NCBI GenBank assembly: GCA_022925895.1
Contig: JAKSYS010000140.1
Coordinates: 43,151 to 107,150, forward strand
Direction: 5' to 3'
DNA: 64,000 bases
DNA from: Fragilaria crotonensis
Taxonomy: Eukaryota > Bacillariophyta > Fragilariophyceae > Fragilariales > Fragilariaceae
Below the pieces are notes generated by a model that was not told the DNA's origin, made no database searches, and saw only the letters and a list, made by a program, of their open reading frames with translations. The position numbers and the translations under genes are program-made. Positions within the stretch are counted from its first letter, which is position 1; every line of letters begins with the position of its first letter. Below are positions 1 to 64,000 of this stretch, in pieces.

Positions 1-1257
1 TTCGAGGCAGGCTACGGTACCATTCTCAGCAGCATTCATGAGTGGCGTCAAACCATCGGCATCGAGAACTGACGAGTCGGCACCGTTCTCCAATAAGAGC
101 TTGATAGCGTCGCATCGTCCTCCGATTGCAGCAGTCATTAGAGCAGTAATTCCATCGGCTCGCACATTACTTGGATCTGCTCCCTTGGCCAACAACTTGG
201 AAATGATTTCAGTCTTGCCTTCGCCTGCAGCCAACCACAGAGCAGTAACCCCTGACTTTGCCGTTTCGTCCACGGTCGCACCACTGGAAAGCAGTAGATC
301 GACGATCTTCGTGTGTCCCATGATACTGGCTTCCATCAAGGCCGTAATTCCATCCTTATCAGCAGCGTTGACGTCTGCACCCTCCTTGAGCAAGAGCTTC
401 ACAATTTCAAAATGGCCACTGGAGGCAGCTGGAATCAGTGCTGTCAATTCATCCCAGTCTCTAACATTAACATCAGTTCCCTCCTTGAGAAGCTGTGAAA
501 CGAGTTTCTTATCTCCATCACTGGCGGCTCCCATCAGACGTGCCGCAGGTGAGCTCATGGCCTTGATGTCACTTTCCGACGCAAATTGCAATTGAAGGGG
601 TGTGTAGGCAACATCTTGATTGTCACAGGATGCCATCGTGGCGCGATTTCCTCCCTGTCGCACCAAACACAACTTTTTTCCTTCGGCACCTTCCGTCAAG
701 ACATAGCCAGTATCCGAATCGCCCAAAATGTTCCATTCCTTGCTGCCGCAATGGCTGCATGATAGGATTCTTGCATCCTGATCTGATTCATTGCAAGTCT
801 TTTTGGATAGGCAGAGGCCGTCATCTTCAGAGGACGCTGGAAGGCCATCGGCTGGGCGCTTGTGAATTTGGTAGGATCCTGCGATTATTGTGTCATAGGT
901 GAGTCAAAGGGTTGAGCAACATTTGTAGCGTGTGCGGTCTATATTCTGTTCCACTTGGAGAGACAAAGAAAGACATACTCTCCGTGAATGGAGTAATGAC
1001 ATGCTGATGGTCATAGATGTGGTTCCGTTCCAGTCAGCGAACCGCGCAGTGCTGTAATTGAACATACCTGGATTTCCGTGACATAAAAAGGGTGTCAATG
1101 CTGCATCGTCGAAAATCTTCTCCTCCTAGACAGAGTGAATCCTTGGGATCTTGAAGGAAAAAGGGTGGTGGTGATTTTTGGTTGTCTTATCAGCTGCCGC
1201 TGCAGCTACTGCAACTCCAGTTGCAAGCATAAGCAACGATGATGACAAGAATTTCAT
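1..1257 (-). CDS. Secreted ankyrin-repeat protein with lectin-like N-terminal segment (3' end cut by window)
   Basis: Three exons fit on the minus strand: 1257-1210, 1125-1068 and 878 to beyond the window start; all borders are GT-AG and phases agree. Exon 1 encodes a short signal peptide (MKFLSSSLLMLATGVA), so the product is probably secreted or enters the endomembrane system. Exon 3 opens with a Cys/Trp-containing stretch (CSHCGSKEWNI, later GKKLCLVRQGG and PLQLQF) that resembles a ricin-B/beta-trefoil repeat; that is inference. From about position 545 down to 1 there are five or more ankyrin repeats with the usual signatures (GHFEIVKLLLKEGADVN, DGITALMEA). Ankyrin repeats mediate protein binding; no catalytic domain is visible. 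The first intron (84 nt) is in frame but carries a TAG at its acceptor, so it must be removed. The C-terminus is missing. Confidence 0.72.
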
Positions 1258-2260
1258 TGTGATGTTCTTAGTGATACTTCCAGGACTGGAGAACAAAGTA
1301 AGCTTTCGAGCGTCGTGCGAAGTGTGAACTACGATAATGGAAAATGCATGAGTTGAAGTTATGTCATAAGCAAGGCAGATGTGAGCTGAGCGAGGAGATC
1401 AAGTGTGCTACAACAGCACAATGCATTCAGAAAACAGACAGCAAAGTCGTGACGACATCACGTGGATCAATATCAAAACGACGACGAACTCGAACTTACC
1501 TGCTCCGGTTGACAAGGTCAAATTGTAGTGTGTCACAACTCCTCTGTTGCAAGTTGCAAAAGATAGTTGTCTTTCCTGGACCTGAAGTACTTCGAGTACG
1601 GAGTAGAAGCGATGCAAGCAGCAAGAAATCGAAAGTGGTGCTCGTGGTGTTGTTGTCGAAACTTTCGGGTCGGTTGCTGTTCCAGATGGAAGTTCGCATT
1701 GCCGTCAGATGTGCGCCGAAAGGGCTAACGGCTACTGTACTGGAGTACCGGCACACATTAATGCTGGAGTTGGCGTACCAGGTATACTCGGAGTGCAGAA
1801 AAGAGGCGCTGCAAGTATGCTCGAGGTATGGAATGAGAGTGCATTAGATATGATACTGCTCGTACCAGTATCATATCCACATTTATATGATGAACTCTGA
1901 GTACGATACTCGCACATAGGACAGTACTCCAGTAAACCAGCTGTACAAGATAATATATATATTCTTCGGATTTGTATGATAGTATCTGTATCACCGCTCG
2001 TGTATCCCATCAAATGTGCGTTGTGTGGTTGTGTGTCGGATCTTTCTGCGCATAGTCCCCCAATATCGCGCGCCGTACTGCCGTCCGTTGGATATCTTCA
2101 GATGGAGAGGGGGTCTTACGCGTTCCGCGTACTCGAGTACCAGGTCTACTCTACTGTTGTGTAAAGAGTGTCGACAGAGGATGGGAAGTAGCGTATGGGC
2201 GATGGGGGAACTCCAGTATTCGGAGTGCATCTATCTAACAAGTCGGAGTTTAAAAAGAAA
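1258..2260. other. Intergenic, GTAC-containing, no supported gene
   Basis: ORFs of up to about 167 codons exist here but have no recognisable domain and overlap on both strands. The stretch 1560-2170 carries repeated GTAC-centred motifs (TACTTCGAGTACGGAGTA, GTACTCGAGTACCAGG). No gene is called. Confidence 0.5.
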
Positions 2261-4704
2261 CTACACCTCCGCAGTGCGATGGATGGAGGCCGCCGCAGCA
2301 TACTCTAAATCAGTTTCATCCCGAACAGTTGCTTCTGTATCTTCATCATCGCTGTCACCCACAACATCCTTGGATGTGATCACTGCCGCTTCCAGTGCCT
2401 CCGCAGCAGCCTTCGCTCGGTCGGATGCGTCAAAGTCCACCAGTTGCAACAAAGGCTGTCGGACTGTTGCCTTGGCAACCCGCATGTCAATATCTTGGCT
2501 CCTCCAGTTCTCACGGAGCTGTTTCATCAACCTTCGCGCCAATGTTTTCGTGTATTTGTCTGGAAACACCGTCGTGTATGCGTTTCCTTTTACTCCTTCT
2601 TCTAGTTGCCGATCCACGTCAACCATCATTTCACTTGCAATCTTGGAACCCAGCAAGGTCGATGCCAGCTTACCATCCAAACACGCGGCCAGCGCCGTGT
2701 TGTAACTAATCACATTGGGCATGACGTTTCGGGATCGCATTCGCTTCAGCCATTCGTAGGCGATCTCAGGGTTCCGATTGCCTTCCAGCGCGCACGCAGC
2801 AATCGCTGTCGTGTACGACACAACGGTCGGTTCCACTTGCTGCTGTAACATGCCAATGATAATGCCCTCACAAGCGGCTACATTGCCCAATTTGGCGAGT
2901 CGCTTCAGAGCAATGTTGAAGGTTATGATGTTGCCGTCAGTTTGGTGGGTATTGCGCATGGCATCCAAGACCAACAGTGTTAGTTCTTGTTCGTCGCAGA
3001 TTTCGCAAGCGTTCACAACGGAATTGAACAAGCGAAGGGGAGGCTTCTCCATCTCTTCAGCTTCAGAAAGCTTGACCTGCAGGAGAAGTAAAAGGAAGTT
3101 AGAATGCAAATCAGCGCAGTCGGACAACCATGTACAGCCGAACAGTAGCATGCACTTACCCAGTCAAGTAGAAGTGATGTAGCTTTTCGACTTTTCTCAT
3201 TCTTGGCACAGCATGTCACAACATTCTTCCATACGGCTGGCGAAGGCTTAAGATTCCGCTGCGTCATCAGCTCCATGACCTTTACGGCAAGTTTCCATTC
3301 ACTTTCTTCTACTGCCTTGTTTATCGCCTTTTTGTGAATCAACATCGCCGCTCGTTGGACAGCTGAGGACGCTGAGGCCACCAGAGCATCTCCCCTATCT
3401 GGTTCACAACCCTTGGCTTGGCTAGCAGCTGTGAAGAGTCGGAGACCCAGACCCATGTTATCCAACTTTTCGGCAGCAATCACTCCCGCTCCTAGCAGGG
3501 AGCGACCGTCCACTGTAGATGCAATATTATCCAACTGATATCCAGCGGCCTTGGCCAATGCCAGGACACTCATGGTCGCCGTAGCATTGTTACTATTAGC
3601 TGTCGCCATGGCGATATCCGCAAAGACTCCCAATGGTGGAGTCATTGATTTATCAACAATCATGAGCCGCAACATGGCCTCGGCTTCCGTAATGTCTCCA
3701 GATTTTGCCAAAACAGTTGCAACTCGACCATAGGTTTCTTCCTCAATCACATCCGCTCCGGCAGCCGCGCCTGATGCAGCCATCATGGCCAGGGCGCAAT
3801 CGATACCACCACAATCATCATGAGTTCCGTCCGGACCATCTCCCAAACTGTTGAGAATGCAATAATTGATCACATCCTTGGGAATCGTGTATCCATTATC
3901 CGACATCTCTTCCATAATCTTGCGAGCTGGTTCGGACGCACGAGCACCATTCAAACGATCGGCCATGCAGGCTCGGAGTGTGACCAAATAGAAGTCTTCC
4001 GGGATGACACGATCGCCTTGGTTTGCAAACTTCTTTCGAAGTTGTTTGAGTTTGCGCGTTGCAACCTTCCAGTGGTTGATTTGGGCCTTTTGTGTAATTT
4101 CAGCCACCATTTCATCAAAGTCCACGTTCGAGTTTGACGCATCTACGAACGAAATACCTTTCGCAGCGGCCTATGCAGGTGGTATGCAACGAAAGTTTGG
4201 GTATATTTGTGTGAGAGAGGGACACAGAAAAGGCAAGAATCACATTGTGAGCCACTTCCTGACCCAGAACAGTTTGAACATGATCGTATTGTGGACCTGC
4301 GGACGTACCTGAGCCACTTGTTCATCAGCGCAAACACCAATCGCCTTGTCACCATCAATGACACACTCTCCACCAAATGCCTCATGAAGCCTGGCCTGGA
4401 GAACAGCCGTTGTTCCCAAGGTATCCAAATTGCGAGCTTTGAGATGCTTTTGCAGTTTTCGATAGGTCAATTTCTGAATTTCCTTCCATTCCAACGTAGC
4501 GTCCTTGATGTTATCAGTCTCATCGGGTGATATAGTTTCCGTCTCAGGTGCGGATGTGGTGCTAGCAGTGACTGCAAGTCTGTTCACGGCTTGACCGTGA
4601 AACACCGACGTTGCTGTAATGCCTCGACGTGGAGAGGTGAACGCAATCGAATTGCGTGCCAGCGTAGCCAGCAGCAAGGTGGCAGCCGCATAAGAAATTC
4701 TCAT
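2261..4704 (-). CDS. Organelle-targeted SAP-PPR RNA-binding protein
   Basis: Exons 4704-4309, 4170-3160 and 3076-2261 join in phase 0 at GTACGT/TAG and GTAAGT/CAG introns, giving about 740 aa. The N-terminus (MRISYAAATLLLATLARNS then IAFTSPRR) looks like a bipartite plastid presequence: signal peptide, then a Phe at the cleavage site. Residues about 75-120 form a SAP motif (LTYRKLQKHLKARNLDTLG...). The rest is helical, and the third exon has typical pentatricopeptide units (FNSVVNACE, ITFNIALKRLAKLGN, VVSYTTAIAACALEGN, VISYNTALAACLDG). PPR tracts bind single-stranded RNA; SAP binds nucleic acid. The pair suggests organellar, probably plastid, RNA or nucleoid metabolism. Identity of the family is firm; target and exact role are unknown. 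Confidence 0.85.
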
Positions 4705-5912
4705 TGTATCTTGTCAGTCGTCAGGTCAGGTTTCCGTGGATCAAATTTGTTCTTTTGCGACTCTCTACCACCAGTGTGAACAAAGATGAAGTAGTGTATG
4801 TGCGTATCTTTTGAAGATATGTTCCAGGTGAGTGAGAAGTAAAACTCGTTTGGTAGACGCTTCGCAGTAGTAGTAGAAATGTTATATGCAGCAGGAGGAA
4901 CTAATCTCGAACTTCGTCAGGAGCATTTGCGAACGCATGCGTCGCCTTGCTTATGGACTGCTGAAATGCTGATTCGAGTGTGTGATGCCAGTCAGAAAAC
5001 CAGAATGAGCTGTTCTGTTACGCAGTGTCTGTCGAGTGTCGTGACTTCGCAGGATGGGTCACAAGTACGTCTGATACTCCCGCAAACGCGTACGTGGCAT
5101 TTCGGATGTCAGTACGTACAGTACGATGTACTGGAATACCTGGTAGCAACGGTACGATAGTGAGCAGTGACGGAAGCAGTAGTACTCATATTATAAGCCG
5201 ACGACGTCCTTTATGTCGTCTCTGCTGCCGAAGTAGATGTGATCGATATTTTTCTTGATTGTCTGGAAAGAAAAAGGCGGTATTACGTGTACCAAACTCT
5301 CCATATCAGCGTCCTTCGTCGTTCGCCCCTATCGTACATGGGTACTGCGCACGCGGAGCACCGAGCTCCGAGTACTCGAATACTCCGAGTACAGTACACA
5401 GTACAACCCAAGTACAAGTACTGGTACCAGGTACCGGAATTAAAATGTGTATGCATAATGCATACGCTACCGGTAGTGTTCTAGTAGCTTCGGTAGTAGT
5501 AAGTAGTAGCGGTACGCCGAGTATTATACTGGATCTAGTGCACAAAAACAATCAGTACTTGTACCTGTACTAGAGTACCATGCCCTGCTACGTGTATAAC
5601 CATCGACATCTCCTTCGCGAGGTCAGCATCACTCCTCGACCTGCACAGTATTGCGCCATCCGTTGTGATACAGGTAGAATGAAATCGATCAGGCACTGTA
5701 ATCATGGCCGTCAGGAGCCATCTACTTAGCATTTGTACAAACGCTAGCTGGAGTAAATAGAACGTCCAAATAATCTATCTTAGGTTCATGTTCATCGTCA
5801 GTAGACCTAAATATTCTTGAACTGATGGCAGATCCCAATGCATAGATAGACAATTCGTTTTGCCTAAGCATTATTCATCAGCCTAACGCCCAGACTCAAA
5901 TAAGATATTCCT
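4705..5912. repeat. Intergenic GTAC-palindrome-rich tract
   Basis: No gene is supported. Between about 5065 and 5580 GTAC occurs again and again inside short palindromes (GGTACC, AGTACT, GAGTACTCG, CAAGTACTGGTACCAGGTAC). ORFs on both strands through this tract are by-products of the repeat. Confidence 0.6.
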
Positions 5913-6572
5913 TCACGCCCCATCGGGTCTCAGACGACAATCTGTGTTCTTGACAGACGAAGGATCTGTGTTGGCGTGACAGCCGGACCACAGGACGACA
6001 ATAACGCATTCGCCATCATCCTTGGTTGTAAAGCTTTGATGCACACTGCCAATCTCGTTCACCAAACATTCACCCTCGTCCACATGCAGGTGTTCAAACA
6101 ATTGCGTTGCGGCGATTTCAGGTCCTGTCGGGTTCTCGCCAGTCAATTTCTCCGGTGGCACGTGGAACGCCCATCTGAATTCGTGCAAACTTCCCTTGAG
6201 AGTACATTCAAACTCGATGGCAGTATGTGCGTGAATTTTAAAATACCGACCAGGTGGTAGCAGCATGATTTGCAGGCGGAGTTTACGGCCATTGCTCAAG
6301 CCAGTTTCTAGATAGTCGTCGAGCTGTGCTTTCGCATCGTCGGATTTCTCCGCAAAGCTGGCTTTCAGGGCTTGAAACCAAGCATCATCAAAGGATTTTT
6401 CGAGCCCAGGCGTAACGATTATTCCTGTCGAGTTGGCGCACTCGTTAATTACGAAACTCACGGATGGGAATGACTGTGGATTGTCTACTTCGTGAGCTGG
6501 ACCCACGAAGATCTCATCACGATTAATGTTTGCGTTGACTGATGACCAGTACTGTTTGAGAGAACGATCCAT
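5913..6572 (-). CDS. Cupin-fold protein
   Basis: Single exon of 219 aa from ATG at 6572. An upstream in-frame extension to 6728 is low-complexity and runs toward GTAC repeats, so the internal Met is preferred. Residues about 114-133 match cupin motif 1, G(X)5HXH(X)3E(X)6G, in the string GRYFKIHAHTAIEFECTLKG, which supplies two His and a Glu for metal binding. A second-motif His is in NEIGSVHQSF. Single-domain cupins of this sort bind Fe, Mn or Zn and may be dioxygenases, isomerases or sensors; the substrate cannot be told. No targeting peptide is evident with this start. Confidence 0.68.
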   Translation of the reverse strand: MDRSLKQYWSSVNANINRDEIFVGPAHEVDNPQSFPSVSFVINECANSTGIIVTPGLEKSFDDAWFQALKASFAEKSDDAKAQLDDYLETGLSNGRKLRLQIMLLPPGRYFKIHAHTAIEFECTLKGSLHEFRWAFHVPPEKLTGENPTGPEIAATQLFEHLHVDEGECLVNEIGSVHQSFTTKDDGECVIVVLWSGCHANTDPSSVKNTDCRLRPDGA

Positions 6573-7019
6573 GGTTGAATGATAAGAAGGACTCTCTTGA
6601 TGTCTTCGGCGTCTGTATCCGGGCTTCTGGAAAGGTTGTGTTGATGCGGTGGGCGATGCCGTGAGTCGTGAGTTACGCGATGAACACGGAAAGCTGTGGA
6701 CATAAATACCGGTGGTACAGTATGTCACTGCATACCGAGTACTAGTATTGAGTCCTACCGGTAGTACAGTTCACAATCGTAGTAGTACATGTAGTCCGAG
6801 TACCCAAAATACAAAGCGGCGGTCGGCGGGCGGGGTGGTGAAGAGAAAAACCTATGAATCCATACTCTCTATGCATATGCAATGTCGTGTACACAATACA
6901 CGGCCGATTCAGTTTTTTGCTTTTAAAAATCCACTAGTAGAGACTAGACTACAGTAGACACGTTAACTTGTGACCGGATATAGAATCAATAAAAGTTGCG
7001 TGCGGCTTAGAAAGCCGCC
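6573..7019. other. Intergenic between cupin gene and permuted tRNA
   Basis: Contains GTAC-type repeats at about 6715-6800 and nothing coding. The minus strand at 6995-7019, just after the tRNA terminator run, can fold into a GC-rich hairpin (GGCGGCTT/AAGCCGC). Confidence 0.45.
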
Positions 7020-7024
7020 AAAAA
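7020..7024 (-). terminator. Pol III T-run terminator of the permuted tRNA
   Basis: Five consecutive T on the minus strand start immediately after the outer BHB helix strand (GCTCC, 7029-7025). A run of four or more T is the standard RNA polymerase III stop. Its position defines the transcript end beyond the 5' half, as expected if the 5' half is transcribed last. Confidence 0.7.
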
Positions 7025-7030
7025 GGAGCG

Positions 7031-7118
7031 CCGTAGTCAGGCGCCTTGCCGTTGGGCCAACAGGTCGAAAGATGCAGTGCTGAAACCTGCCCGGGATTCG
7101 AACCCGGAATCTCCTGAT
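7031..7118 (-). tRNA. Circularly permuted tRNA-Arg(ACG): 3' half upstream of 5' half
   Basis: On the minus strand the order is 3' half (7118-7083), a 16-nt linker (7082-7067), then 5' half (7066-7031). Joining the 5' half to the 3' half gives a complete 72-nt cloverleaf plus no encoded CCA. Acceptor is GACCTGT/GCAGGTT (7 pairs, two of them G-U), D arm GCC/GGC, anticodon stem CCTGA/TCAGG (perfect), loop CTACGGA with anticodon ACG, variable loop AGATT, T arm CCGGG/CCCGG around TTCGAAT. The body matches eukaryotic tRNA-Arg (A box TGGCCCAACGG, B box GGTTCGAATCC). The break falls between positions 37 and 38, the canonical intron site. Flanks GGAGC-ACA-GCC (leader) and GGC-GCTCC (trailer) pair into a bulge-helix-bulge-like structure. 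No second 5' half lies upstream and no 3' half downstream, so this is not a tandem pair. Known permuted tRNAs (Cyanidioschyzon, prasinophytes) mature through a circular intermediate. Confidence 0.9.
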
Positions 7119-7129
7119 GGCTGTGCTCC
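7119..7129 (-). other. Leader strand of the BHB splice motif
   Basis: On the minus strand this reads GGAGC (7129-7125), ACA (7124-7122), GCC (7121-7119), directly before A38 of the 3' half. It pairs with GGC (7032-7030) and GCTCC (7029-7025) after the 5' half. The five-pair outer helix and three-pair inner helix next to the anticodon stem make a BHB-like target for tRNA-splicing endonuclease. The upstream bulge is three nt; the downstream one is four, so the motif is slightly relaxed. Confidence 0.75.
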
Positions 7130-7151
7130 ATGAAGTTGAAGGTGTCATCAA

Positions 7152-7159
7152 AATATATA
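7152..7159 (-). promoter_or_regulatory. TATA-like element upstream of permuted tRNA
   Basis: The minus strand carries TTATATATTTT centred about 35 nt before the start of the 3' half. Plant-type and algal tRNA genes often use such AT-rich upstream elements to position Pol III, which would be useful here because the internal A and B boxes are in reversed order. Confidence 0.4.
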
Positions 7160-7279
7160 ATTCCTACCAATTATTGATTCCAGTCATTTCTTCTGACGCA
7201 AAAGACTCCCTTCGGCACTTCTTTTATCCAAAAAATCCAACCCGACAAAATTGGTCGACAGCATCACCGACCACTGTAA

Positions 7280-8722
7280 ATGGGACGGGGCAACAAGATT
7301 GCGCACAACGCATCGTTGTTCGTTGTCGTGATAGTGACAGCATTCATAAGTCATGTTGTGACGCTTTCTATGATGCCTCCAGTAGGAACAATGAGTGTGC
7401 CGGATCACATGATCACGTATCACAAGCTCACATTGCGAGGACGGCCGAGGAACAAGACGGTCGTGTCCACAAAACCACCCACGCTGTCCGCAGTGGCGCA
7501 ACTATTGGCTGGAATATCGACTGATAAACCATTAGTACCAATTGCAAGGACATTGCCGGCGAAGAAGGTGGCTGATCCCGTCGTGAAAACTGATCCAATC
7601 CCGCTCACGTCGGCTTCAAGTGTTGGCTCACAGCTTTCCATTGGATCATCCAAGACAAAAACGAACCATCCAAAGTCTGTTGGTCCGGGATCACAAAGGA
7701 AAAAATCAATAAGTTCGTCGAGCAAGCCAATCGATGATAAGGTTCAGGCAGACTCCCCGGTGTTGCCATTAACTAAGAAGAACGACAGTCCTTCCGATGC
7801 CAAGAGATCGCAACAACGAAAATCGATCAGTTTATGGGGGAAACCGAGGGATAAAAATCTCATTGCAAATGCTACCACAACGAAATCCCCACCTGAAAAG
7901 GTCAAGCTCACGCCGAGTCATGTCGCTGCTGTTAATTCGACCCAAAAAACACTAGTCCTTACCCAAGCTGCTCCGAAGCAGCAGGACAAAGCTAGACTCG
8001 AGATGAAGGTGGCCGCACTTGGAGAATCCAAGTGGATCGACAACAACTGGCACCCTCCTCCAGGTGGTACACTGTACGATCTACAAGGACTTAAAAGGTG
8101 TTTGGAAGGTTCAATATATTGTGGTTGGGAGATGACGCGTTTCGTTACACGTACAGCACCCTGTTGAGAGTATTGCAAGCCAAGGGACCCGACTTGAGCA
8201 CTGTGTTCATGAAACGATTGAAGATTAAACCCTGTACCACTGACGACTCGCTTGCGGCTTGTGCAGACTACCATGGTGTCAGTCTGGACTATGCAGTTGT
8301 GAATTGCTTTATGGAAATGCGACACTTGATTTTGAATCGAAATGTTTCCAAATACACAGTGGTAGTTGTCGACTTTGGTCAACAAGAAATGCTTGACAAT
8401 TGTCCCTTTGTGATAAGTAACAAGCAAAAGATGTTTGTCGATGTTTCGCAACGAATACAAGCGTTACCAACACATGTTGCTTGGACCACCTTGGCGTGGG
8501 CGGATCCCGAGGCTGTTGACATTAATCACAAGGTCATGGATTCCTTTAAAAAGTGGTGCCAGTAATGTTACAGTGTTCGATTACGGAGCCGGCATGCATC
8601 AGCGGGAGAAAGATGTTCACGTGAACTTGAACATGAAGAAGGTTGATTACAGTGAACCTGCAAGACTAGCGTACATCCAAATGCTGGCGAACCACTTGAC
8701 TCAGTATTCTCCAGACCCGTGA
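7280..8722 (+). CDS. Type II membrane protein with SGNH/PC-esterase-like domain (two frame breaks)
   Basis: About 480 aa spread over three frames: 7280 to about 8110, about 8100-8560, and about 8555-8722. The start encodes a short cytosolic tail and one TM segment (residues about 12-32), followed by a Ser/Lys/Pro-rich stalk of about 200 aa. The luminal domain begins near LKRCLEG and has NILWLGDDAF, YTVVVVDFGQ and HVAWTTLAWADP, resembling the GDS-like and later blocks of the PC-esterase/SGNH acyltransferase fold, though the expected GDS Ser is replaced (GDD). The net length is a multiple of three, so one lost and one gained base would restore a single frame. Likely a Golgi enzyme acting on glycans, by analogy only. 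No other gene overlaps convincingly. Confidence 0.55.
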
Positions 8723-8941
8723 CGCACCTCATGACATTCAGAGATGAAGGCCTTGGGAGCAACAGACCGAGAAACCTATCAGTCATGGCAAGAAACTGTA
8801 GGACGCATACTCCGTAGTCATCATTTGACGATACAGTGCACTGCTTGACGATCCCGTGTATGTGTACCCACAGTCCCACAGTGTGATTCAGAGGTCGTGC
8901 TTTAGTCACATTATCTAGAAAAGCCAACAGTCTGAATCCGT

Positions 8942-10177
8942 TCAACGATTATCCGGACCTTTCTGCTTCACGAGGGGTTGGAGATGCTTCATCCACGCCT
9001 CATCCTGTGCTGGAGTCAATGTTAAGGCACGCATGCTCTCTGGTAGCACGGACTCGGCAGTAATTTGGCCATTTGCCACTCCACACTCCCGATGAATTGT
9101 TCCATTTTCATTTTCATCATAGCAACCTGGTTCTCCCATGAGGTGAGTGTGCTGTGGTGAGGCCGCAACTGCGGGGTTGACAAAAACTTGAGCTCTCAAC
9201 CACAGATGCTGAGCATTGAGTTCGACACCGTTCGGAGCAAAACCAGTCTCTTGACTTGCAATCTGGCGAATCGTTTCGGACAACGTTGGTGAATAGATGA
9301 ACCCAAACATGGTAAACTTGTCAATCCAATAGTCATCATCGTGTACTTCGACATGGTGATGTCCTCCCCATTCAGAATGGGTTACAATAACAAGAGCTGC
9401 TTTTCGAAAAGCAGGCAGATAGTTTTTCTGAAAATTGCGTCCAACCTTGCAAGTCATGTAGAGTAGTATTGCACCAGGTATATCATACAAACCGGGATAA
9501 ACAGGCGTAAGGCGTGTGAGGAACAAGGTGAAGCATTCTTAGGAAATTCGCAAATTGGAGGTTGAGAGAACGATTATAGCAATACTCACATGTTCCAGAA
9601 ATTCAACACACCAGACAGCGTCGTAAGTCTTTTCGGGCCACCAAGGTCCTCGTGAGAAATCATGCTCCACAATGAGCCCATTCGTAGTAGGATCAGGCAG
9701 TACTGTGTTTTCAACAGCATCGTGTGAACCCTCAACGCACAGCACGTCCACTCCATGAAAGTAGAACCAACTCGTGCTAATGCCTCGACCACATCCCACA
9801 TCGAGGACCGAGTGAACTCCCAGGTATGTCACCATCCACTTCCAAACTGCGGGACTGACTCCCTGTTCGTCGAGGTCTGTGAATCCCCCCAAATGTGGCT
9901 TGTCACCAACTCCTCCATAAATTTCATCGGCCTGAGCCTTGGTCTTTGGTACTCTTATCGATGGCAGCGCAATAGCTTTTCCAGTTGGAGGCGACAGAAT
10001 GAATTCACTCCGTGGCATTGAAGCCAAGAGATCATACTGCTGTTGAAAGCTGACGCTTGTATCAATTCGATTTTGCATGAGGTTTAGTACAAATATAGAA
10101 ATGAGGAGAATGACACATATCCAAACTCTCAACGTTGATGTGCATCTCGGACTTGTCGTCCTTTTCTTCGTCAACAT
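8942..10177 (-). CDS. Membrane-anchored SAM-dependent methyltransferase
   Basis: Exons 10177-9590 and 9445-8942 join in phase 0 (GTGAGT donor, CTTGCAAG acceptor), giving 363 aa; the join restores EFLEHVGRNF. The start chosen is MLTKKRTT, because upstream codons run into GTAC repeats. One TM segment (VWICVILLISIFVLNLM) near the N-terminus makes it a type II protein. Motif I is VLDVGCGRGIS with the acidic end of beta-2 in VLCVEGS, and the post-motif YDAVWCVEFLEHV is typical of class I methyltransferases. A His-rich stretch, GGHHHVEVHDDDYW, follows, as seen in small-molecule or glycan methyltransferases of algae and giant viruses. Substrate unknown; Golgi or ER location is inferred. Confidence 0.78.
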
Positions 10178-10348
10178 CGTCAGATACGGGTATGCATAGT
10201 CTGTAGGTGTGGATTCCCAAGCGGCACCTGGTACTCGTACTCGTATCATACAAGGTACTAGTACCTGGTACTGTATGCATATGACATACAGTACAAGTAT
10301 TACAGTTCCTTTCGCGTATCCTCCGAGCTCCGAGTCTCCGAGTACTTA
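10178..10348. repeat. GTAC-rich intergenic tract flanking a transposon
   Basis: Dense GTAC palindromes (TACTCGTACTCGTATCA, GGTACTAGTACCTGGTACTG) run from 10227 to 10345 and end at the TTA target duplication of the adjacent element. Confidence 0.6.
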
Positions 10349-11182
10349 GAGCATGCCCACTCGTGGGGCTATTTGTTGGACATATTGGTATTCTGCCCTG
10401 ATTTCTCAGATTCTGACCCCAAAATCATACCACCGGTTGGGCGTGTTTGACATTTTTAGTGTTTGTCGTGGAACATTTTGTAATCTTTTGGAACAGATAG
10501 CTATTTCGGGTGTCAGACCTGTTCCAAAAAATACGAATTCAGCTACCATTCTAAAAAGTAGCCCTGCTCAATTTGTCCTGTTTGATATGCCCTTCCACCC
10601 CGATTGATTAGTTGGATTCAAGCATTTTAATCATGATGTGATGATGTGCCATACTTGCGCCATACGTTGTACGGCATTGTAGTCGGTGAAATCTCAGAGT
10701 GACAACAAACATGGACGTCCTTTTGAACGACGCCGACGACCTGATCGAACTGATTACGATCTTGTTCGATTGCGGCGTTTGTCGTGACGACAACATACGC
10801 CTTAACAAGCATCACGTCTTCTGCAACCTTGAAGTTTGGCTGGCCTCTTGCACGCCCAGCAGCAACAGCAGCAGTTGGAGGTATGATATCCATTTTGACC
10901 AAGGGGCGAAGCTGGCGACGAGGGAGCCAGAATGGAGACGACGACGAGAGACGAAAGAATGAATGAACTGCGAGTATATGATTTGCATTTGGTACATGAA
11001 CTGTACTGCTCGAGTCAAATATTGTATGGCGCGCGCCCGTTTTCATCCCAAACCGAAGCGAAATAGCGCCACCGGTGGGGATCGGAGGGCACTTGGACAC
11101 ATCGGAAATATCCAGAATAAGCTTTTAAAGGCGCTATACGGAAAAGGGTCATAAAAAAATAGCGCCACGAGTGGGCATGCTC
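10349..11182. mobile_element. Non-autonomous PIF/Harbinger-like DNA transposon
   Basis: An 834-bp element bounded by 26-bp terminal inverted repeats that start GAGCATGCCCACTCGTGG and differ at one position. It is flanked on both sides by TTA (10346-10348 and 11183-11185). A 3-bp TWA duplication and a GAGCATGCCCA-like end are hallmarks of PIF/Harbinger. Inside the right end a second, degenerate copy of the TIR motif occurs (CCCCACCGGTGGCGCTATTT on the minus strand, about 11057-11076). No transposase is present; only a Myb/SANT-like remnant is (separate entry). Confidence 0.82.
10627..11100 (-). pseudogene. Myb/SANT-like remnant inside the Harbinger-like element
   Basis: A 157-codon ORF whose middle, GQPNFKVAEDVMLVKAYVV followed by EQDRNQFDQVVGVVQ, looks like the N-terminal half of the Myb/SANT-like domain common in stramenopile genomes and in the second protein of PIF/Harbinger elements. 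The Trp expected before the Asp-Gln-Val segment is absent and the domain is cut short after it, so it is probably a decayed DNA-binding partner of a lost transposase. The N-terminal 75 residues are TIR-derived and not convincing as protein. Confidence 0.5.
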
Positions 11183-11185
11183 TTA

Positions 11186-11430
11186 GTACCGAGTAGAGTA
11201 CTCGTACCATATGCTACCGGTATCATACCAAGTTGCTACAGTGTGATAGTACTAGAAGGTCTTCGTATCTTTTACCAGGTACGAGTGCCTGGTACTCGAG
11301 TACCTGGTACTTGTACTCCAAACTCCAATGCACTTTTTTGACACGATGTGAACATATGATGACATGGAGAGAATACTGGTAGATGGATGCAAGACATACA
11401 CAGTCCAATACTACCTGGTACAAGTAATCG
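11186..11430. repeat. GTAC-rich intergenic tract
   Basis: Nested palindromes such as GAGTAGAGTACTCGTACC and CCTGGTACTCGAGTACCTGG at 11185-11310; no gene. Confidence 0.6.
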
Positions 11431-12471
11431 ATGAGCATACTTCTGATAACTGCAGCAATGGTGTTAAAAACCTCTGTTCCAACGCTTCAACTGCTATCAG
11501 CCCTCATTGACGCAGCTCAGTATGGCTCATCAACAATTGCGCGCAATTGCAATGCAGCGTCCTCAAAAGTTGTTTACAAGGAGGTAGGAGAGGCCCGATC
11601 TGCCATGACGGTGGCGGATACAGCAGCGCAAAAGATAATCGTATCGTCTCTCCTCAAGAGCTTTCCATCCCTTTGTATTATCGGAGAAGAAGACGATTCC
11701 ATTGTGCGAGATGAGGAGAGTGAATCATGTTCAGTTGCCTTGAATCTCGATCTCAAGCTTGACTTTCAAACTTGTTTTCAGAATTCAAGACTTCCGGTCT
11801 TGCCGGACGAGCTAGATCTTGACGATATTGTTGTTTACGTTGATCCCTTGGATGGAACGCGAGAGTTTGTGGAGGGACGATTAGATAATGTACAATGCCT
11901 TGTCGGCGCCTGCTACAAGAGCATTCCTGTCATGGGAGCGATCGGCCTGCCTTTCAATAACGCTGCTGGGGAAGTGGAAATCATCTATGGGCTTGTTGGT
12001 CGAGGTGTTGGCAAGTTTATTCTCAAAGCCGACTCCATTATGGACAAAATTGACCTTCCAGAGTTCAAGAGCTTCTCCGATGGCGACCCGATCTTTCTCT
12101 CATCAGGAGACTCGAATGCCAGCCTTCTCTTAGATTCCATACGAGTTGTTGAAGCCGTGTTCCCATCAGTGCAACGTCAAACCATGGGAGCCTGCGGCAA
12201 CAAAATGGTCAAAGTCATGACTGGCGAGAGCACTTTGGCCGTCATGCATGACAAGACCAGTCTTTGGGACACGTGTGCTCCAACGGCTATTCTCAATGCT
12301 GTCGGTGGCAAGGTAACCGACCTGCTTGGGGACCCTCTGGTTTACTCGTCACAAGAACTTGGCAATAAGTTGGGCGTTGTTGCGAGTGTTGCCGGTGCCA
12401 GCCACCTGCATGATCTCGTGACGACTGCCATGCGCAGTGATTCAAAAGTTGCGTCGCATTTTAAAAAATAG
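11431..12471 (+). CDS. 3'(2'),5'-bisphosphate nucleotidase / inositol phosphatase family
   Basis: Single exon, 346 aa (337 if the Met at 11458 is used). All three metal-site blocks of the FIG/inositol monophosphatase superfamily are present: GEED (about residue 88), DPLDGT (about 138) and WDTCAP (about 284), together with TVADTAAQ for the first helix. The overall layout, with an insertion between GEED and DPLDGT, fits the BPNT1 branch, which hydrolyses 3'-phosphoadenosine 5'-phosphate to AMP in sulfate assimilation and is Mg-dependent and Li-sensitive. An inositol polyphosphate 1-phosphatase role cannot be excluded. No presequence is seen, so cytosol is likely. Confidence 0.85.
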   Translation: MSILLITAAMVLKTSVPTLQLLSALIDAAQYGSSTIARNCNAASSKVVYKEVGEARSAMTVADTAAQKIIVSSLLKSFPSLCIIGEEDDSIVRDEESESCSVALNLDLKLDFQTCFQNSRLPVLPDELDLDDIVVYVDPLDGTREFVEGRLDNVQCLVGACYKSIPVMGAIGLPFNNAAGEVEIIYGLVGRGVGKFILKADSIMDKIDLPEFKSFSDGDPIFLSSGDSNASLLLDSIRVVEAVFPSVQRQTMGACGNKMVKVMTGESTLAVMHDKTSLWDTCAPTAILNAVGGKVTDLLGDPLVYSSQELGNKLGVVASVAGASHLHDLVTTAMRSDSKVASHFKK

Positions 12472-12760
12472 TGCAGATTGACGGTGGAGAAGCTACTGCA
12501 GTTCTGCCACTTAAGCAAACTTGAGATTTCCTACAGTGAGAATCACAGGTCACAGGTGTCTCTCCTCGCACGTGTACTAGCAGGATCGATATGGATCAGT
12601 AAACAAGTGACAGCGATACATTTGCTGCTACCGGTGGACAAAGGAACCATCAGCCAAGGGATACTTTCGGCAGATATACTACAGCAGAACCTAGTCCATG
12701 AATTTCACCTTCTAGTTAGTACTTGCAAAACATCAACGTGTTCAGCGCTGACATTCATGC

Positions 12761-15484
12761 CTACGGTTGTTGCGACGCAGCTTCCCTGGCGAAGAGATCA
12801 GCTGCAAATTCGCAACCAACCGGAATCACGCCCTTTGACCGCAGAGTCTTGACTAACTGATCCAATGGGACCAAGTCTTCAGTTCGCGCCTTCAAATCCT
12901 TCACTTTGCATTGGTTCGACTTCAATTCCTCCTCACCAACAATCACCATGAAGGGGATTTCGCGATCCAAAGCATTGGCAATCTCATACTTCAGCTTCGG
13001 GTTTTCTTGTTGACTAAACTCAGCGCTTATATTGGAATCCCACAGCATTCGGGTGATGCGCATCTTCTCCTTCAGCATATGGTCACCAGCCGAGGCCACA
13101 AGTACCTTGACATTTGGTTGCTTGATGGAGCCTTGTTCTTCTTCCAGTCGTTTCTCCATAAGCGTGAAAACACGCTCAATACCGACCGATACTCCCACGC
13201 ATGGTGTGATCTTGCCAGCTTCTTGGAACATGGAAACAAGGTTATCGTAACGTCCACCGCCACCAATACTGCCAACTTGAGTCGTTCCACTTAAGCAAAC
13301 GGCCTCGTAGATGACACCGGTATAGTAGTCTAATCCGCGAGCCAGGCTCAAGTCAAACGACATGAAGTTCAGTTTGCCCATGGCTTCCAAATACTCAAAC
13401 AGAATCTTCAAGTCCTCCATTGCATCAAGAGCACCCTTGTGCTTTCCAAACTTGTTGCTGTCCATCAATATCTTGTGCAGCGTCCAGGGTTCACCTTTCT
13501 GCAGGACAAAGGTTCCAATTTGGTCCGCAACCTCCGGTTTCAGTCCCTTGTCTTCCACCATCTCACGCTTGACTTCCTCCCAAGGTTCCTTGTCGAGCTT
13601 ATCAACGGCAGAACAAATGGTGCGGAATTTCTCGGCAGGGACGCCGCAGATATCCAAAATGGCATCGAGCAAACGTCGATGGTTCAGCTTGATTGCAAAA
13701 TCGCCAATGGGCAGGGCATCCAGAATATCGCATGCGACGCATAGACACTCGGAATCTGGCACCATGCGACCGTAGGTACCAGCAATATCAAAGTCGCACT
13801 GGTAAAATTCACGGTACCTGCCCTTGCTCAAAACGGGACGGTCTCGTCGATAGACCTTTCCAATGTGAAACCGCTTGATATTTCCCACCGAATTAAGTGC
13901 CAAGAATCGAGCAAACGGAACGGTCAAATCGTAGCGCAAGGCCAGCATTTCTCCTCCTTGATCTGCCAAGTCGTAAATTAGTTTCGAATCTTCTCCGTAC
14001 TTGCCCGTCAACGTGTCCTTTAGTTCAAACACGGGAGTATCAATCTCGACGGCACCGTGAGATTCAAAGACGCGACGAATGATGGAAAAGGCCTGCTGAC
14101 GGATCATCATTTGCTCGGGGAGGTAATCGCGCGTGCCCTTGGCAATCTTGGGCTTGCGCTGAACACCACCGGACAACAACTTGTCGACACATTGGTCTAC
14201 CTGGGCAATCGTCGTTTCGGACAAGTCGAAATTGGCGTCCTTGAGAATGGTACAGATTTTCTGTGTTCCTTCTCCAAACAACGACACTCCCTTGGTTTGT
14301 TTTGCAGCCTTCTTGGCCGCAGCCTTGGCATCCTTTTCAGCACGTTTCTTGAGGACCTTTTGTCTCTGAGCCTCCGACATGCCGGATAGGTCGTCGGCAC
14401 CAGGTGCTGCTTCGGCAGCTGCCGCGCGCGCCGCCTTTTCCGCTTCCTTCTCTAGCGCTTCTTGAGCCGCCTTTTCATTTTGAGTAGTCACAAATTCGAC
14501 ACCAGTCTTGGCTTCCTCATACAAGGACTGCTCCAAATCGATCAGTAATGTCCTCAAGGAGGACAATGGGGCAGTGGATGTTGTTGTTGGTAGTGGCTGA
14601 CCTCTGCGATCCACGCTGTTGACGTACAGGGTCGACATGGCACTAGCCGCCTGTGACAGGGCCAAGATCGCAACGGTATCGTCCAAAACGTCCGTCGCTG
14701 AAAACTCGAAACAATTAATCTCCAATTCCAATGTTTTGCAGGCGCTGTTGAGAGATTCCTGGGCTGGTCCTTGGTATTGAGGAATGTTTGAGATGGACAG
14801 TGGCACATTGTGGGAGTCAGTTCCAGGAGCAGCCGTCGTCGTACAGAATTGAGATCGGTTGAGAATGGCGCGGAGTGTCGCGGCTGTGGTAATAAGACCC
14901 CTGTGAGGACGATTGATATCGTAACGAACTTCAGCGTAGGCCGAAAGGTTTGCCATGGCCCGTTCAGCGGACAAGGCAGCAATGGGTGTGGTCACGTGCG
15001 CGAGGGATGCAGCTCGGACTGTGGTGAGGGCCCCAGTCGATAAGAAAATGGTGCGAGCCACAAGAGATGTGGGGAGTGACTGAATTGCAGAGGTAATTTC
15101 CGATTCCGATGAAAACAACGTGCAGAGCGCAGATTGGAAGTTTGCAGGATCGGAAGGTAGCACTAGCGACGTCGACTTCGCCTGGTTCGTGAATTCAATA
15201 AGCCCGGCAATTACGGCGAGTGACTTGATAATTCGCCCCTGAGATAGATTCAACGTCAAAAGCGTCAAGGCAGCAATTGTCTCTGGACTTGAAAGCGAAT
15301 CACTGTCCGAGAGAGTCAGGGCAGCCATGGCGGCGGAGAAACGGTCGACTGTTGGAGAGGCCACGACGGATAGATCTTCTACACTGGGGGCATGCAATTC
15401 TAGGATCCCATCGTAAAGTGCGACAGTTTGAAGTTCCTCCAAGGTGATACGACGCTCCTTTCCAATCAAAACGGATCGCACCAT
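12761..15484 (-). CDS. HARS: Histidyl-tRNA synthetase with long N-terminal extension
   Basis: One uninterrupted exon of 907 aa from MVRSVLIGK (13 more residues if an upstream Met is used). The C-terminal 450 aa are a complete class II HisRS: KGTRDYLPEQM (motif 1 region), FYQCDFDIAG (motif 2), LARGLDYYTGVIYEA (His A box), GGGRYDNLV, GVSVGIERVF (motif 3) and an anticodon-binding domain starting NVKVLVASAG. Before it lie about 50 residues of Lys/Ala-rich coiled coil. The first 340 residues are Ala/Ser/Leu-rich and helical; the opening ITLEELQTVALYDGILEL resembles the N-terminus of aromatic amino-acid lyase-like segments found on some eukaryotic HisRS (inference). No plastid presequence is visible, so a cytosolic enzyme is most likely. 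Confidence 0.95.
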   Translation of the reverse strand: MVRSVLIGKERRITLEELQTVALYDGILELHAPSVEDLSVVASPTVDRFSAAMAALTLSDSDSLSSPETIAALTLLTLNLSQGRIIKSLAVIAGLIEFTNQAKSTSLVLPSDPANFQSALCTLFSSESEITSAIQSLPTSLVARTIFLSTGALTTVRAASLAHVTTPIAALSAERAMANLSAYAEVRYDINRPHRGLITTAATLRAILNRSQFCTTTAAPGTDSHNVPLSISNIPQYQGPAQESLNSACKTLELEINCFEFSATDVLDDTVAILALSQAASAMSTLYVNSVDRRGQPLPTTTSTAPLSSLRTLLIDLEQSLYEEAKTGVEFVTTQNEKAAQEALEKEAEKAARAAAAEAAPGADDLSGMSEAQRQKVLKKRAEKDAKAAAKKAAKQTKGVSLFGEGTQKICTILKDANFDLSETTIAQVDQCVDKLLSGGVQRKPKIAKGTRDYLPEQMMIRQQAFSIIRRVFESHGAVEIDTPVFELKDTLTGKYGEDSKLIYDLADQGGEMLALRYDLTVPFARFLALNSVGNIKRFHIGKVYRRDRPVLSKGRYREFYQCDFDIAGTYGRMVPDSECLCVACDILDALPIGDFAIKLNHRRLLDAILDICGVPAEKFRTICSAVDKLDKEPWEEVKREMVEDKGLKPEVADQIGTFVLQKGEPWTLHKILMDSNKFGKHKGALDAMEDLKILFEYLEAMGKLNFMSFDLSLARGLDYYTGVIYEAVCLSGTTQVGSIGGGGRYDNLVSMFQEAGKITPCVGVSVGIERVFTLMEKRLEEEQGSIKQPNVKVLVASAGDHMLKEKMRITRMLWDSNISAEFSQQENPKLKYEIANALDREIPFMVIVGEEELKSNQCKVKDLKARTEDLVPLDQLVKTLRSKGVIPVGCEFAADLFAREAASQQP

Positions 15485-16177
15485 GTTGCTTGTGTGCGTT
15501 TCTTGATTGTTGCTGTCGAACAACTGGATGACAGCCTAGATCAGCCCAGTACAGTCAAGGCAAGGGACAGACGCTTGTGTCCTTGTTGGCGCAATGAATA
15601 ACAGCTACAATTGTTCCTGTACGAGATCACTAGATCAACCGACCACTCCTAGCTTCTAGCTAGAATGCCTCGACCTAGAATAACTGTTGGTGTGGTGATG
15701 ACACTAGAGAGAGGACGCAATGAGCTCTGGCGGATGCGTAAATGTCGGATGTGTGGCTCTCACTTGATCGTTGATGATGATTTTGGGTTTCGGGTTTCGG
15801 GTTTAGGGTTTCACGGACAACAGCACTCACAGACACATCTCCGATGTCCATACAATAGCACAGTAAACAGTACTACAGTACGTCAGTAACGAGGCGATGA
15901 AATTGAACGTTCGCAGGTGGAACAACAGTTTCGGTCGTGAGGAACAATTGAAAGTGGCATGAAAGCGTACATCAGCGTGAAACATAACCGTAATTTACCG
16001 GAAACGCCACGAGAATTCTCATTTTTTGATGGCTCACAATTTGGATTGACTTGACACCCGCACGACCACAACCAGCAAGTGTCCGAATGAGAACAAGCAT
16101 GCTTCGCAAAGATCTCAATCAATGGAACACACAAAACTCATCAACAAAGCTTCAACGTCAAACAACCAACTATCACA
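15485..16177. other. Intergenic with telomere-like repeats
   Basis: No supported gene. The only structured item is the short TTTAGGG-like array listed separately; a few GTAC motifs lie at 15865-15885. Confidence 0.5.
15781..15812 (+). repeat. Interstitial telomere-like heptamer array
   Basis: Four and a half tandem units TTTTGGG, TTTCGGG, TTTCGGG, TTTAGGG, TTTC. They resemble the Arabidopsis-type telomere unit TTTAGGG, with one exact copy. Confidence 0.6.
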
Positions 16178-16477
16178 ATGCTTTACACCAACTTTCCTGT
16201 CCACTGCTACAATCCTTTTCCCTGTCTCACGAAAGTGCTCTTTGAAGATGACCCTCCCCTAGAGCCTTTCGAGATTCTGAATGAAATCTATACACTCTTT
16301 CCTCTAATCATGTTCTTTTTCATCGTTTTATCAATCGCAGCAGTCCATCTCCTGCTGATATGGGCATCAGGTCTATCATGGGAGGCCGCCCTACCTCCGA
16401 ATGGCATAGGTGATTTCGCAGTCAACGCCATGAGGTCACGGGTCTACAAAGGATATTCCACAATATCAGAACAGTAA
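16178..16477 (+). CDS. Small putative one-TM protein
   Basis: A 99-codon ORF with one strong hydrophobic segment (FPLIMFFFIVLSIAAVHLLLI, residues about 41-61 with one residue trimmed here). It sits alone in an intergenic region with no overlapping competitor and is not repeat-derived. No family is recognised and codon use alone cannot settle it; it may be a chance ORF. Confidence 0.3.
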   Translation: MLYTNFPVHCYNPFPCLTKVLFEDDPPLEPFEILNEIYTLFPLIMFFFIVLSIAAVHLLLIWASGLSWEAALPPNGIGDFAVNAMRSRVYKGYSTISEQ

Positions 16478-16790
16478 AAGCACTCCCACACGATCACAGG
16501 AGGGATTACAAGATAGTATTTCATCCTATAGCCTTCGATCGAGCAATTCAACTGAATCATCATCAATATGTGTGTGCACGTATTTGCTGCATATCTTCCT
16601 CAATACACCTGGTACAAATCTGGTAAACATAGGAGTTGACATCTACAATTAGAACCTGAACAAAGTATGACATGCCTGGCAGAGATGTTGACAGTCATAC
16701 GTCATACTTAATCACGTACAGCAATGCCGTAGTCGTAGCAGTTGTAGTTGTAGTAGCTAAATGCATAGTTCATCCTGCTAACCGACCCCC
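16478..16790. other. Intergenic, nothing recognised
   Basis: Short spacer with GTAGTAGTTGTAGTTGTAGT-like triplet repeats at 16725-16760; it would hold the 3' UTR of the VTT-protein gene. Confidence 0.4.
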
Positions 16791-17849
16791 CTATTCGTCG
16801 TCCTCGTCAATACCTTCGATGATACCCGTTGCAGAGTCGGCCAATAGTTTCAAGAACCCGCTGAGCAGTACGATGCCTCCCACATAAACATACCAAGGCT
16901 GAGCATCGCCACTTCCCAACGTCAAGACCTTTCCAACTTGTCCTGAATACACATAGGCAAGCGTACCGGGCGTAAAGCCAATCATTGTCCCCAAAAAGTA
17001 GGGCCAGAACCCCACACTTGATGCACCATACAAATAATTCGATAGCGCAAACGGAAAAACGGGCGACATTCGGAGCAACATCATGAGCTTGAATCCCTCC
17101 TTTCCAATCGCCTTGTCAATTTTCTTGAACTCTGGATAGTCGTCCAATAGTCCTTCCACATAGGATCGCAGAATCGTTCGGCCAATCATAAAGGAAAAGG
17201 CGGCGGCAATGGATGCGCTCACAATGACCACGCATGTGCCTGCGACGATGCCAAACAGATATCCCGCCGATGCTGTAAGCGGAAAGGCTGGAATGGCAAG
17301 CACTTCCGCCAGGGTGTAGAGCAGTCCAAAGTAGACGACCCCCATGGGACCCATGGCGTCTATTTTGGAAACAATCATTTCGAGAGTTGGCGTAGGATCG
17401 TGAAGGAAATTCTGAATTGCTGGAATAATATCGTGCGGCGGAGGTAGAACAAGACCAGTCGATTTTACAGCGACAGCCGACGCTACCAGCAGCGCTCCGA
17501 CGCCTGCAACTATGACAGCCTTGAAGTCCAACTCCTGGTTCTGAAGTAAATCGTCGTCATTGTCAAACTGCAGCAGTAACTTGGTAACATCAATACCATT
17601 TTCTTGTCGATGCTGTTGTCTCTGACTGATATCAGTCGACGTTGACTTCTGCATGGTGCTTAGCTTTGGTTTGGGTTTCGCACCTCCTGACCTAGGATTC
17701 AAATGGATTTTTGTACTCATTGATCGAGGTTGAACATGCGTCAGCCTAGCCCTGTTGTGCACATTCTTGCCGATATGAATAGGTGCGAAGGCCGCGGCAC
17801 AGCGAAATGCAAGAGCGACTGCAGTGGTGAATAGACACGCGTATTTCAT
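16791..17849 (-). CDS. Plastid-targeted TVP38/TMEM64 (VTT/DedA) membrane protein
   Basis: Single exon, 352 aa from MKYACLFTT at 17849; a longer in-frame start at 17942 lacks the leading signal peptide. The N-terminus, a hydrophobic stretch ending AAAFAP, is a textbook bipartite plastid presequence with Phe at +1. After a Ser/Gln-rich linker comes a TM helix, then the VTT domain with IPAFPLTASAGYLFG, a re-entrant G-rich helix, and MLLRMSPVFPFALSNYLYG with FLGTMIGFTPGTLAYVYSG, the family core. VTT proteins are lipid scramblases or transporters of the secretory pathway and plastid; here a role in thylakoid or envelope lipid handling is inferred. The C-terminus is acidic. Confidence 0.85.
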   Translation of the reverse strand: MKYACLFTTAVALAFRCAAAFAPIHIGKNVHNRARLTHVQPRSMSTKIHLNPRSGGAKPKPKLSTMQKSTSTDISQRQQHRQENGIDVTKLLLQFDNDDDLLQNQELDFKAVIVAGVGALLVASAVAVKSTGLVLPPPHDIIPAIQNFLHDPTPTLEMIVSKIDAMGPMGVVYFGLLYTLAEVLAIPAFPLTASAGYLFGIVAGTCVVIVSASIAAAFSFMIGRTILRSYVEGLLDDYPEFKKIDKAIGKEGFKLMMLLRMSPVFPFALSNYLYGASSVGFWPYFLGTMIGFTPGTLAYVYSGQVGKVLTLGSGDAQPWYVYVGGIVLLSGFLKLLADSATGIIEGIDEDDE

Positions 17850-18899
17850 ACTCGCAGCGATTCTACGTGCCTCTTGTTGCTGTGGTCGCGTTCTGAGCTT
17901 CGCAATATGCGGTCGTAATGTGCTGAGTACTGAGTAATCCAAGGTCCAAATTGTGCAAATGTATATGTATTTGTATCAATGACAACACGGATCAAGATGT
18001 GGACAGGTACGTGTCAAGAATCGAAGAGCATCACTTCCAACTGAAGCATTCACAACTTGAAGGTATGAAACGGTGAAATGCGAAGAAATCTGTCAAATTG
18101 CGTGTGCCGCACGTTGCGAACGTCATTCTTTCCGCGACGAAAACTGTCATCGCAGAAATTGAGTCGCATGACTCGAGCTTGAGATTCCCCTACACACATT
18201 CTTCGGTACTCAGCTAGGAGGACTCCGAGCCTCAACCAACGAATCTCCATCCCCGCGTCCCTCGTTTGGCTTGATGGGGTGGGGGCACGTCTGGGCTCAC
18301 ATTTTATTCGAATTGTCAAACTGACTACTGTGTTGAGATTGTGATTCCTAGTCACACACGTCCGCTAACTGATGCACTTGTCTGCATTTGGAGGCGACGA
18401 GTGCGCCGAAATGTACCATCGACGTACCAACCATAAGTCCAGGTGTGCTCTTCGTAGTACCTGGTACTATACTCTTTTCCTTGCGTATGCTTTGTCCATT
18501 TGTGAAGTCGTCCAATCGGCGTTCAAGACCTCAAGGCTGTCAGCTGCGCACTACGAGTACGAAAGTTGTAGTACTGTATGTCAATCATCCGGCACAGTAA
18601 TACTCAGCGCTTTGAGTTCACCCGTGAGTTCGGTATCCATCCCTCACTTTGATGAAATGCAAAACACTGTCACCACCTGCAAACAGGAAAACGCCTTGAG
18701 AAGACCGTCAGTTTCACCTTAAGATTGCCATTGGACTGCAATACTCAACGATCGATGTTGGCGCGCAACACGAGATGGACATGACGCTGCATTCGATACT
18801 TCGATTACCCAGCGCACCATTAACAACATACTCCGAGCACTATTTACAGAAAATACATCTCTCCATGAAGTAATTTCTAGTGTGAATGACAAGAATGGT
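17850..18899. other. Intergenic, no supported gene
   Basis: ORFs of 101 and 116 codons overlap on opposite strands without domain or signal features. GTAC motifs occur at 18455-18470 and 18555-18580. Confidence 0.45.
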
Positions 18900-20389
18900 C
18901 TACCTCTTCTTCACGTTTGCTCGATTGATATTACCAGAGGGGCTGTGTGGCATCGAACTGTTGGTTAGCGTGACACTCGCAGTACTCGTGGCGACTTCTT
19001 CTTCCTCCGGACCAGTTCCGGCTTTCTTGGAACCTCGTCCAGCCAAGTTGGCAACTTGCAGCCGGAAACAAAGTGCCGAAAACCCTTCCATCAGAACTTT
19101 ACATTGATCGGCGGTGAGGGCGGTGATATCGACGGTTCGCTTGGGAAAAATGAGCGCAAATGACTTGTGGGCATTCGCAGCTTCGCACTTCTGCCGGAGA
19201 ATCGGAGTTCCTGTGAACATAGGGTTCAATGGATCAGGACTCCAAGCGTGCCTGACCTCTTCGCATGTACTCAAATCTAATTTCGGTGGTCGTTTAGAGC
19301 TGGTTGGCTCACCAACAGCGGGTTTCCAACTAAGGGATCTACCGTCGGGATGAATATGAAGAATTCGGAGACGTGACTTGCACCATCGCGACCTACCGTG
19401 CTTTACCACAGTAATGCCTGACCTCAACCTTGCCACAAAGCATCGAACAATGAAATCCGATGCATTTGTGCACCCAGTGGCGGGCTTGAAAGTTGCGAGG
19501 TACAATGGCGTTCGAACCTCATGTGTTTGAGTTGCAGTCGACTGTGACGCCGCTGACGAGATATTGGCATATTCACCTGAATTTGGAAGTCCCTTAGTAG
19601 GAGTGTTCACGTCGAGTTCAGAATCGCTGTTGAGCGCATCGTCCGAGTCCACATTATCAAATCCACCAAGATTCTGCTCTCCTTCATCTCCTGGCACAAC
19701 AACAGGAGCGACGCCCTCAGGTACCTTGCCCAATGGCGTCTTAACCTCGATTGGTGCAGGTTTGCTGGCGTCGTCGTCCGCGTTGAAGCCATCTTGCATC
19801 ACCATAGAATCAATCGCTGTTAAAGGAATAGGAGTCTTGAGAGCATTCATTTTCTGTTCTTGTCTCAGCTTTTCTTCTGCAATAATTTTCGTTTCCACCT
19901 CAGCAGAAGACACTTCAATCGGTCCTTCGTTGGCTTCCTTAGATACTACAATTTGTGCTGCCACTTTATCACTGATATCCACCGTCATGGTGTGATTTTC
20001 TCGTTCCTTAGTTGCCTTTGACTTGAGTTCGGGGACAAGCTCTGCGAGGGCTTCCAGCTCGTCGTTGTCAGTTTCTGTCTTCATAGCCACTGTTTATAGT
20101 TTGTAACAGAGAAAAAGGTGAGAGCCTTGCCAAGAAACGAATATTCAACTGCTAGGAACCAGATTAAACACGTACTCATATCGTGAGGCCCCTTGGTCGG
20201 AGCTTTGGTACCTCTTAGATCGCTTAGATCTACTTCATCCGCATGAGGATCAGGAACAACAACATGTTCACCAGTATCTTGGTTCGCAGTAGGAAGCCCA
20301 GTAGTGAACCCTGTCATGGTAATGCCCAACGCAGAGACAATCTCCTCTTCCTTCGTGGCTGCTTTGAGGGTCTCGTTATCTTCCCGCAT
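18900..20389 (-). CDS. PH-domain protein with long acidic N-terminal region
   Basis: Exons 20389-20176 and 20089-18900 join in phase 1 across a GTACGT...CAG intron; 1404 nt gives 467 aa exactly. The first 230 residues are acidic and low-complexity (repeated Glu/Asp, Val, Pro) and probably disordered. The second half holds one pleckstrin-homology domain (about residues 275-425): a basic first strand (VKHGRSRWCKSRLRI), SLSWKP, the loop with FTGTPILR, KSFALIFPKRTVDITA, and a C-terminal helix with LMEGFSALCFRLQ containing the aligned hydrophobic face. PH domains of this form bind phosphoinositides and place the protein at membranes. No partner domain is present. Confidence 0.7.
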
Positions 20390-21726
20390 GCTTTTTGTAG
20401 GGGATGAGGGGGGCGTCTAAGTAAACGACAAGTGTAAGGGAACGAATCGAACTGAAACAAAATTGGCAACGATGTCAACACAGATGTTCTAATGTTGCAA
20501 TTGTACGGTACTGGAGTACTGAACAACGAAACCGGTAAACAAAATTGGCAACAGACGTAGTCGTATTGATGTGAATGTAAGTCGAGCAACTGGTCGCAAG
20601 TAGCAGTTCAATTTCGAAGGATGTGTGTTCAAAAATAAAACAATATTTGGGGCAATTGAAACACGTCATAAAAAAGCACGCCGACTTTAAATCTTAGATA
20701 AAAACCGTGAATTAAACCGCAATGACTATACCCACGAAGACGAGAATGAACACAACGATTAACTGCAACGACCTGAAGATCAGGCGAGGGCAGAGATGGA
20801 AGGGAATGTTCTGCGTTGGTGGTCCAGAAGATGACGAGGAATAGTTATGAACCAGCGATGGTCCAACCAAACTAAATCGCGAGCAGGTAGAAGTGTGCGC
20901 GAGAGAATTGAAATCGATGACAACGTTACAACAACAAGGCGAAAGCGAACGAGTACGACGAACTATGAGGGGGAGACGGCAATCTGTATAACAGTTTCCC
21001 AAGTGCCATCGCTTGCGTACCATTCTTGAAACATCCATGGCAGATAATTCTTTTCGATGCCGAGTGTGCGGGGGATCAGCAGAGAGCAAGCTCAACTCAA
21101 CGGGCAGACACCGTCAGTAGCTTCAATTCTCCTGGATTGTGGTTGACGACTCCGACGGTCCTTCGTGTTGTTTTCTCAAGCTTGAACGCAGAAAACACAG
21201 CCAGAGTTTTGATTGAGGTTTCGCTTTTCTGACGGGTGTACTGTGTCCCATCTTGTTCGGTTCCCTTGGCTGTGTTTGCCGTTTGCGTTCCTCCAGAATG
21301 TTGACGAACACGTCAATGCCAGGCATGTAAATACAGTACATGAATGGTACAGTACATTCATAATGGTATTCACATGATATAATGAGTGGATACAGTACAG
21401 TAGTACCTGGTAAAGAAGTCTACCGTAGCAGTGTTGTACTGGAGTACCAGGTTTCGTAGATTTTATCCTCCAGTAGTCTGGCTGTCGAATTTCGTCTGCT
21501 CTCGAGTGTTCGATAGAGTTCGAGTGGTACCAGTACCTGTACTGTATACTGTATACTACAAGTAGCCCAGCACATGACAACTGACGACAGAATTGTAACA
21601 GGAAACACCGAATCCTCTTCACCTCGCGTTGACTAGACAATCATCGACTCAGACTTGCTACCAGCCATAGTACTCGTACCAGGTATAGAGTGGAGAAATC
21701 ATTGCTGAACAAGAGGCGGGCGAGCA
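20390..21726. repeat. Intergenic with GTAC-rich tract
   Basis: No supported gene over 1.3 kb. From 21335 to 21700 the DNA is rich in GTAC (CAGTACAGTAGTACCTGGTA, GTGGTACCAGTACCTGTACT) and ends 20 nt before the ISCA2 start. Confidence 0.5.
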
Positions 21727-22308
21727 ATGGCATCAAGAATAATACTTGCACGCATCGCAATGTCTGGTGCCGGTCCGCGATTCTACGCTGCGACACGACT
21801 GGTACACTTGCCGCAGGCTAGATCTCTGTCCATGATAACCAAGACAACGGCGGGTTCCATTTCACTTGGAGACGCATCGTCGAAGGTCCCAGCCTCGACA
21901 TCGTCGTCCTCATCACTTCTTCGCAATGCCATTGTCACGGACGACCTGAGTGTTACAAGCGCTTGCCTCCAACGAATCGAGCACTTGCCGCCAAGCGTCA
22001 AGATCAGTTACCTCAGAGTATTCGTCGACGCCGGAGGTTGCTCTGGGTTCCAATATAAGTTCGACATGACGGAAGACAAGGACGAACCCGTAGATCCCGT
22101 TGAAGACGTTGTATTTGAAAGTGACGGTGCTCGTGTTGTTGTGGATACCGCTTCGTTGGATTTTATCAAGGGATCGACGATTGATTTTGTACAAGAAATG
22201 ATCAAATCAAGTTTTGCCGTCGTGGACAATCCGCAATCAGAAAGTGCGTGCGGGTGTGGATCGTCATTTGCCGTCAAAAAATTTCAATCGAATCCAGCCC
22301 TCGATTAG
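21727..22308 (+). CDS. ISCA2: Mitochondrial A-type Fe-S cluster assembly protein, ISCA2-like
   Basis: Single exon, 193 aa. The first 70 residues are Arg/Ser/Ala-rich and lack acidic residues until GD, as in a mitochondrial presequence (MASRIILARIAMSGAGPRF). The HesB/IscA domain spans residues about 83-185 with all three cluster ligands: Cys in GGCSGFQYKF and the CGCG pair in SACGCGSSF. ISCA2 works with ISCA1 and IBA57 to deliver 4Fe-4S clusters to mitochondrial enzymes. The FQYKF signature and a VDPVEDVVFE insertion favour ISCA2 over ISCA1. Confidence 0.9.
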   Translation: MASRIILARIAMSGAGPRFYAATRLVHLPQARSLSMITKTTAGSISLGDASSKVPASTSSSSSLLRNAIVTDDLSVTSACLQRIEHLPPSVKISYLRVFVDAGGCSGFQYKFDMTEDKDEPVDPVEDVVFESDGARVVVDTASLDFIKGSTIDFVQEMIKSSFAVVDNPQSESACGCGSSFAVKKFQSNPALD

Positions 22309-22451
22309 ATTTGTAGAAAATGGATTCAATGCACACTAGTGATACACGCATCTAATAGTCTATTTTGTAACATTACGACGTAGTCGAGGAAAGAGTATAC
22401 TTTGATGATTGACCAATACCACACCGCATTGACATTCTATGTGAAATCCAA

Positions 22452-22916
22452 CTATATTTGTGATGCATCCATATGCTGCTGCTCCATATCCTTCTTTGTT
22501 TGTGCCAACAATCTTTCTTGTTCATCTTCCATTTCTTGACTCCATTTGGGTGCTTTCTTCTTCCTTGCCTTTGCGGATGGTTTCGCAGATTTCCCCTCAC
22601 TAGCGGTTGTTATTGTCAATTCTCCAGCAGTTGTTGACGACATTGCGGCTGTCGTCTCGCAACAACACCGTCGCAACGCTTCTTGTGCAATATCTTCCAT
22701 CCCCATACTGGTCAATGCCTCCACAACATCTTTCGGGGTGTAACTGAACTTGTCGAGTGCCACCAATTCGTGAGCCAATTGATGCAGAAAACTTGTTTGA
22801 CACACGCGCAGGGCTTCGATGGAACCGTCCGTAAACGTGGCATTGGGCATCAATTTCGACGCAATCTCCAACATTTGTGACGACTGAATCTGACCTGCAG
22901 GGCGTTTGCGAGACAT
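22452..22916 (-). CDS. Histone-fold protein (POLE3/DPB4 or NF-YB-like)
   Basis: Single exon, 154 aa. Residues about 15-85 match a CBF/NF-Y-type histone fold: a short first helix (MLEIASKLMPNATFTDGSI), a long central helix (TSFLHQLAHELVALD), then FSYTPKDVVEALTSMGMEDI, which is the alpha-3 block of POLE3/DPB4 and Dr1 proteins. A Lys/Ala-rich acidic tail with Glu-rich coiled coil follows, as in POLE3. Likely a subunit of DNA polymerase epsilon or of a CHRAC-type remodeller; NC2-beta is the main alternative. Confidence 0.65.
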   Translation of the reverse strand: MSRKRPAGQIQSSQMLEIASKLMPNATFTDGSIEALRVCQTSFLHQLAHELVALDKFSYTPKDVVEALTSMGMEDIAQEALRRCCCETTAAMSSTTAGELTITTASEGKSAKPSAKARKKKAPKWSQEMEDEQERLLAQTKKDMEQQHMDASQI

Positions 22917-23499
22917 GATGTGACGGAGTTAGAGGTATATGGTCGATTGTTGTGTTGTTCAGAGTAGTAGTAACGCGCTGATGGTCATTCTAGAGGTAGG
23001 TGTTGACGCAGGAGTGTCTGGAGGTCAAAGTGTCGGTACCAGGTATCATGTTTCGATCTGTTATCGGTTATCGGTTATCGTTGGGGGGGGGGGGTGTTTG
23101 CTGACTGGAGTCTGATGTCTGATGTACAGTACTACAGTACTAGTACAAGAAACTGCGGTAGATAGTATCTTCTATCTACAGTACTAGAGTACCGCGGAAT
23201 AGTTGAGGAGCTGAGTTGAGGTGTTGTGTACTACTACCACATGGTAGTACGCACTCTGACAGTGGGGTCGAATGACAGTGCAGCTGCAAGTCACATAAAC
23301 AGGAGACACAGGACAAATGACTGCCATGCGTGCAGTGAGCATGTAAAATATATGTACTCGTAGTACATCGAACGTTGAGATGACAGCGACGCTGCGTGAG
23401 TGATTTTTGTAAAAGAGGTTAAATTGACAGTCCACAGTCCACAGTCGTACACACACATAGTCTTCAGTCCACACACGCAATTTCTTAGAAGTGACCACA
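22917..23499. repeat. Intergenic with TTATCGG repeats, poly-G and GTAC motifs
   Basis: Three tandem TTATCGG units (about 23061-23081) run into a homopolymer of 12 G (23083-23094). GTAC clusters at 23123-23145 and 23180-23192. No gene is supported. Confidence 0.55.
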
Positions 23500-26400
23500 A
23501 TGGTGAGCTCTTTGACGTCGTTGTTCGCCAAAGACCGCCCCATGTCCAGAGCCACCCCGAACATGAATCGAGTGGTGGACCAAGCAAGCCCTATACGACC
23601 ATCGACGCCTCAAAGCTTCACCCCTGAAACCGTGGCTTCTCTGCCACCTCCTGGTACGTTATCAATAATGTCGTTGGAAAAGGAATGCAATATCCCTGTA
23701 CTGGTTGGTGCTTGATGATTGATTATTCATTCTTGATGCTTTATTGTAGTGGTGGGTTGTTGGTAACAGTATTGGATGCGATTCCAAGGTTGACGATTCG
23801 TGATTTATAATATGACTGACGCGAACACTCACACCATTCATAGGCTTGACAGGACCCACATCCATTGTCTTTTCTCCAAAATCACCGACGCTGCCCACCT
23901 ATCTAGCATTTCTTTCCAGCAATCCCAGATTAAGACTGAGAAATGGAGAACGACAATTTTGCGTTGTTGATACCAACAACTTGAACAATGTTCAACCCCT
24001 CATTAACATCGACAACAACAACCCTTTTACCGCACCTGATAGTGGTGATGAATCCTTGGAAGAAAAACTACGCCGAGAACGGCAACGACTACATTCAACT
24101 GGATCCGGAGTAACGCAGTTCAGTTGGGTTTTAAATAGCCGACAACAGCTATCAATCTTGGTGCCGTCCAAGGGATCCCTCTATGTACAAGAAGGAATCA
24201 CTGGGAATTTGACACTTGTCTACGACAAGGCAACCCTCCAGTCCACACTCTCGCCGATGACCACGTTGGGAAGCGTGGTGGGAAGAGATGCCGGTGCTAT
24301 TGATGCACAACTTAGTCCGGACGGTCGCATGGTGGCCTTTGTCGCGGCAGGTGAAATATACGTCCTTCCGTGTCGAGGAGGCCGAACACCAATTCGAATT
24401 TCATATGGTGCCATCCAAGATGGAACGAATTCCATCACTCACGGATTGGCAGACTTTGTCGCGCAGGAAGAAATGGATCGCTATCGAGGCTTTTGGTGGC
24501 ATCCGGATGGTATCGGTATACTGTTTGCTCGAGTAGATGAGTCACAGGTACCGCCCTATCGGATCCATCACCAGGGCAACGGAGAGGACATGTTCGAAGA
24601 TCATCGTTATCCGTTTTGTGGTCAAAAGAATCCGACAGTTCAGCTTGGATTTGTGCGAATCGATGTGTCGTCGATACTAGATGAGTATACAATGCAAGAT
24701 GCTCAAGAAGTAGCGAGAGAGCGATGGGGTAATGTCATCTGGTTCCCTGCGCCTCGGGAAGCGCAAGAATACCTGGCCCGCGTGAGTTGGTTCCCTGATG
24801 GATCGGCGTGTGCACAATGGCAGAATCGGACGCAAACAACTCTTGTGCTCACCAAGTTGGACATGATTACTGGAAAATCCAGGACGTTGCTCGTGGAGCG
24901 AAGTGACGTTTGGATCAACCTCCATCACATGTTGCGAGTTCTCCCCCGAGCCATTCACCCAGATGAATGTGCAGATGCTGTGGAAACAGTTGTACCTCCT
25001 GGACCCTTTCCAAATGGATCATTTTCCTTTCTTTTTGCATCTGAACGAACTGGATTCATGCACCTCTACCTGTACACCTATGCCCCAGGCATCAATTCAG
25101 AGCGTGCCATTCTGATACGGGCGGTGTCGGCTGGAGATTGGATGGTGGAAAGTGTGGTTGGTGTCGACATGGATGCTGATGCCGTTTATATCACAGGCAC
25201 TTACGATTCGTCATTAGAACGGCACTTGTACGCCCTGCCCATCATCGCGTCCACGTCGACGGAGGACAACGGTTACGAACAAAGCAGCGGCGGAATGCGC
25301 AGATCACTGAAGAACGTGATGAGTGCTCTGAGTGGAACGAAATCAGTTCCATCCGCTGGCAGGGACTCAGCAGAAGGAATGATGCCCATCCGCCTCACAA
25401 CAGAACGTGGTATGCACAGCATTGTCATGGACGACGAATGTCGTTTTTTTGTGGACAGTAGCTCCGATTTGGGCAGACCCACCACTGTAAAAGTATACAA
25501 ATTGCCTGAAGGCGGGCCTTTTTCACTATCAAATCCCAGCACATCCAGAGGCCGCAAAATGTCTCGAAAACTTGTTGATGAAGAGGATGTGCGCTTGCTC
25601 TGCACTCTCTATGATGCTGCAAACGACGACAAGTCGATGAATTCTTTGCTAGGAAACCTGAATGAAATCAGCGGCGAACGTCTCTCACAACTTCCAGCAC
25701 CTGAGCTGTTATCGTTTCCTACCAGCGACGGAACTGCCACACTGCACGCAGCCCTCTATCGCCCGGATCCTAGCATTCATGGTCCTGGCCCGCATCCATT
25801 GATTTGCGCCGTCTACGGTGGACCGCATGTCCAACGTGTCAACAGATCGTGGTCCCAATGCTGCGATATGCGAGCCCAACGACTACGCTCATTAGGTTTT
25901 GCCGTTGTCAAATGCGACAATCGCGGCTCGTCTCGTCGAGGTCTAGCGTTCGAAGGCGCCATTCGACGGCGGTTGGGCCGACTGGAAGTACTGGATCAAG
26001 TCGCAGCCGTACGCCATTTGGCGCAGTGCGGAATCGCCGATTCGTCACGGATTGGTGTCTATGGATGGTCCTATGGCGGCTATTTAGCTGCCATGTGCTT
26101 GTGCCGTGCCCCGGATGTCTTTCATGCTGCCGTCGCCGGTGCACCTGTGACCAGCTGGGATGGCTATGATACTCATTACACAGAACGATATATGGGTCTG
26201 CCATCCGATAATTCCAGTGGCTATCGCGAATCTGCTGTCTTTGATCATGTCCCGAACATGAGAGGCAAACTAATGATTGTCCACGGGTTGATCGATGAGA
26301 ATGTTCACTTTCGACATTCTGCGCGACTGATCAATCGACTGATTGCGAACGGAAAGGATTACGATTTACTTATATTTCCCGACGAACGACACTCGCCGCG

Positions 26401-26542
26401 GCGATTGCGGGATCGTATCTACATGGAACAGCGTATCAGCGACTTTTTCAACGCCCATTTGGGCCAGGCCCGCACAACCCGCCGGCCCCAGTGCGGCATG
26501 TGGCAGGCCATCTGTAGTAGATTGTCGTGCACTGTACTCTAG
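23500..26542 (+). CDS. Dipeptidyl peptidase, DPP8/DPP9-like (S9B family)
   Basis: Exons 23500-23653 and 23844-26542 join in phase 1 (GTACGT donor, TAG acceptor) to 950 aa. The N-terminal two thirds form the DPP4-type beta-propeller (DFVAQEEMDRYRGFWWHPDG is the family DW/DYVYEEEL block with the substrate-binding Glu pair). The C-terminal alpha/beta-hydrolase has the Ser nucleophile in GWSYGGYLA, catalytic Asp in HGLIDENVHF and His in FPDERHSPR; YTERYMGLP is also diagnostic. No signal peptide or TM is seen, so it is cytosolic like DPP8/9 rather than the membrane DPP4. It would remove Xaa-Pro dipeptides from peptides. Confidence 0.92.
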
Positions 26543-26732
26543 GCATGGAACTACTGTTTCTCCAGTAACAGGTAGTGTAATCTACTCGACTACTACTAGT
26601 AGAGGATGCCTTTGTGTACTGATAGACTACTCGATTAAAAGTACAATAAAGGACAACTCACAACAATCGCATGCACTTGGCTTGGTTCACAGTCGTGTCG
26701 AGTACTCCCTACGTTGGTACTCCAAATGTAAC

Positions 26733-27404
26733 TTATTTACGAAGTTGGTTGACAGCCTGCGCCTTGACCTCCTTACTGATTCTGGCTTCAATTCGTCTGT
26801 CCTCTTCTTCTGCAATCTTTTCTCATCTGTCGGTAGGATGGGTATCTGCAGAGAATAAAGGTATTGATGACGGCCATGGCGAACAGAGCAATCGCAACAA
26901 TCAATCCGAACAAGTTGCCATACGCCAAGGCGACTGATCCGAGAAGGAGGTAGAACAAGAAACGCCAGACACTGTTGAACAAAAAGCCAAAGTTGACGGC
27001 AATCATAACGCGAAGAAATTTGAGCTGAGTTTCCAAGCAGCAAATCAAGAGACCTCCACAAGTCGCATAGATAGCAAGAATAAAGTTTGAAATGGACGGA
27101 ATGGTAAGCATCAATAGAATCTATGATGTGATAAGTGTTAGTACCGATCACTCTGAAGACATGCAGGACTAACGGTAGCATTCCTGGGGTCAAAACTCAC
27201 CGAAACCGCCATGAGCGCAATGGACACTCCCATGTTTGCCAGGCGCATGGCAAGAATGATTCCGGGAAGCTCCCGATCATCAATGTCCTGCTGCGCTGTG
27301 TTGATTGGGGTAATCTTCTCCGAACCAGTGGCGGCCGGCACTTCCGGAGCTGGTGCCGAAGTGTCTTCTGGTGTTAACCAAGAGGGAGCGTCGTTGGTCG
27401 CCAT
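26733..27404 (-). CDS. TVP15/COPI-associated tetraspan membrane protein (C-terminal frame break)
   Basis: Exons 27404-27201 and 27120 onward join in phase 0 (GTGAGT donor). Four TM helices follow one another: RLANMGVSIALMAVS continuing across the intron, FILAIYATCGGLLICCLE, FGFLFNSVWRFLFYLLLG, and GLIVAIALFAMAVINTFIL. This is the COPI_assoc/TVP15 plan of a small Golgi tetraspan. In the read frame a stop falls at 26788. In the next frame the DNA continues with an acidic helical tail (EEEDRRIEARISKEVK) to TAA at 26733. Two missing bases at the GAGA-like site around 26817-26826 would give 197 aa, so this is either an assembly indel or a real truncation. Confidence 0.65.
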
Positions 27405-27972
27405 GGTCAAAACTCGAAACGCTGTGGTGTTGTTGTGCTGCTTGTATCACTTCCCAGTTGCCCAATGACTGCGATGGACAGCCGTTGGGCGGGGGTTGCC
27501 GTAGTACACGTACGGTACTACCGCTATGTTTCTACTCCGAGGATATATGCTTGGTAGCTGCGGCTCTCTCTGTATGTATCCCCGTGTTGACTTCGTACGA
27601 TTGGGGGAGCAGGTGGGTCCGGCACGATTTGACCAACACAGACCGAGGACGCAGACCGGTGTATTTCCGCAGTTCGGAAGAACACTAATGGTGCATTTCG
27701 CAATAAAACAGAAAGACAGACAGAGCGGAACCATGATCAACTTTGCCAAGGTCAGGGATATCGTAATAATGTGGAGACATACTGGTACTTGTATGACATA
27801 TGACATATGACATCAGCTGGCAGCCGGCAGCCGACTGAATGACAAACCTCGATCCCAGAGGTCTTTCGCCTTTGGATTTGAGTTCAAGTTGAGAAGATAT
27901 TCCACACAATTGTAATTCGGCGCACGCCTACATACGTGAGCCTCCCAACAACAATAGTGCAATAACTTGACC
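27405..27972. other. Intergenic between divergent TVP15-like and FCP genes
   Basis: Shared upstream region of two divergently transcribed genes. A short GTAC-type motif (GTACACGTACGGTACTACCG, 27504-27523) and repeated CATATGACATATGACAT (27793-27813) are visible; no gene is supported. Confidence 0.45.
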
Positions 27973-28669
27973 ATGAAGCTCGCCTTGTCCATCATCGGCC
28001 TAGCATCTGCTGCTGCCTTCGTGCCAGCCCAGCCTCGTGCTACCACCGTGACCCTATCGGCCATGGGAGAGGTTCCTTCTATGGACGGAAAGGAGAAGGT
28101 TCCTTGCTTCGGCGCCACCCCTCTTCTCGGAGAGCCAAAGTTCTTCGGTGAGACCTGGTGGGACAAGATTACTCTTGAATGGGGATCTGAGGCCACTGGA
28201 AAGTATGTTCAAGCCGCTGAAATCAAACACGGACGTTCTGCCATGCTTGCCACTGTTGGTTTCGCTTTCCACAAGCTCGGATTGACCCTTGACAAGATCT
28301 CCCCACACGAGTACCTCTCCGTCACTCAAGGCGTCAAGTTCGCCGACCTTGCTGCCATGACTCCTGCGGAAGCCATCCATGCTGTCCGGCTGCTGGTCTT
28401 GTTCAGATGTTCTGCGCCATTGCTGCTGTGGAGATCTACGAATTGACGCACAAAGACGGAAGCATTCAGTACGGCGAGACCGTCGCTCCAGGACTTCAGG
28501 CTGGTGGACTGTCTGGTGACTTGGGATTCAACCCGCTCAGTATCAAGATTACTGACCGTCGCCGCCTTGTTGAGATTCAGAACGGACGTGCTGCCATGTT
28601 TGCCATCTTCGCCTGGGTCGCCCATGATGCCGTTGCTGGATCTGTACCCTTCCGCTCCCTTGGAACTAA
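27973..28669 (+). CDS. Fucoxanthin chlorophyll a/c light-harvesting protein (two frame breaks)
   Basis: Single exon. The presequence MKLALSIIGLASAAAFVP has the AF cleavage site of plastid-targeted diatom proteins. Helix 1 is AAEIKHGRSAMLATVGFAF with the chlorophyll-ligating Glu/His-Gly-Arg motif, and helix 3 is VEIQNGRAAMFAIFAWVAHD. A middle helix is AGLVQMFCAIAAVEIYEL. Two frame breaks occur, at 28386-28387 and 28652-28653, both at CC before G where a third C would keep the frame. With both allowed for, the CDS is 232 codons ending at TAA 28667. It is a thylakoid antenna protein. The subfamily is not certain; it has an unusually long first loop. Confidence 0.88.
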
Positions 28670-28886
28670 ATCATGCTCCTTTTCTTGCAAAGATGATAGC
28701 GATTTAAATAAAGTTGGGCTACCTTTCTCTCTGTCTGGAGACTATAAACGTGAACTAATGCGCAAAACGTTACCGGGCATTTCACACCTCATAGAACACT
28801 TATGCCGTTGCAGATATCTATCATATACGTAGTGGATTATGTACCTCATTTGAATGTACCAGTCGAAGAAAGGCATGCTAAGATGA

Positions 28887-30311
28887 CTACAGAAGAAGAA
28901 TTTCATCATTCGTCTCGTCAAATTCGTCATCGCTTTCGTCGCTATCGCCAACGTCCGCCACCCAATCCTTTTGAGGCATGCCGTATCCAGAGTTGCCAAC
29001 CTTGGTGTCGGCTCTCCCCCACACACGCTGCACGATTTCATTGGTGGACAGCTGGGAGGTTTGACGACAGATCGACTTGATAGCCGCATGCTTTCCGAGA
29101 AAATGGGTTCTGCAGGCCTGTTTCAGCACAGCAGGGTCGGTCGGAACATTTGATCCGAGCAGCGGTGCAAAGATCTCTAGTAAATGGCGCTCTTCCCATG
29201 GTAAGGCAAGGAAGATGTCAATGCCTTGTTCCCAATTATTGTCATCATGAGTCAGACTGCGTTGCAGCAGTGGCACAACAGGTTCGACGGGCAACCATGA
29301 AGCGAAACGAACCACCATGTCCATACTTTGGTGAGCCCACAAGTAAACCACTAAACTATTGACATTAGGCAGCCCCAGGTACAGATATGACTTGATGACG
29401 TGTTCGAGGTGCTTGCTGTCGCAGAGAATTAACTCAGGTGGCAATGGGTCTAACTGAATATCCACACCACGTCGCTTCAACAATGCAGCGCAGAGGCCAA
29501 GACCCTTTCGGACAACTTCGTCCTGGCTTGATTGCAATACGACCAGTTCTCGCACCACGCGTGGAACCGGAAGGGAGTGTAGATGCTCCTCCAAGAGGTT
29601 GAGCCTTGATCGATTAAGGCCTATCTGTCGACACAGTTCTTGACAGATTTTGTGTTGACGATGGCACTCTGTGTGAGTGGCCACCCAAGCAGAAAAGTTC
29701 TGGTGCGGTGTTGTTGATACTGACGCCGACGTGATATTAAGCAATTCATGTTTCTTTTGTTGGCGATAGTCTTGGAGCACTGAGAGTGGTGATTTTGCTG
29801 TATCAACAATAAGATGGTCTCCATCGAACGAAAGCGTTAGTTCGTCTCCGACCCCTAGGACGGAATCGATTCGTTCCATGATCTGGCGCAATGTTCTCGG
29901 AAGGAGCCGCAGATCCCTCTGTATATGAAATCGCGTCAATCTCCAGTTCTGGATCATCGCATCTTGCTTCCACGACTCATCATAAATGAACCCCGAAGCA
30001 GAATCATGATGGTAACCATTGCCATCTACATCATCGTGCAAGCACTGCTGTACTCTGTTCCAAACATGAGGCAGCAGCAGTTTGTGGAGCGTCGTAGGCG
30101 AGCGCAAACATAGACGTAGTTGCGTCGTCCACGGAACCTGAAGAGCCACTTCGGTCGAAATTGCATGCAGAAAGGCTTCGTCTTCTTCTCCATACGGAAT
30201 CTCCGACAGAATGCGGTGTACTGAACCAGGATGGCTGGCAGAACTAATGATGTCACCGACACTATCGTCCTCCACCGGGATCATATTGAACTGTTCGTTC
30301 TCATCGTCCAT
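28887..30311 (-). CDS. Conserved-looking helical protein of unknown function
   Basis: Single exon, 474 aa, no TM and no targeting peptide. It is Leu-rich and helical throughout, with several Trp and Cys, an internal acidic N-terminus (MDDENEQFNMIPVEDD) and a strongly acidic C-terminal tail (DVGDSDESDDEFDETNDE). The middle (residues about 240-420) has repeat-like pairs of helices (VVRELVVLQSSQDEVVRKGL; LLQRSLTHDDNNW) that may be an armadillo or HEAT-like solenoid. Length, composition and lack of competing frames argue for a real gene. I do not recognise the family. Confidence 0.6.
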   Translation of the reverse strand: MDDENEQFNMIPVEDDSVGDIISSASHPGSVHRILSEIPYGEEDEAFLHAISTEVALQVPWTTQLRLCLRSPTTLHKLLLPHVWNRVQQCLHDDVDGNGYHHDSASGFIYDESWKQDAMIQNWRLTRFHIQRDLRLLPRTLRQIMERIDSVLGVGDELTLSFDGDHLIVDTAKSPLSVLQDYRQQKKHELLNITSASVSTTPHQNFSAWVATHTECHRQHKICQELCRQIGLNRSRLNLLEEHLHSLPVPRVVRELVVLQSSQDEVVRKGLGLCAALLKRRGVDIQLDPLPPELILCDSKHLEHVIKSYLYLGLPNVNSLVVYLWAHQSMDMVVRFASWLPVEPVVPLLQRSLTHDDNNWEQGIDIFLALPWEERHLLEIFAPLLGSNVPTDPAVLKQACRTHFLGKHAAIKSICRQTSQLSTNEIVQRVWGRADTKVGNSGYGMPQKDWVADVGDSDESDDEFDETNDEILLL

Positions 30312-30909
30312 TTTAGGTCATTGAATGGCATCCCTTATGCTTTATCGACGCACTGGCTCGCCTTCTTCACATGAACAAATAGTAATGTGGTACAATAACT
30401 TGTCTTCGTGCTGATGGCCCGTTTGTTTCGTGTACTCGTGCCAAATACAATTACAACGTACCGGTACAATGTATTCCGTCTTCCGTCCACTCTCGCTCTC
30501 TTTACTTATCACAGTACGACTATACAATCTACTGTAGCAGTGCACCGTGCATCCGCGTATGCAGTACTCCGAGTACGTGATACTGGAATACTGCACCGTG
30601 TAGTCCAGTGCAGTTCAGCGTTCGCTGTATGCAGATGTCATACTACTGGTACCAGGTACTGGTACTAGATGTCCTGGTATGCAGATGTATGCATACTCTC
30701 GCGCCAAATCGAGCCTTGTCTGAAGACCAATCAGAAGGCTCAAAAAAATGACGGAACGCTTTTTTTCTACATGGTCTTTGATCTCTGGTGCGTTTCCATG
30801 GATCTCAAATGACAAACAGTACATATCCAAGATAAACACATGTATTTGCATATTTGTACTCGGAGTATGGTACCACATTCGAAGTGCAAATAGTTAATAG
30901 AAGCTCATC
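30312..30909. repeat. GTAC-rich intergenic tract
   Basis: GTAC palindromes dominate 30430-30680 (ACGTACCGGTACAATGTATT, ACTGGTACCAGGTACTGGTA) and recur near 30855-30872. No gene. Confidence 0.6.
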
Positions 30910-31458
30910 ATGGCGATTGTTCAATCTTCGCCTCTCCTCCCTGAACATGTCGTTGATGCCCGAAGAGACCTCGTGAACGTTTTCTTTCATCTCATGGACG
31001 GCAAGGTGAGGGAATCCGTGCGCACATTTCGATTGCATCGATTGTGATTGAACAAAGTATGCAAGCGACGTCACAGACACATGCGCAATTAACCCTGAAT
31101 CTGTGCTCCATCTACTCCTCAGACGCTGTGCTTGCTCATCGATCCATTGAATGATGATGTCATCTCCTTAAAGAAGCGAGTCGTCGCCAAATCGGGAATC
31201 CCGTTAACCACAAATGATCTTTTCATGGTATGGAACGGCAAACCCTTCGGGGACAATGGCGGCGTGCGCAGCTTGCGCGAAGGCGCCACGGTCACTGTCT
31301 CTTATCGAAATCGCGGTGGCTGCTTCATGGTATCCTTCTCCATTCTTATCATGATTGGCGCAGCACTCCTGGGATCCTTCTGCACCTGCGGGCTCTCACT
31401 TTGCGTTGTGCCCTTCTTGGTGCCGCTCTTGTTCATTCTGCCGTTGTTCTGTCTGTGA
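30910..31458 (+). CDS. Ubiquitin-like domain protein with C-terminal membrane hairpin
   Basis: Exons 30910-31005 and 31123-31458 (GTGAGG donor, CAG acceptor, phase 0) give 143 aa. Residues about 22-95 form a beta-grasp ubiquitin-like fold: LVNVFFHLMDGK, then TLCLLIDPLNDDVISLKKRV and a GIPLTTNDLFMVWNGKPFGD core that mirrors the ubiquitin 'RLIFAGKQL' block. Instead of a Gly-Gly tail it continues into two hydrophobic segments (FMVSFSILIMIGAALLGSF and LSLCVVPFLVPLLFILPLF) separated by a short CTCG turn, so it is an integral membrane protein and cannot be a conjugated modifier. Role unknown; ER quality control is one guess. Confidence 0.65.
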
Positions 31459-31606
31459 GTTAGAATACACATATACACCTCTCGGCAACAGCGAACATCG
31501 TCCACAACTAAATGACAACAACCGCCAGTACTCCGACGGACCTTTCATGCAAACACAAACGAGTCAACGAATAACTTATATTATCAATTGCCTCTGTGCA
31601 GCAATC

Positions 31607-32678
31607 TTAGCTTTTACTGCTCTGGCTGAATAGGTCAATCCCACCAGCATTTCGTTTGTAAACAACATTCACGTCACCAGATTCGACATCCCTGTACACG
31701 TAAAAGTCATGATCCACGTAGTCGAGAGCAAAAATTGCCTCCTCCATGGTGATTGGTTTGGACAGGTCAAAGCTGCGAATCTTGGTCACTTCTGGTTTTC
31801 CTGGGTCTTCATAGGTTGCATCCGCCGCGTCGCCTTCCACTGCCTCAATAGAATCCAACGCCTCCGTCAGTTGATCCCCGATATCCTTGATACCACCGTG
31901 CCATCCAGCAGCTCGTCGCTCCTTGAACTTGCGGAGCGTTCGCGTGAGACGGTCCGAGACGGCATCAATTGAGGCATACATGTCCGGAGATTCACCGGAC
32001 GAATGAATTGTCGTGCCCGTGATTTTAGTTGTGACTTCAATACGATGCGCATTCTTTACCTGGTGGGGCGTTCAATGGTTGCCGCGTTAGTAATGGAATA
32101 GGCATCAACCAGGATCAGTTTCGCCAATACAATAATGACAGTCACAAGGTGATATTGAGTGCGGGATACTGTACCATAGAAGATACAGTAGAATGTGAAG
32201 TGCGAAACAAAAACTGCAAAAACAAACAACAGTAACAGTAACAAGTAACAGTAATCAAGAACGAGCTTCGGTTTCGTTGGTGACACCACGGCCGTAGAGT
32301 CTACGAAGGACACTCATACTCAGATTCCGATGGCCGTCCCAGGATGACTCGATGAGAACCCTGGATCTTACGGGAGGAAAGCAACTGTCAAGCTCAACGA
32401 CCATGACGTACCTTTGGATTCTTGTTGACGATGAGGTGGACAGAACAGTCCTTGATGCTTCCATTAGCGCGAAGCTTTCCGAGAGGACGCTCCAGCTTTT
32501 TGTTGATGTAGTCGACTAATGCTGGTGTTAAATCAATGTTGTTTCCAGTCACTGTGATCGGTGCATCATTGTCAACGACGGCGGACATGCTCAAAGGTGC
32601 AACATGCCTGTTGATAACTGATGGAGAAGTGAATGCTGATACGGCTAGAACTTGAAGTGCGATGAGGGTGAGCTTCAT
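31607..32678 (-). CDS. PSRP1: Plastid ribosome hibernation factor, long-HPF/PSRP1-like
   Basis: Exons 32678-32412 and 32059-31607 join in phase 0 (GTACGT donor, CAG acceptor) to 239 aa. The presequence MKLTLIALQVLAVSAFTSP carries the AF plastid motif. The N-terminal domain is the S30AE/YfiA ribosome-binding fold (ITVTGNNIDLTPALVDYINK, VHLIVNKNPK, VEVTTK-like strand, then MYASIDAVSDRLTRTLRKFK). The C-terminal domain (SFDLSKPITMEEAIFALDYVDHDFYVYRD with NVVYKRNAGGIDLF) is the dimerisation module of long HPF, which pairs ribosomes into 100S particles. It should silence plastid ribosomes in darkness or stress. Confidence 0.92.
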
Positions 32679-33253
32679 TCTCAGATGGATTGATTTCGAT
32701 GTGATGCGATGTATGATAATGTAATACGAGTAGTACTTCTTTGCTTTGTGATCTCACATCTCAACAAAATCTGTCCTGTGTTCTTTTTGAGACAGGTGAG
32801 CGACGAGCGACGGACGTGCGTGGCAACACCCATACGCCCATGTGGGGTTCGAATGTTTTTTATCGAGGAGGTCGTCCGACTGTGCCGGTGCTTGGCACTT
32901 GGCATGGCACCCAGAAATTTCAGGGCTTCATATCGGCAACGCAGACGACAGTAGGTTGAGGGCGCACCGCGCTGGTAGTGCAGTTGCAGCCCCATTGTAC
33001 AGTACTACAGTACCACTACATTTTACGACGATTGCTGTTAACTACTACTACAAAAAAACCAGACCTAATTAACGTGCAGATGGCATGCTACTGCATGGAC
33101 GTCGTCGCGAAGGTTAGGAGCGACAACAGAATGGGCCACGTTGTCGCGTGTTATCTACTCCAGAGTCCAGGTAGTCCACATAGTCTGGGTCAGTCCTTTC
33201 TCTTTCTCACTACTAGATGAACCTGGTAGCTTGCAGGCTACCTCTAGTAGCAC
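32679..33253. other. Intergenic, no supported gene
   Basis: ORFs on both strands are short and overlapping. GTAC occurs at 32998-33017. No domain is recognisable. Confidence 0.45.
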
Positions 33254-33302
33254 ATAAAAGGGAATCCGTAGTGAAACCTGTTTACAATGGATTCCCCTTT
33301 AT
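33254..33302. repeat. Inverted repeat (hairpin) at the 3' end of the SR-like gene
   Basis: ATAAAAGGGAATCC (33254-33267) and GGATTCCCCTTTAT (33289-33302) pair over 14 bp with one mismatch around a 21-nt loop. On the minus strand the stem starts at the stop codon of the SR-like gene, so the mRNA would carry a stem-loop directly after translation stops. Confidence 0.6.
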
Positions 33303-33985
33303 TTAACATCCCCGTCTGATTCACTACTAGCACTCTCGTTCAGCCGACTCTGACGCTTGGAATCTTTGGATGGCTTGGTACCACTGTCGGAAGCGCTGTC
33401 GCTATCATATCGTTTTTTACGACGTTTTTTGTCCTCCTTTCTTCGCCTTTTCCGTTGCCTTCGACGACGTCTACTTTCGTCGGCACTACTTGAGGAAGAC
33501 TCACTATCGCTGTCGCTTAGACTTCGGCTCTCCATTTTATCTCTTTTGCGGCGCTCTTTTCGTCGCTTCTTCTTCTTTTTCTTTTTCCTGTCCTCGTCGT
33601 CGCTGGAGTCCTCAGAACTACCGTTGTACTTCAGCCGCTTCTTCCTTTTCTTTTCTTTTTTGTTCCCTACGTCCTCGGATCTTGCCATGAGCGCCACCAC
33701 TTGTCCACTCAATCCTGTTGTCCTGGCCAACTGTTCATGCTCTTTGGAAAGTGTTTTTCGTTTTCTTTTCGATGCTTGCTCTCGCTCTTTTTCGAGTCTT
33801 TGTCGATACGCAAGATCCTCTTGTTCAGTGTGTTGTTGCTGTTTGTGGGAAGCAATCTTTTCCAATTGCGAGCCAATGATACGGTCGAACGCTCGATCCA
33901 ACAGCGCTTTCTTTTCTTGTTGCTTGGCGAGTTTCGCATCTCGATCGCGGATCAACGTACTGCACTTGTTGTTCGTATGTGACAT
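33299..33985 (-). CDS. Lys/Arg/Ser-rich nuclear protein, SR-like
   Basis: 228 aa from MSHTNNKCS at 33985; a longer in-frame ORF to 34204 is upstream repeat sequence. The first 110 residues are a charged coiled coil (LLDRAFDRIIGSQLEKI; RQRLEKEREQASKRKRK). The remainder is blocks of Lys/Arg (RKKKKKKKRRKERRKRD) alternating with Ser/Asp/Glu blocks (SLSDSDSESSSSSADE), as in SR-related splicing or nucleolar proteins. Nuclear location and RNA-processing role are inferred from composition only; no RRM or other fold is present. Confidence 0.65.
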   Translation of the reverse strand: MSHTNNKCSTLIRDRDAKLAKQQEKKALLDRAFDRIIGSQLEKIASHKQQQHTEQEDLAYRQRLEKEREQASKRKRKTLSKEHEQLARTTGLSGQVVALMARSEDVGNKKEKKRKKRLKYNGSSEDSSDDEDRKKKKKKKRRKERRKRDKMESRSLSDSDSESSSSSADESRRRRRQRKRRRKEDKKRRKKRYDSDSASDSGTKPSKDSKRQSRLNESASSESDGDVK

Positions 33986-35559
33986 GGGGTCGCGGGTCTG
34001 AGGTTTCAGGCCGACAGGATGTGCTGTTGTCGCAACTATCCACAAACGGATGGGTATAATGTAGTGATGAGAGACAGGATTGTCAATGCACCTCGACGCT
34101 CCACAGTTGTGTGTTATCGAGATGATGTCGGCTACTATTAGTACAAAGTACTCCAGTACGGAGGACAGTACTACAGTACACCTAACAACCATGAAATATA
34201 ACATACAATAACATATAACATATAACCTTCACTTCTCGGATTAAAACCGTCATTTGCCGCCCCAGCTTACCGGAAGTGGCAGGTGGCAGGTGGCAGTACG
34301 AGGTATCATACAGTACTTGTACAGGGTATTACAGGGTAGAGGCATTCGTGTGGTCGGTCGTACGCTACAAGTACTCGAGTACCTGGTGCAACAGTAGACT
34401 TGAGGTTCGTAGACCATCAAGCTGTTTGCACATCCCAAAACTTTATCCAGTCAGTGTTGTATGTTCATCCTGGATCCAGGACCAGCCAGCAATTGTTCAA
34501 ACCAACAGGGCAATCATTGATCTCTCTTTATGGCAATGGCTGTCTATGGTCAAAGTCATGGAAGGTACTACCCAGTGATGTAGTATACAAAGGTCAAAAG
34601 TAGTATTTCATCAAGTGTTGTTGCTGCTCAGTGATGATGGCCGCCAAGGGTAAAACACCAGATGGCATTGCTTGGTATACCCATCAAGTTGGGAACCCCT
34701 GGGGGTGCATAAGTGAAGTTCAGTGCAATCTCAAACCTATCCATTAAGACATCAAGGGTATCTGAGGCATACTCAAGATTTGTTTGCCTTTATGAAAAAC
34801 TGTACTACTACACATCTACACAAACAGGGAAACTGATTGTTCCTTGGTAGCTTCCAGTATCACACACAAAATCTTACTGGAGGAGTGAAAGATGTCACTT
34901 TTCATGATTATCCGACTTCATGCAATATGCAATGTTCAATGTTTAGTCATGCAGTACGAGTACTCCAGTACGACAGGAACGAATGGGAGCGTATCCCGAG
35001 AGCGCAATTTGTGACTCGTGACATCATTCCAATCCAGAATCCGTGCTTTTTCGAGTCCATTTCTACGTGGCTTCTACGTGACGAATAGTATAACGAAGGA
35101 GTGAATTCTCAAGATGAACGGAGTCGCCATGGATTTCTCACCTTTCATAACGTTTATTTACCGTGTGATCAAGAAAAGCTCCCGGCTCTGAACTCTCAAG
35201 AAAAAGAAAACCCCACAAGCGACAAACCTACATTCGTGACGAGAATACGAGCAGGACTCATCATAAAGCTGAACCTGCGCCCACTGAACACAGAGCGAGC
35301 GAAAGAGTAGCGCGGACGACATCGACCATCAGGTTAGTAAAGTACCAGATACAGCGAACTCGAGTTCATATCACCGCAAATCACGTATTTGAAGTTGGAA
35401 GTGTCAAACGGTGGTGTGGTGTGTGGAATTGTACGGTACGAGGTATTCCAGTGTATAGTTCTCAGTACTTGTGCCAGTACATCGTGTGTGTTGTGCTGTC
35501 AATTGTTCTCGAACTCACAGTCAAATTCCGTCACGAAGGAAAAAGAAATCTGAGAAAAT
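33986..35559. other. Intergenic with GTAC repeats, no supported gene
   Basis: GTAC tracts at 34135-34185 and 34300-34390. The remainder (34400-35500) has only short ORFs without recognisable features. I see no RNA gene or TIR pair. Confidence 0.45.
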
Positions 35560-37389
35560 ATGGCATCTGAAGCTGAATATGAGTACGACTACTCCGATGA
35601 TGAAGATTACCCTGTAGAAAGCGACGACGATGACGAGGGAATGGACTGGGAGGAGAGCAACCCCAATGCAGCTCCAGTCGTCATGGGCGGAGGGAAAGGT
35701 AAGTCGGATTAATGTTATCCGGTGTCGTTGATTTCTACTGTTAAAGTACCAGTATTGGGAAAATCTTGCTTCCACGTTTGACGTGTGTCGTGTTCAGACT
35801 TCAGACCTTTGTGTTGTCTCGATTCCTCTTGCTGTTTGCTGATATTGTTGCTGACTTTCACACTCTCTCTCTCGCTTGCGCACTGCAATGCTGTACACAA
35901 CTCCTTTCTCATTACTCATAACTCACAGGATCTGGAATCCGGATGCTCCCTGCCGAGGAAATGGTGCCTGAAATGAAACGCCGTCTGAAGGATGCCACTG
36001 ATGTATTGGATGTTCCACCTTCGGCTGCTGCTGTCTTATTGCGAGAACATAAGTGGTCCAAAGAAGTTCTTCTTGAGAAGTTTTACAATGACCCAAACAA
36101 GCTAGAACAAAAATATGGCGTCTATTATAGATGCAATCCTGTCAAATCAAAACAGAAAACAAAAATGTGCGAGATTTGCTACGAGGACGATCAGCCCATG
36201 ATTGCCATGCCCTGCGGACACGAATTTTGTAAGGAGTGCTGGAAGGACTTTTGTGCAAACGCCATTTCAGAAGGACCCTCTTGTATCAGGAAGTCGTGCC
36301 CAGAAGCCAAGTGCACAGAATTGATGACAGAAGAAGAAGTCCTTCAAGCTGCGCCAGACTTGTTGCCCAAATTTGAGAATTATCAGCTTCGATCTTTTGT
36401 CGAATCCAATACTTTGACTCGCTGGTGTCCAGGGCGCGGCTGCGAGCGAGTTGCTATCGCATCGTCCGCATCCGCGTTGGAACAAGATGGAAAAGTCGCC
36501 AATTGCGATGCTTGCAGCACATCGTTTTGTTTGGTATGTGGTGAGGAACCTCATTCCCCATGCAACTGCAAGGAGCTGGCAGTTTGGAATGAAAAGTGTA
36601 GAAATGAATCAGAAACCGCTAATTGGATTTTGGCAAACACCAAGGCTTGCCCCAAGTGCATTTCCCGAATTGAAAAGAACCAGGATGCAACCACATGACC
36701 TGCCAGAAATGCAAATTCGAGTTCTGCTGGATTTGCATGGGCGATTGGACTACACATGGTGCCAATACGTGAGTACATTATTTGATTGTTCTGGTGACGT
36801 TCTGTCACGATCACGATTACTTACGCCTCACCATTGATGCACTTTTTCTTTCAGTGGAGGCTATTATAAATGCAACAAATTCGACCCAAACAGTACTGGT
36901 GATGAAAATGACCATTCTGATGCGGCCAAGGCAAAACGAGAACTCGACCGATACTTGCATTACTACAAGCGGTATCACGCACATTCGGAGGCACAAGCGT
37001 TTGCCAAGAAGCAGCTCAAAGAAACCGAAACCAGAATGATCCTATTGCAGGAATCGTCTGACAATGCGCGCTGGTCAGAGGTCGAATTCCTCAAGACTGC
37101 TAACGAGCAGCTCATTGAGTGCCGACGTGTGTTGAAATACACCTATACGTTTGCCTATTATTTGACTGATGACACCAAGAAGATGCAGAAGGAATGCTTC
37201 GAATATCACCAAGAAATGTTGGAGAGGTTTACGGAAAATTTGTCTGAACTTTCCGAGAAGCCGCTCGCGGAAATGGATCGCACCGACGTGGTCAACCAGA
37301 CGCGCGTCGTCGATCGCTTCATGAAAAACATTCTCAAGTATGTCGAGGATGGCATGGAAGATATGCAGCCACCGGCAATATCGGGATAG
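35560..37389 (+). CDS. ARIADNE-type RBR E3 ubiquitin ligase (one frame break)
   Basis: Exons 35560-35698, 35929-36768 and 36855-37389 (GTAAGT/CAG, GTGAGT/CAG). Domains in order: acidic N-terminus ([19 protein letters not shown]), UBA-like helix block ([19 protein letters not shown]), RING1 ([18 protein letters not shown]), IBR (CPGRGCERV ... [17 protein letters not shown]), RING2 ([12 protein letters not shown] ... [17 protein letters not shown]), then the helical Ariadne domain. The reading frame breaks at GG 36683-36684, one residue before the catalytic Cys of RING2. With one base allowed for, the length is exactly 505 codons. RBR enzymes take ubiquitin onto that Cys from an E2 (UbcH7 type) and work with neddylated cullins. 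I regard the break as a probable assembly error. Confidence 0.92.
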
Positions 37390-37555
37390 GCAGTATGCGA
37401 AGGACTACTTATATCATAGCGTCTTGGAGACGGCGCTTGTAAAAACAAAAGCGAATCACAAAGCAACAAAATGAAAAGGTGGAACAACTTAGAGGATGAG
37501 AAATATTAATGCATATAGTACTCCCGTACTACTTCTCGTCTACCCAATACTGTAT

Positions 37556-38233
37556 CTACTTCTGAAACGAAGTTGGAAGTCCATCAGCATCCACATCCTC
37601 TTCATGCGCTTCTCCGTCAGCATCATTTGGATTCCCCGAGATCGTGTTGGTCAAATAATCTGCTCCACCCGCCAAGGTTGCCGCCGTCGTTTTCGTAATG
37701 CCATGACTCTCGTCAAACTCATGCAGCACACGAGTCGTATTCGCAAGCCCCGTCGCTATCTCTTCAGTTGGGACAATCGCCGCAATGGAACTGCCAATGC
37801 CCTTGCTCGTGGCCGAAATTTGAAACTGTTGATCGACGACAGAAAACCAATTTCCGATAGTGCTGCCGGCGCTCTTAACAGTCGACGATACGTTTGTCTT
37901 TTGGTCAATCGTTTTGACGGAGGTCCCAATTTTGTCCCAGGCCTGCGAGATTCCCAACTTAGAATCCAAATTGGACGCAAGTCGCTGAGACGAGACTTTG
38001 AGTTTCGATATGGCTTCGGCCCTGTCGGCGGGAGTTGTTGACGCGCCAGTGGCTGTGGTGGTCGAGTAATCATCACCAGCCGTAGTGCCGGTCGCCGTCG
38101 CTGACGATTCGTCCACGGCCCAAGGATCAGTCACTACAGCAGCCGCTGCAGCGGCAGCATCGGGAGTATCTCCGTGCCCGAGACTGACGGGCTCAAGGTC
38201 ATCGCCGCCGTTACTATCAGATACTAGTACCAT
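37556..38233 (-). CDS. Hypothetical low-complexity protein
   Basis: Single exon, 225 aa, no TM, no signal peptide. N-terminal 75 residues are Ala/Thr/Asp-rich and likely disordered. Residues 75-195 are amphipathic with Lys/Ser pattern (AISKLKVSSQRLASNLDSKL, then DKIGTSVKTIDQKT and VKSAGSTIGNWFS), reminiscent of tandem amphipathic helices in the C-terminal tails of plant BPA1-like proteins; that similarity is tentative. Ends with an acidic tail. The antisense frame is shorter and less regular. Confidence 0.5.
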   Translation of the reverse strand: MVLVSDSNGGDDLEPVSLGHGDTPDAAAAAAAVVTDPWAVDESSATATGTTAGDDYSTTTATGASTTPADRAEAISKLKVSSQRLASNLDSKLGISQAWDKIGTSVKTIDQKTNVSSTVKSAGSTIGNWFSVVDQQFQISATSKGIGSSIAAIVPTEEIATGLANTTRVLHEFDESHGITKTTAATLAGGADYLTNTISGNPNDADGEAHEEDVDADGLPTSFQK

Positions 38234-38608
38234 GGTTGAAGGATGAGGTGCAAGTGAGATGCGAAGTACTTGTACTCTTGTACTTGTACTAACTGAGAGA
38301 ACAGAATATAACTTGAAAAACGAACTTCAGCTCGTGGCTGACTGTACCCGCATACTCGAGTACTGTTTAAAGTCATTCTTTGCATACCAAACTCTACTTC
38401 TACTGCAGAACAAGTATTGAGTTTGTGTACCAAATTCTGCCTCAGAGGTGCGCGAGTTGTAACATGTACGACCTCCAAACGGGTTGCAAGTGTACCTCCG
38501 GTGCATGATAAAAAAGAAAAGAGAATTGCCGTACGTGCGAGTACATTTTGTACGTGACAGAAATTAGCATCATCCTTTTTTCGCCGCATAGCACTTTCTC
38601 AGAATAAG
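38234..38608. repeat. Intergenic with inverted copy of a dispersed repeat
   Basis: 38465-38559 is a minus-oriented copy of the repeat found at 43428-43518 (core ACCTCCAAACGGGTTGCAAG here). GTAC-rich DNA flanks both sides. Confidence 0.6.
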
Positions 38609-38612
38609 GTAC

Positions 38613-40578
38613 CACATAAAAATGGCTTTGACCCGATAAATTGGCTTTGAACCAATCTCTTGTGAAATTCTAGGACCCCTACACAAAAACACTCCAATTT
38701 TCATAATTTCACACGATGACCTATTATAGAGCTCTCCTAAGTTAACAGATAGAGATATGTTCCCCTTATAGACAAGCAATTGAATTGCTCAAGTCTCTCG
38801 CATACGCCTACAGTAGATGAGACGTCAAAATATTGGGGAGGAAAGCTTTTTCACACGTCGAGGATGCCCTCCAGCTTTTCATTAACCGTAGTTCTGAATA
38901 TTTTCCTATGTAAGCGAGAAATATAGGAATTTTTTATAACCGTAACCAAACATGCCGATTCCACATTTCTTGTCGGCACGGCTGATATGCGATCACATAT
39001 CTCGTAATTTCACACCACGACCAGCATGACTATCAAAGCAAACAACGCAACGCCATTTCTACTGCTCGACGGTCACGGAAGTCGATTTGATCTTCAATTT
39101 CTTGAGTACATAAACAGCCGTGACACGATGTGGAAAGCATGCATCGGAGTCCCCTACGGTACCAGTTACTGGCAGGTTGGGGACTCTACGGAGCAGAACG
39201 GATGCTTCAAGATGGCGCTTACGAAACATAAACGAGACCTGCTGGCACAGAAGGCGTCAGTTGGAGCAGAATTTCTTGCAATCGAAAAAGAAGATGTCAT
39301 TCACCTCGTTCATAGAGCATGGAATGACTCCTTTGCTCGCATCAAACAAAATCAAAACGCGATTGCAGAACGAGGCTGGACACCACTTACTTATAATTGT
39401 TTGCTGCACCCCGAAATCCTTCAGACACGCACTAACAAGGCAATTGGAACAACAGCAACAGAAGAAGCTGGAAGCGTCAACGCTCCAAACGGCGATGTGA
39501 TTTCTGCTCTTGATCAAGACGTGCAACTGAATTTATCTCAAGGCCTCTCGGGGAAATACATGGATACAATTCTTGAAAGCAGGATTCGTGAAGATGCTCG
39601 CAATGGAGTGAACTTGGAGGAAAACAGGCAGAAAAGGATTGATTCAGCGGAGGAAAATATCAATTGAAAAAAACGATACACCGCTGGGCTCCATGCATCT
39701 GCTGGACAGTTTGGCTTGGGCCCGACGGTCTTGAAGAATATGAAACAGCGTCAATGGGAACAGGCAATCAAAGCGTGTGATGCGCAAGAGAAGCGACTTC
39801 AAGCATTTCGATCTCTTGAAAGGAAGGTTGCTGCAATCAAAGAGCTGAATATAGCTAGCAGAGAACTGAACGTTAGCCAATTGAAGGTAATGGCAATGTG
39901 GTATAAACGGGCAAATGACTCACCAGTGCCAACGACGCGATCACTTCTTCTCGCTAGACTTCTCGAGACCTGTAATCGCGGTGATCAAGTTGCACCTCCA
40001 CTTCCAAATGCCCGCCCCGAACCACCACCCGATCATGTGGTACTAGTGAATACTGGTGCTGATGTTGTTGAACAAGATGAGCACCAGTAACCAGGAATGG
40101 TAAAAGAGATGAATTAGGAATATATGTTGCATGAAATGTTTTTTAGAATGCCGGAGTATGAAGTATGAACGCGGCGTGTGTCTGGCAGCGTTATGAATCT
40201 TAGAACGGTCTACATGTACTCTAGGCGTGTGGTACAAACAGCTCGTTCAAAACCCTGTACCAGTAAAGAACATTCGCATTTTGATTCGCGATTTAATGGT
40301 CGAAGTCTTGTGAAAAATCAAGAAGTGAAGATAAAATATTATCCCTATTCGTATACAAATTTATACACAACTTTGAGCCAATAAACCAAAAACGAAGACT
40401 TGAATATCATCGATAGGTAAATTGGATCTTGCTCCAGTACTTTGATCATTCTACATACCTGTTGACAATGTGATGAAGGGTCTATGATCCGAACTGTTTG
40501 TGCGAGATCCGTGTTTCTGCCGAGATATTGTAAGTTGAAACTCTTGTGAAATTATCGGTTCAAGGCCATTTTTATGTG
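38613..40578. mobile_element. DDE-type DNA transposon with TIRs and GTAC target duplication
   Basis: A 1966-bp element starting CACATAAAAATGGC and ending GCCATTTTTATGTG; the TIR continues imperfectly (TTGACCCGATAA against TTGAACCGATAA) for about 28 bp. Both ends abut GTAC (38609-38612 and 40579-40582), read as a 4-bp target-site duplication. If the GTAC is counted as element, the TIR begins GGTACCACATAAAAATGGC. It contains a decayed DDE endonuclease (separate entry) but lacks the N-terminal half of a transposase, so it is non-autonomous. Confidence 0.75.
39026..40090 (+). pseudogene. Decayed DDE superfamily endonuclease (transposase C-terminal half)
   Basis: One frame from 39026 to 40090 interrupted only by TGA at 39665. 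The opening PFLLLDGHGSRFDLQFLEY and GVPYGTSYWQVGDSTEQNG match the DGH and D-containing blocks of a DDE-endonuclease family widespread in diatom genomes. Downstream GLHASAGQFGLGPTVL and a Lys/Arg-rich helical region follow. The catalytic core lacks its first Asp region because the 5' portion is gone. The single stop and missing start region mark it as inactive; selenocysteine decoding is unlikely. Confidence 0.7.
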
Positions 40579-40660
40579 GTACCGTAGAACCTGGTACAAG
40601 TATTTGTGTAATACCGGTATGCCTCCGAGCACTTAGTCGTTCGCTGTTACTGTTGCATGA

Positions 40661-43185
40661 AGACCTGGTTATCATGAAACACATCATGCTAACTCAATCA
40701 AAAGCACAGTAGTATCTGATTCATACTAACATATTAAACTACCGCAGTCTCCACTCGACAGAGCTCGCTTAGCATCTTCGAACTTGAGTTATGACTTGAG
40801 TCCCCCCTCGCTACTGTTAGCGTCATAGAGCCAGGACACGAATCATCAGACATCAGGTCCTTTCCGGCTGCCGGACGTTGTCGACACACCAACAGGTATT
40901 ACATCATTGCTGCAGTCAGGAATTCCATCATTCCTTCTCATTGCCTCCGGGATGCTATGGAGTCGGGCATCAAAATACTCCATTTGACTAGCCAAGTAAC
41001 GGTATGGCAGGCAGGCAGTTTGTGATCAAACAAACTCTCCAACCAAAAGTCGATTGAGAAGTTGAGATTCCCAACATCGCGCCAGGCACAACACCTTCCC
41101 CAAGTGTTCAATAGCTAGCTGAAATTCCATTGAGTGCGCCTTCAATGATTCCATCATGGACCCGCCAGTCGGGAATTCAAGCCGGCTCTCAGTCTCATAT
41201 TGTTGGTGGTGGATCAGTCGGATGAGCAATCAGTATTGCCGTCAAACATTCCATGTAACACACCCAGTGATGTTTCCTCCTACATTCCATCCCTACTCCA
41301 ACTCTTTCCTGACGCAATGCCATCGTCGTCAACAGTGGTCCCACCTGAATTAAGATCAAGTACGCCATCTGACATTCCATCAGCAGAAGTTACATCGGGT
41401 CCACAGGTAATTCCTCGATTATTGTCGTCGTAATCAGGAATGCCTCAAGCCTACCATCTGACCAGCCAAGTGATGTTCCATAAAATTCCAATGGTGGTCC
41501 AACCAAAAGTCAATCGAGAAGTTGAGTCTTCAAAACCTCCTTCGCAAGTCCTCAAAGTAACCTGCTTGAATATGAGTCGCTATCGCTATCGATTGTGCTG
41601 ACTTCGGTGATTCATCCCGGTTACACAATCACAAATCATAGTCGTCCATGTGGATTGATCTCGTCACTCTCTCTAGAATGGGTGATGACTTGTCCCGAAG
41701 GATGCAAGTTGGGTGGAAAGTACGATAGTTGCTTGTTGTCGATGCTTCTGTCTTCTTGTCATTGCTAAGCTGGACGTACCATACCAGGACGTATGCGTGA
41801 CACACGTGCGTACAAGTATTTATTTGAGTGCCTGTGCATGACCTTGTCAGGGTGGAGTGATTTAAAACCCCTGTAGAGACGTACTACGTTTGTACGACGT
41901 GATCCAAAGTTTTTGGTTCCTGTTCTTGTTTTTATCGGAGGTACACTTGCAACCCGTTTGAGCTAGTACCTGCTGTTGGTTATCATGAAACACATCATGC
42001 TAACTCGATCAAAATCGCAGTTGCTCATTCATAACGTATTAAACTACCGCAGTCACACCCAACAGAGCTCGCTTAGCATCTTTAAATTGAAGACTTGAGT
42101 CCCTCGCCACTGTTAGCATGATGGACGAGCCAGGACAACGAAACATCAGGTCCTTTCCTGCTGCAGGGCATAGCCGACTGCCGACACTCCATCAGGTATT
42201 ACATCATTGTTGCAGGCTGGGATTCCATAATGCCTTCTCATTGCCTCTGGGATCCTATTGAGTCGGGCCTCAAAATACTCCATTTGACAAGCCAAGTAAT
42301 GGTACTATGGCAGGTCGTAAGATCGTGATCAAACAAACTCTCCAACCAAAAGATCGAGATATTGAGATTCCGACATCGCACCAGGCACAACTCCCTCCGA
42401 GAGTTCAATAGCTGGAAATGCAACTGAGTGTGCCTTCAATGATTCCATCACAGACCTGCCAGTCGCTCAGGAATTCAATCCGGCTATCAATTTCATATTG
42501 CTGTTGTATCCGTCGGCGGATGAGGAGCAATCAGTAATGACGTCAACCATTCCATTAAAACACCCGGTGATGCTTCCTACTAAGAATGGATTCCATCCAC
42601 ACTCCAACTTTTCCTGCCGCAAGGCCTGTCGTCAACAGACAGTGATCCCACCTGAACTTCGATCGAGTATGCCATCCGACACTCCATCACTTGTTCCATC
42701 GGTCCAGAGGTAGCTATTCCTCGATTATTGTCGTCAAAGTCAGGAATTCCCTCAAGCCTACCAGCTAGAATTCTATCCAACAATCTAAATGATGCTCCAT
42801 AGAAAATCAATGCTGGTCCAACGAAAGTCGATCGAGAAGGTTGAGTTTCCACAACCACCTTTCGAGTAACTCGGAATGTGTGTCACCATTGATTGTGCTG
42901 ACTTCGGCGATTCATCCCACCAGTTACTAGTTACACCATCACAAATCAGAATCGTACATGTGGGTTGATCTCGTCAATCTCTAGATTTGGTGATGACTTG
43001 TCCCGAAGGATGCAAGTTGGGCCAAAAGAAGTTGTTGTCGATGTTGTTGTGTCGTCATTGCTATGCTGGGTACTATGGTACTGGTACCATACCAGGACGT
43101 ACATGATACACGTGCTTATTCGGACTGCCTCCTCAGCAGAATCTCTTGTCTCATTGGAGTGGATTTAAAACTCCTGTAGACATGT
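40661..43185. repeat. Two diverged direct copies of a 1.3 kb unit
   Basis: The block from about 40661 recurs about 1311 bp later: ATCATGAAACACATCATGCT at 40671 and 41982, AAACTACCGCAGTC, GAGCTCGCTTAGCATCTT, CAGGTCCTTTCC, GCCTTCTCATTGCCTC and ATTGTGCTGACTTCGG appear in the same order in both. Both contain repeated CCATC-ACATTCCATCA-like phrases that would encode Ser/Pro/Asp repeats (PSDIPS, PSDTPS) in one frame, like those in diatom Ser/Pro-rich proteins, but stops and indels break every frame. Confidence 0.7.
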
Positions 43186-43530
43186 ACTGTTTTTGTACGA
43201 CCTGACCCACAGTATTTGCTTGCAGTTTTATATTTTTCGGAGGTACACATGCAACCCGTTTGGAGGTCGTACTTGTAGCAGGTCGTCATATCATCCAGAA
43301 GAAACACGTGAACTGAGGTCTTGTACATGTACGCACTACGCAAGGTACCTGGTAGTACAGTCCTACCGGTAGTAGTACCTTATTCTAAAAATGCACGTCA
43401 TCTCCTTACAAGGAGATGACGCTTTTTCTGTCACGCAAAATGTACTCGCATCTACGACAATTCATATTATTTTTCATCATGCGTCGGAGGTACACTTGCA
43501 ACCCGTTTGAGCTAGTACAGCACCATATAT
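43186..43530. repeat. Dispersed repeat copies with a perfect short palindrome
   Basis: Copies of CGGAGGTACACTTGCAACCC lie at 43238 and about 43485 (one more at 41936, and a reversed one at 38470-38495). The segment 43397-43420 is a perfect hairpin with 11-bp arms (GTCATCTCCTT) and a 2-nt loop. The stretch 43428-43518 is the inverted partner of 38465-38559. Confidence 0.65.
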
Positions 43531-45120
43531 AGTGGCAGTAGAGTGTTCGTTGCTTGCACGCTTGCACACGATGGGATTCCAAACACGACCGAATTTCATG
43601 ACATCACGCAAGAAGGGGGGTTTCCGCCTCTGTTGGCTGATGCATTTTTCCAAGGTACAGTATGCATATCGAGCATCTACTACCGTTGTAGTAGTACCTG
43701 GTACTGGAGTACAGTTCTTCGACGATTCTATTCTCAGCTATGCGTACACCAGTATGGCTGGATGCATATTTTGGGTACACGAGGTAGCTCTACGTAGGCC
43801 TAGTATTAATTTTTTTATTTCCGACGTCAAAAGTATACCAAGGTTACGGTACAGCTACTGAATTGGTGATTCTAATCGGGTTGTCAGTGCAGCTTTTGTT
43901 CATCTAGCCGAAATAGACCCCAACTGTGGCAATGAAGAAGTAGCTAGTCTAGTCGATGTACAATATAATGTTCGAGAGTTTCAGAACCCGCGACGGAGCG
44001 CCAGCGTGACGAGATCTGCACCAACAAAGCAAGGTAATGGCAACAAGATGGTGAGCAGTCATGAGTCATGACCAGGAGGAATGAGCCCACAGTCGAACAC
44101 CAAGAAAGGGTATGCTGAAATCAAAGTGATTCCATCTCATCCGCCATGCCTTGATTGCCCGGCTTGTTGGATAAATATAGTGAGGTCTGCTTTAAAGAAA
44201 GCAGCATTATGATTGCGCAACATGATTGCAGGCGACGCACCAACAAAATATCCGAGATGTGCCATAGTAGCATATTCGTTCAAATTTCTTGGCAGGTGAG
44301 GCAGCCACTCAGAAAGTAGCATTTGATCTTTCAATCAACACCAATCAATTTGAAGTTGTTGACAATTGGTTTGTATTGGGCAGCAGGATTGTGTAGTTCA
44401 TGCCAATCTTGTATGAGATATCTTGGCTGGTCATTGACATATCCTGACAAATCGAATACTGGCCAAGAAGTCCGGTTATTCAAATTGATATTGACATATA
44501 TCAGCTAATTCTGTCCTCCCGATTCATGAACTTGAATGGGCAGAGAATGGCAACTTCTGGATAGGTTTTACAGCAAAATCTCGAAACTTGCGCACCACCG
44601 CCGTGTCGGGTGACAAATGCAAGTGAAGGGCTCCCAGCGTCAAGAAGTTCCTCACATGCGGTGTCCATGACTCGAGTCCTGCAGGATGATGATGGGTGAT
44701 TCCTTATCTCTTAGCAGTGACAACAGATCACGAGATGCCGTGATGCATTGATCCAGCGATGGAACCAGGATTGGGCTCTAGTAGCCAAAACGTTTGGAGC
44801 TGCTTGCTAGCACCATCAAGGAGCACACCAACAACAGAGGCTTCATCGGTGACAGTATCAAATTCATCTTCCCTGTTAGTCTGCTATGACCTTCATCTGT
44901 ATCCAGGCAATGCATGCCCAACTCATGGCACTTCACATGTCACGTCGTGAGAGCAAGCCATCGGTCGACACATCGACAGCCAACAAATTGATCCAACGTC
45001 TGGGGAGCAAAAGTTCCGAGGAGTGACATTCTGTGAGCCTCTTCCGTCCTTATTTTGAAAGGAAAAAGTAGGAATGGTGAAAATGCTTCCAAGAATGTTC
45101 CAAACGGAGTTCACCACGTG
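43531..45120. other. Gene-poor region with decayed ORFs
   Basis: GTAC motifs occur at 43690-43715. Minus-strand fragments such as DEFDTVTDEASVVGVLL (about 44860) look like old coding sequence but are short and broken. No intact gene is supported. Confidence 0.4.
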
Positions 45121-45145
45121 TTCGCCTCGGGTGGGGATGCTCTAA
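45121..45145. mobile_element. Solo PIF/Harbinger-like terminal repeat
   Basis: Reading outward on the plus strand: TTCGCCTCGGGTGGGGATGCTC followed by TAA. Its reverse complement starts GAGCATCCCCACCCG, close to the TIR of the element at 10.3 kb (GAGCATGCCCACTCG), and TAA fits a TWA duplication. No partner end was found on the left, so the element is truncated or the end is a relic. Confidence 0.4.
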
Positions 45146-45831
45146 GGGTTCGAATCTGGATCCATCCCAAGATCCACTGTCATCGTCATCATGGTTCGTG
45201 ACATTTGGTATGACTGACACCAACACTCAATTGGGCAACATGCTGGTAACTGTTCTCTTCATCAGACAACGTTTCTGGAATCACAAGAGAAGAAGGTGCT
45301 CCCCCTTTACTGCCATCTCCTGGCGCGTGATCAGTAGAAATTGGAATGGTCGTGAATTTATCAAAACTGCGTTTTCTGTGGAGCTTCAATGTGCTTTCAC
45401 TCATGAAGAGCAAGGAGATGATGTAGCTTCAAGAAGCTCCACGGAATATCAAGAATTGGTTGAGATATTCACTGCCATGGTCAATGGAATGAAAAGCAAG
45501 TGATTTGGCGTGTAAATCAATTTTCAATATGCGAGCGCTAAAAAAATAGTGGTACTAGTACGTAGAGCTCTACCTCGCGAATCCTCTTCGTGAATCCAGC
45601 CATAGGACTTCCAAGCGAGAATTTCCAGAAACGCTTTCCCTCTCACAGTTGTTGCAAAGGAAATGGAAGCAACAACTACATGTACTAGTACCGTACATTG
45701 CCTCGTGCGCATCGCAAGGACTTAACAATTTATTGGCTGTGATCCGACCCTGAAAAGAAGATTATCGGAGACGAACTCTCAAGTCTTCCAATCGAATTTT
45801 TCAACATGCAAATTCCGTGAACGCAGCGTTT
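45146..45831. other. Intergenic with short ORF remnants
   Basis: A minus-strand frame at 45189-45413 (STLKLHRKRSFDKFTTIPI ...) has protein-like composition but no start, domain or length to support a gene. Confidence 0.35.
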
Positions 45832-46551
45832 TCAAGGAACACCTAGCGACGCTTCTACAACTCGTAGAGCCAGAGTTGTCAGTATGCAGAGGAACACTAA
45901 CATGACCCCTGTCAGGCTAGCTCGATACAACTCCTTCCTCGACATGTCCTTTTGGACATGTTCAAGTTCGTATTGCAGCAGACGTCTGGCGCGGACTAAC
46001 TCTTCTTTCTCTTCAATAAGGATATCGTGTTCAGATTTCTTGCGAACCGACTCGAGACCTCCGCCAGAAACCGTTACCACAGTTCGGCGAGTAGGTGGGG
46101 TCAGCAGCGGTTTTCTGGTTTTCTCAACTACCTGCTTCCTTCGTCGACGCGGTGAACGCTTCTTCTTAGCAGCGATAAATGTTGATGTTGTACTGGTATT
46201 GGCATCGTTGGATGTCGCGTTTGTCATGGTATCCTTCCCGATCGGCCACTCTCGTAATGGTTCGTTCACGTTCCCCTCCTGTTCCGCTTGATTCGGCGGT
46301 TCTTTCGCATCTCCCCATCGTGATTGTCGCACTTGTTGTTCCAACTGTTCGAAGCATTCCCTCGTTTCTGACTCAATCTCCTCTCTTATCTTACGAATCT
46401 CGTCCTCAAAAGACCCAAGAAACTGGGGTCCCTCCTCCCGAAGCGAAGCCCCACCGCGCGGCAAACGCACACTGGGCAAAGGTGAACCGGCATCAACAAA
46501 TCGCATCATGGTTGCCACCCATACCATGTGACCAAGTTTTCGCTTGCTCAT
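45832..46551 (-). CDS. Secretory or plastid one-TM coiled-coil protein, unknown
   Basis: 239 aa from MSKRKLGHMVWVATMMRF at 46551; the ORF extends upstream but without a signal-like start. A short hydrophobic N-terminus is followed by the LPRGGAS string often seen after signal peptides of diatom proteins. Then come a Glu-rich coiled coil (FEDEIRKIREEIESE), a basic linker (KKKRSPRRRRKQVV), a second coiled coil (LIEEKEELVRARRLLQYELE) and a C-terminal TM helix (GVMLVFLCILTTLALRVV). Function unknown. Confidence 0.55.
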   Translation of the reverse strand: MSKRKLGHMVWVATMMRFVDAGSPLPSVRLPRGGASLREEGPQFLGSFEDEIRKIREEIESETRECFEQLEQQVRQSRWGDAKEPPNQAEQEGNVNEPLREWPIGKDTMTNATSNDANTSTTSTFIAAKKKRSPRRRRKQVVEKTRKPLLTPPTRRTVVTVSGGGLESVRKKSEHDILIEEKEELVRARRLLQYELEHVQKDMSRKELYRASLTGVMLVFLCILTTLALRVVEASLGVP

Positions 46552-47456
46552 GGTGAAGTTGAAGTGTAGAAAGTTCGTTACTGACTTGGAGATTGTCTGG
46601 GTCAATAGGAATAACTTGAGCGGCAACACCAAGAAATCGTGGTCGATTTGGAACGACGACAGTGTTCAACGAATCAAAATGCTGTTCTGCTCTGGGATTG
46701 CTGCTTGCTCTGCGGCAGTGCTTCTGTTGTGTCGTTGTGTCGGTCTTCACAGTCTGGTAAGTGACGGTTTTAACCCAGGCTTGAAACGGCTACAACCTGG
46801 TATGTATCAGGTACTGTACTCCAAGTATGATACTTGCAGCGTTACTCCATAACCGTTCAAATTTGCTACAATCATACGCTACTGGAGTACGAAAACAATT
46901 AAATTGTGAGGACGACTACTGTCAGTAGTACCCGTAGCATAGCGAATAAATCTCAGACTGCTCCTCTGGGGACAGAAATACCGTACAGTGTACCAGTAGT
47001 AAGTAGAACTCAGTACTCCCGTACATCACTGCAGGTGATGGCCGGCTCGATTAGGGGACATACACGGGCTCCCTGTACTGCAGAGAGGGAACGAAGATGG
47101 AGCTTCGAAATACCCCGAACAACGACCAACACATCCGAATCCGAATTGTACGAATGTTGCAGCTGTGAAGCAATTATGCATCTAAACGTACTACCGTAGT
47201 ACAAGTACTCGTACTCGTATCGTATCGTAGTAGTACGGATGTACGGGACTCACGGTCTGTGAAATTACCATGACCCGACACGCTTGGGACATAACTGGTC
47301 ATTTCCGAGTTAAGCAAATCCATAACAGGACGTTTTGGCTCGACGACGCAACCCGCATCATAAGGTGAGTTTAGGCTTATTTTTGTTGTCCACTGCGACG
47401 TCGATTGATGTCGATAACTCTCCACATCACATGTTTGATTTCGCATCTCAACACAC
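46552..47456. repeat. Intergenic, partly GTAC-rich
   Basis: GTAC tracts at 46800-46830, 46980-47030 and 47185-47240 (GTAGTACAAGTACTCGTACT). No gene is supported. Confidence 0.5.
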
Positions 47457-48408
47457 ATGGGCGACAGCGACTTCCTCGTATCTTCCCGAAGTATGGGAAG
47501 AATACAACAACAGCCAAAACCTATTCCGGCCACTGCGTCCCAAAGATCTCCCAGATTTTGTTACTGGTTGGCATTTTTCCTTTTCAACCTACCGGTAGTC
47601 GTCGCTGGCTCTTCGATTGAAGCCACAGATCGAATTCAACCCACCAGTCGAGGCGTTAAAAACCAGAAATGGGCAGTCTTCTGTTCAATAATCTCCTTCT
47701 GTGTATCACTTGGTGTTGTTGGTATGTACTTTTCCCCGTATTATCCGTCATTTTGGTCGGGTCCAGGTTGGAAGGTGCTCTGTACTTCATCATGGTGGCG
47801 CTTTGGTCATCACTGGTTGCCGTGATTTCTGGTTCCGATAATGGATTGGCAGTTGATAACGAGGATCAGTTGCCTTTAGCAACTTGTACTATTGCGGATG
47901 GGCTGGTCTTGTCTTGTCTGCGCGATCCTTTTGTTTCTCAACTATTTGAAAGAAGTGTTCTCCTGAAGATTAATGAAGAATTAAGTCTGCGGTCGGATCG
48001 GTTGAATCTGTGGGTTGGTTACTTTATAGTTTCCATCATCCTTACAGCCACCGCTGCTAACATCTATAATCATGAATGTCTTGGATCGGATCGGTATGAA
48101 ACCAAGTTCTGTAATCGGTCTTTGTTGGCTTTGGTAGATGCAGGTGCAGGCGCCGCTGCGTCCATCGTTGTCATCGGGATGAAGTTTGCAGCAGGCATGG
48201 CACCCTGGGGTATCGAGCTCCTTTTTTCAGGATGCCTCTTTCTCTCTAACTGCTTCTCTTTGGGGTTGGTAACTGCCGAGCACGGGGCCTGGAGCCAAGA
48301 TCGGGAATCTACTTCAGCTGGTTTAGCCTTGTTTTGCCTTTCATGATAATGAGCGGCACCATCGACTATATTTCGAAACGTAATGAGCAAGATCAAAGGA
48401 TCGTGTAA
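47457..48408 (+). CDS. Multi-span membrane protein of unknown function (two frame breaks)
   Basis: About 317 aa from MGDSDFLVSSRS at 47457 to TAA at 48408. Frame 1 covers residues up to FSPYYPSF, frame 2 runs from VGSRLEGALYFIMVALWSS to about 48303, and frame 3 supplies the tail (FSLVLPFMIMSGTIDYISK). Both breaks fit one missing base, at TTTT around 47752-47756 and at CT around 48309-48310, and the sum is then exactly 318 codons. At least six hydrophobic segments are visible (WAVFCSIISFCVSLGVVGMY; LWVGYFIVSIILTATAAN; ALVDAGAGAAASIVVIGM and others). The DNGLAVDNE-type loop occurs in a large family of uncharacterised diatom membrane proteins. Confidence 0.6.
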
Positions 48409-48937
48409 TCGATATATATGAAGATTCGATGACAGAGTCTCTGGACGCTTTCCAGAAGACTAAGCCATTATCGGAGCATTATCCTTCAGAGGTCGCAGTT
48501 GTTGCTCCACTAACTTTAGCGACGTAGTATAGTCCTTCTCTCCCATCCAGTGTTAATGCGTCGTTTTCCTCATGGATGCAATTTCATTTGTGCCTGAACT
48601 TTGAATGAGACTAGTAAATATGACCGGCGGTATACCTCGGTAATCCAACATGGTGAAAAATTTAGCAGAAAACATTATTTATTGTTCACAAGCCGACATT
48701 ACTTCGTATAAGCACACTGTCGATCGTGCTCCACAATTATGGGAACCGGCGACTGCCCCAATCAAGGTGGGATGCTCAACGAGTTGATCTGCAACTGAGA
48801 CTTTCTTTGTAGCACTGAACAATAGTGCGATGAATGGGATGCATCCTGTTTTGGGAAGTAACGTGAAAGAGGGAGTCGAGAATGGATGTGGTGTTCTAGG
48901 ATTAGTAGATGTCGAGTTGACTGTGCAAGGTTCCAGG
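48409..48937. other. Intergenic, nothing recognised
   Basis: Convergent 3' ends of the two flanking genes; no repeat or RNA signal stands out. Confidence 0.4.
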
Positions 48938-49901
48938 CTACATCTCTTCTTCAATATCGTCTCGGAACTCATTGTTCTTACGCCTCTTTTTCGTTCCACC
49001 GGCTGCTGCCTTGCGTCTCTTGAGTTCCTGTGCATCCTTGCGTTTCTGCGCAGCCGTTCCCTTTGGGACTCCGAAGAAAGGCTCAAGCTGAGGCCAGATT
49101 TGCTTCTTCCAAGCCTTTCGAAACTTCTTGATGAGAGTTCCAACATTGTATTGAATGTTACGAACTGCCGTCTTGATGGGTTGAGGAGCGTGGGTGTTGA
49201 ATTGTGTTTGAAGGTAATCGCGAGTCTCGTATAGATGTTCAAACGCAACAGTTAAAGGCGCTTCGTCCTGTTCCCACTCCAAAAAGTAGCCATAGTCCTG
49301 GTACTTTCGTTCCAGATTCTTGATCAACTTGGGTAATCGCCATAGTACTTGGAAAGAATCTTTGGTACTTCGGCAATCTTAGCGGGTCGTGCTTTTCATA
49401 GAATGACAAGACGCGCTTTTTCGGAGTCTGTCCAATGCCGAGTCTGTATCCAATGGAACCGAGAACATTATTCTTCGCAAGGTATGATCCAAGAAAGTCG
49501 GACGCGTAAATGAGAGCAGGAATCAGAGTCGTTCCGATCATGAGCACGAGAAGAATCAGAGGAGTTGTCTTTATTCCTCTTGACGGCCCCGACGACGCTC
49601 CTGCAGCCTTCACTGCTCTGTTCGTATACTTGGTGTCATTACCCGATTTCCCTTCCCTTGCCTTGCTCTTCGACTTCTTACTAGGGGTGGGAAGAACCAG
49701 CCCATCGTCATCATCCTCATCTTCGTCGACAGTCTCCACAGTAGGAGGCGAACGTGCACGCGGAGGCGGCAAAGGAAGGTCATCATCTTCCTCAGATCCA
49801 TCAAGGACATCATTACTTGCGTCGATCATGTCAGCCACAGTCTTCTGTGCATCCTTTCGTTGCTCCTTGCGACGAGCCTTTCCTTCCTTTCCTCTAGCCA
49901 T
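48938..49901 (-). CDS. Single-pass membrane protein with basic C-terminal tail (two frame breaks)
   Basis: 321 aa when two one-base losses are allowed for, at CCC runs near 49386 and 49334; 964 nt plus two closes at 322 codons. The N-terminus is Lys/Arg-rich (MARGKEGKARRKEQRKDAQK), then acidic and Pro-rich. One TM helix (TPLILLVLMIGTTLIPALIY) follows. The next block, FYEKHDPAKIAEVPKILSKY and YPKLIKNLERKYQDYG, resembles the 'FYxKHDPSKxxDVPxxLxKY' segment of conserved eukaryotic ER-associated proteins. The tail is Lys/Arg-rich (KKRRKNNEFRDD). Not identified further. Confidence 0.6.
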
Positions 49902-50559
49902 GGTTGTTTGTATTCAGTGCAGCCGTGAGTGCTGGAGAGGAGATTGTAATTCATAGTTCATGCTCAGAGGTCAGCGGATCGTAGCTGCAGCCTGCAGGCT
50001 TCAACTCTGCTCACAGTACACCGCAGATTTTAACCACACATCAGATGACAATACACGGAGTGATTTCACTGCTCCACGTGTGAGGCGCTAAACGTGGCAA
50101 GGGAACTCAGGGCCTCGCCGCAAGTATGGATAGTAGCCTCCGAGTACTATGTGTACTTGGTACTGTATTCAAGAATTCAATGAGCAATAGTACAGTACTG
50201 TACAGTGTACAGTACACAGTAACGCACAGGTTCCAGCATTCGAAGTCCACCCAGTCCACAGTATTTTGTACTGGACGGAATAATGTGTACTATTAACTAC
50301 TACCGGTACAGGGAGCACTCCGAACCCTGTTACAGGCGCATGGCAACATCGCGAACTACAACAGGAGCCATTGTACCGCTACGAGCATAACGTACCAGGT
50401 ACGACGGTAATTATCAAACAACAGATCTCTACACTGGGTAGGGCTACAAGTACTGTAAAACGCTAAAAGAAAATTCTGATGGATTTACGACAACATCGAT
50501 AATCGACCAATGGCGTGCCTCACCATACCACCACCAATGGTGCGCCAACCTTTCCAATA
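49902..50559. repeat. GTAC-rich intergenic tract
   Basis: Runs such as ACAGTACTGTACAGTGTACA (50190-50209) and GTACTGTAACAC-like variants; GTAC is frequent from 50145 to 50300 and at 50390-50405. Confidence 0.55.
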
Positions 50560-51006
50560 ATGTTGGCATCATCGACTCCACAACCCCTTTCGCGCGAAGA
50601 GGAGGAGAATCAGCGGCTTGCAAACTTGCTGCAACAACAGTTCGCAAACCTCGAGGATTATTGTAATTGTCAAACTCGATTTCAGAATTCTTGTCTGGAA
50701 GAAGATCGACGATTTCAGGCGTCATCGATTCAAACGTGCATGGATCAACTAGAGAAAGCTTTAGGAAAGGTTCAGAATGATATGCAAGCTATTCTAATGA
50801 TTAGTTTGCGACATCGTCGGCGGATGGAAGTCCTTTCAGAGCACATTCAACTCAGTGAGCGAGTTTTACTTACAATTTTCGAGAATGGGGCTTTGTTGCA
50901 CGCGAACGGTGTACCCGCCACGAAGGACAACACCGCCATCAAGACTGTTGCTCTTTCATCTCTTCGAGCGAGCATTGCTCGAGTACAGCGCAAGTTGGGC
51001 AAGTGA
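50560..51006 (+). CDS. Small coiled-coil protein, unknown
   Basis: 148 aa from MLASSTPQPLSREEEENQRL. Helical throughout with heptad-like hydrophobics (LANLLQQQFANLEDYCNCQ; CMDQLEKALGKVQNDMQAIL; VLSEHIQLSERVLLTIFENG). No TM or targeting signal. The size and pattern recall small subunits of vesicle-tethering or BORC-type complexes, without a specific match. The antisense frame is weaker. Confidence 0.4.
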   Translation: MLASSTPQPLSREEEENQRLANLLQQQFANLEDYCNCQTRFQNSCLEEDRRFQASSIQTCMDQLEKALGKVQNDMQAILMISLRHRRRMEVLSEHIQLSERVLLTIFENGALLHANGVPATKDNTAIKTVALSSLRASIARVQRKLGK

Positions 51007-51228
51007 CAAGCATAGATTCTTAGTTCTCGGGTCGCCGACGCAAGTTTTTGAGCGTTCTCACAAGTACTTGGAATGCGCAAATTATCTTCGATTATTTATA
51101 GTCACACCGGGTAAAGAAAATTTGCTTCTACAAGTAGAATATTTGTCACTCACAGTGGAAACAATCTGGAGAGAGCAGCTCATTGACTAGGACTAGTATA
51201 TTTTGGGTGGCACACGACGGTCGAACCT

Positions 51229-53969
51229 TTAATCAGTATCCATGGGCTCCGATTTCTCTTCTTCGGTATTCACTTCCGTCGCTTCAGCTTCCATTGGCTC
51301 GCCATCGGCCTTGGGTTCTGGAACCTCAGGAGCTTTCTCTTCCACCTTCTTTTCTTCCTTCTTTGGCTTCGGTGCTGGCTTGTGCCTGATAGGGCTGCAG
51401 GTGTCTGTCAGCTCCTTAGCCTTCGCATTGATCTCGGCAACAGTCACAACGGGATTGGTATTGACAGAAAGAGCACCTTGTTTGTCCAGAATGTCATACA
51501 TCCAGCTGGAAACTTCATCACATTTTGCATGACATTTTTGTCTTTCCTCATCTGTGATGTGTGCATACTCATCTTTTCCTACAGACTCATTCAGCCACTG
51601 AGTGTACATTTCGACCTTGCGTTGCAGGGTGGACACGGCACCGGGACGAGCGTTGGTTTCGAATTCACGCTTCTCGATAGGATCACCAATGCGCTTCAGA
51701 TCGCCGAGTTTCTCAGCATAGACTGACTTTGTGGCGTCAAACCCATCTTCGTAAAGCCAATTTTCTGTGCCCTCAAGTGCAGCTGAAAATGCAGACTTTT
51801 CTTCTTCTGTGGCATACGGGGCAAGCCCGGAGTCGGAGATGATTTTGTCTCGCATGTTGTAGATGTAAGACTCAAGTTCATTCCTCTGATCTGAGGTCTC
51901 CCTCACCACGCGGTCAACATTGGACATGGCGACCTCGGCCTCAAAGGCCTTCTCGATTTCCGTCTTCGTCCAGTCTAAAGGACGATAAGTGGTGAACTCA
52001 AGTAAAGTCTTCTTGATCTTCTTCTTCTTTTCCTCACCCTCCTTCGCTTCGGTGTCTGGCAATACTTCCTCATCTTCGATTTCCTCTACCATCTGCCCAG
52101 AGCTGAGGGTGATGATTCCGTGAATGTCTTGCTTAACATTCACGCGAACCTTCTTCAAATCACCTGGGGGAGCGACGATTTTGAAAGTACATATATCCTT
52201 GCTCACGCCGTCAGGATGACCAAACCCAGTTGCACTTGCGTCGTACGAGCACTTGACATCGAAGGCACCTGCACGCTTCAACGTCACGCGTCGTACAATA
52301 GGAAAGTTGAGACCCCTATCAAACATGACGACCGAGTTAGTTGGAACCCCATCCTCGCCAACAGCTTCATCTTCGTCCCAGGAAAGCTTGATTGGATACG
52401 GCTGAGACTCCTGAATCTCATAAGGCAACACCTTGAAACGAGGAGAAAGGATTGCACTCTGAAGGGCTGCACCGCGAGCAACAGCTTCATCAGCGTTCAT
52501 GGTCGTTGACAGGGTAGCGCCACCAAGGAACTCGCTTATCGCTCTCTTCACACATCCTACACGTGTGCTCCCACCGACAATCTCAATGCTGGCAAGATCA
52601 GCCGCAGTGACCTTGGCTTCTTCTAGGGCACGGGAGATGGGTTTGGAGAGCCGAGCCAGAAGCGATGCGACAAGAGACTCGTATTCTACGGCCGTGAGGG
52701 TGATGTTGAAGTCAAAGTCGTCCATCAGGCACTCAAGACTAATACGGGCCTCCTTGACTCCCTGGGGGCTCAAAGTTTTCTTAGCTTTCTCCGCCGCAGC
52801 GAGCAGCTTTATGCGCACCTTTGGCAGGTCCATGGGTTTACCGCTGAGCTTTCCCTTGAATTTAGCTTCAAAATTGTCTGCGATCCATTGGGCGATGGCT
52901 TCATCGATATCGCGGCCTCCAAGGTTCTCATCAAAGAAGCATGATTTGACGACAAGCTTTCCAGTTTCAAAGGCAACAACAGAAACTGTGTAACATGTGG
53001 CACCCATGTCAATGAATAGGATGTTGGTTGGATGTTCCTTGCTGAACTCCTTTCTGAGATCCTTGAAGATGCCGAACGACAAAGCGACCGCTGTGTGTTC
53101 ATGCATGAGCCTCTGCACGCCGGTGATTCCAGTGATTTCACAAGCTGCGAGCAACGCCCTTCGTTGGGCATCGTCGTAGTAACTTGGAATTGCAATAACC
53201 CAGTCCTGAGGGAAAAGATCTTTCACATCAGCCCCGTTCGAGGCAGTAGCAGCCTTGGCGGCAGCAATGCCTCCAAGATGCTTGAGCATCATTCCCGCAA
53301 CTGCTTCCACAGGCAAGATAGTTTCTTCTCCTCCAGAGGTGACCTTTACTCCAACCGAGTCAGGTCCTCCAGAAGCATGCTTGATCGGTACACAGGTGAA
53401 CGGGCACTTCTTCATCTCGGCTTGAGCCCTTGGATCATCGAAAGCCAACCCAATGAGGCGTTTGAAGTTGAAAATCGTGTTCTTGAAATTCGACGCGGCC
53501 GTTGTGGCAGCTACTTCTCCCATGGACCGGGATTGATCGAAGCCAACCATACCTCTGTGGAAGGTTTAGCGGAGAGTTGACGAAATAAGGTGAGAAGTTT
53601 TGTCCGCAGTGTACACATATTGGCAAAAGCATCGTTGTCAAGTCGGCGTTTACATCGACCATCGCCCGCAATCAAAAGCAAGCATGTGCTTGGACGGAGT
53701 AACACGCAACACGCAATGCACGCAAGTACTCACAAGTACAGGGTACTGGCCTTCTCAGATTGGTCCTCACGTAGAAAACGTACTGGCCGTTGCATGTTCA
53801 TCGCACTGTCGACTGTCGATTCGCGAGGCAAAGAAACGACAAGCAAAGATTTTGTTGACTTACGGATTCAGGCGATTAGAGTTACCATTGAGGATTACAT
53901 CGACACCACCGCGTCCGGCGGAAGCAATTACAGTGTTCACGACACCGAAGTCAATTCAACAACACTCAT
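51229..53969 (-). CDS. HSP110/HSPA4-type Hsp70-superfamily chaperone (one frame break)
   Basis: Exons 53969-53864 and 53554-51229 (GTAAGT donor, CAG acceptor). Exon 1 holds the ATPase start (MSVV then a shifted frame reading DFGVVNTVIASAGRGG), with one G missing at about 53957; 2432 nt plus one gives 811 codons. Exon 2 continues GMVGFDQSRSMGEVA, FIDMGATCYTVSVVAFE (phosphate 2), VGGSTRVGCVKRAISEFLG (adenosine site) and EAVARGAALQSA. The substrate domain has the long acidic loop (EEIEDEEVLPDTEAKEGEE) and helical lid of HSP110, and ends in an acidic tail (NTEEEKSEPMDTD) without an ER retention signal. Cytosolic nucleotide-exchange factor for Hsp70 and holdase. Confidence 0.93.
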
Positions 53970-55475
53970 CCTGGGTGATGATAAGGGCTTCTAAAATGGT
54001 GCAGTAAAATATCGAAATAAGAGATGTGATGGAGTTTTGGTATTCGATGGCGGCAACCTGAAAACTCCAATGACCTCTCAAAAATCGGGATTTTGATTTT
54101 TCGCTTCTCTTCGAGTTTCTTCGAGAATTGGGTGTTGGCGTGTGTGTTGTGTGACGATGGATTTTCACGTTTCACGTACGACAACAACTTACGGATGGTA
54201 GGAACAACGCGACAGCAGCGTGAAGGTTGTATGGCCGTTTGTGACCTGCAGACTGCAGACTGCAGCAGGATTGGAAGTAAATAACCACCGGTACCGGTAA
54301 CCAAATACCGACGGTATTATACTGTACCACTACTGTGATCTTTAAAATGCCCAATAACTGGTTACCTGCGAGTTGCAATATACCAACCAGTAACCAGGAC
54401 CCATGGTTATTTTCTACTGAGTTTAGTCGGTAGTATTTTGAATTCCGTGTTCGGGAATACCAGCCTGAATTTCTATAAATGTTCTGTCCTGCATCAGTGT
54501 GTATACGGTTCATTTCTGTACTGTAGTACTGCAGTTTACTGTTACTGTAGTGTTTTTACTACCATTATACCTACCGGACGAAACCAATGGAACCGAGTAA
54601 GTACTGCGCTTCCAAAAATGAAGAGAAGTTTTATTTATACCGGACTGAAGGATTTTTCAATACCAAAATACCTCCCAGTGCAACAGCACAATACCATTCT
54701 ACCTACCGGAGGACTGTAATACCAGATTCAACGTGGGAGAGTATGCATATTATTTTTCCAATCCCTGGACTGCAGACTGCACATGACTACCATTACCGGT
54801 ACTAGTACTCTAGCTAGTACTCAATACTTCTGCTCTTTTACGGTAAAGTAGTTCTCAGTACTTGGATGGCTACTAGAGAGAATTTCGGAGGTCAGTACAT
54901 AAAGTACGTCGCGCCACAGTCCGAGTATGATACTGGTACGAGGACTGTATTGTACTCTGTTATAACTGCAATCGGAGTATAAAATAACCGTAGACCGTAG
55001 ACTACTTTCACTGTAATGGAGGCTGGAAGCTGGAAGTACGCCAAAATTGGTGGTTCTCAGTCCTAATTCTTATATGACATAATCCTAATATGCATACTCA
55101 AACCGGGAGAACTGTACTCGAATACCAGTAGAGACCCTAGTACTCTAACAGTAGTGTAATACGAGTATGAGGTATGAGGTATGAGGTATGAGTGTGGCCC
55201 ATGGGCCATGGGCCAGTATGAGTGTGGCCCATGGCCCATGGCCCAGGGCCCAGGGAGCCAGGTGAACTTCGTGCGACAACAACAAGTATGTACTTGTACT
55301 GAAGTACTGGTACCGGTACAGCTTACTTCGGTTCAAAATGAGGCTATGCGGGCTTGCGAGCGTTCACCATGTTGGGTGAGGGGAAAAGCACCATTGGAAA
55401 CAGGAGACTGATTTCAAGATGAGCGGTGAGGGATGCGGACACATTTCGGCGGTCATTTCTTTGTATGTTAACCCA
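53970..55475. repeat. Intergenic with ACCGGTACCGGTA-type and GTAC repeats
   Basis: Palindromes such as CACCGGTACCGGTAACC (54288-54304) and GTACCGGTAC-type units (54797-54830, 55305-55320). Many CATTATACCTACCGG-like phrases recur at 54560-54720. No gene is supported over 1.5 kb. Confidence 0.5.
55165..55252. repeat. Minisatellite: GTATGAG units plus GGCCCATGGGCC palindromes
   Basis: Four tandem GTATGAG-type units are followed by TGTGGCCCATGGGCCATGGGCC; then GTATGAG and TGTGGCCCATGGCCCATGG occur again. The two-part unit is thus duplicated, and the GGCCCATGGGCC core is a perfect palindrome. Confidence 0.65.
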
Positions 55476-58056
55476 CTATAGCCAGATGTCCTCCACATCT
55501 TTTGTATCAAAACGCTGTCCACAGGAAGGGCACTTGCGATTTCGATTCTTGATATTTTCATCCATGCAATGCTTGCAGAACATGTGCCTACATCGGAGGA
55601 CAATGCAGCTCTTATCTCGATGGTTGCAGACCGGGCAAGCCAAACGGCTCTTGAGCACGGTGATTTGAGTCGAAAGCTGCTCCGGTGTGAATACTGAGTC
55701 ATTCCCATCGCCACCGCTCTTATTACGCAATCTGGCGATTGCCTTCGCCGCGTCGCCTGCTTCACGCTGAGCGATGGCAAGGTTCTCCAGAATCTTGCGC
55801 TTATCCGCTTCCTGCTTTGTTATCTCAGCAACCAATTCATCACACCTCTCTTTTGCAGTGGCAGCATCTCGTTCAAGATCTGACATTTCAGCCTTCTTCT
55901 TTTCCAAAGAACCCACCGCAATCTCATACTCAGCTTTGACCGTCTCACATTCCCTTTCCAGCAACGCAATCTTCTCCTCAAGTTCCCTTTGTATACTAAA
56001 TGCCTCGTCAGTCACCCTTTCCTTCGCATTCGCAGCCAATCTAGCAGCGAGGTTCACTTGACCAGCACTTTTGATCTGCTGTTCAAAAGCTCGTTTTCTT
56101 GTAAGCTTTTCAGTGACACTTTTCAAGTGAAGAATAGTCGATAATGATTTGGCGTTCATCTCGTCCTTCTCGGCACTCTGCTTTGCAAGTCGGGAGTTGG
56201 TTCTGATCCATGTTTCGCGTTCTTTCTCCGATTTCTAGGCGTCCAAAGGTAAGAAACGAAATAGAACAACATGAAAGGAAACCTCAACCAACTTACCTCT
56301 AGTCTTGCTTTCGCGTTCTCCTTACTTTGGATAGCAGCAGCAAGGTCCTTCCGCATGCGCCGGTGCTCTTTCTGCAACCTATCGGCATTTTGTATCTCTG
56401 CTTTGACAGAACCTTTCTCGGTGTCGACAGGTTCCTTTGCCGATGGTGTGTCAGGTCTTGTCGCTGGCACTTTGCTACTAGAGATCAGCAATGCGTTCTT
56501 GGCTTTTAAATCGTCAACTCGAGCCTGCAGCGCTGTATTGAGTTGCGAAATTTCTTCCAAGGAGGCTCTAACAACATCAGCACGTCGGACATTCTCCAGG
56601 GCCTGCTTCAGTTTATGTTCAAGCTCGGCTATCAACTCAGCCTGCACAACTATCTCTGATCTGACAACAACATCTTCGACAACACCATCTTCATTTTCAT
56701 CCGTTTCCGTCAGTTCAGCCCATCGTTTCTTATGTTTCATGAGATGCTCCTCTAAACTTTTGGTCGCATATTCAGCATCGCCCTGGCAGCTGCCCAACCT
56801 TCCTTCACTTGAGCAAGCTTTGCTTCCTTTCCTTAATAGCCTCTCAGCAGTGGTCATTCTTGTCCACGCATCTGTACAACGTAGACCCTTTGATATCCTC
56901 GTCTGGTAGCTCTTTTTCATTCGAGGCCTTGTCCGTGTCGGATGGTAACGCTAGGACGTTGATTCGCTTTTGATTCTCTTCTCTTTGCGCCGTAAGCTTT
57001 GTTGTAAGACAGTTTGTAAGACGATTTATCAGAATGAACAAAAGGCAGGTGGTAAAATGCACGTACTTCGGCAATTTGTTTCTCGCGGCTTGATGAGATT
57101 TCCTCGAGATCCCTAATTTGTTTCCGCAGCTGAGCAATCTGTGAACTGTCAACTACGTCGTCATCCTCTTCCGCGTGGGACTCCGTAGCAGGTACAAGAA
57201 CATTTTCTTCCATTGCCATTAAAGCATCGGATCCATCCCTACCGTCGGTTTCAATGGCTTTTAGAACTTCCTCAAGTTTCATCCTGCCAGCGTTAAGTCG
57301 ATAAAGACCCCGGCGTACACGGCGCTCCGATTCAACAGCGTCATCTCTGCATTTCGCTAGCTCAGTAATCTGAATCTGAAAGTTCTGAACCTGAGCCTTC
57401 AATGCTGAAAGTTTCGCTTCAAGCTTTGCGAGTTTAAGCAGAGGGTGCTTTCCTGAGTCGTCTTCGCTCGTGATTTTTCTCAGCAGCCCCCAGATCCATC
57501 GTTGAAGCGCCGTCGCCCTTTTTGATACCGAATCAGCGGTTTGATGAATGTCAATAAGCTGGATCTCATCATCTGATCCATCAACAGGAAGGGATTCCTT
57601 CCCTAGTCTCGCCAATGAATCAAGCAATGCGCCAATTAATTCGACGCTTTCCCCGTGCCCGTACTCCTGGGCGTATCGTCAGCCACAGTGGTGGTTCGCT
57701 CGAGTTCCTTCTCATCAAAAGGGTTAGGTCGGCACCAGGGAATCGCACACTTGACTGAGGCAAAATCGTACTCACTCTCTCGCGCTCGTCTTGAGGTTGC
57801 TGTCAAGTTGCAAAGCAACTTCCATAGCATTCCACGTTGCCTCGAGCGAATGAAGCAACTGGCATGCGTCGTGACATTGGTTCCTTCTAAAATCACGTTC
57901 CTTCTCAAGCAACTTAAGTTGATAACGCAGTTGCTGAAGCTCAGATGCCAAAGCTGCATTCTGATGCTTGAGAAAGAAGGCAGACTTGTCCGCGCCATCG
58001 TCGTCGTCGTCGCAGTCGAAATCAGCGGTTGCCGGACTTGGCCTTTGCCGTTTCAT
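55476..58056 (-). CDS. BRE1-type RING E3 ligase for histone H2B (several frame breaks)
   Basis: Exons about 58056-57067, 56996-56297 and 56234-55476 (GTACGT/AAG, GTAAGT/TAG). Start MKRQRPSPATADFD, then long coiled coils (LASELQQLRYQLKLLEKERD; LAKLEAKLSALKAQVQNFQI; ELIAELEHKLKQALENVRRA). The C-terminus is a C3HC4 RING, CPVCNHRDK ... CRHMFCKHC ... CPSCGQRF, preceded by LSTQITVLKSRLA, typical of BRE1/RNF20. BRE1 with RAD6 monoubiquitinates histone H2B. Frame shifts are needed near 57780, 57655, 56890-56870 and 56790. Several fit lost bases in G or A runs, but there are more here than in any other gene of the window, so real decay is possible. Confidence 0.8.
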
Positions 58057-58079
58057 TGAATGTTTGGTTTTCGAAGGGT

Positions 58080-58560
58080 AAGCGGCTCCTGAGTACTATG
58101 ACTGGGTACTGGTGAGGATGGCAACAAACTTGAGCCTGAAATAACATGAGTTGAGTTTTCTCCGCTGAGTGTTGTTCTGGAGGTGTAGAATCCGGTGCCG
58201 GTTCCGACGACGAGGTAACCATCGGCTCAACAGGCCTAGGTGACGGCTGCGGTACTTCTGACGAGCTTGGTGCTTCATCGTGTTTAACTGAACTTCTGAA
58301 TCTTTAAGGGAGGCTGGGTAGGCGAAGAAGATACAACATGTCCCGCCATGGGACCCCCACCAGGAGGTGCCAAACCATTGGGATCATGCTTTGCACGTGC
58401 GGCAAGCGCTCGCTTCATTGCGTCCCAATTTCCCCTCTTCCTCACTCTCGCTAATAATGCGCTCCTCCAAGCAACTCAAGATGATCTATCACACCATTAA
58501 TCAAGGGCTTAGCCTTTGAATGCTCCAACTGGAAGAGACGTGGCACCATTAGCTAACGAA
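58080..58560 (-). pseudogene. Broken coding sequence upstream of BRE1-like gene
   Basis: Protein-like pieces in three frames read in order: VIDHLELL, then EERIISESEEEG, NWDAMKRALAARAKHDPNGL, APPGGGPMAGHVV and DEAPSSSEVPQPSPRPVEP. The Pro/Ser-rich end leads toward the BRE1-like ATG. It could be a separate decayed gene, or an alternative N-terminal region of the BRE1 locus seen through several indels. The family is not recognised. Confidence 0.35.
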
Positions 58561-61500
58561 ATGGCAACCAAGTCTGTGGCCTTCCCCTACTAGCGTACAT
58601 GTCCATACTGATCCTACACAATGGAAATGGGATACCCGTACTGCAACCGGTTTACTAGAAGCAGGATGACGTATTGGACACGAAAAGTTTCCAAAAATCG
58701 TACCGTCTTTGTAGGAACAAATTTCAATATCTGAATAGGCCATTCGAAAGATCTTATTGAGTTCTGTCGAAATACATTTCATATATATCGACAGTTGTCT
58801 CAGAATTTTGAGTCGTATTTTTGGGATTCTCGGCCCGAATTCATTAAGCTGACTTGGTTGGACACGTGGTGATTCGTCTAGTTAAATTATCGACGCCTGC
58901 CCGTGGTCACCCTATCTCCTAAGTTCATGATATTATTGCTGATTTGGAGACAAGAGATCATGGCCTTGAATATTGCCAGTGAACAAAACAAAAATTAAGG
59001 TGCCCTTAATGGTGTAATTTGATGAAAACTAACCAAAGTATTCTCGTGTAGTATTGATGAAGTAGTCTAGCTAGTACTATACCAGCAATAGTACGTACTA
59101 GGCTAACGAGCTGCTGGATCATCTTAAAGCAATCAATTGATTTGTTATATCAATGACAAGGTCTGTCTTCTTCATTGTCAACATGCCTTTAATTCTGACA
59201 CCAAAATACAATTTGAGAATGTCTTTGAGCATAGTCCTCCATCAAAGTTGTCCCCAGCAGCCGCAATCTTGAAGTGCCCCACCATCAATTCCGTAAGGTA
59301 GGGCATCATCTCACATTGTTGTACTTCTTCTGTTGATTCTGTTTGCTTTTTGCTTTTCTACCTTCTTCAATGCTTTCTGATACCATCTGATCTGTTGATA
59401 TTGTTCATTTGTTTCGTTGCGTGTTCGATCGCAATAAGTGTAGACCTACCGTGGTACGTGGTACTAGTACGTAGCCTCTACCGGGTGCAGGTACTGAACT
59501 ATGGCAGCAACACGGAATGCGTAGGTGCGCATTAGGAGCACACCTGAATGTCGATTTTTATTGCATAAATGAATAGATCATGGCAAGGGGATTCCAGAGC
59601 CGCCAATATTTTTGTTTTTGATTAAAAACTGAAAGAGTAAAAAAATAATCAAATCCTACGGCAGTTTCTACGCAACGTATACCACAGCCATTTGTCCAGA
59701 AGTGTCAGCTGTCCATCCAAGTCATCCTGCTTCTACTTCTGCTATCATAATAATCATAGGAGAGCTTGTGCTTGGTGGAGCGTGCAGCCAGAGAACCGAC
59801 AACGGGCGGTGGCAAGACTGTCTTCCTTCTTTGCAGTAGCACAGTACTCGCAGATGCCACTACTGGTAGTCTACCGTACTATACATGTTCAATGCAAGAT
59901 GTCAGATTAGATCCATCCCAGGCCTACCATCATGTTACTTCTCTGAGTGCCAATTGATATTTCTGGTTTACCGCCATGCATGGATCACACGCCATGACTG
60001 CCACAACTTGGGTTCTTATCGACCATTCTTGTTGTTAGAATTGCAACTTTCTGGTTGCAGACCATGCATCCAAAAAGGTTCTTTTCTTCCTTGTCCTTCT
60101 TCCTTTTCCTCAATCACCTCCTCGTGTCATCCATCTCAGACCTACATTAGTGCCTGGGCTACTTCAACTCTTGTGATGATTGCTGCACCTTTTGGTCTCA
60201 GACCATACATCCTCCGAGATTCTTTTGGTGAAGATTGTCCCAAGAAGTCGCGCTTTTTTATTCGTCTTGTTCATTCTTTTTGATCACCTCCCCATGCCTG
60301 TTTTTGATCCATACATCTGGGCTTGTTGTGCATCAATGAGGCATCCTTGTCAGCTCACTCAGGTCGATCATGGTTGTGTAGGAGTTAGACACCCAACCAT
60401 GGGGTCACATGCAACTTGTGGTAAGAAGCATTTCTCAGCATTGCAAGTTGTCTGTTCCAATTCCACTTTATGTTTTGGTATGATTGCCGCAGGAGGCCTT
60501 TTGTCTTTGTGCTTTGTACTGATTGGTGTCCTGTGAGATTGCATGGTGACCAAATGATGTTCATTGAAGACCCAGGAGGGCAGAAACATGTATTCATCAT
60601 CACGCACACAAATCCCTCCCAGTTCATCGTGTTTGCAGAACCCTTTATGGTGATGTTGCTTGTATGAGTCACCACAGTGTTTTGGCACTTGCCATCCTTT
60701 ATGCCCCAGTGCAAGAATCCTCCTGGACAAAAATGAAGGCCATTCTGAGCAAGTGGGTTTGAGAGTTCAGCAGGCAGTGGATGAAGGGTGGCTTCCAGGA
60801 TCATGGTGGAGTGATGTCAACATCGGTAACAAGGCTGCAGAGGATGAAGGGCGGGCTGTTGAAGGTAATTTTCCCCTGGCCATCAATGGTGATCTCTTGT
60901 TCTTCCATCGCCGCTGACACTGGCTGCACCGTGTGAAGTGTGAACAAACGGGCAAGCTTTCAAAGAAGGCAAATTATGACCACTCAATCCTTCCTGGTTT
61001 ACTGTTAAGTGCCTTTGAAGTATGCACGTTGCAGACTCCTCCTCCCCTACTACCAGCAAAACATCATGATGTCTCCGCAGGAGCATCAACACAAAAATCT
61101 TCTTCACAAGACAACGTGTCTGTCCTACAGAACACCAGTCAGGCAACCTCTGGAGCCATTAGCACCAGCAGAATCCTTGCCTAGTACAGTATTTAAAAGA
61201 CTGGTCACCAATCACAGTTGCACTTGAAGTCACTATGGCAGAGCAACATATATATCTGATTTGTCCACCATACGAAGACTATTAGCGTGTCAATAGAATC
61301 AACAACCATCGCCTACATATCGCTATTTGTCATTCAGCGGAAGCAATCTAGGCAGGCTAGAAAATGCTGGTATTGCAACAAAATGTTATTAGACTTGATA
61401 GAATTCATCACAAAGCGACTAAGTCATTCTATTTGTTGTATAACATGGAATGCAGGCGTCAGACTTTGGATGCTCATAATTGAGTTTCAAGGTCCTGAAA

Positions 61501-61853
61501 ACTAAGCATCTTTGATGAAGGCCCCTGCTCCTGACCAGGCCCAATATGACCCTCCTCCACAATGGCAATTGGGAAAGAGATGAATGCACAATAACAATGA
61601 GATGATGTTGTAGTTCGTTTGCTGTGGGATTGCAAAGATCATGATCCAAATGATTGATGCTGCTGTTGATCATTCTGTACGAGTAGAAGTGACTAGTAGA
61701 GCAATGAGCAATCAGTAGAGCAATTAGTAACGCAATTCTAGCTACCAGGTACCGGTGGGGAACAGGGTGGTGTTGTGATGATGTGCCATGTTCGGTCAGC
61801 AGAACAGACGATCCCAGTTGACAACAGACAACCCTATTGCAGCCGCATCTGGC
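58561..61853. other. Gene-poor region with decayed ORFs
   Basis: No intact gene over 3.3 kb. GTAC motifs lie at 59035-59105, 59455-59470 and 59865-59885. On the minus strand at 60370-61140 overlapping frames share protein-like pieces (LAQNGLHFCPGGFLHWGIK; ITFNSPPFILCSL-like), probably an old mobile-element ORF, but no TIR or family could be assigned. Confidence 0.4.
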
Positions 61854-62740
61854 TTACTCGATGTCTTCCACTGTTTTGAACTGATCTTTTGCTGCACCGC
61901 ACTGCGGACATTTGAAACCCACGCCAAAGAACTTAGCCTCGCGGCCTTTTGCTACGAAAAGCGTGTACCCACAGTTTCCGCATTCAAATGCTCCTGACGT
62001 TGAATTCGCCTCGTCTGTTTCCCCCCGTTCCTTAGCCAACTCGTTGGCTTCAATATCTTTCTCGTCGATGACGAAGCCTTTCTCGTCAATTCGTTGGCCC
62101 TTTTTGTTGTATCTTTCGTTGCCTCCACCATAGATTTCTTCCTGGGCAGTCTTGAAACCGGCTTGTTTCTCCTCTTTGTAGATATCGATAGCGACGTCTT
62201 GCGTGAGTCCAAGAACCTGCCAGCCATCCGGAATCTTGTTCGATTTTCCAGACTTCTGGACTAGAGATCTGTAGGCAGCCTCGCCAATGGCGCTAGAAAC
62301 AGACACGGCAGCAACATGTTAGAACATATACGCATGACAAGGGCGTGCTCGACACCGGTAGGTGCTTTGTACTTACTATTGAGAGGTGTCAACGATAGCA
62401 TCTGCACCGGCCCCGGAACGATAGGTGGATTTGATGAGGTCCTTGATATCCTGGAGCTTAGCTAGGGCTTCTGGTGTTTCAAAAATGCGACTACCAATAA
62501 ACAAAAGTTTGTTTGCGGACGAGATCTTTCTGCTCCACCTTGTCTGGCAATAGCAACCATAGCGTCAGCGGCTTGGACTTCGAGAGGCCGAAAAGCGAAA
62601 AACGTAGGAAATGGAGCTGACAAGCTGGATAAGAGACATCACGTCTGAAAGGGAAACATGAGGCGTTGCAAAGCTTACCTAATGGCTTGCGGGCTGACTG
62701 GCTTCCTCTTCGTGTAGTCTTCCAAGTAAACAGTCAGCAT
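61854..62740 (-). CDS. Rubredoxin-domain protein (one frame break)
   Basis: Exons 62740-62679, 62624-62377 and 62292-61854 (GTAAGC/CAG, GTAAGT/TAG). With one lost base near 62520 the length is exactly 250 codons. Start MLTVYLEDYTKRKP; an alternative ATG at 62768 (MARTNEEKEN) is in another frame. Middle region: FIGSRIFETPEALAKLQDIK and AIVDTSQYAIGEAAYRSLVQ, helical and unassigned. The C-terminal 45 residues are a rubredoxin fold with CGNCGY and CPQCGA separated by about 28 residues, which would bind one Fe. Unlike plastid RBD1, no TM follows. An electron-transfer or photosystem-assembly role is inferred. Confidence 0.75.
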
Positions 62741-62792
62741 TCTCTTTTTCTTCGTTGGTCCGAGCCATGTGAGGCGTCCATCCCAATCAAGC

Positions 62793-63365
62793 TTACAGGC
62801 TCATTTCTTCATTGTTTCCATCATGGTAAATCATCTCGTTTGCAAATGATTCCAACATTGTCTCAGCCTTGGCGGAGAGGTTCGTATTAACCTTGCCCAA
62901 TCCCCATTTGAGACCAGCGAACGCCAACAAGCTGGGGACGAACAAGGTCCAAACAACCTCTTGAAAATCTGCTTGTGAGAGCCATTTTGAGAACTTGTTC
63001 GTTCCTTGCGATTCTTGGAACGAGACAAGTTTGGTGTCACCCTCGAATTCTCCACTGGTTGATTGGGCAACCATATCCTCCTCATCGGCGTCGCTCATTG
63101 CGTATTCCTCGTCAACCTCTTCTTCAGTATTAATAGCAGCAGCAACAGAGCTGATCTGCAGAGAATTCTTCTCCGATCCTTGGCTGACGACCCGCCGACT
63201 CCTCTGCCCCAAACTGATTAGGTTGCCACCATCTTCATTGAGGAGATACTCAAATTCATTACTTGCTTGCAAACGACTATAAAGCACAAAGCGGCTCCTG
63301 GGGACTGTAAAGGCCTGTGTTGACGCCACGGTCCACGCAAGAAGTGCAATGGCTTGTACTTTCAT
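62793..63365 (-). CDS. Plastid-targeted one-TM protein, unknown
   Basis: 190 aa from MKVQAIALLAWTVASTQ at 63365; the next residues AFTVPRSRF give the AF plastid cleavage motif. The mature part is acidic (TEEEVDEEYAMSDADEEDM), then has one TM helix (EVVWTLFVPSLLAFAGLKWG) and a short amphipathic tail (LSAKAETMLESFANEM). Single-exon, no recognised family. A thylakoid or envelope location is inferred from the presequence. Confidence 0.68.
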   Translation of the reverse strand: MKVQAIALLAWTVASTQAFTVPRSRFVLYSRLQASNEFEYLLNEDGGNLISLGQRSRRVVSQGSEKNSLQISSVAAAINTEEEVDEEYAMSDADEEDMVAQSTSGEFEGDTKLVSFQESQGTNKFSKWLSQADFQEVVWTLFVPSLLAFAGLKWGLGKVNTNLSAKAETMLESFANEMIYHDGNNEEMSL

Positions 63366-64000
63366 GGTGTTTCCGGTCTGCAATTGGCAAATGTGATTCT
63401 TGCTCAAGTTGAAAAGTTGTTACATGTATTAAGTCCGTAGATTACATAATGACATCATTTAGTTGCGTCGTTCCACCTGGCATCTCTCTCCAGAGTCCAG
63501 AGTCCAGACTTGTCGGGAGTCAGGAGTCGGGAAGCTTGGTATGTACCCATACTCGGGTTTTAGTACTGGTACAAGTGTACGAGCAATTGTGCTCGAGTAC
63601 AAGCAAAATACTCCGAGTACTACGGTAGCCTCCACGCTAACAGCGCTGAGTACTGAGTACTGTCGTACATTTGAAATACTCCCGTACTCTACTACCGGTA
63701 GAAGACAGCGACACCAAGTACTCCAGTACAACAGTACCGTTGAACTTCTACAAGATATGGATTTTATCCTTTGCACTACAGTACCGGTCAATTCTGCAGT
63801 ACTCCGGAGCTCGGAGGTGTACCTGACCAGGTACGTACTGTACTACTATAGCAGCAGTACTTCGAATTTGGTTGTCTACACGTCTATACCGTACTCGAGT
63901 ACTACAGTCTACAGTCTACTGTCTACTCAGGTACATTACATACTGTATGTCATACACTGGAGCATCGGGTGGCGTATTCTCCAGTCCTGCGCCCCTCTGT
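63366..64000. repeat. GTAC-palindrome-rich tract to the window end
   Basis: From 63540 onward GTAC recurs every few tens of bases (GAGTACAAGCAAAATACTCC, GTACTGAGTACTGTCGTACA, CCGTACTCGAGTACTACAGT). No coding sequence. Confidence 0.65.

Follow-up and report, generated by a model that had tools for sequence, protein, structure and literature searches.

A total of 34 permuted tRNA genes were tabulated in 2014 from six unicellular algae (red, green and one nucleomorph) and one archaeon (Soma 2014, PMC3978253). According to the available portion of that review, tRNA-Cys(GCA) is permuted at position 37/38 in Ostreococcus lucimarinus, O. tauri and Micromonas pusilla, and in O. lucimarinus the Cys 5' half is followed downstream by an additional 5' half. 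An origin of permuted tRNA genes by tandem duplication is described in the same portion (PMC3978253). The anticodon-intron (A-I) pair is named as a eukaryotic feature in the available parts of two articles (PMC4090602; PMC3978253). The words diatom, stramenopile and heterokont are absent from the available text of the 2014 review (PMC3978253), to which this comparison is confined.

We analysed a 64,000-nt stretch of Fragilaria crotonensis DNA (the window; positions 43151-107150 of contig C48) together with the 62.1-Mb assembly to which it belongs (881 contigs). We assign a probability of about 0.92 to the reading that one locus on the minus strand of the window is a working circularly permuted nuclear tRNA gene of type II, with its break at 37/38; judged by its sequence, the gene is real and very probably functional. 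The original prediction of a 3' half, a 16-nt linker and a 5' half that rejoin into a 72-nt tRNA-Arg(ACG) was confirmed by re-cutting the sequence by coordinates and by ARAGORN. Read along the minus strand (window 7118-7031), the locus consists of a 36-nt 3' half (tRNA positions 38-73; 7083-7118) with the B box GGTTCGAATCC, the linker (7067-7082), and a 36-nt 5' half (tRNA positions 1-37; 7031-7066) with the A box TGGCCCAACGG and the anticodon ACG. Both halves were recovered by direct reading, by ARAGORN and by a held-out model. Rejoined at 37/38, they form a cloverleaf that ARAGORN draws with seven acceptor pairs (two of them G-U), five anticodon pairs, five T pairs and three D pairs; the anticodon loop, CTACGG|A, has 7 nt once joined. 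The 3' half thus lies 5' of the 5' half and both make a full cloverleaf, which is the type II arrangement. CCA is not encoded, the eukaryotic form, as CAGCACTG comes right after the 3' half.

The flanks of the two halves, all on the minus strand, contain further elements. Upstream lies TATATTTTGAT (7147-7157), an 11-mer that occurs once in the window and is presumably a TATA-like promoter. The 3' end of the leader (7119-7129) reads GGAGC (7129-7125) followed by ACAGCC, and its bases A-4 and G-3 lie opposite U33 and C32. The trailer CGCTCC (7025-7030) includes GCTCC (7029-7025), which pairs with the leader GGAGC. The T5 run that had been proposed as a stop is present at 7024-7020, starting 7 nt past the 5' half, and presumably serves as an RNA polymerase III terminator. 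In its linear form, the window yielded no tRNA by ARAGORN and no Rfam match reaching the gathering score, which is expected because the gene would be permuted.

The A and B boxes had also been described as lying in reversed order, and a B box followed by an A box 18-48 nt away was indeed found once in the window and in none of 100 shuffles. Our covariance model, R1, is based on 14 nuclear tRNAs of the same genome that were permuted in silico at 37/38 and provided with N linkers, with Arg(ACG) omitted; it covers the 37/38 break only. At E values up to 10, R1 found two places only in 88,954 bases: the window gene (57.3 bits, E 1.1e-16) and a gene on contig C772 (52.5 bits, E 4.5e-15). Applied to 97 sources (326,876 bases; the window plus 96 of 114 loci), it listed 147 matches. 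R1 alone is unspecific: tandem normal tRNA-Trp genes scored 59 and 58.8 bits, exceeding the window gene, and the lower-scoring matches included many single normal tRNAs. The R1 score is insufficient for telling a permuted gene from tandem tRNAs, and the discriminator used was the absence of outer halves. A tandem tRNA-Trp pair is found on each of C256 and C560 (L029 and L030), in near-identical stretches that are perhaps two haplotypes; scoring as permuted in R1, these tandems make a useful false-positive control.

The B box GGTTCGAATCC had 95 matches in the assembly, compared with six for a reversed control, and 78 of the 95 lay outside the mitochondrial contig C880 and the plastid genome C881. 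Reading 57 of these 78 sites gave eight normal tRNAs, the window gene, and 48 sites that were neither a tRNA by ARAGORN nor permuted by a simple test. A 58th site is the C772 gene, bringing the number accounted for to 58 of 78. The pattern of the permuted Arg gene had no matches in collections of viral contigs and genome contigs, and that of a permuted Cys gene described below had none in the viral contig collection.

When the joined 72-mer was compared with the 62.1-Mb assembly by BLAST, four hits were obtained, corresponding to the two halves at each of C48 and C772. Both 36-nt halves are 100% identical between these loci and stand in permuted order at both, with a linker of 14 nt on C772 versus 16 nt in the window. 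C772:1-10000 and the window share a single blastn match, of 106 columns (93.4% identical), and the flanks of the two genes have none. In the window the leader/trailer helix consists of GGAGC/GCTCC, and on C772 of GAGGAAC/GTTCCTC; among the five shared pairs, one G-C is replaced by A-U on both sides in C772, a compensatory change, and the leader end CAGCC is conserved. The open reading frames on C772 include those of an amino acid permease, a tRNA pseudouridine synthase and an S41 peptidase, among others, so this is a gene-bearing contig. As judged from these comparisons, the C772 locus is a second, constrained copy.

Two further genes of the same build were found on other contigs. As the tRNA-like domain of the bacterial Y RNA YrlA has the same permuted order, a weak YrlA match at the Arg locus led to the use of YrlA as a genome probe. 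At E values up to 10 it gave four matches in the genome, none above the cut-off and two outside the plastid, on C118 (33.2 bits) and C726 (26.3 bits). Taken alone, matches this weak carry little meaning, since this search gives below-cut-off matches in 13 of 14 control genomes; the probe is also not exhaustive, because the two Arg genes are missing from its matches. R1 scored the two loci at 67.3 bits (C118) and 57.8 bits (C726), and ARAGORN recognised their joined halves as tRNA-Cys(GCA) and tRNA-Ile(UAU), respectively. As they stand, none of the four permuted loci is called as a tRNA by ARAGORN. The acceptor stem of the joined Ile tRNA contains one T-T mismatch, and the ARAGORN drawing of this tRNA extends one base into the added padding at each end. 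The discriminator base is U73 in Cys and A73 in Ile, the usual ones for these two tRNAs. The linkers of the four genes (window, C772, Cys and Ile) measure 16, 14, 10 and 7 nt, all inside the 1-74 bp range of the 2014 table. Considering the layout of these loci, the genome holds at least four permuted tRNA genes (two Arg, one Cys and one Ile).

BLAST of the joined Cys and Ile tRNAs against the genome returned seven hits, which are the halves in permuted order plus three additional Cys 5' halves on C118; normal-order Cys(GCA) or Ile(UAU) was not found in this search. One extra Cys 5' half (C118:50290-50321, within L112, C118:50020-50360) is 100% identical over 32 nt and has an altered anticodon loop, and the other two (C118:51210-51245, 94%, and 51298-51333, 92%) lie within L114 (C118:51070-51430). 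BLAST found no 3' half beside them. On this pattern, they are probably debris of a tandem duplication of the permuted unit.

The host of these genes had been described as a diatom, which agrees with the gene content of the assembly. Silicon transporters had 19 genome matches (best 646 bits), compared with one of 14 control genomes matching, below the cut-off; the host is therefore a diatom. The two best PDB matches of plastid psbB and psbD, which we take to be diatom photosystem II entries, support the same assignment. Two multi-domain silicon transporter frames were seen, one with three domains (C97:29749-33762, 1456 aa) and one with two (C771:21664-24330, 1008 aa). On the mitochondrial contig, C880:69508-75687 contains six tRNA matches, all of 74.3 bits and about 1.0-1.4 kb apart, which looks like a tandem array of a single gene.

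We searched the assembly for an Arg(ACG) gene in normal order, a finding that would count against a permuted gene. BLAST of the joined 72-mer against the whole assembly found no such copy, its hits being confined to two loci that are both permuted. The normal-order anticodon-arm core TGACTACGGATCA occurs three times in the genome, and neither ARAGORN nor Rfam recognises a tRNA at any of these places. The Rfam tRNA model scored 63 of 2258 candidates in the genome; 28 of these 63 listed matches lie outside the two organelle contigs, and these nuclear tRNAs include Arg(TCT), Arg(TCG) and Arg(CCT) and do not include Arg(ACG). None of the four permuted genes is among the 63 matches listed. Because the listing covers 63 scored of 2258 candidates, a divergent normal-order Arg(ACG) may exist elsewhere in the genome. 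In six mechanically listed open reading frames of the window, CGT and CGC make up 78 of 192 Arg codons, and a tRNA reading CGT/CGC is therefore needed. One frame of the window (12761-15523, minus strand) joins an aromatic lyase-like stretch to a histidyl-tRNA synthetase core and an anticodon-binding domain; a gene fusion and partial domains of one synthetase protein are both possible.

The signals around the permuted genes were compared with those of normal nuclear tRNA genes. A run of at least four T started 3-11 nt past the matched body of the last tRNA in all 26 normal nuclear tRNA loci fetched; the L040 match is partial, which inflates its distance, and L029 and L030 are represented by the second of their two tRNAs only. 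In the four permuted genes, runs of T4-T5 start at +7, +9, +11 and +9 after the 5' half, and the intervening sequence contains no T4. At 10-50 nt upstream, the A+T content of the four permuted genes (0.65-0.70) is like that of the normal loci (0.67) and higher than that of the window (0.52), so that AT-rich or TATA-like sequence upstream is combined with a T-run downstream. TTTGAT occurs at 10-50 nt upstream in seven of the 26 normal nuclear loci (0.44 expected). In the window gene, the TTTGAT of TATATTTTGAT ends 28 nt before the 3' half, and the same 11-mer is also found upstream of two normal tRNA-Phe genes (L017 and L018); TTTGAT was not found within 50 nt upstream of the other three permuted genes. 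An element resembling TATATTTTGAT or TATTTTGAT is shared by several nuclear tRNA loci (L017, L018, L039 and window 7147-7157), where it lies 20-28 nt upstream of the gene, and may be an upstream Pol III promoter motif of diatoms.

The ends of the putative precursors were examined for a BHB-like (hBH) junction with an A-I pair. We take leader base -3 to be the partner of base 32 in the eukaryotic A-I pair (32:-3). Base 32 can pair with leader base -3 in all four permuted genes (C:G, C:G, U:A and C:G for the window, C772, Cys and Ile), as can U33 with A-4. The leader/trailer helix has 5 bp in the window gene, 7 bp on C772, 4-5 bp in Cys, where it is weak (cofold -7.4 kcal/mol), and 5 bp in Ile. 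The junction is thus present by complementarity and not by energy. A strict 4-bp central helix does not form in either Arg copy, the pairs being at 32 and 33 only. The predicted minimum lies below the drawn structure by 8.9 kcal/mol (window) and 7.3 kcal/mol (C772), the two A-I pairs cost 2.6 kcal/mol in each Arg precursor, and the fold z-scores of these precursors are only -1.27 and -0.74. In the window precursor, the predicted minimum retains the T arm, the anticodon stem and the leader/trailer helix and adds a GCC/GGC helix; in the C772 precursor it retains the T arm and the leader/trailer helix and loses the anticodon stem.

Leader/trailer pairing had originally been proposed both for GGAGC/GCTCC and for GCC/GGC next to the break. 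The former stands and covaries in C772, but the latter was set aside. As a central helix, GCC/GGC is possible in both Arg copies (with a G-U pair in C772) and no counterpart was seen in Cys or Ile. It was set aside because the cut after G37 would lie buried within it and because, unlike the 32:-3 pair with its occurrence in four of four genes, it has no equivalent in Cys and Ile.

Taken together, the arrangement suggests the following route to a mature tRNA. RNA polymerase III, guided by the upstream TATA-like element, would transcribe leader, 3' half, linker, 5' half and trailer and would stop at T5. In the precursor cloverleaf, the linker would cap the acceptor stem and the open ends would lie in the anticodon loop. 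Through pairing of the leader with the trailer and of base 32 with leader base -3, these ends would resemble an intron in a conventional pre-tRNA. The tRNA-splicing endonuclease could then cleave at C|A38 and G37|C, and a ligase would connect 37 to 38, giving a circle. RNase P and tRNase Z would excise the linker, after which CCA would be added and the tRNA charged. Two genome matches to the tRNA-splicing endonuclease family (PF01974, tRNA_int_endo) were found, on C870 and C68. An RNA ligase gene was not found with the two models used: RtcB had no genome matches, and the PF09511 search gave no match even in its control genomes and is therefore uninformative.

Four other explanations of the Arg locus were weighed and rejected. 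Two ordinary tRNA genes in tandem, where the 3' half of one is followed by the 5' half of the next, could imitate the permuted order, as could a decayed tandem of this kind, and the tRNA-Trp tandems do outscore the window gene in the permuted model. The outer halves of such a tandem are, however, absent. Within 500 nt upstream of the window gene, ungapped matching to the 5' half reaches at best 17 of 36, and within 500 nt downstream that to the 3' half reaches at best 19 of 36 (shuffles: mean 17.1, maximum 21 in both cases). The corresponding values for C772 are 18 and 16 of 36 (500 nt each side), and an ungapped comparison of about 130 nt on each side of the Cys and Ile genes found no outer halves there. 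ARAGORN also called no tRNA in either the window or L013. We consider this arrangement extremely improbable today, while tandem duplication as the origin of permuted genes is possible. A permuted pseudogene, dead and out of use, is very unlikely on the evidence of the C772 copy: the Arg halves are identical at two loci despite different flanks and linkers, and the compensatory change keeps leader and trailer paired. The terminator and the splice geometry are moreover intact, and a normal gene was not found by BLAST of the assembly. Debris of this kind does exist in the genome, as the degenerate Cys 5'-half copies on C118 illustrate.

The best Rfam match at the Arg locus is YrlA (RF02553; 20.9 bits, E 0.074 over 601 bases), which would suit a tRNA-mimicking, Y-like RNA of the same permuted order. 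This score is far under the gathering score of 69, and the alignment is that of the tRNA-like domain, with part of the outer stem omitted. Ro60/TROVE (PF05731) had neither matches nor candidates in the genome (one of 14 control genomes matches), and the Arg locus has a complete anticodon arm, anticodon included, so that a Y-like RNA is scarcely credible here. It is just as hard to believe that a misassembly swapped the halves, given the same order at four loci on four contigs with differing flanks, each with pairable leader and trailer pieces. A working permuted tRNA gene is thus the reading that we retain.

The presence of four permuted genes in a diatom would extend the trait to another major algal lineage and makes repeated origin by tandem duplication versus passage between algae testable. 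In diatom genomes, tRNAs that are needed can escape standard annotation, because ARAGORN calls none of the four loci and none is among the matches listed by the Rfam tRNA model. A bolder proposal is that the only cytosolic tRNA-Cys, Arg(ACG) and Ile(UAU) of this diatom are made solely via circular RNA, and that the permuted Cys(GCA) gene with its spare 5' halves is a prasinophyte gene acquired by green-algal transfer and not a reinvention; we regard this as unlikely.

As far as could be checked, the locus is of a known kind (type II) in a lineage that is new relative to the table of the 2014 review. The closest counterparts in the available portion of that review are the type II genes of the prasinophytes Ostreococcus and Micromonas and of the Bigelowiella nucleomorph, which share the 37/38 break, the hBH junction and a short intervening sequence with the genes reported here, some of them also having an AT-rich region upstream (PMC3978253). 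They differ in that the host here is a diatom and that Arg(ACG) and Ile(UAU) are missing from the 2014 table (PMC3978253). Three of the prasinophytes have a Cys(GCA) gene permuted at 37/38, as does this diatom, and the spare 5' half of O. lucimarinus resembles those on C118 (PMC3978253). The likeness in Cys layout could be either a striking parallel, which would fit a tandem-duplication origin, or a sign of common descent.

The genes of the red alga C. merolae, as described in the same portion, are similar in the TATA-like element upstream of most of them, the T-run past the 5' half, the absence of an encoded CCA and an intervening sequence of 7-74 nt (PMC3978253). Their breaks lie at 20/21, 37/38, 50/51 and 59/60, whereas the four genes found here are broken at 37/38, the sole break modelled. 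The permuted tRNAs of the archaeon Thermofilum pendens, in the available part of their description, likewise place the 3' half before the 5' half; unlike the genes reported here, they have a break at 59/60, an encoded CCA and an additional canonical intron (Chan 2011, PMC3218864). In its Rfam alignment, the tRNA-like domain of YrlA has the permuted order of the Arg locus as well, which differs from that RNA in its score and in the Ro60 search of its genome.
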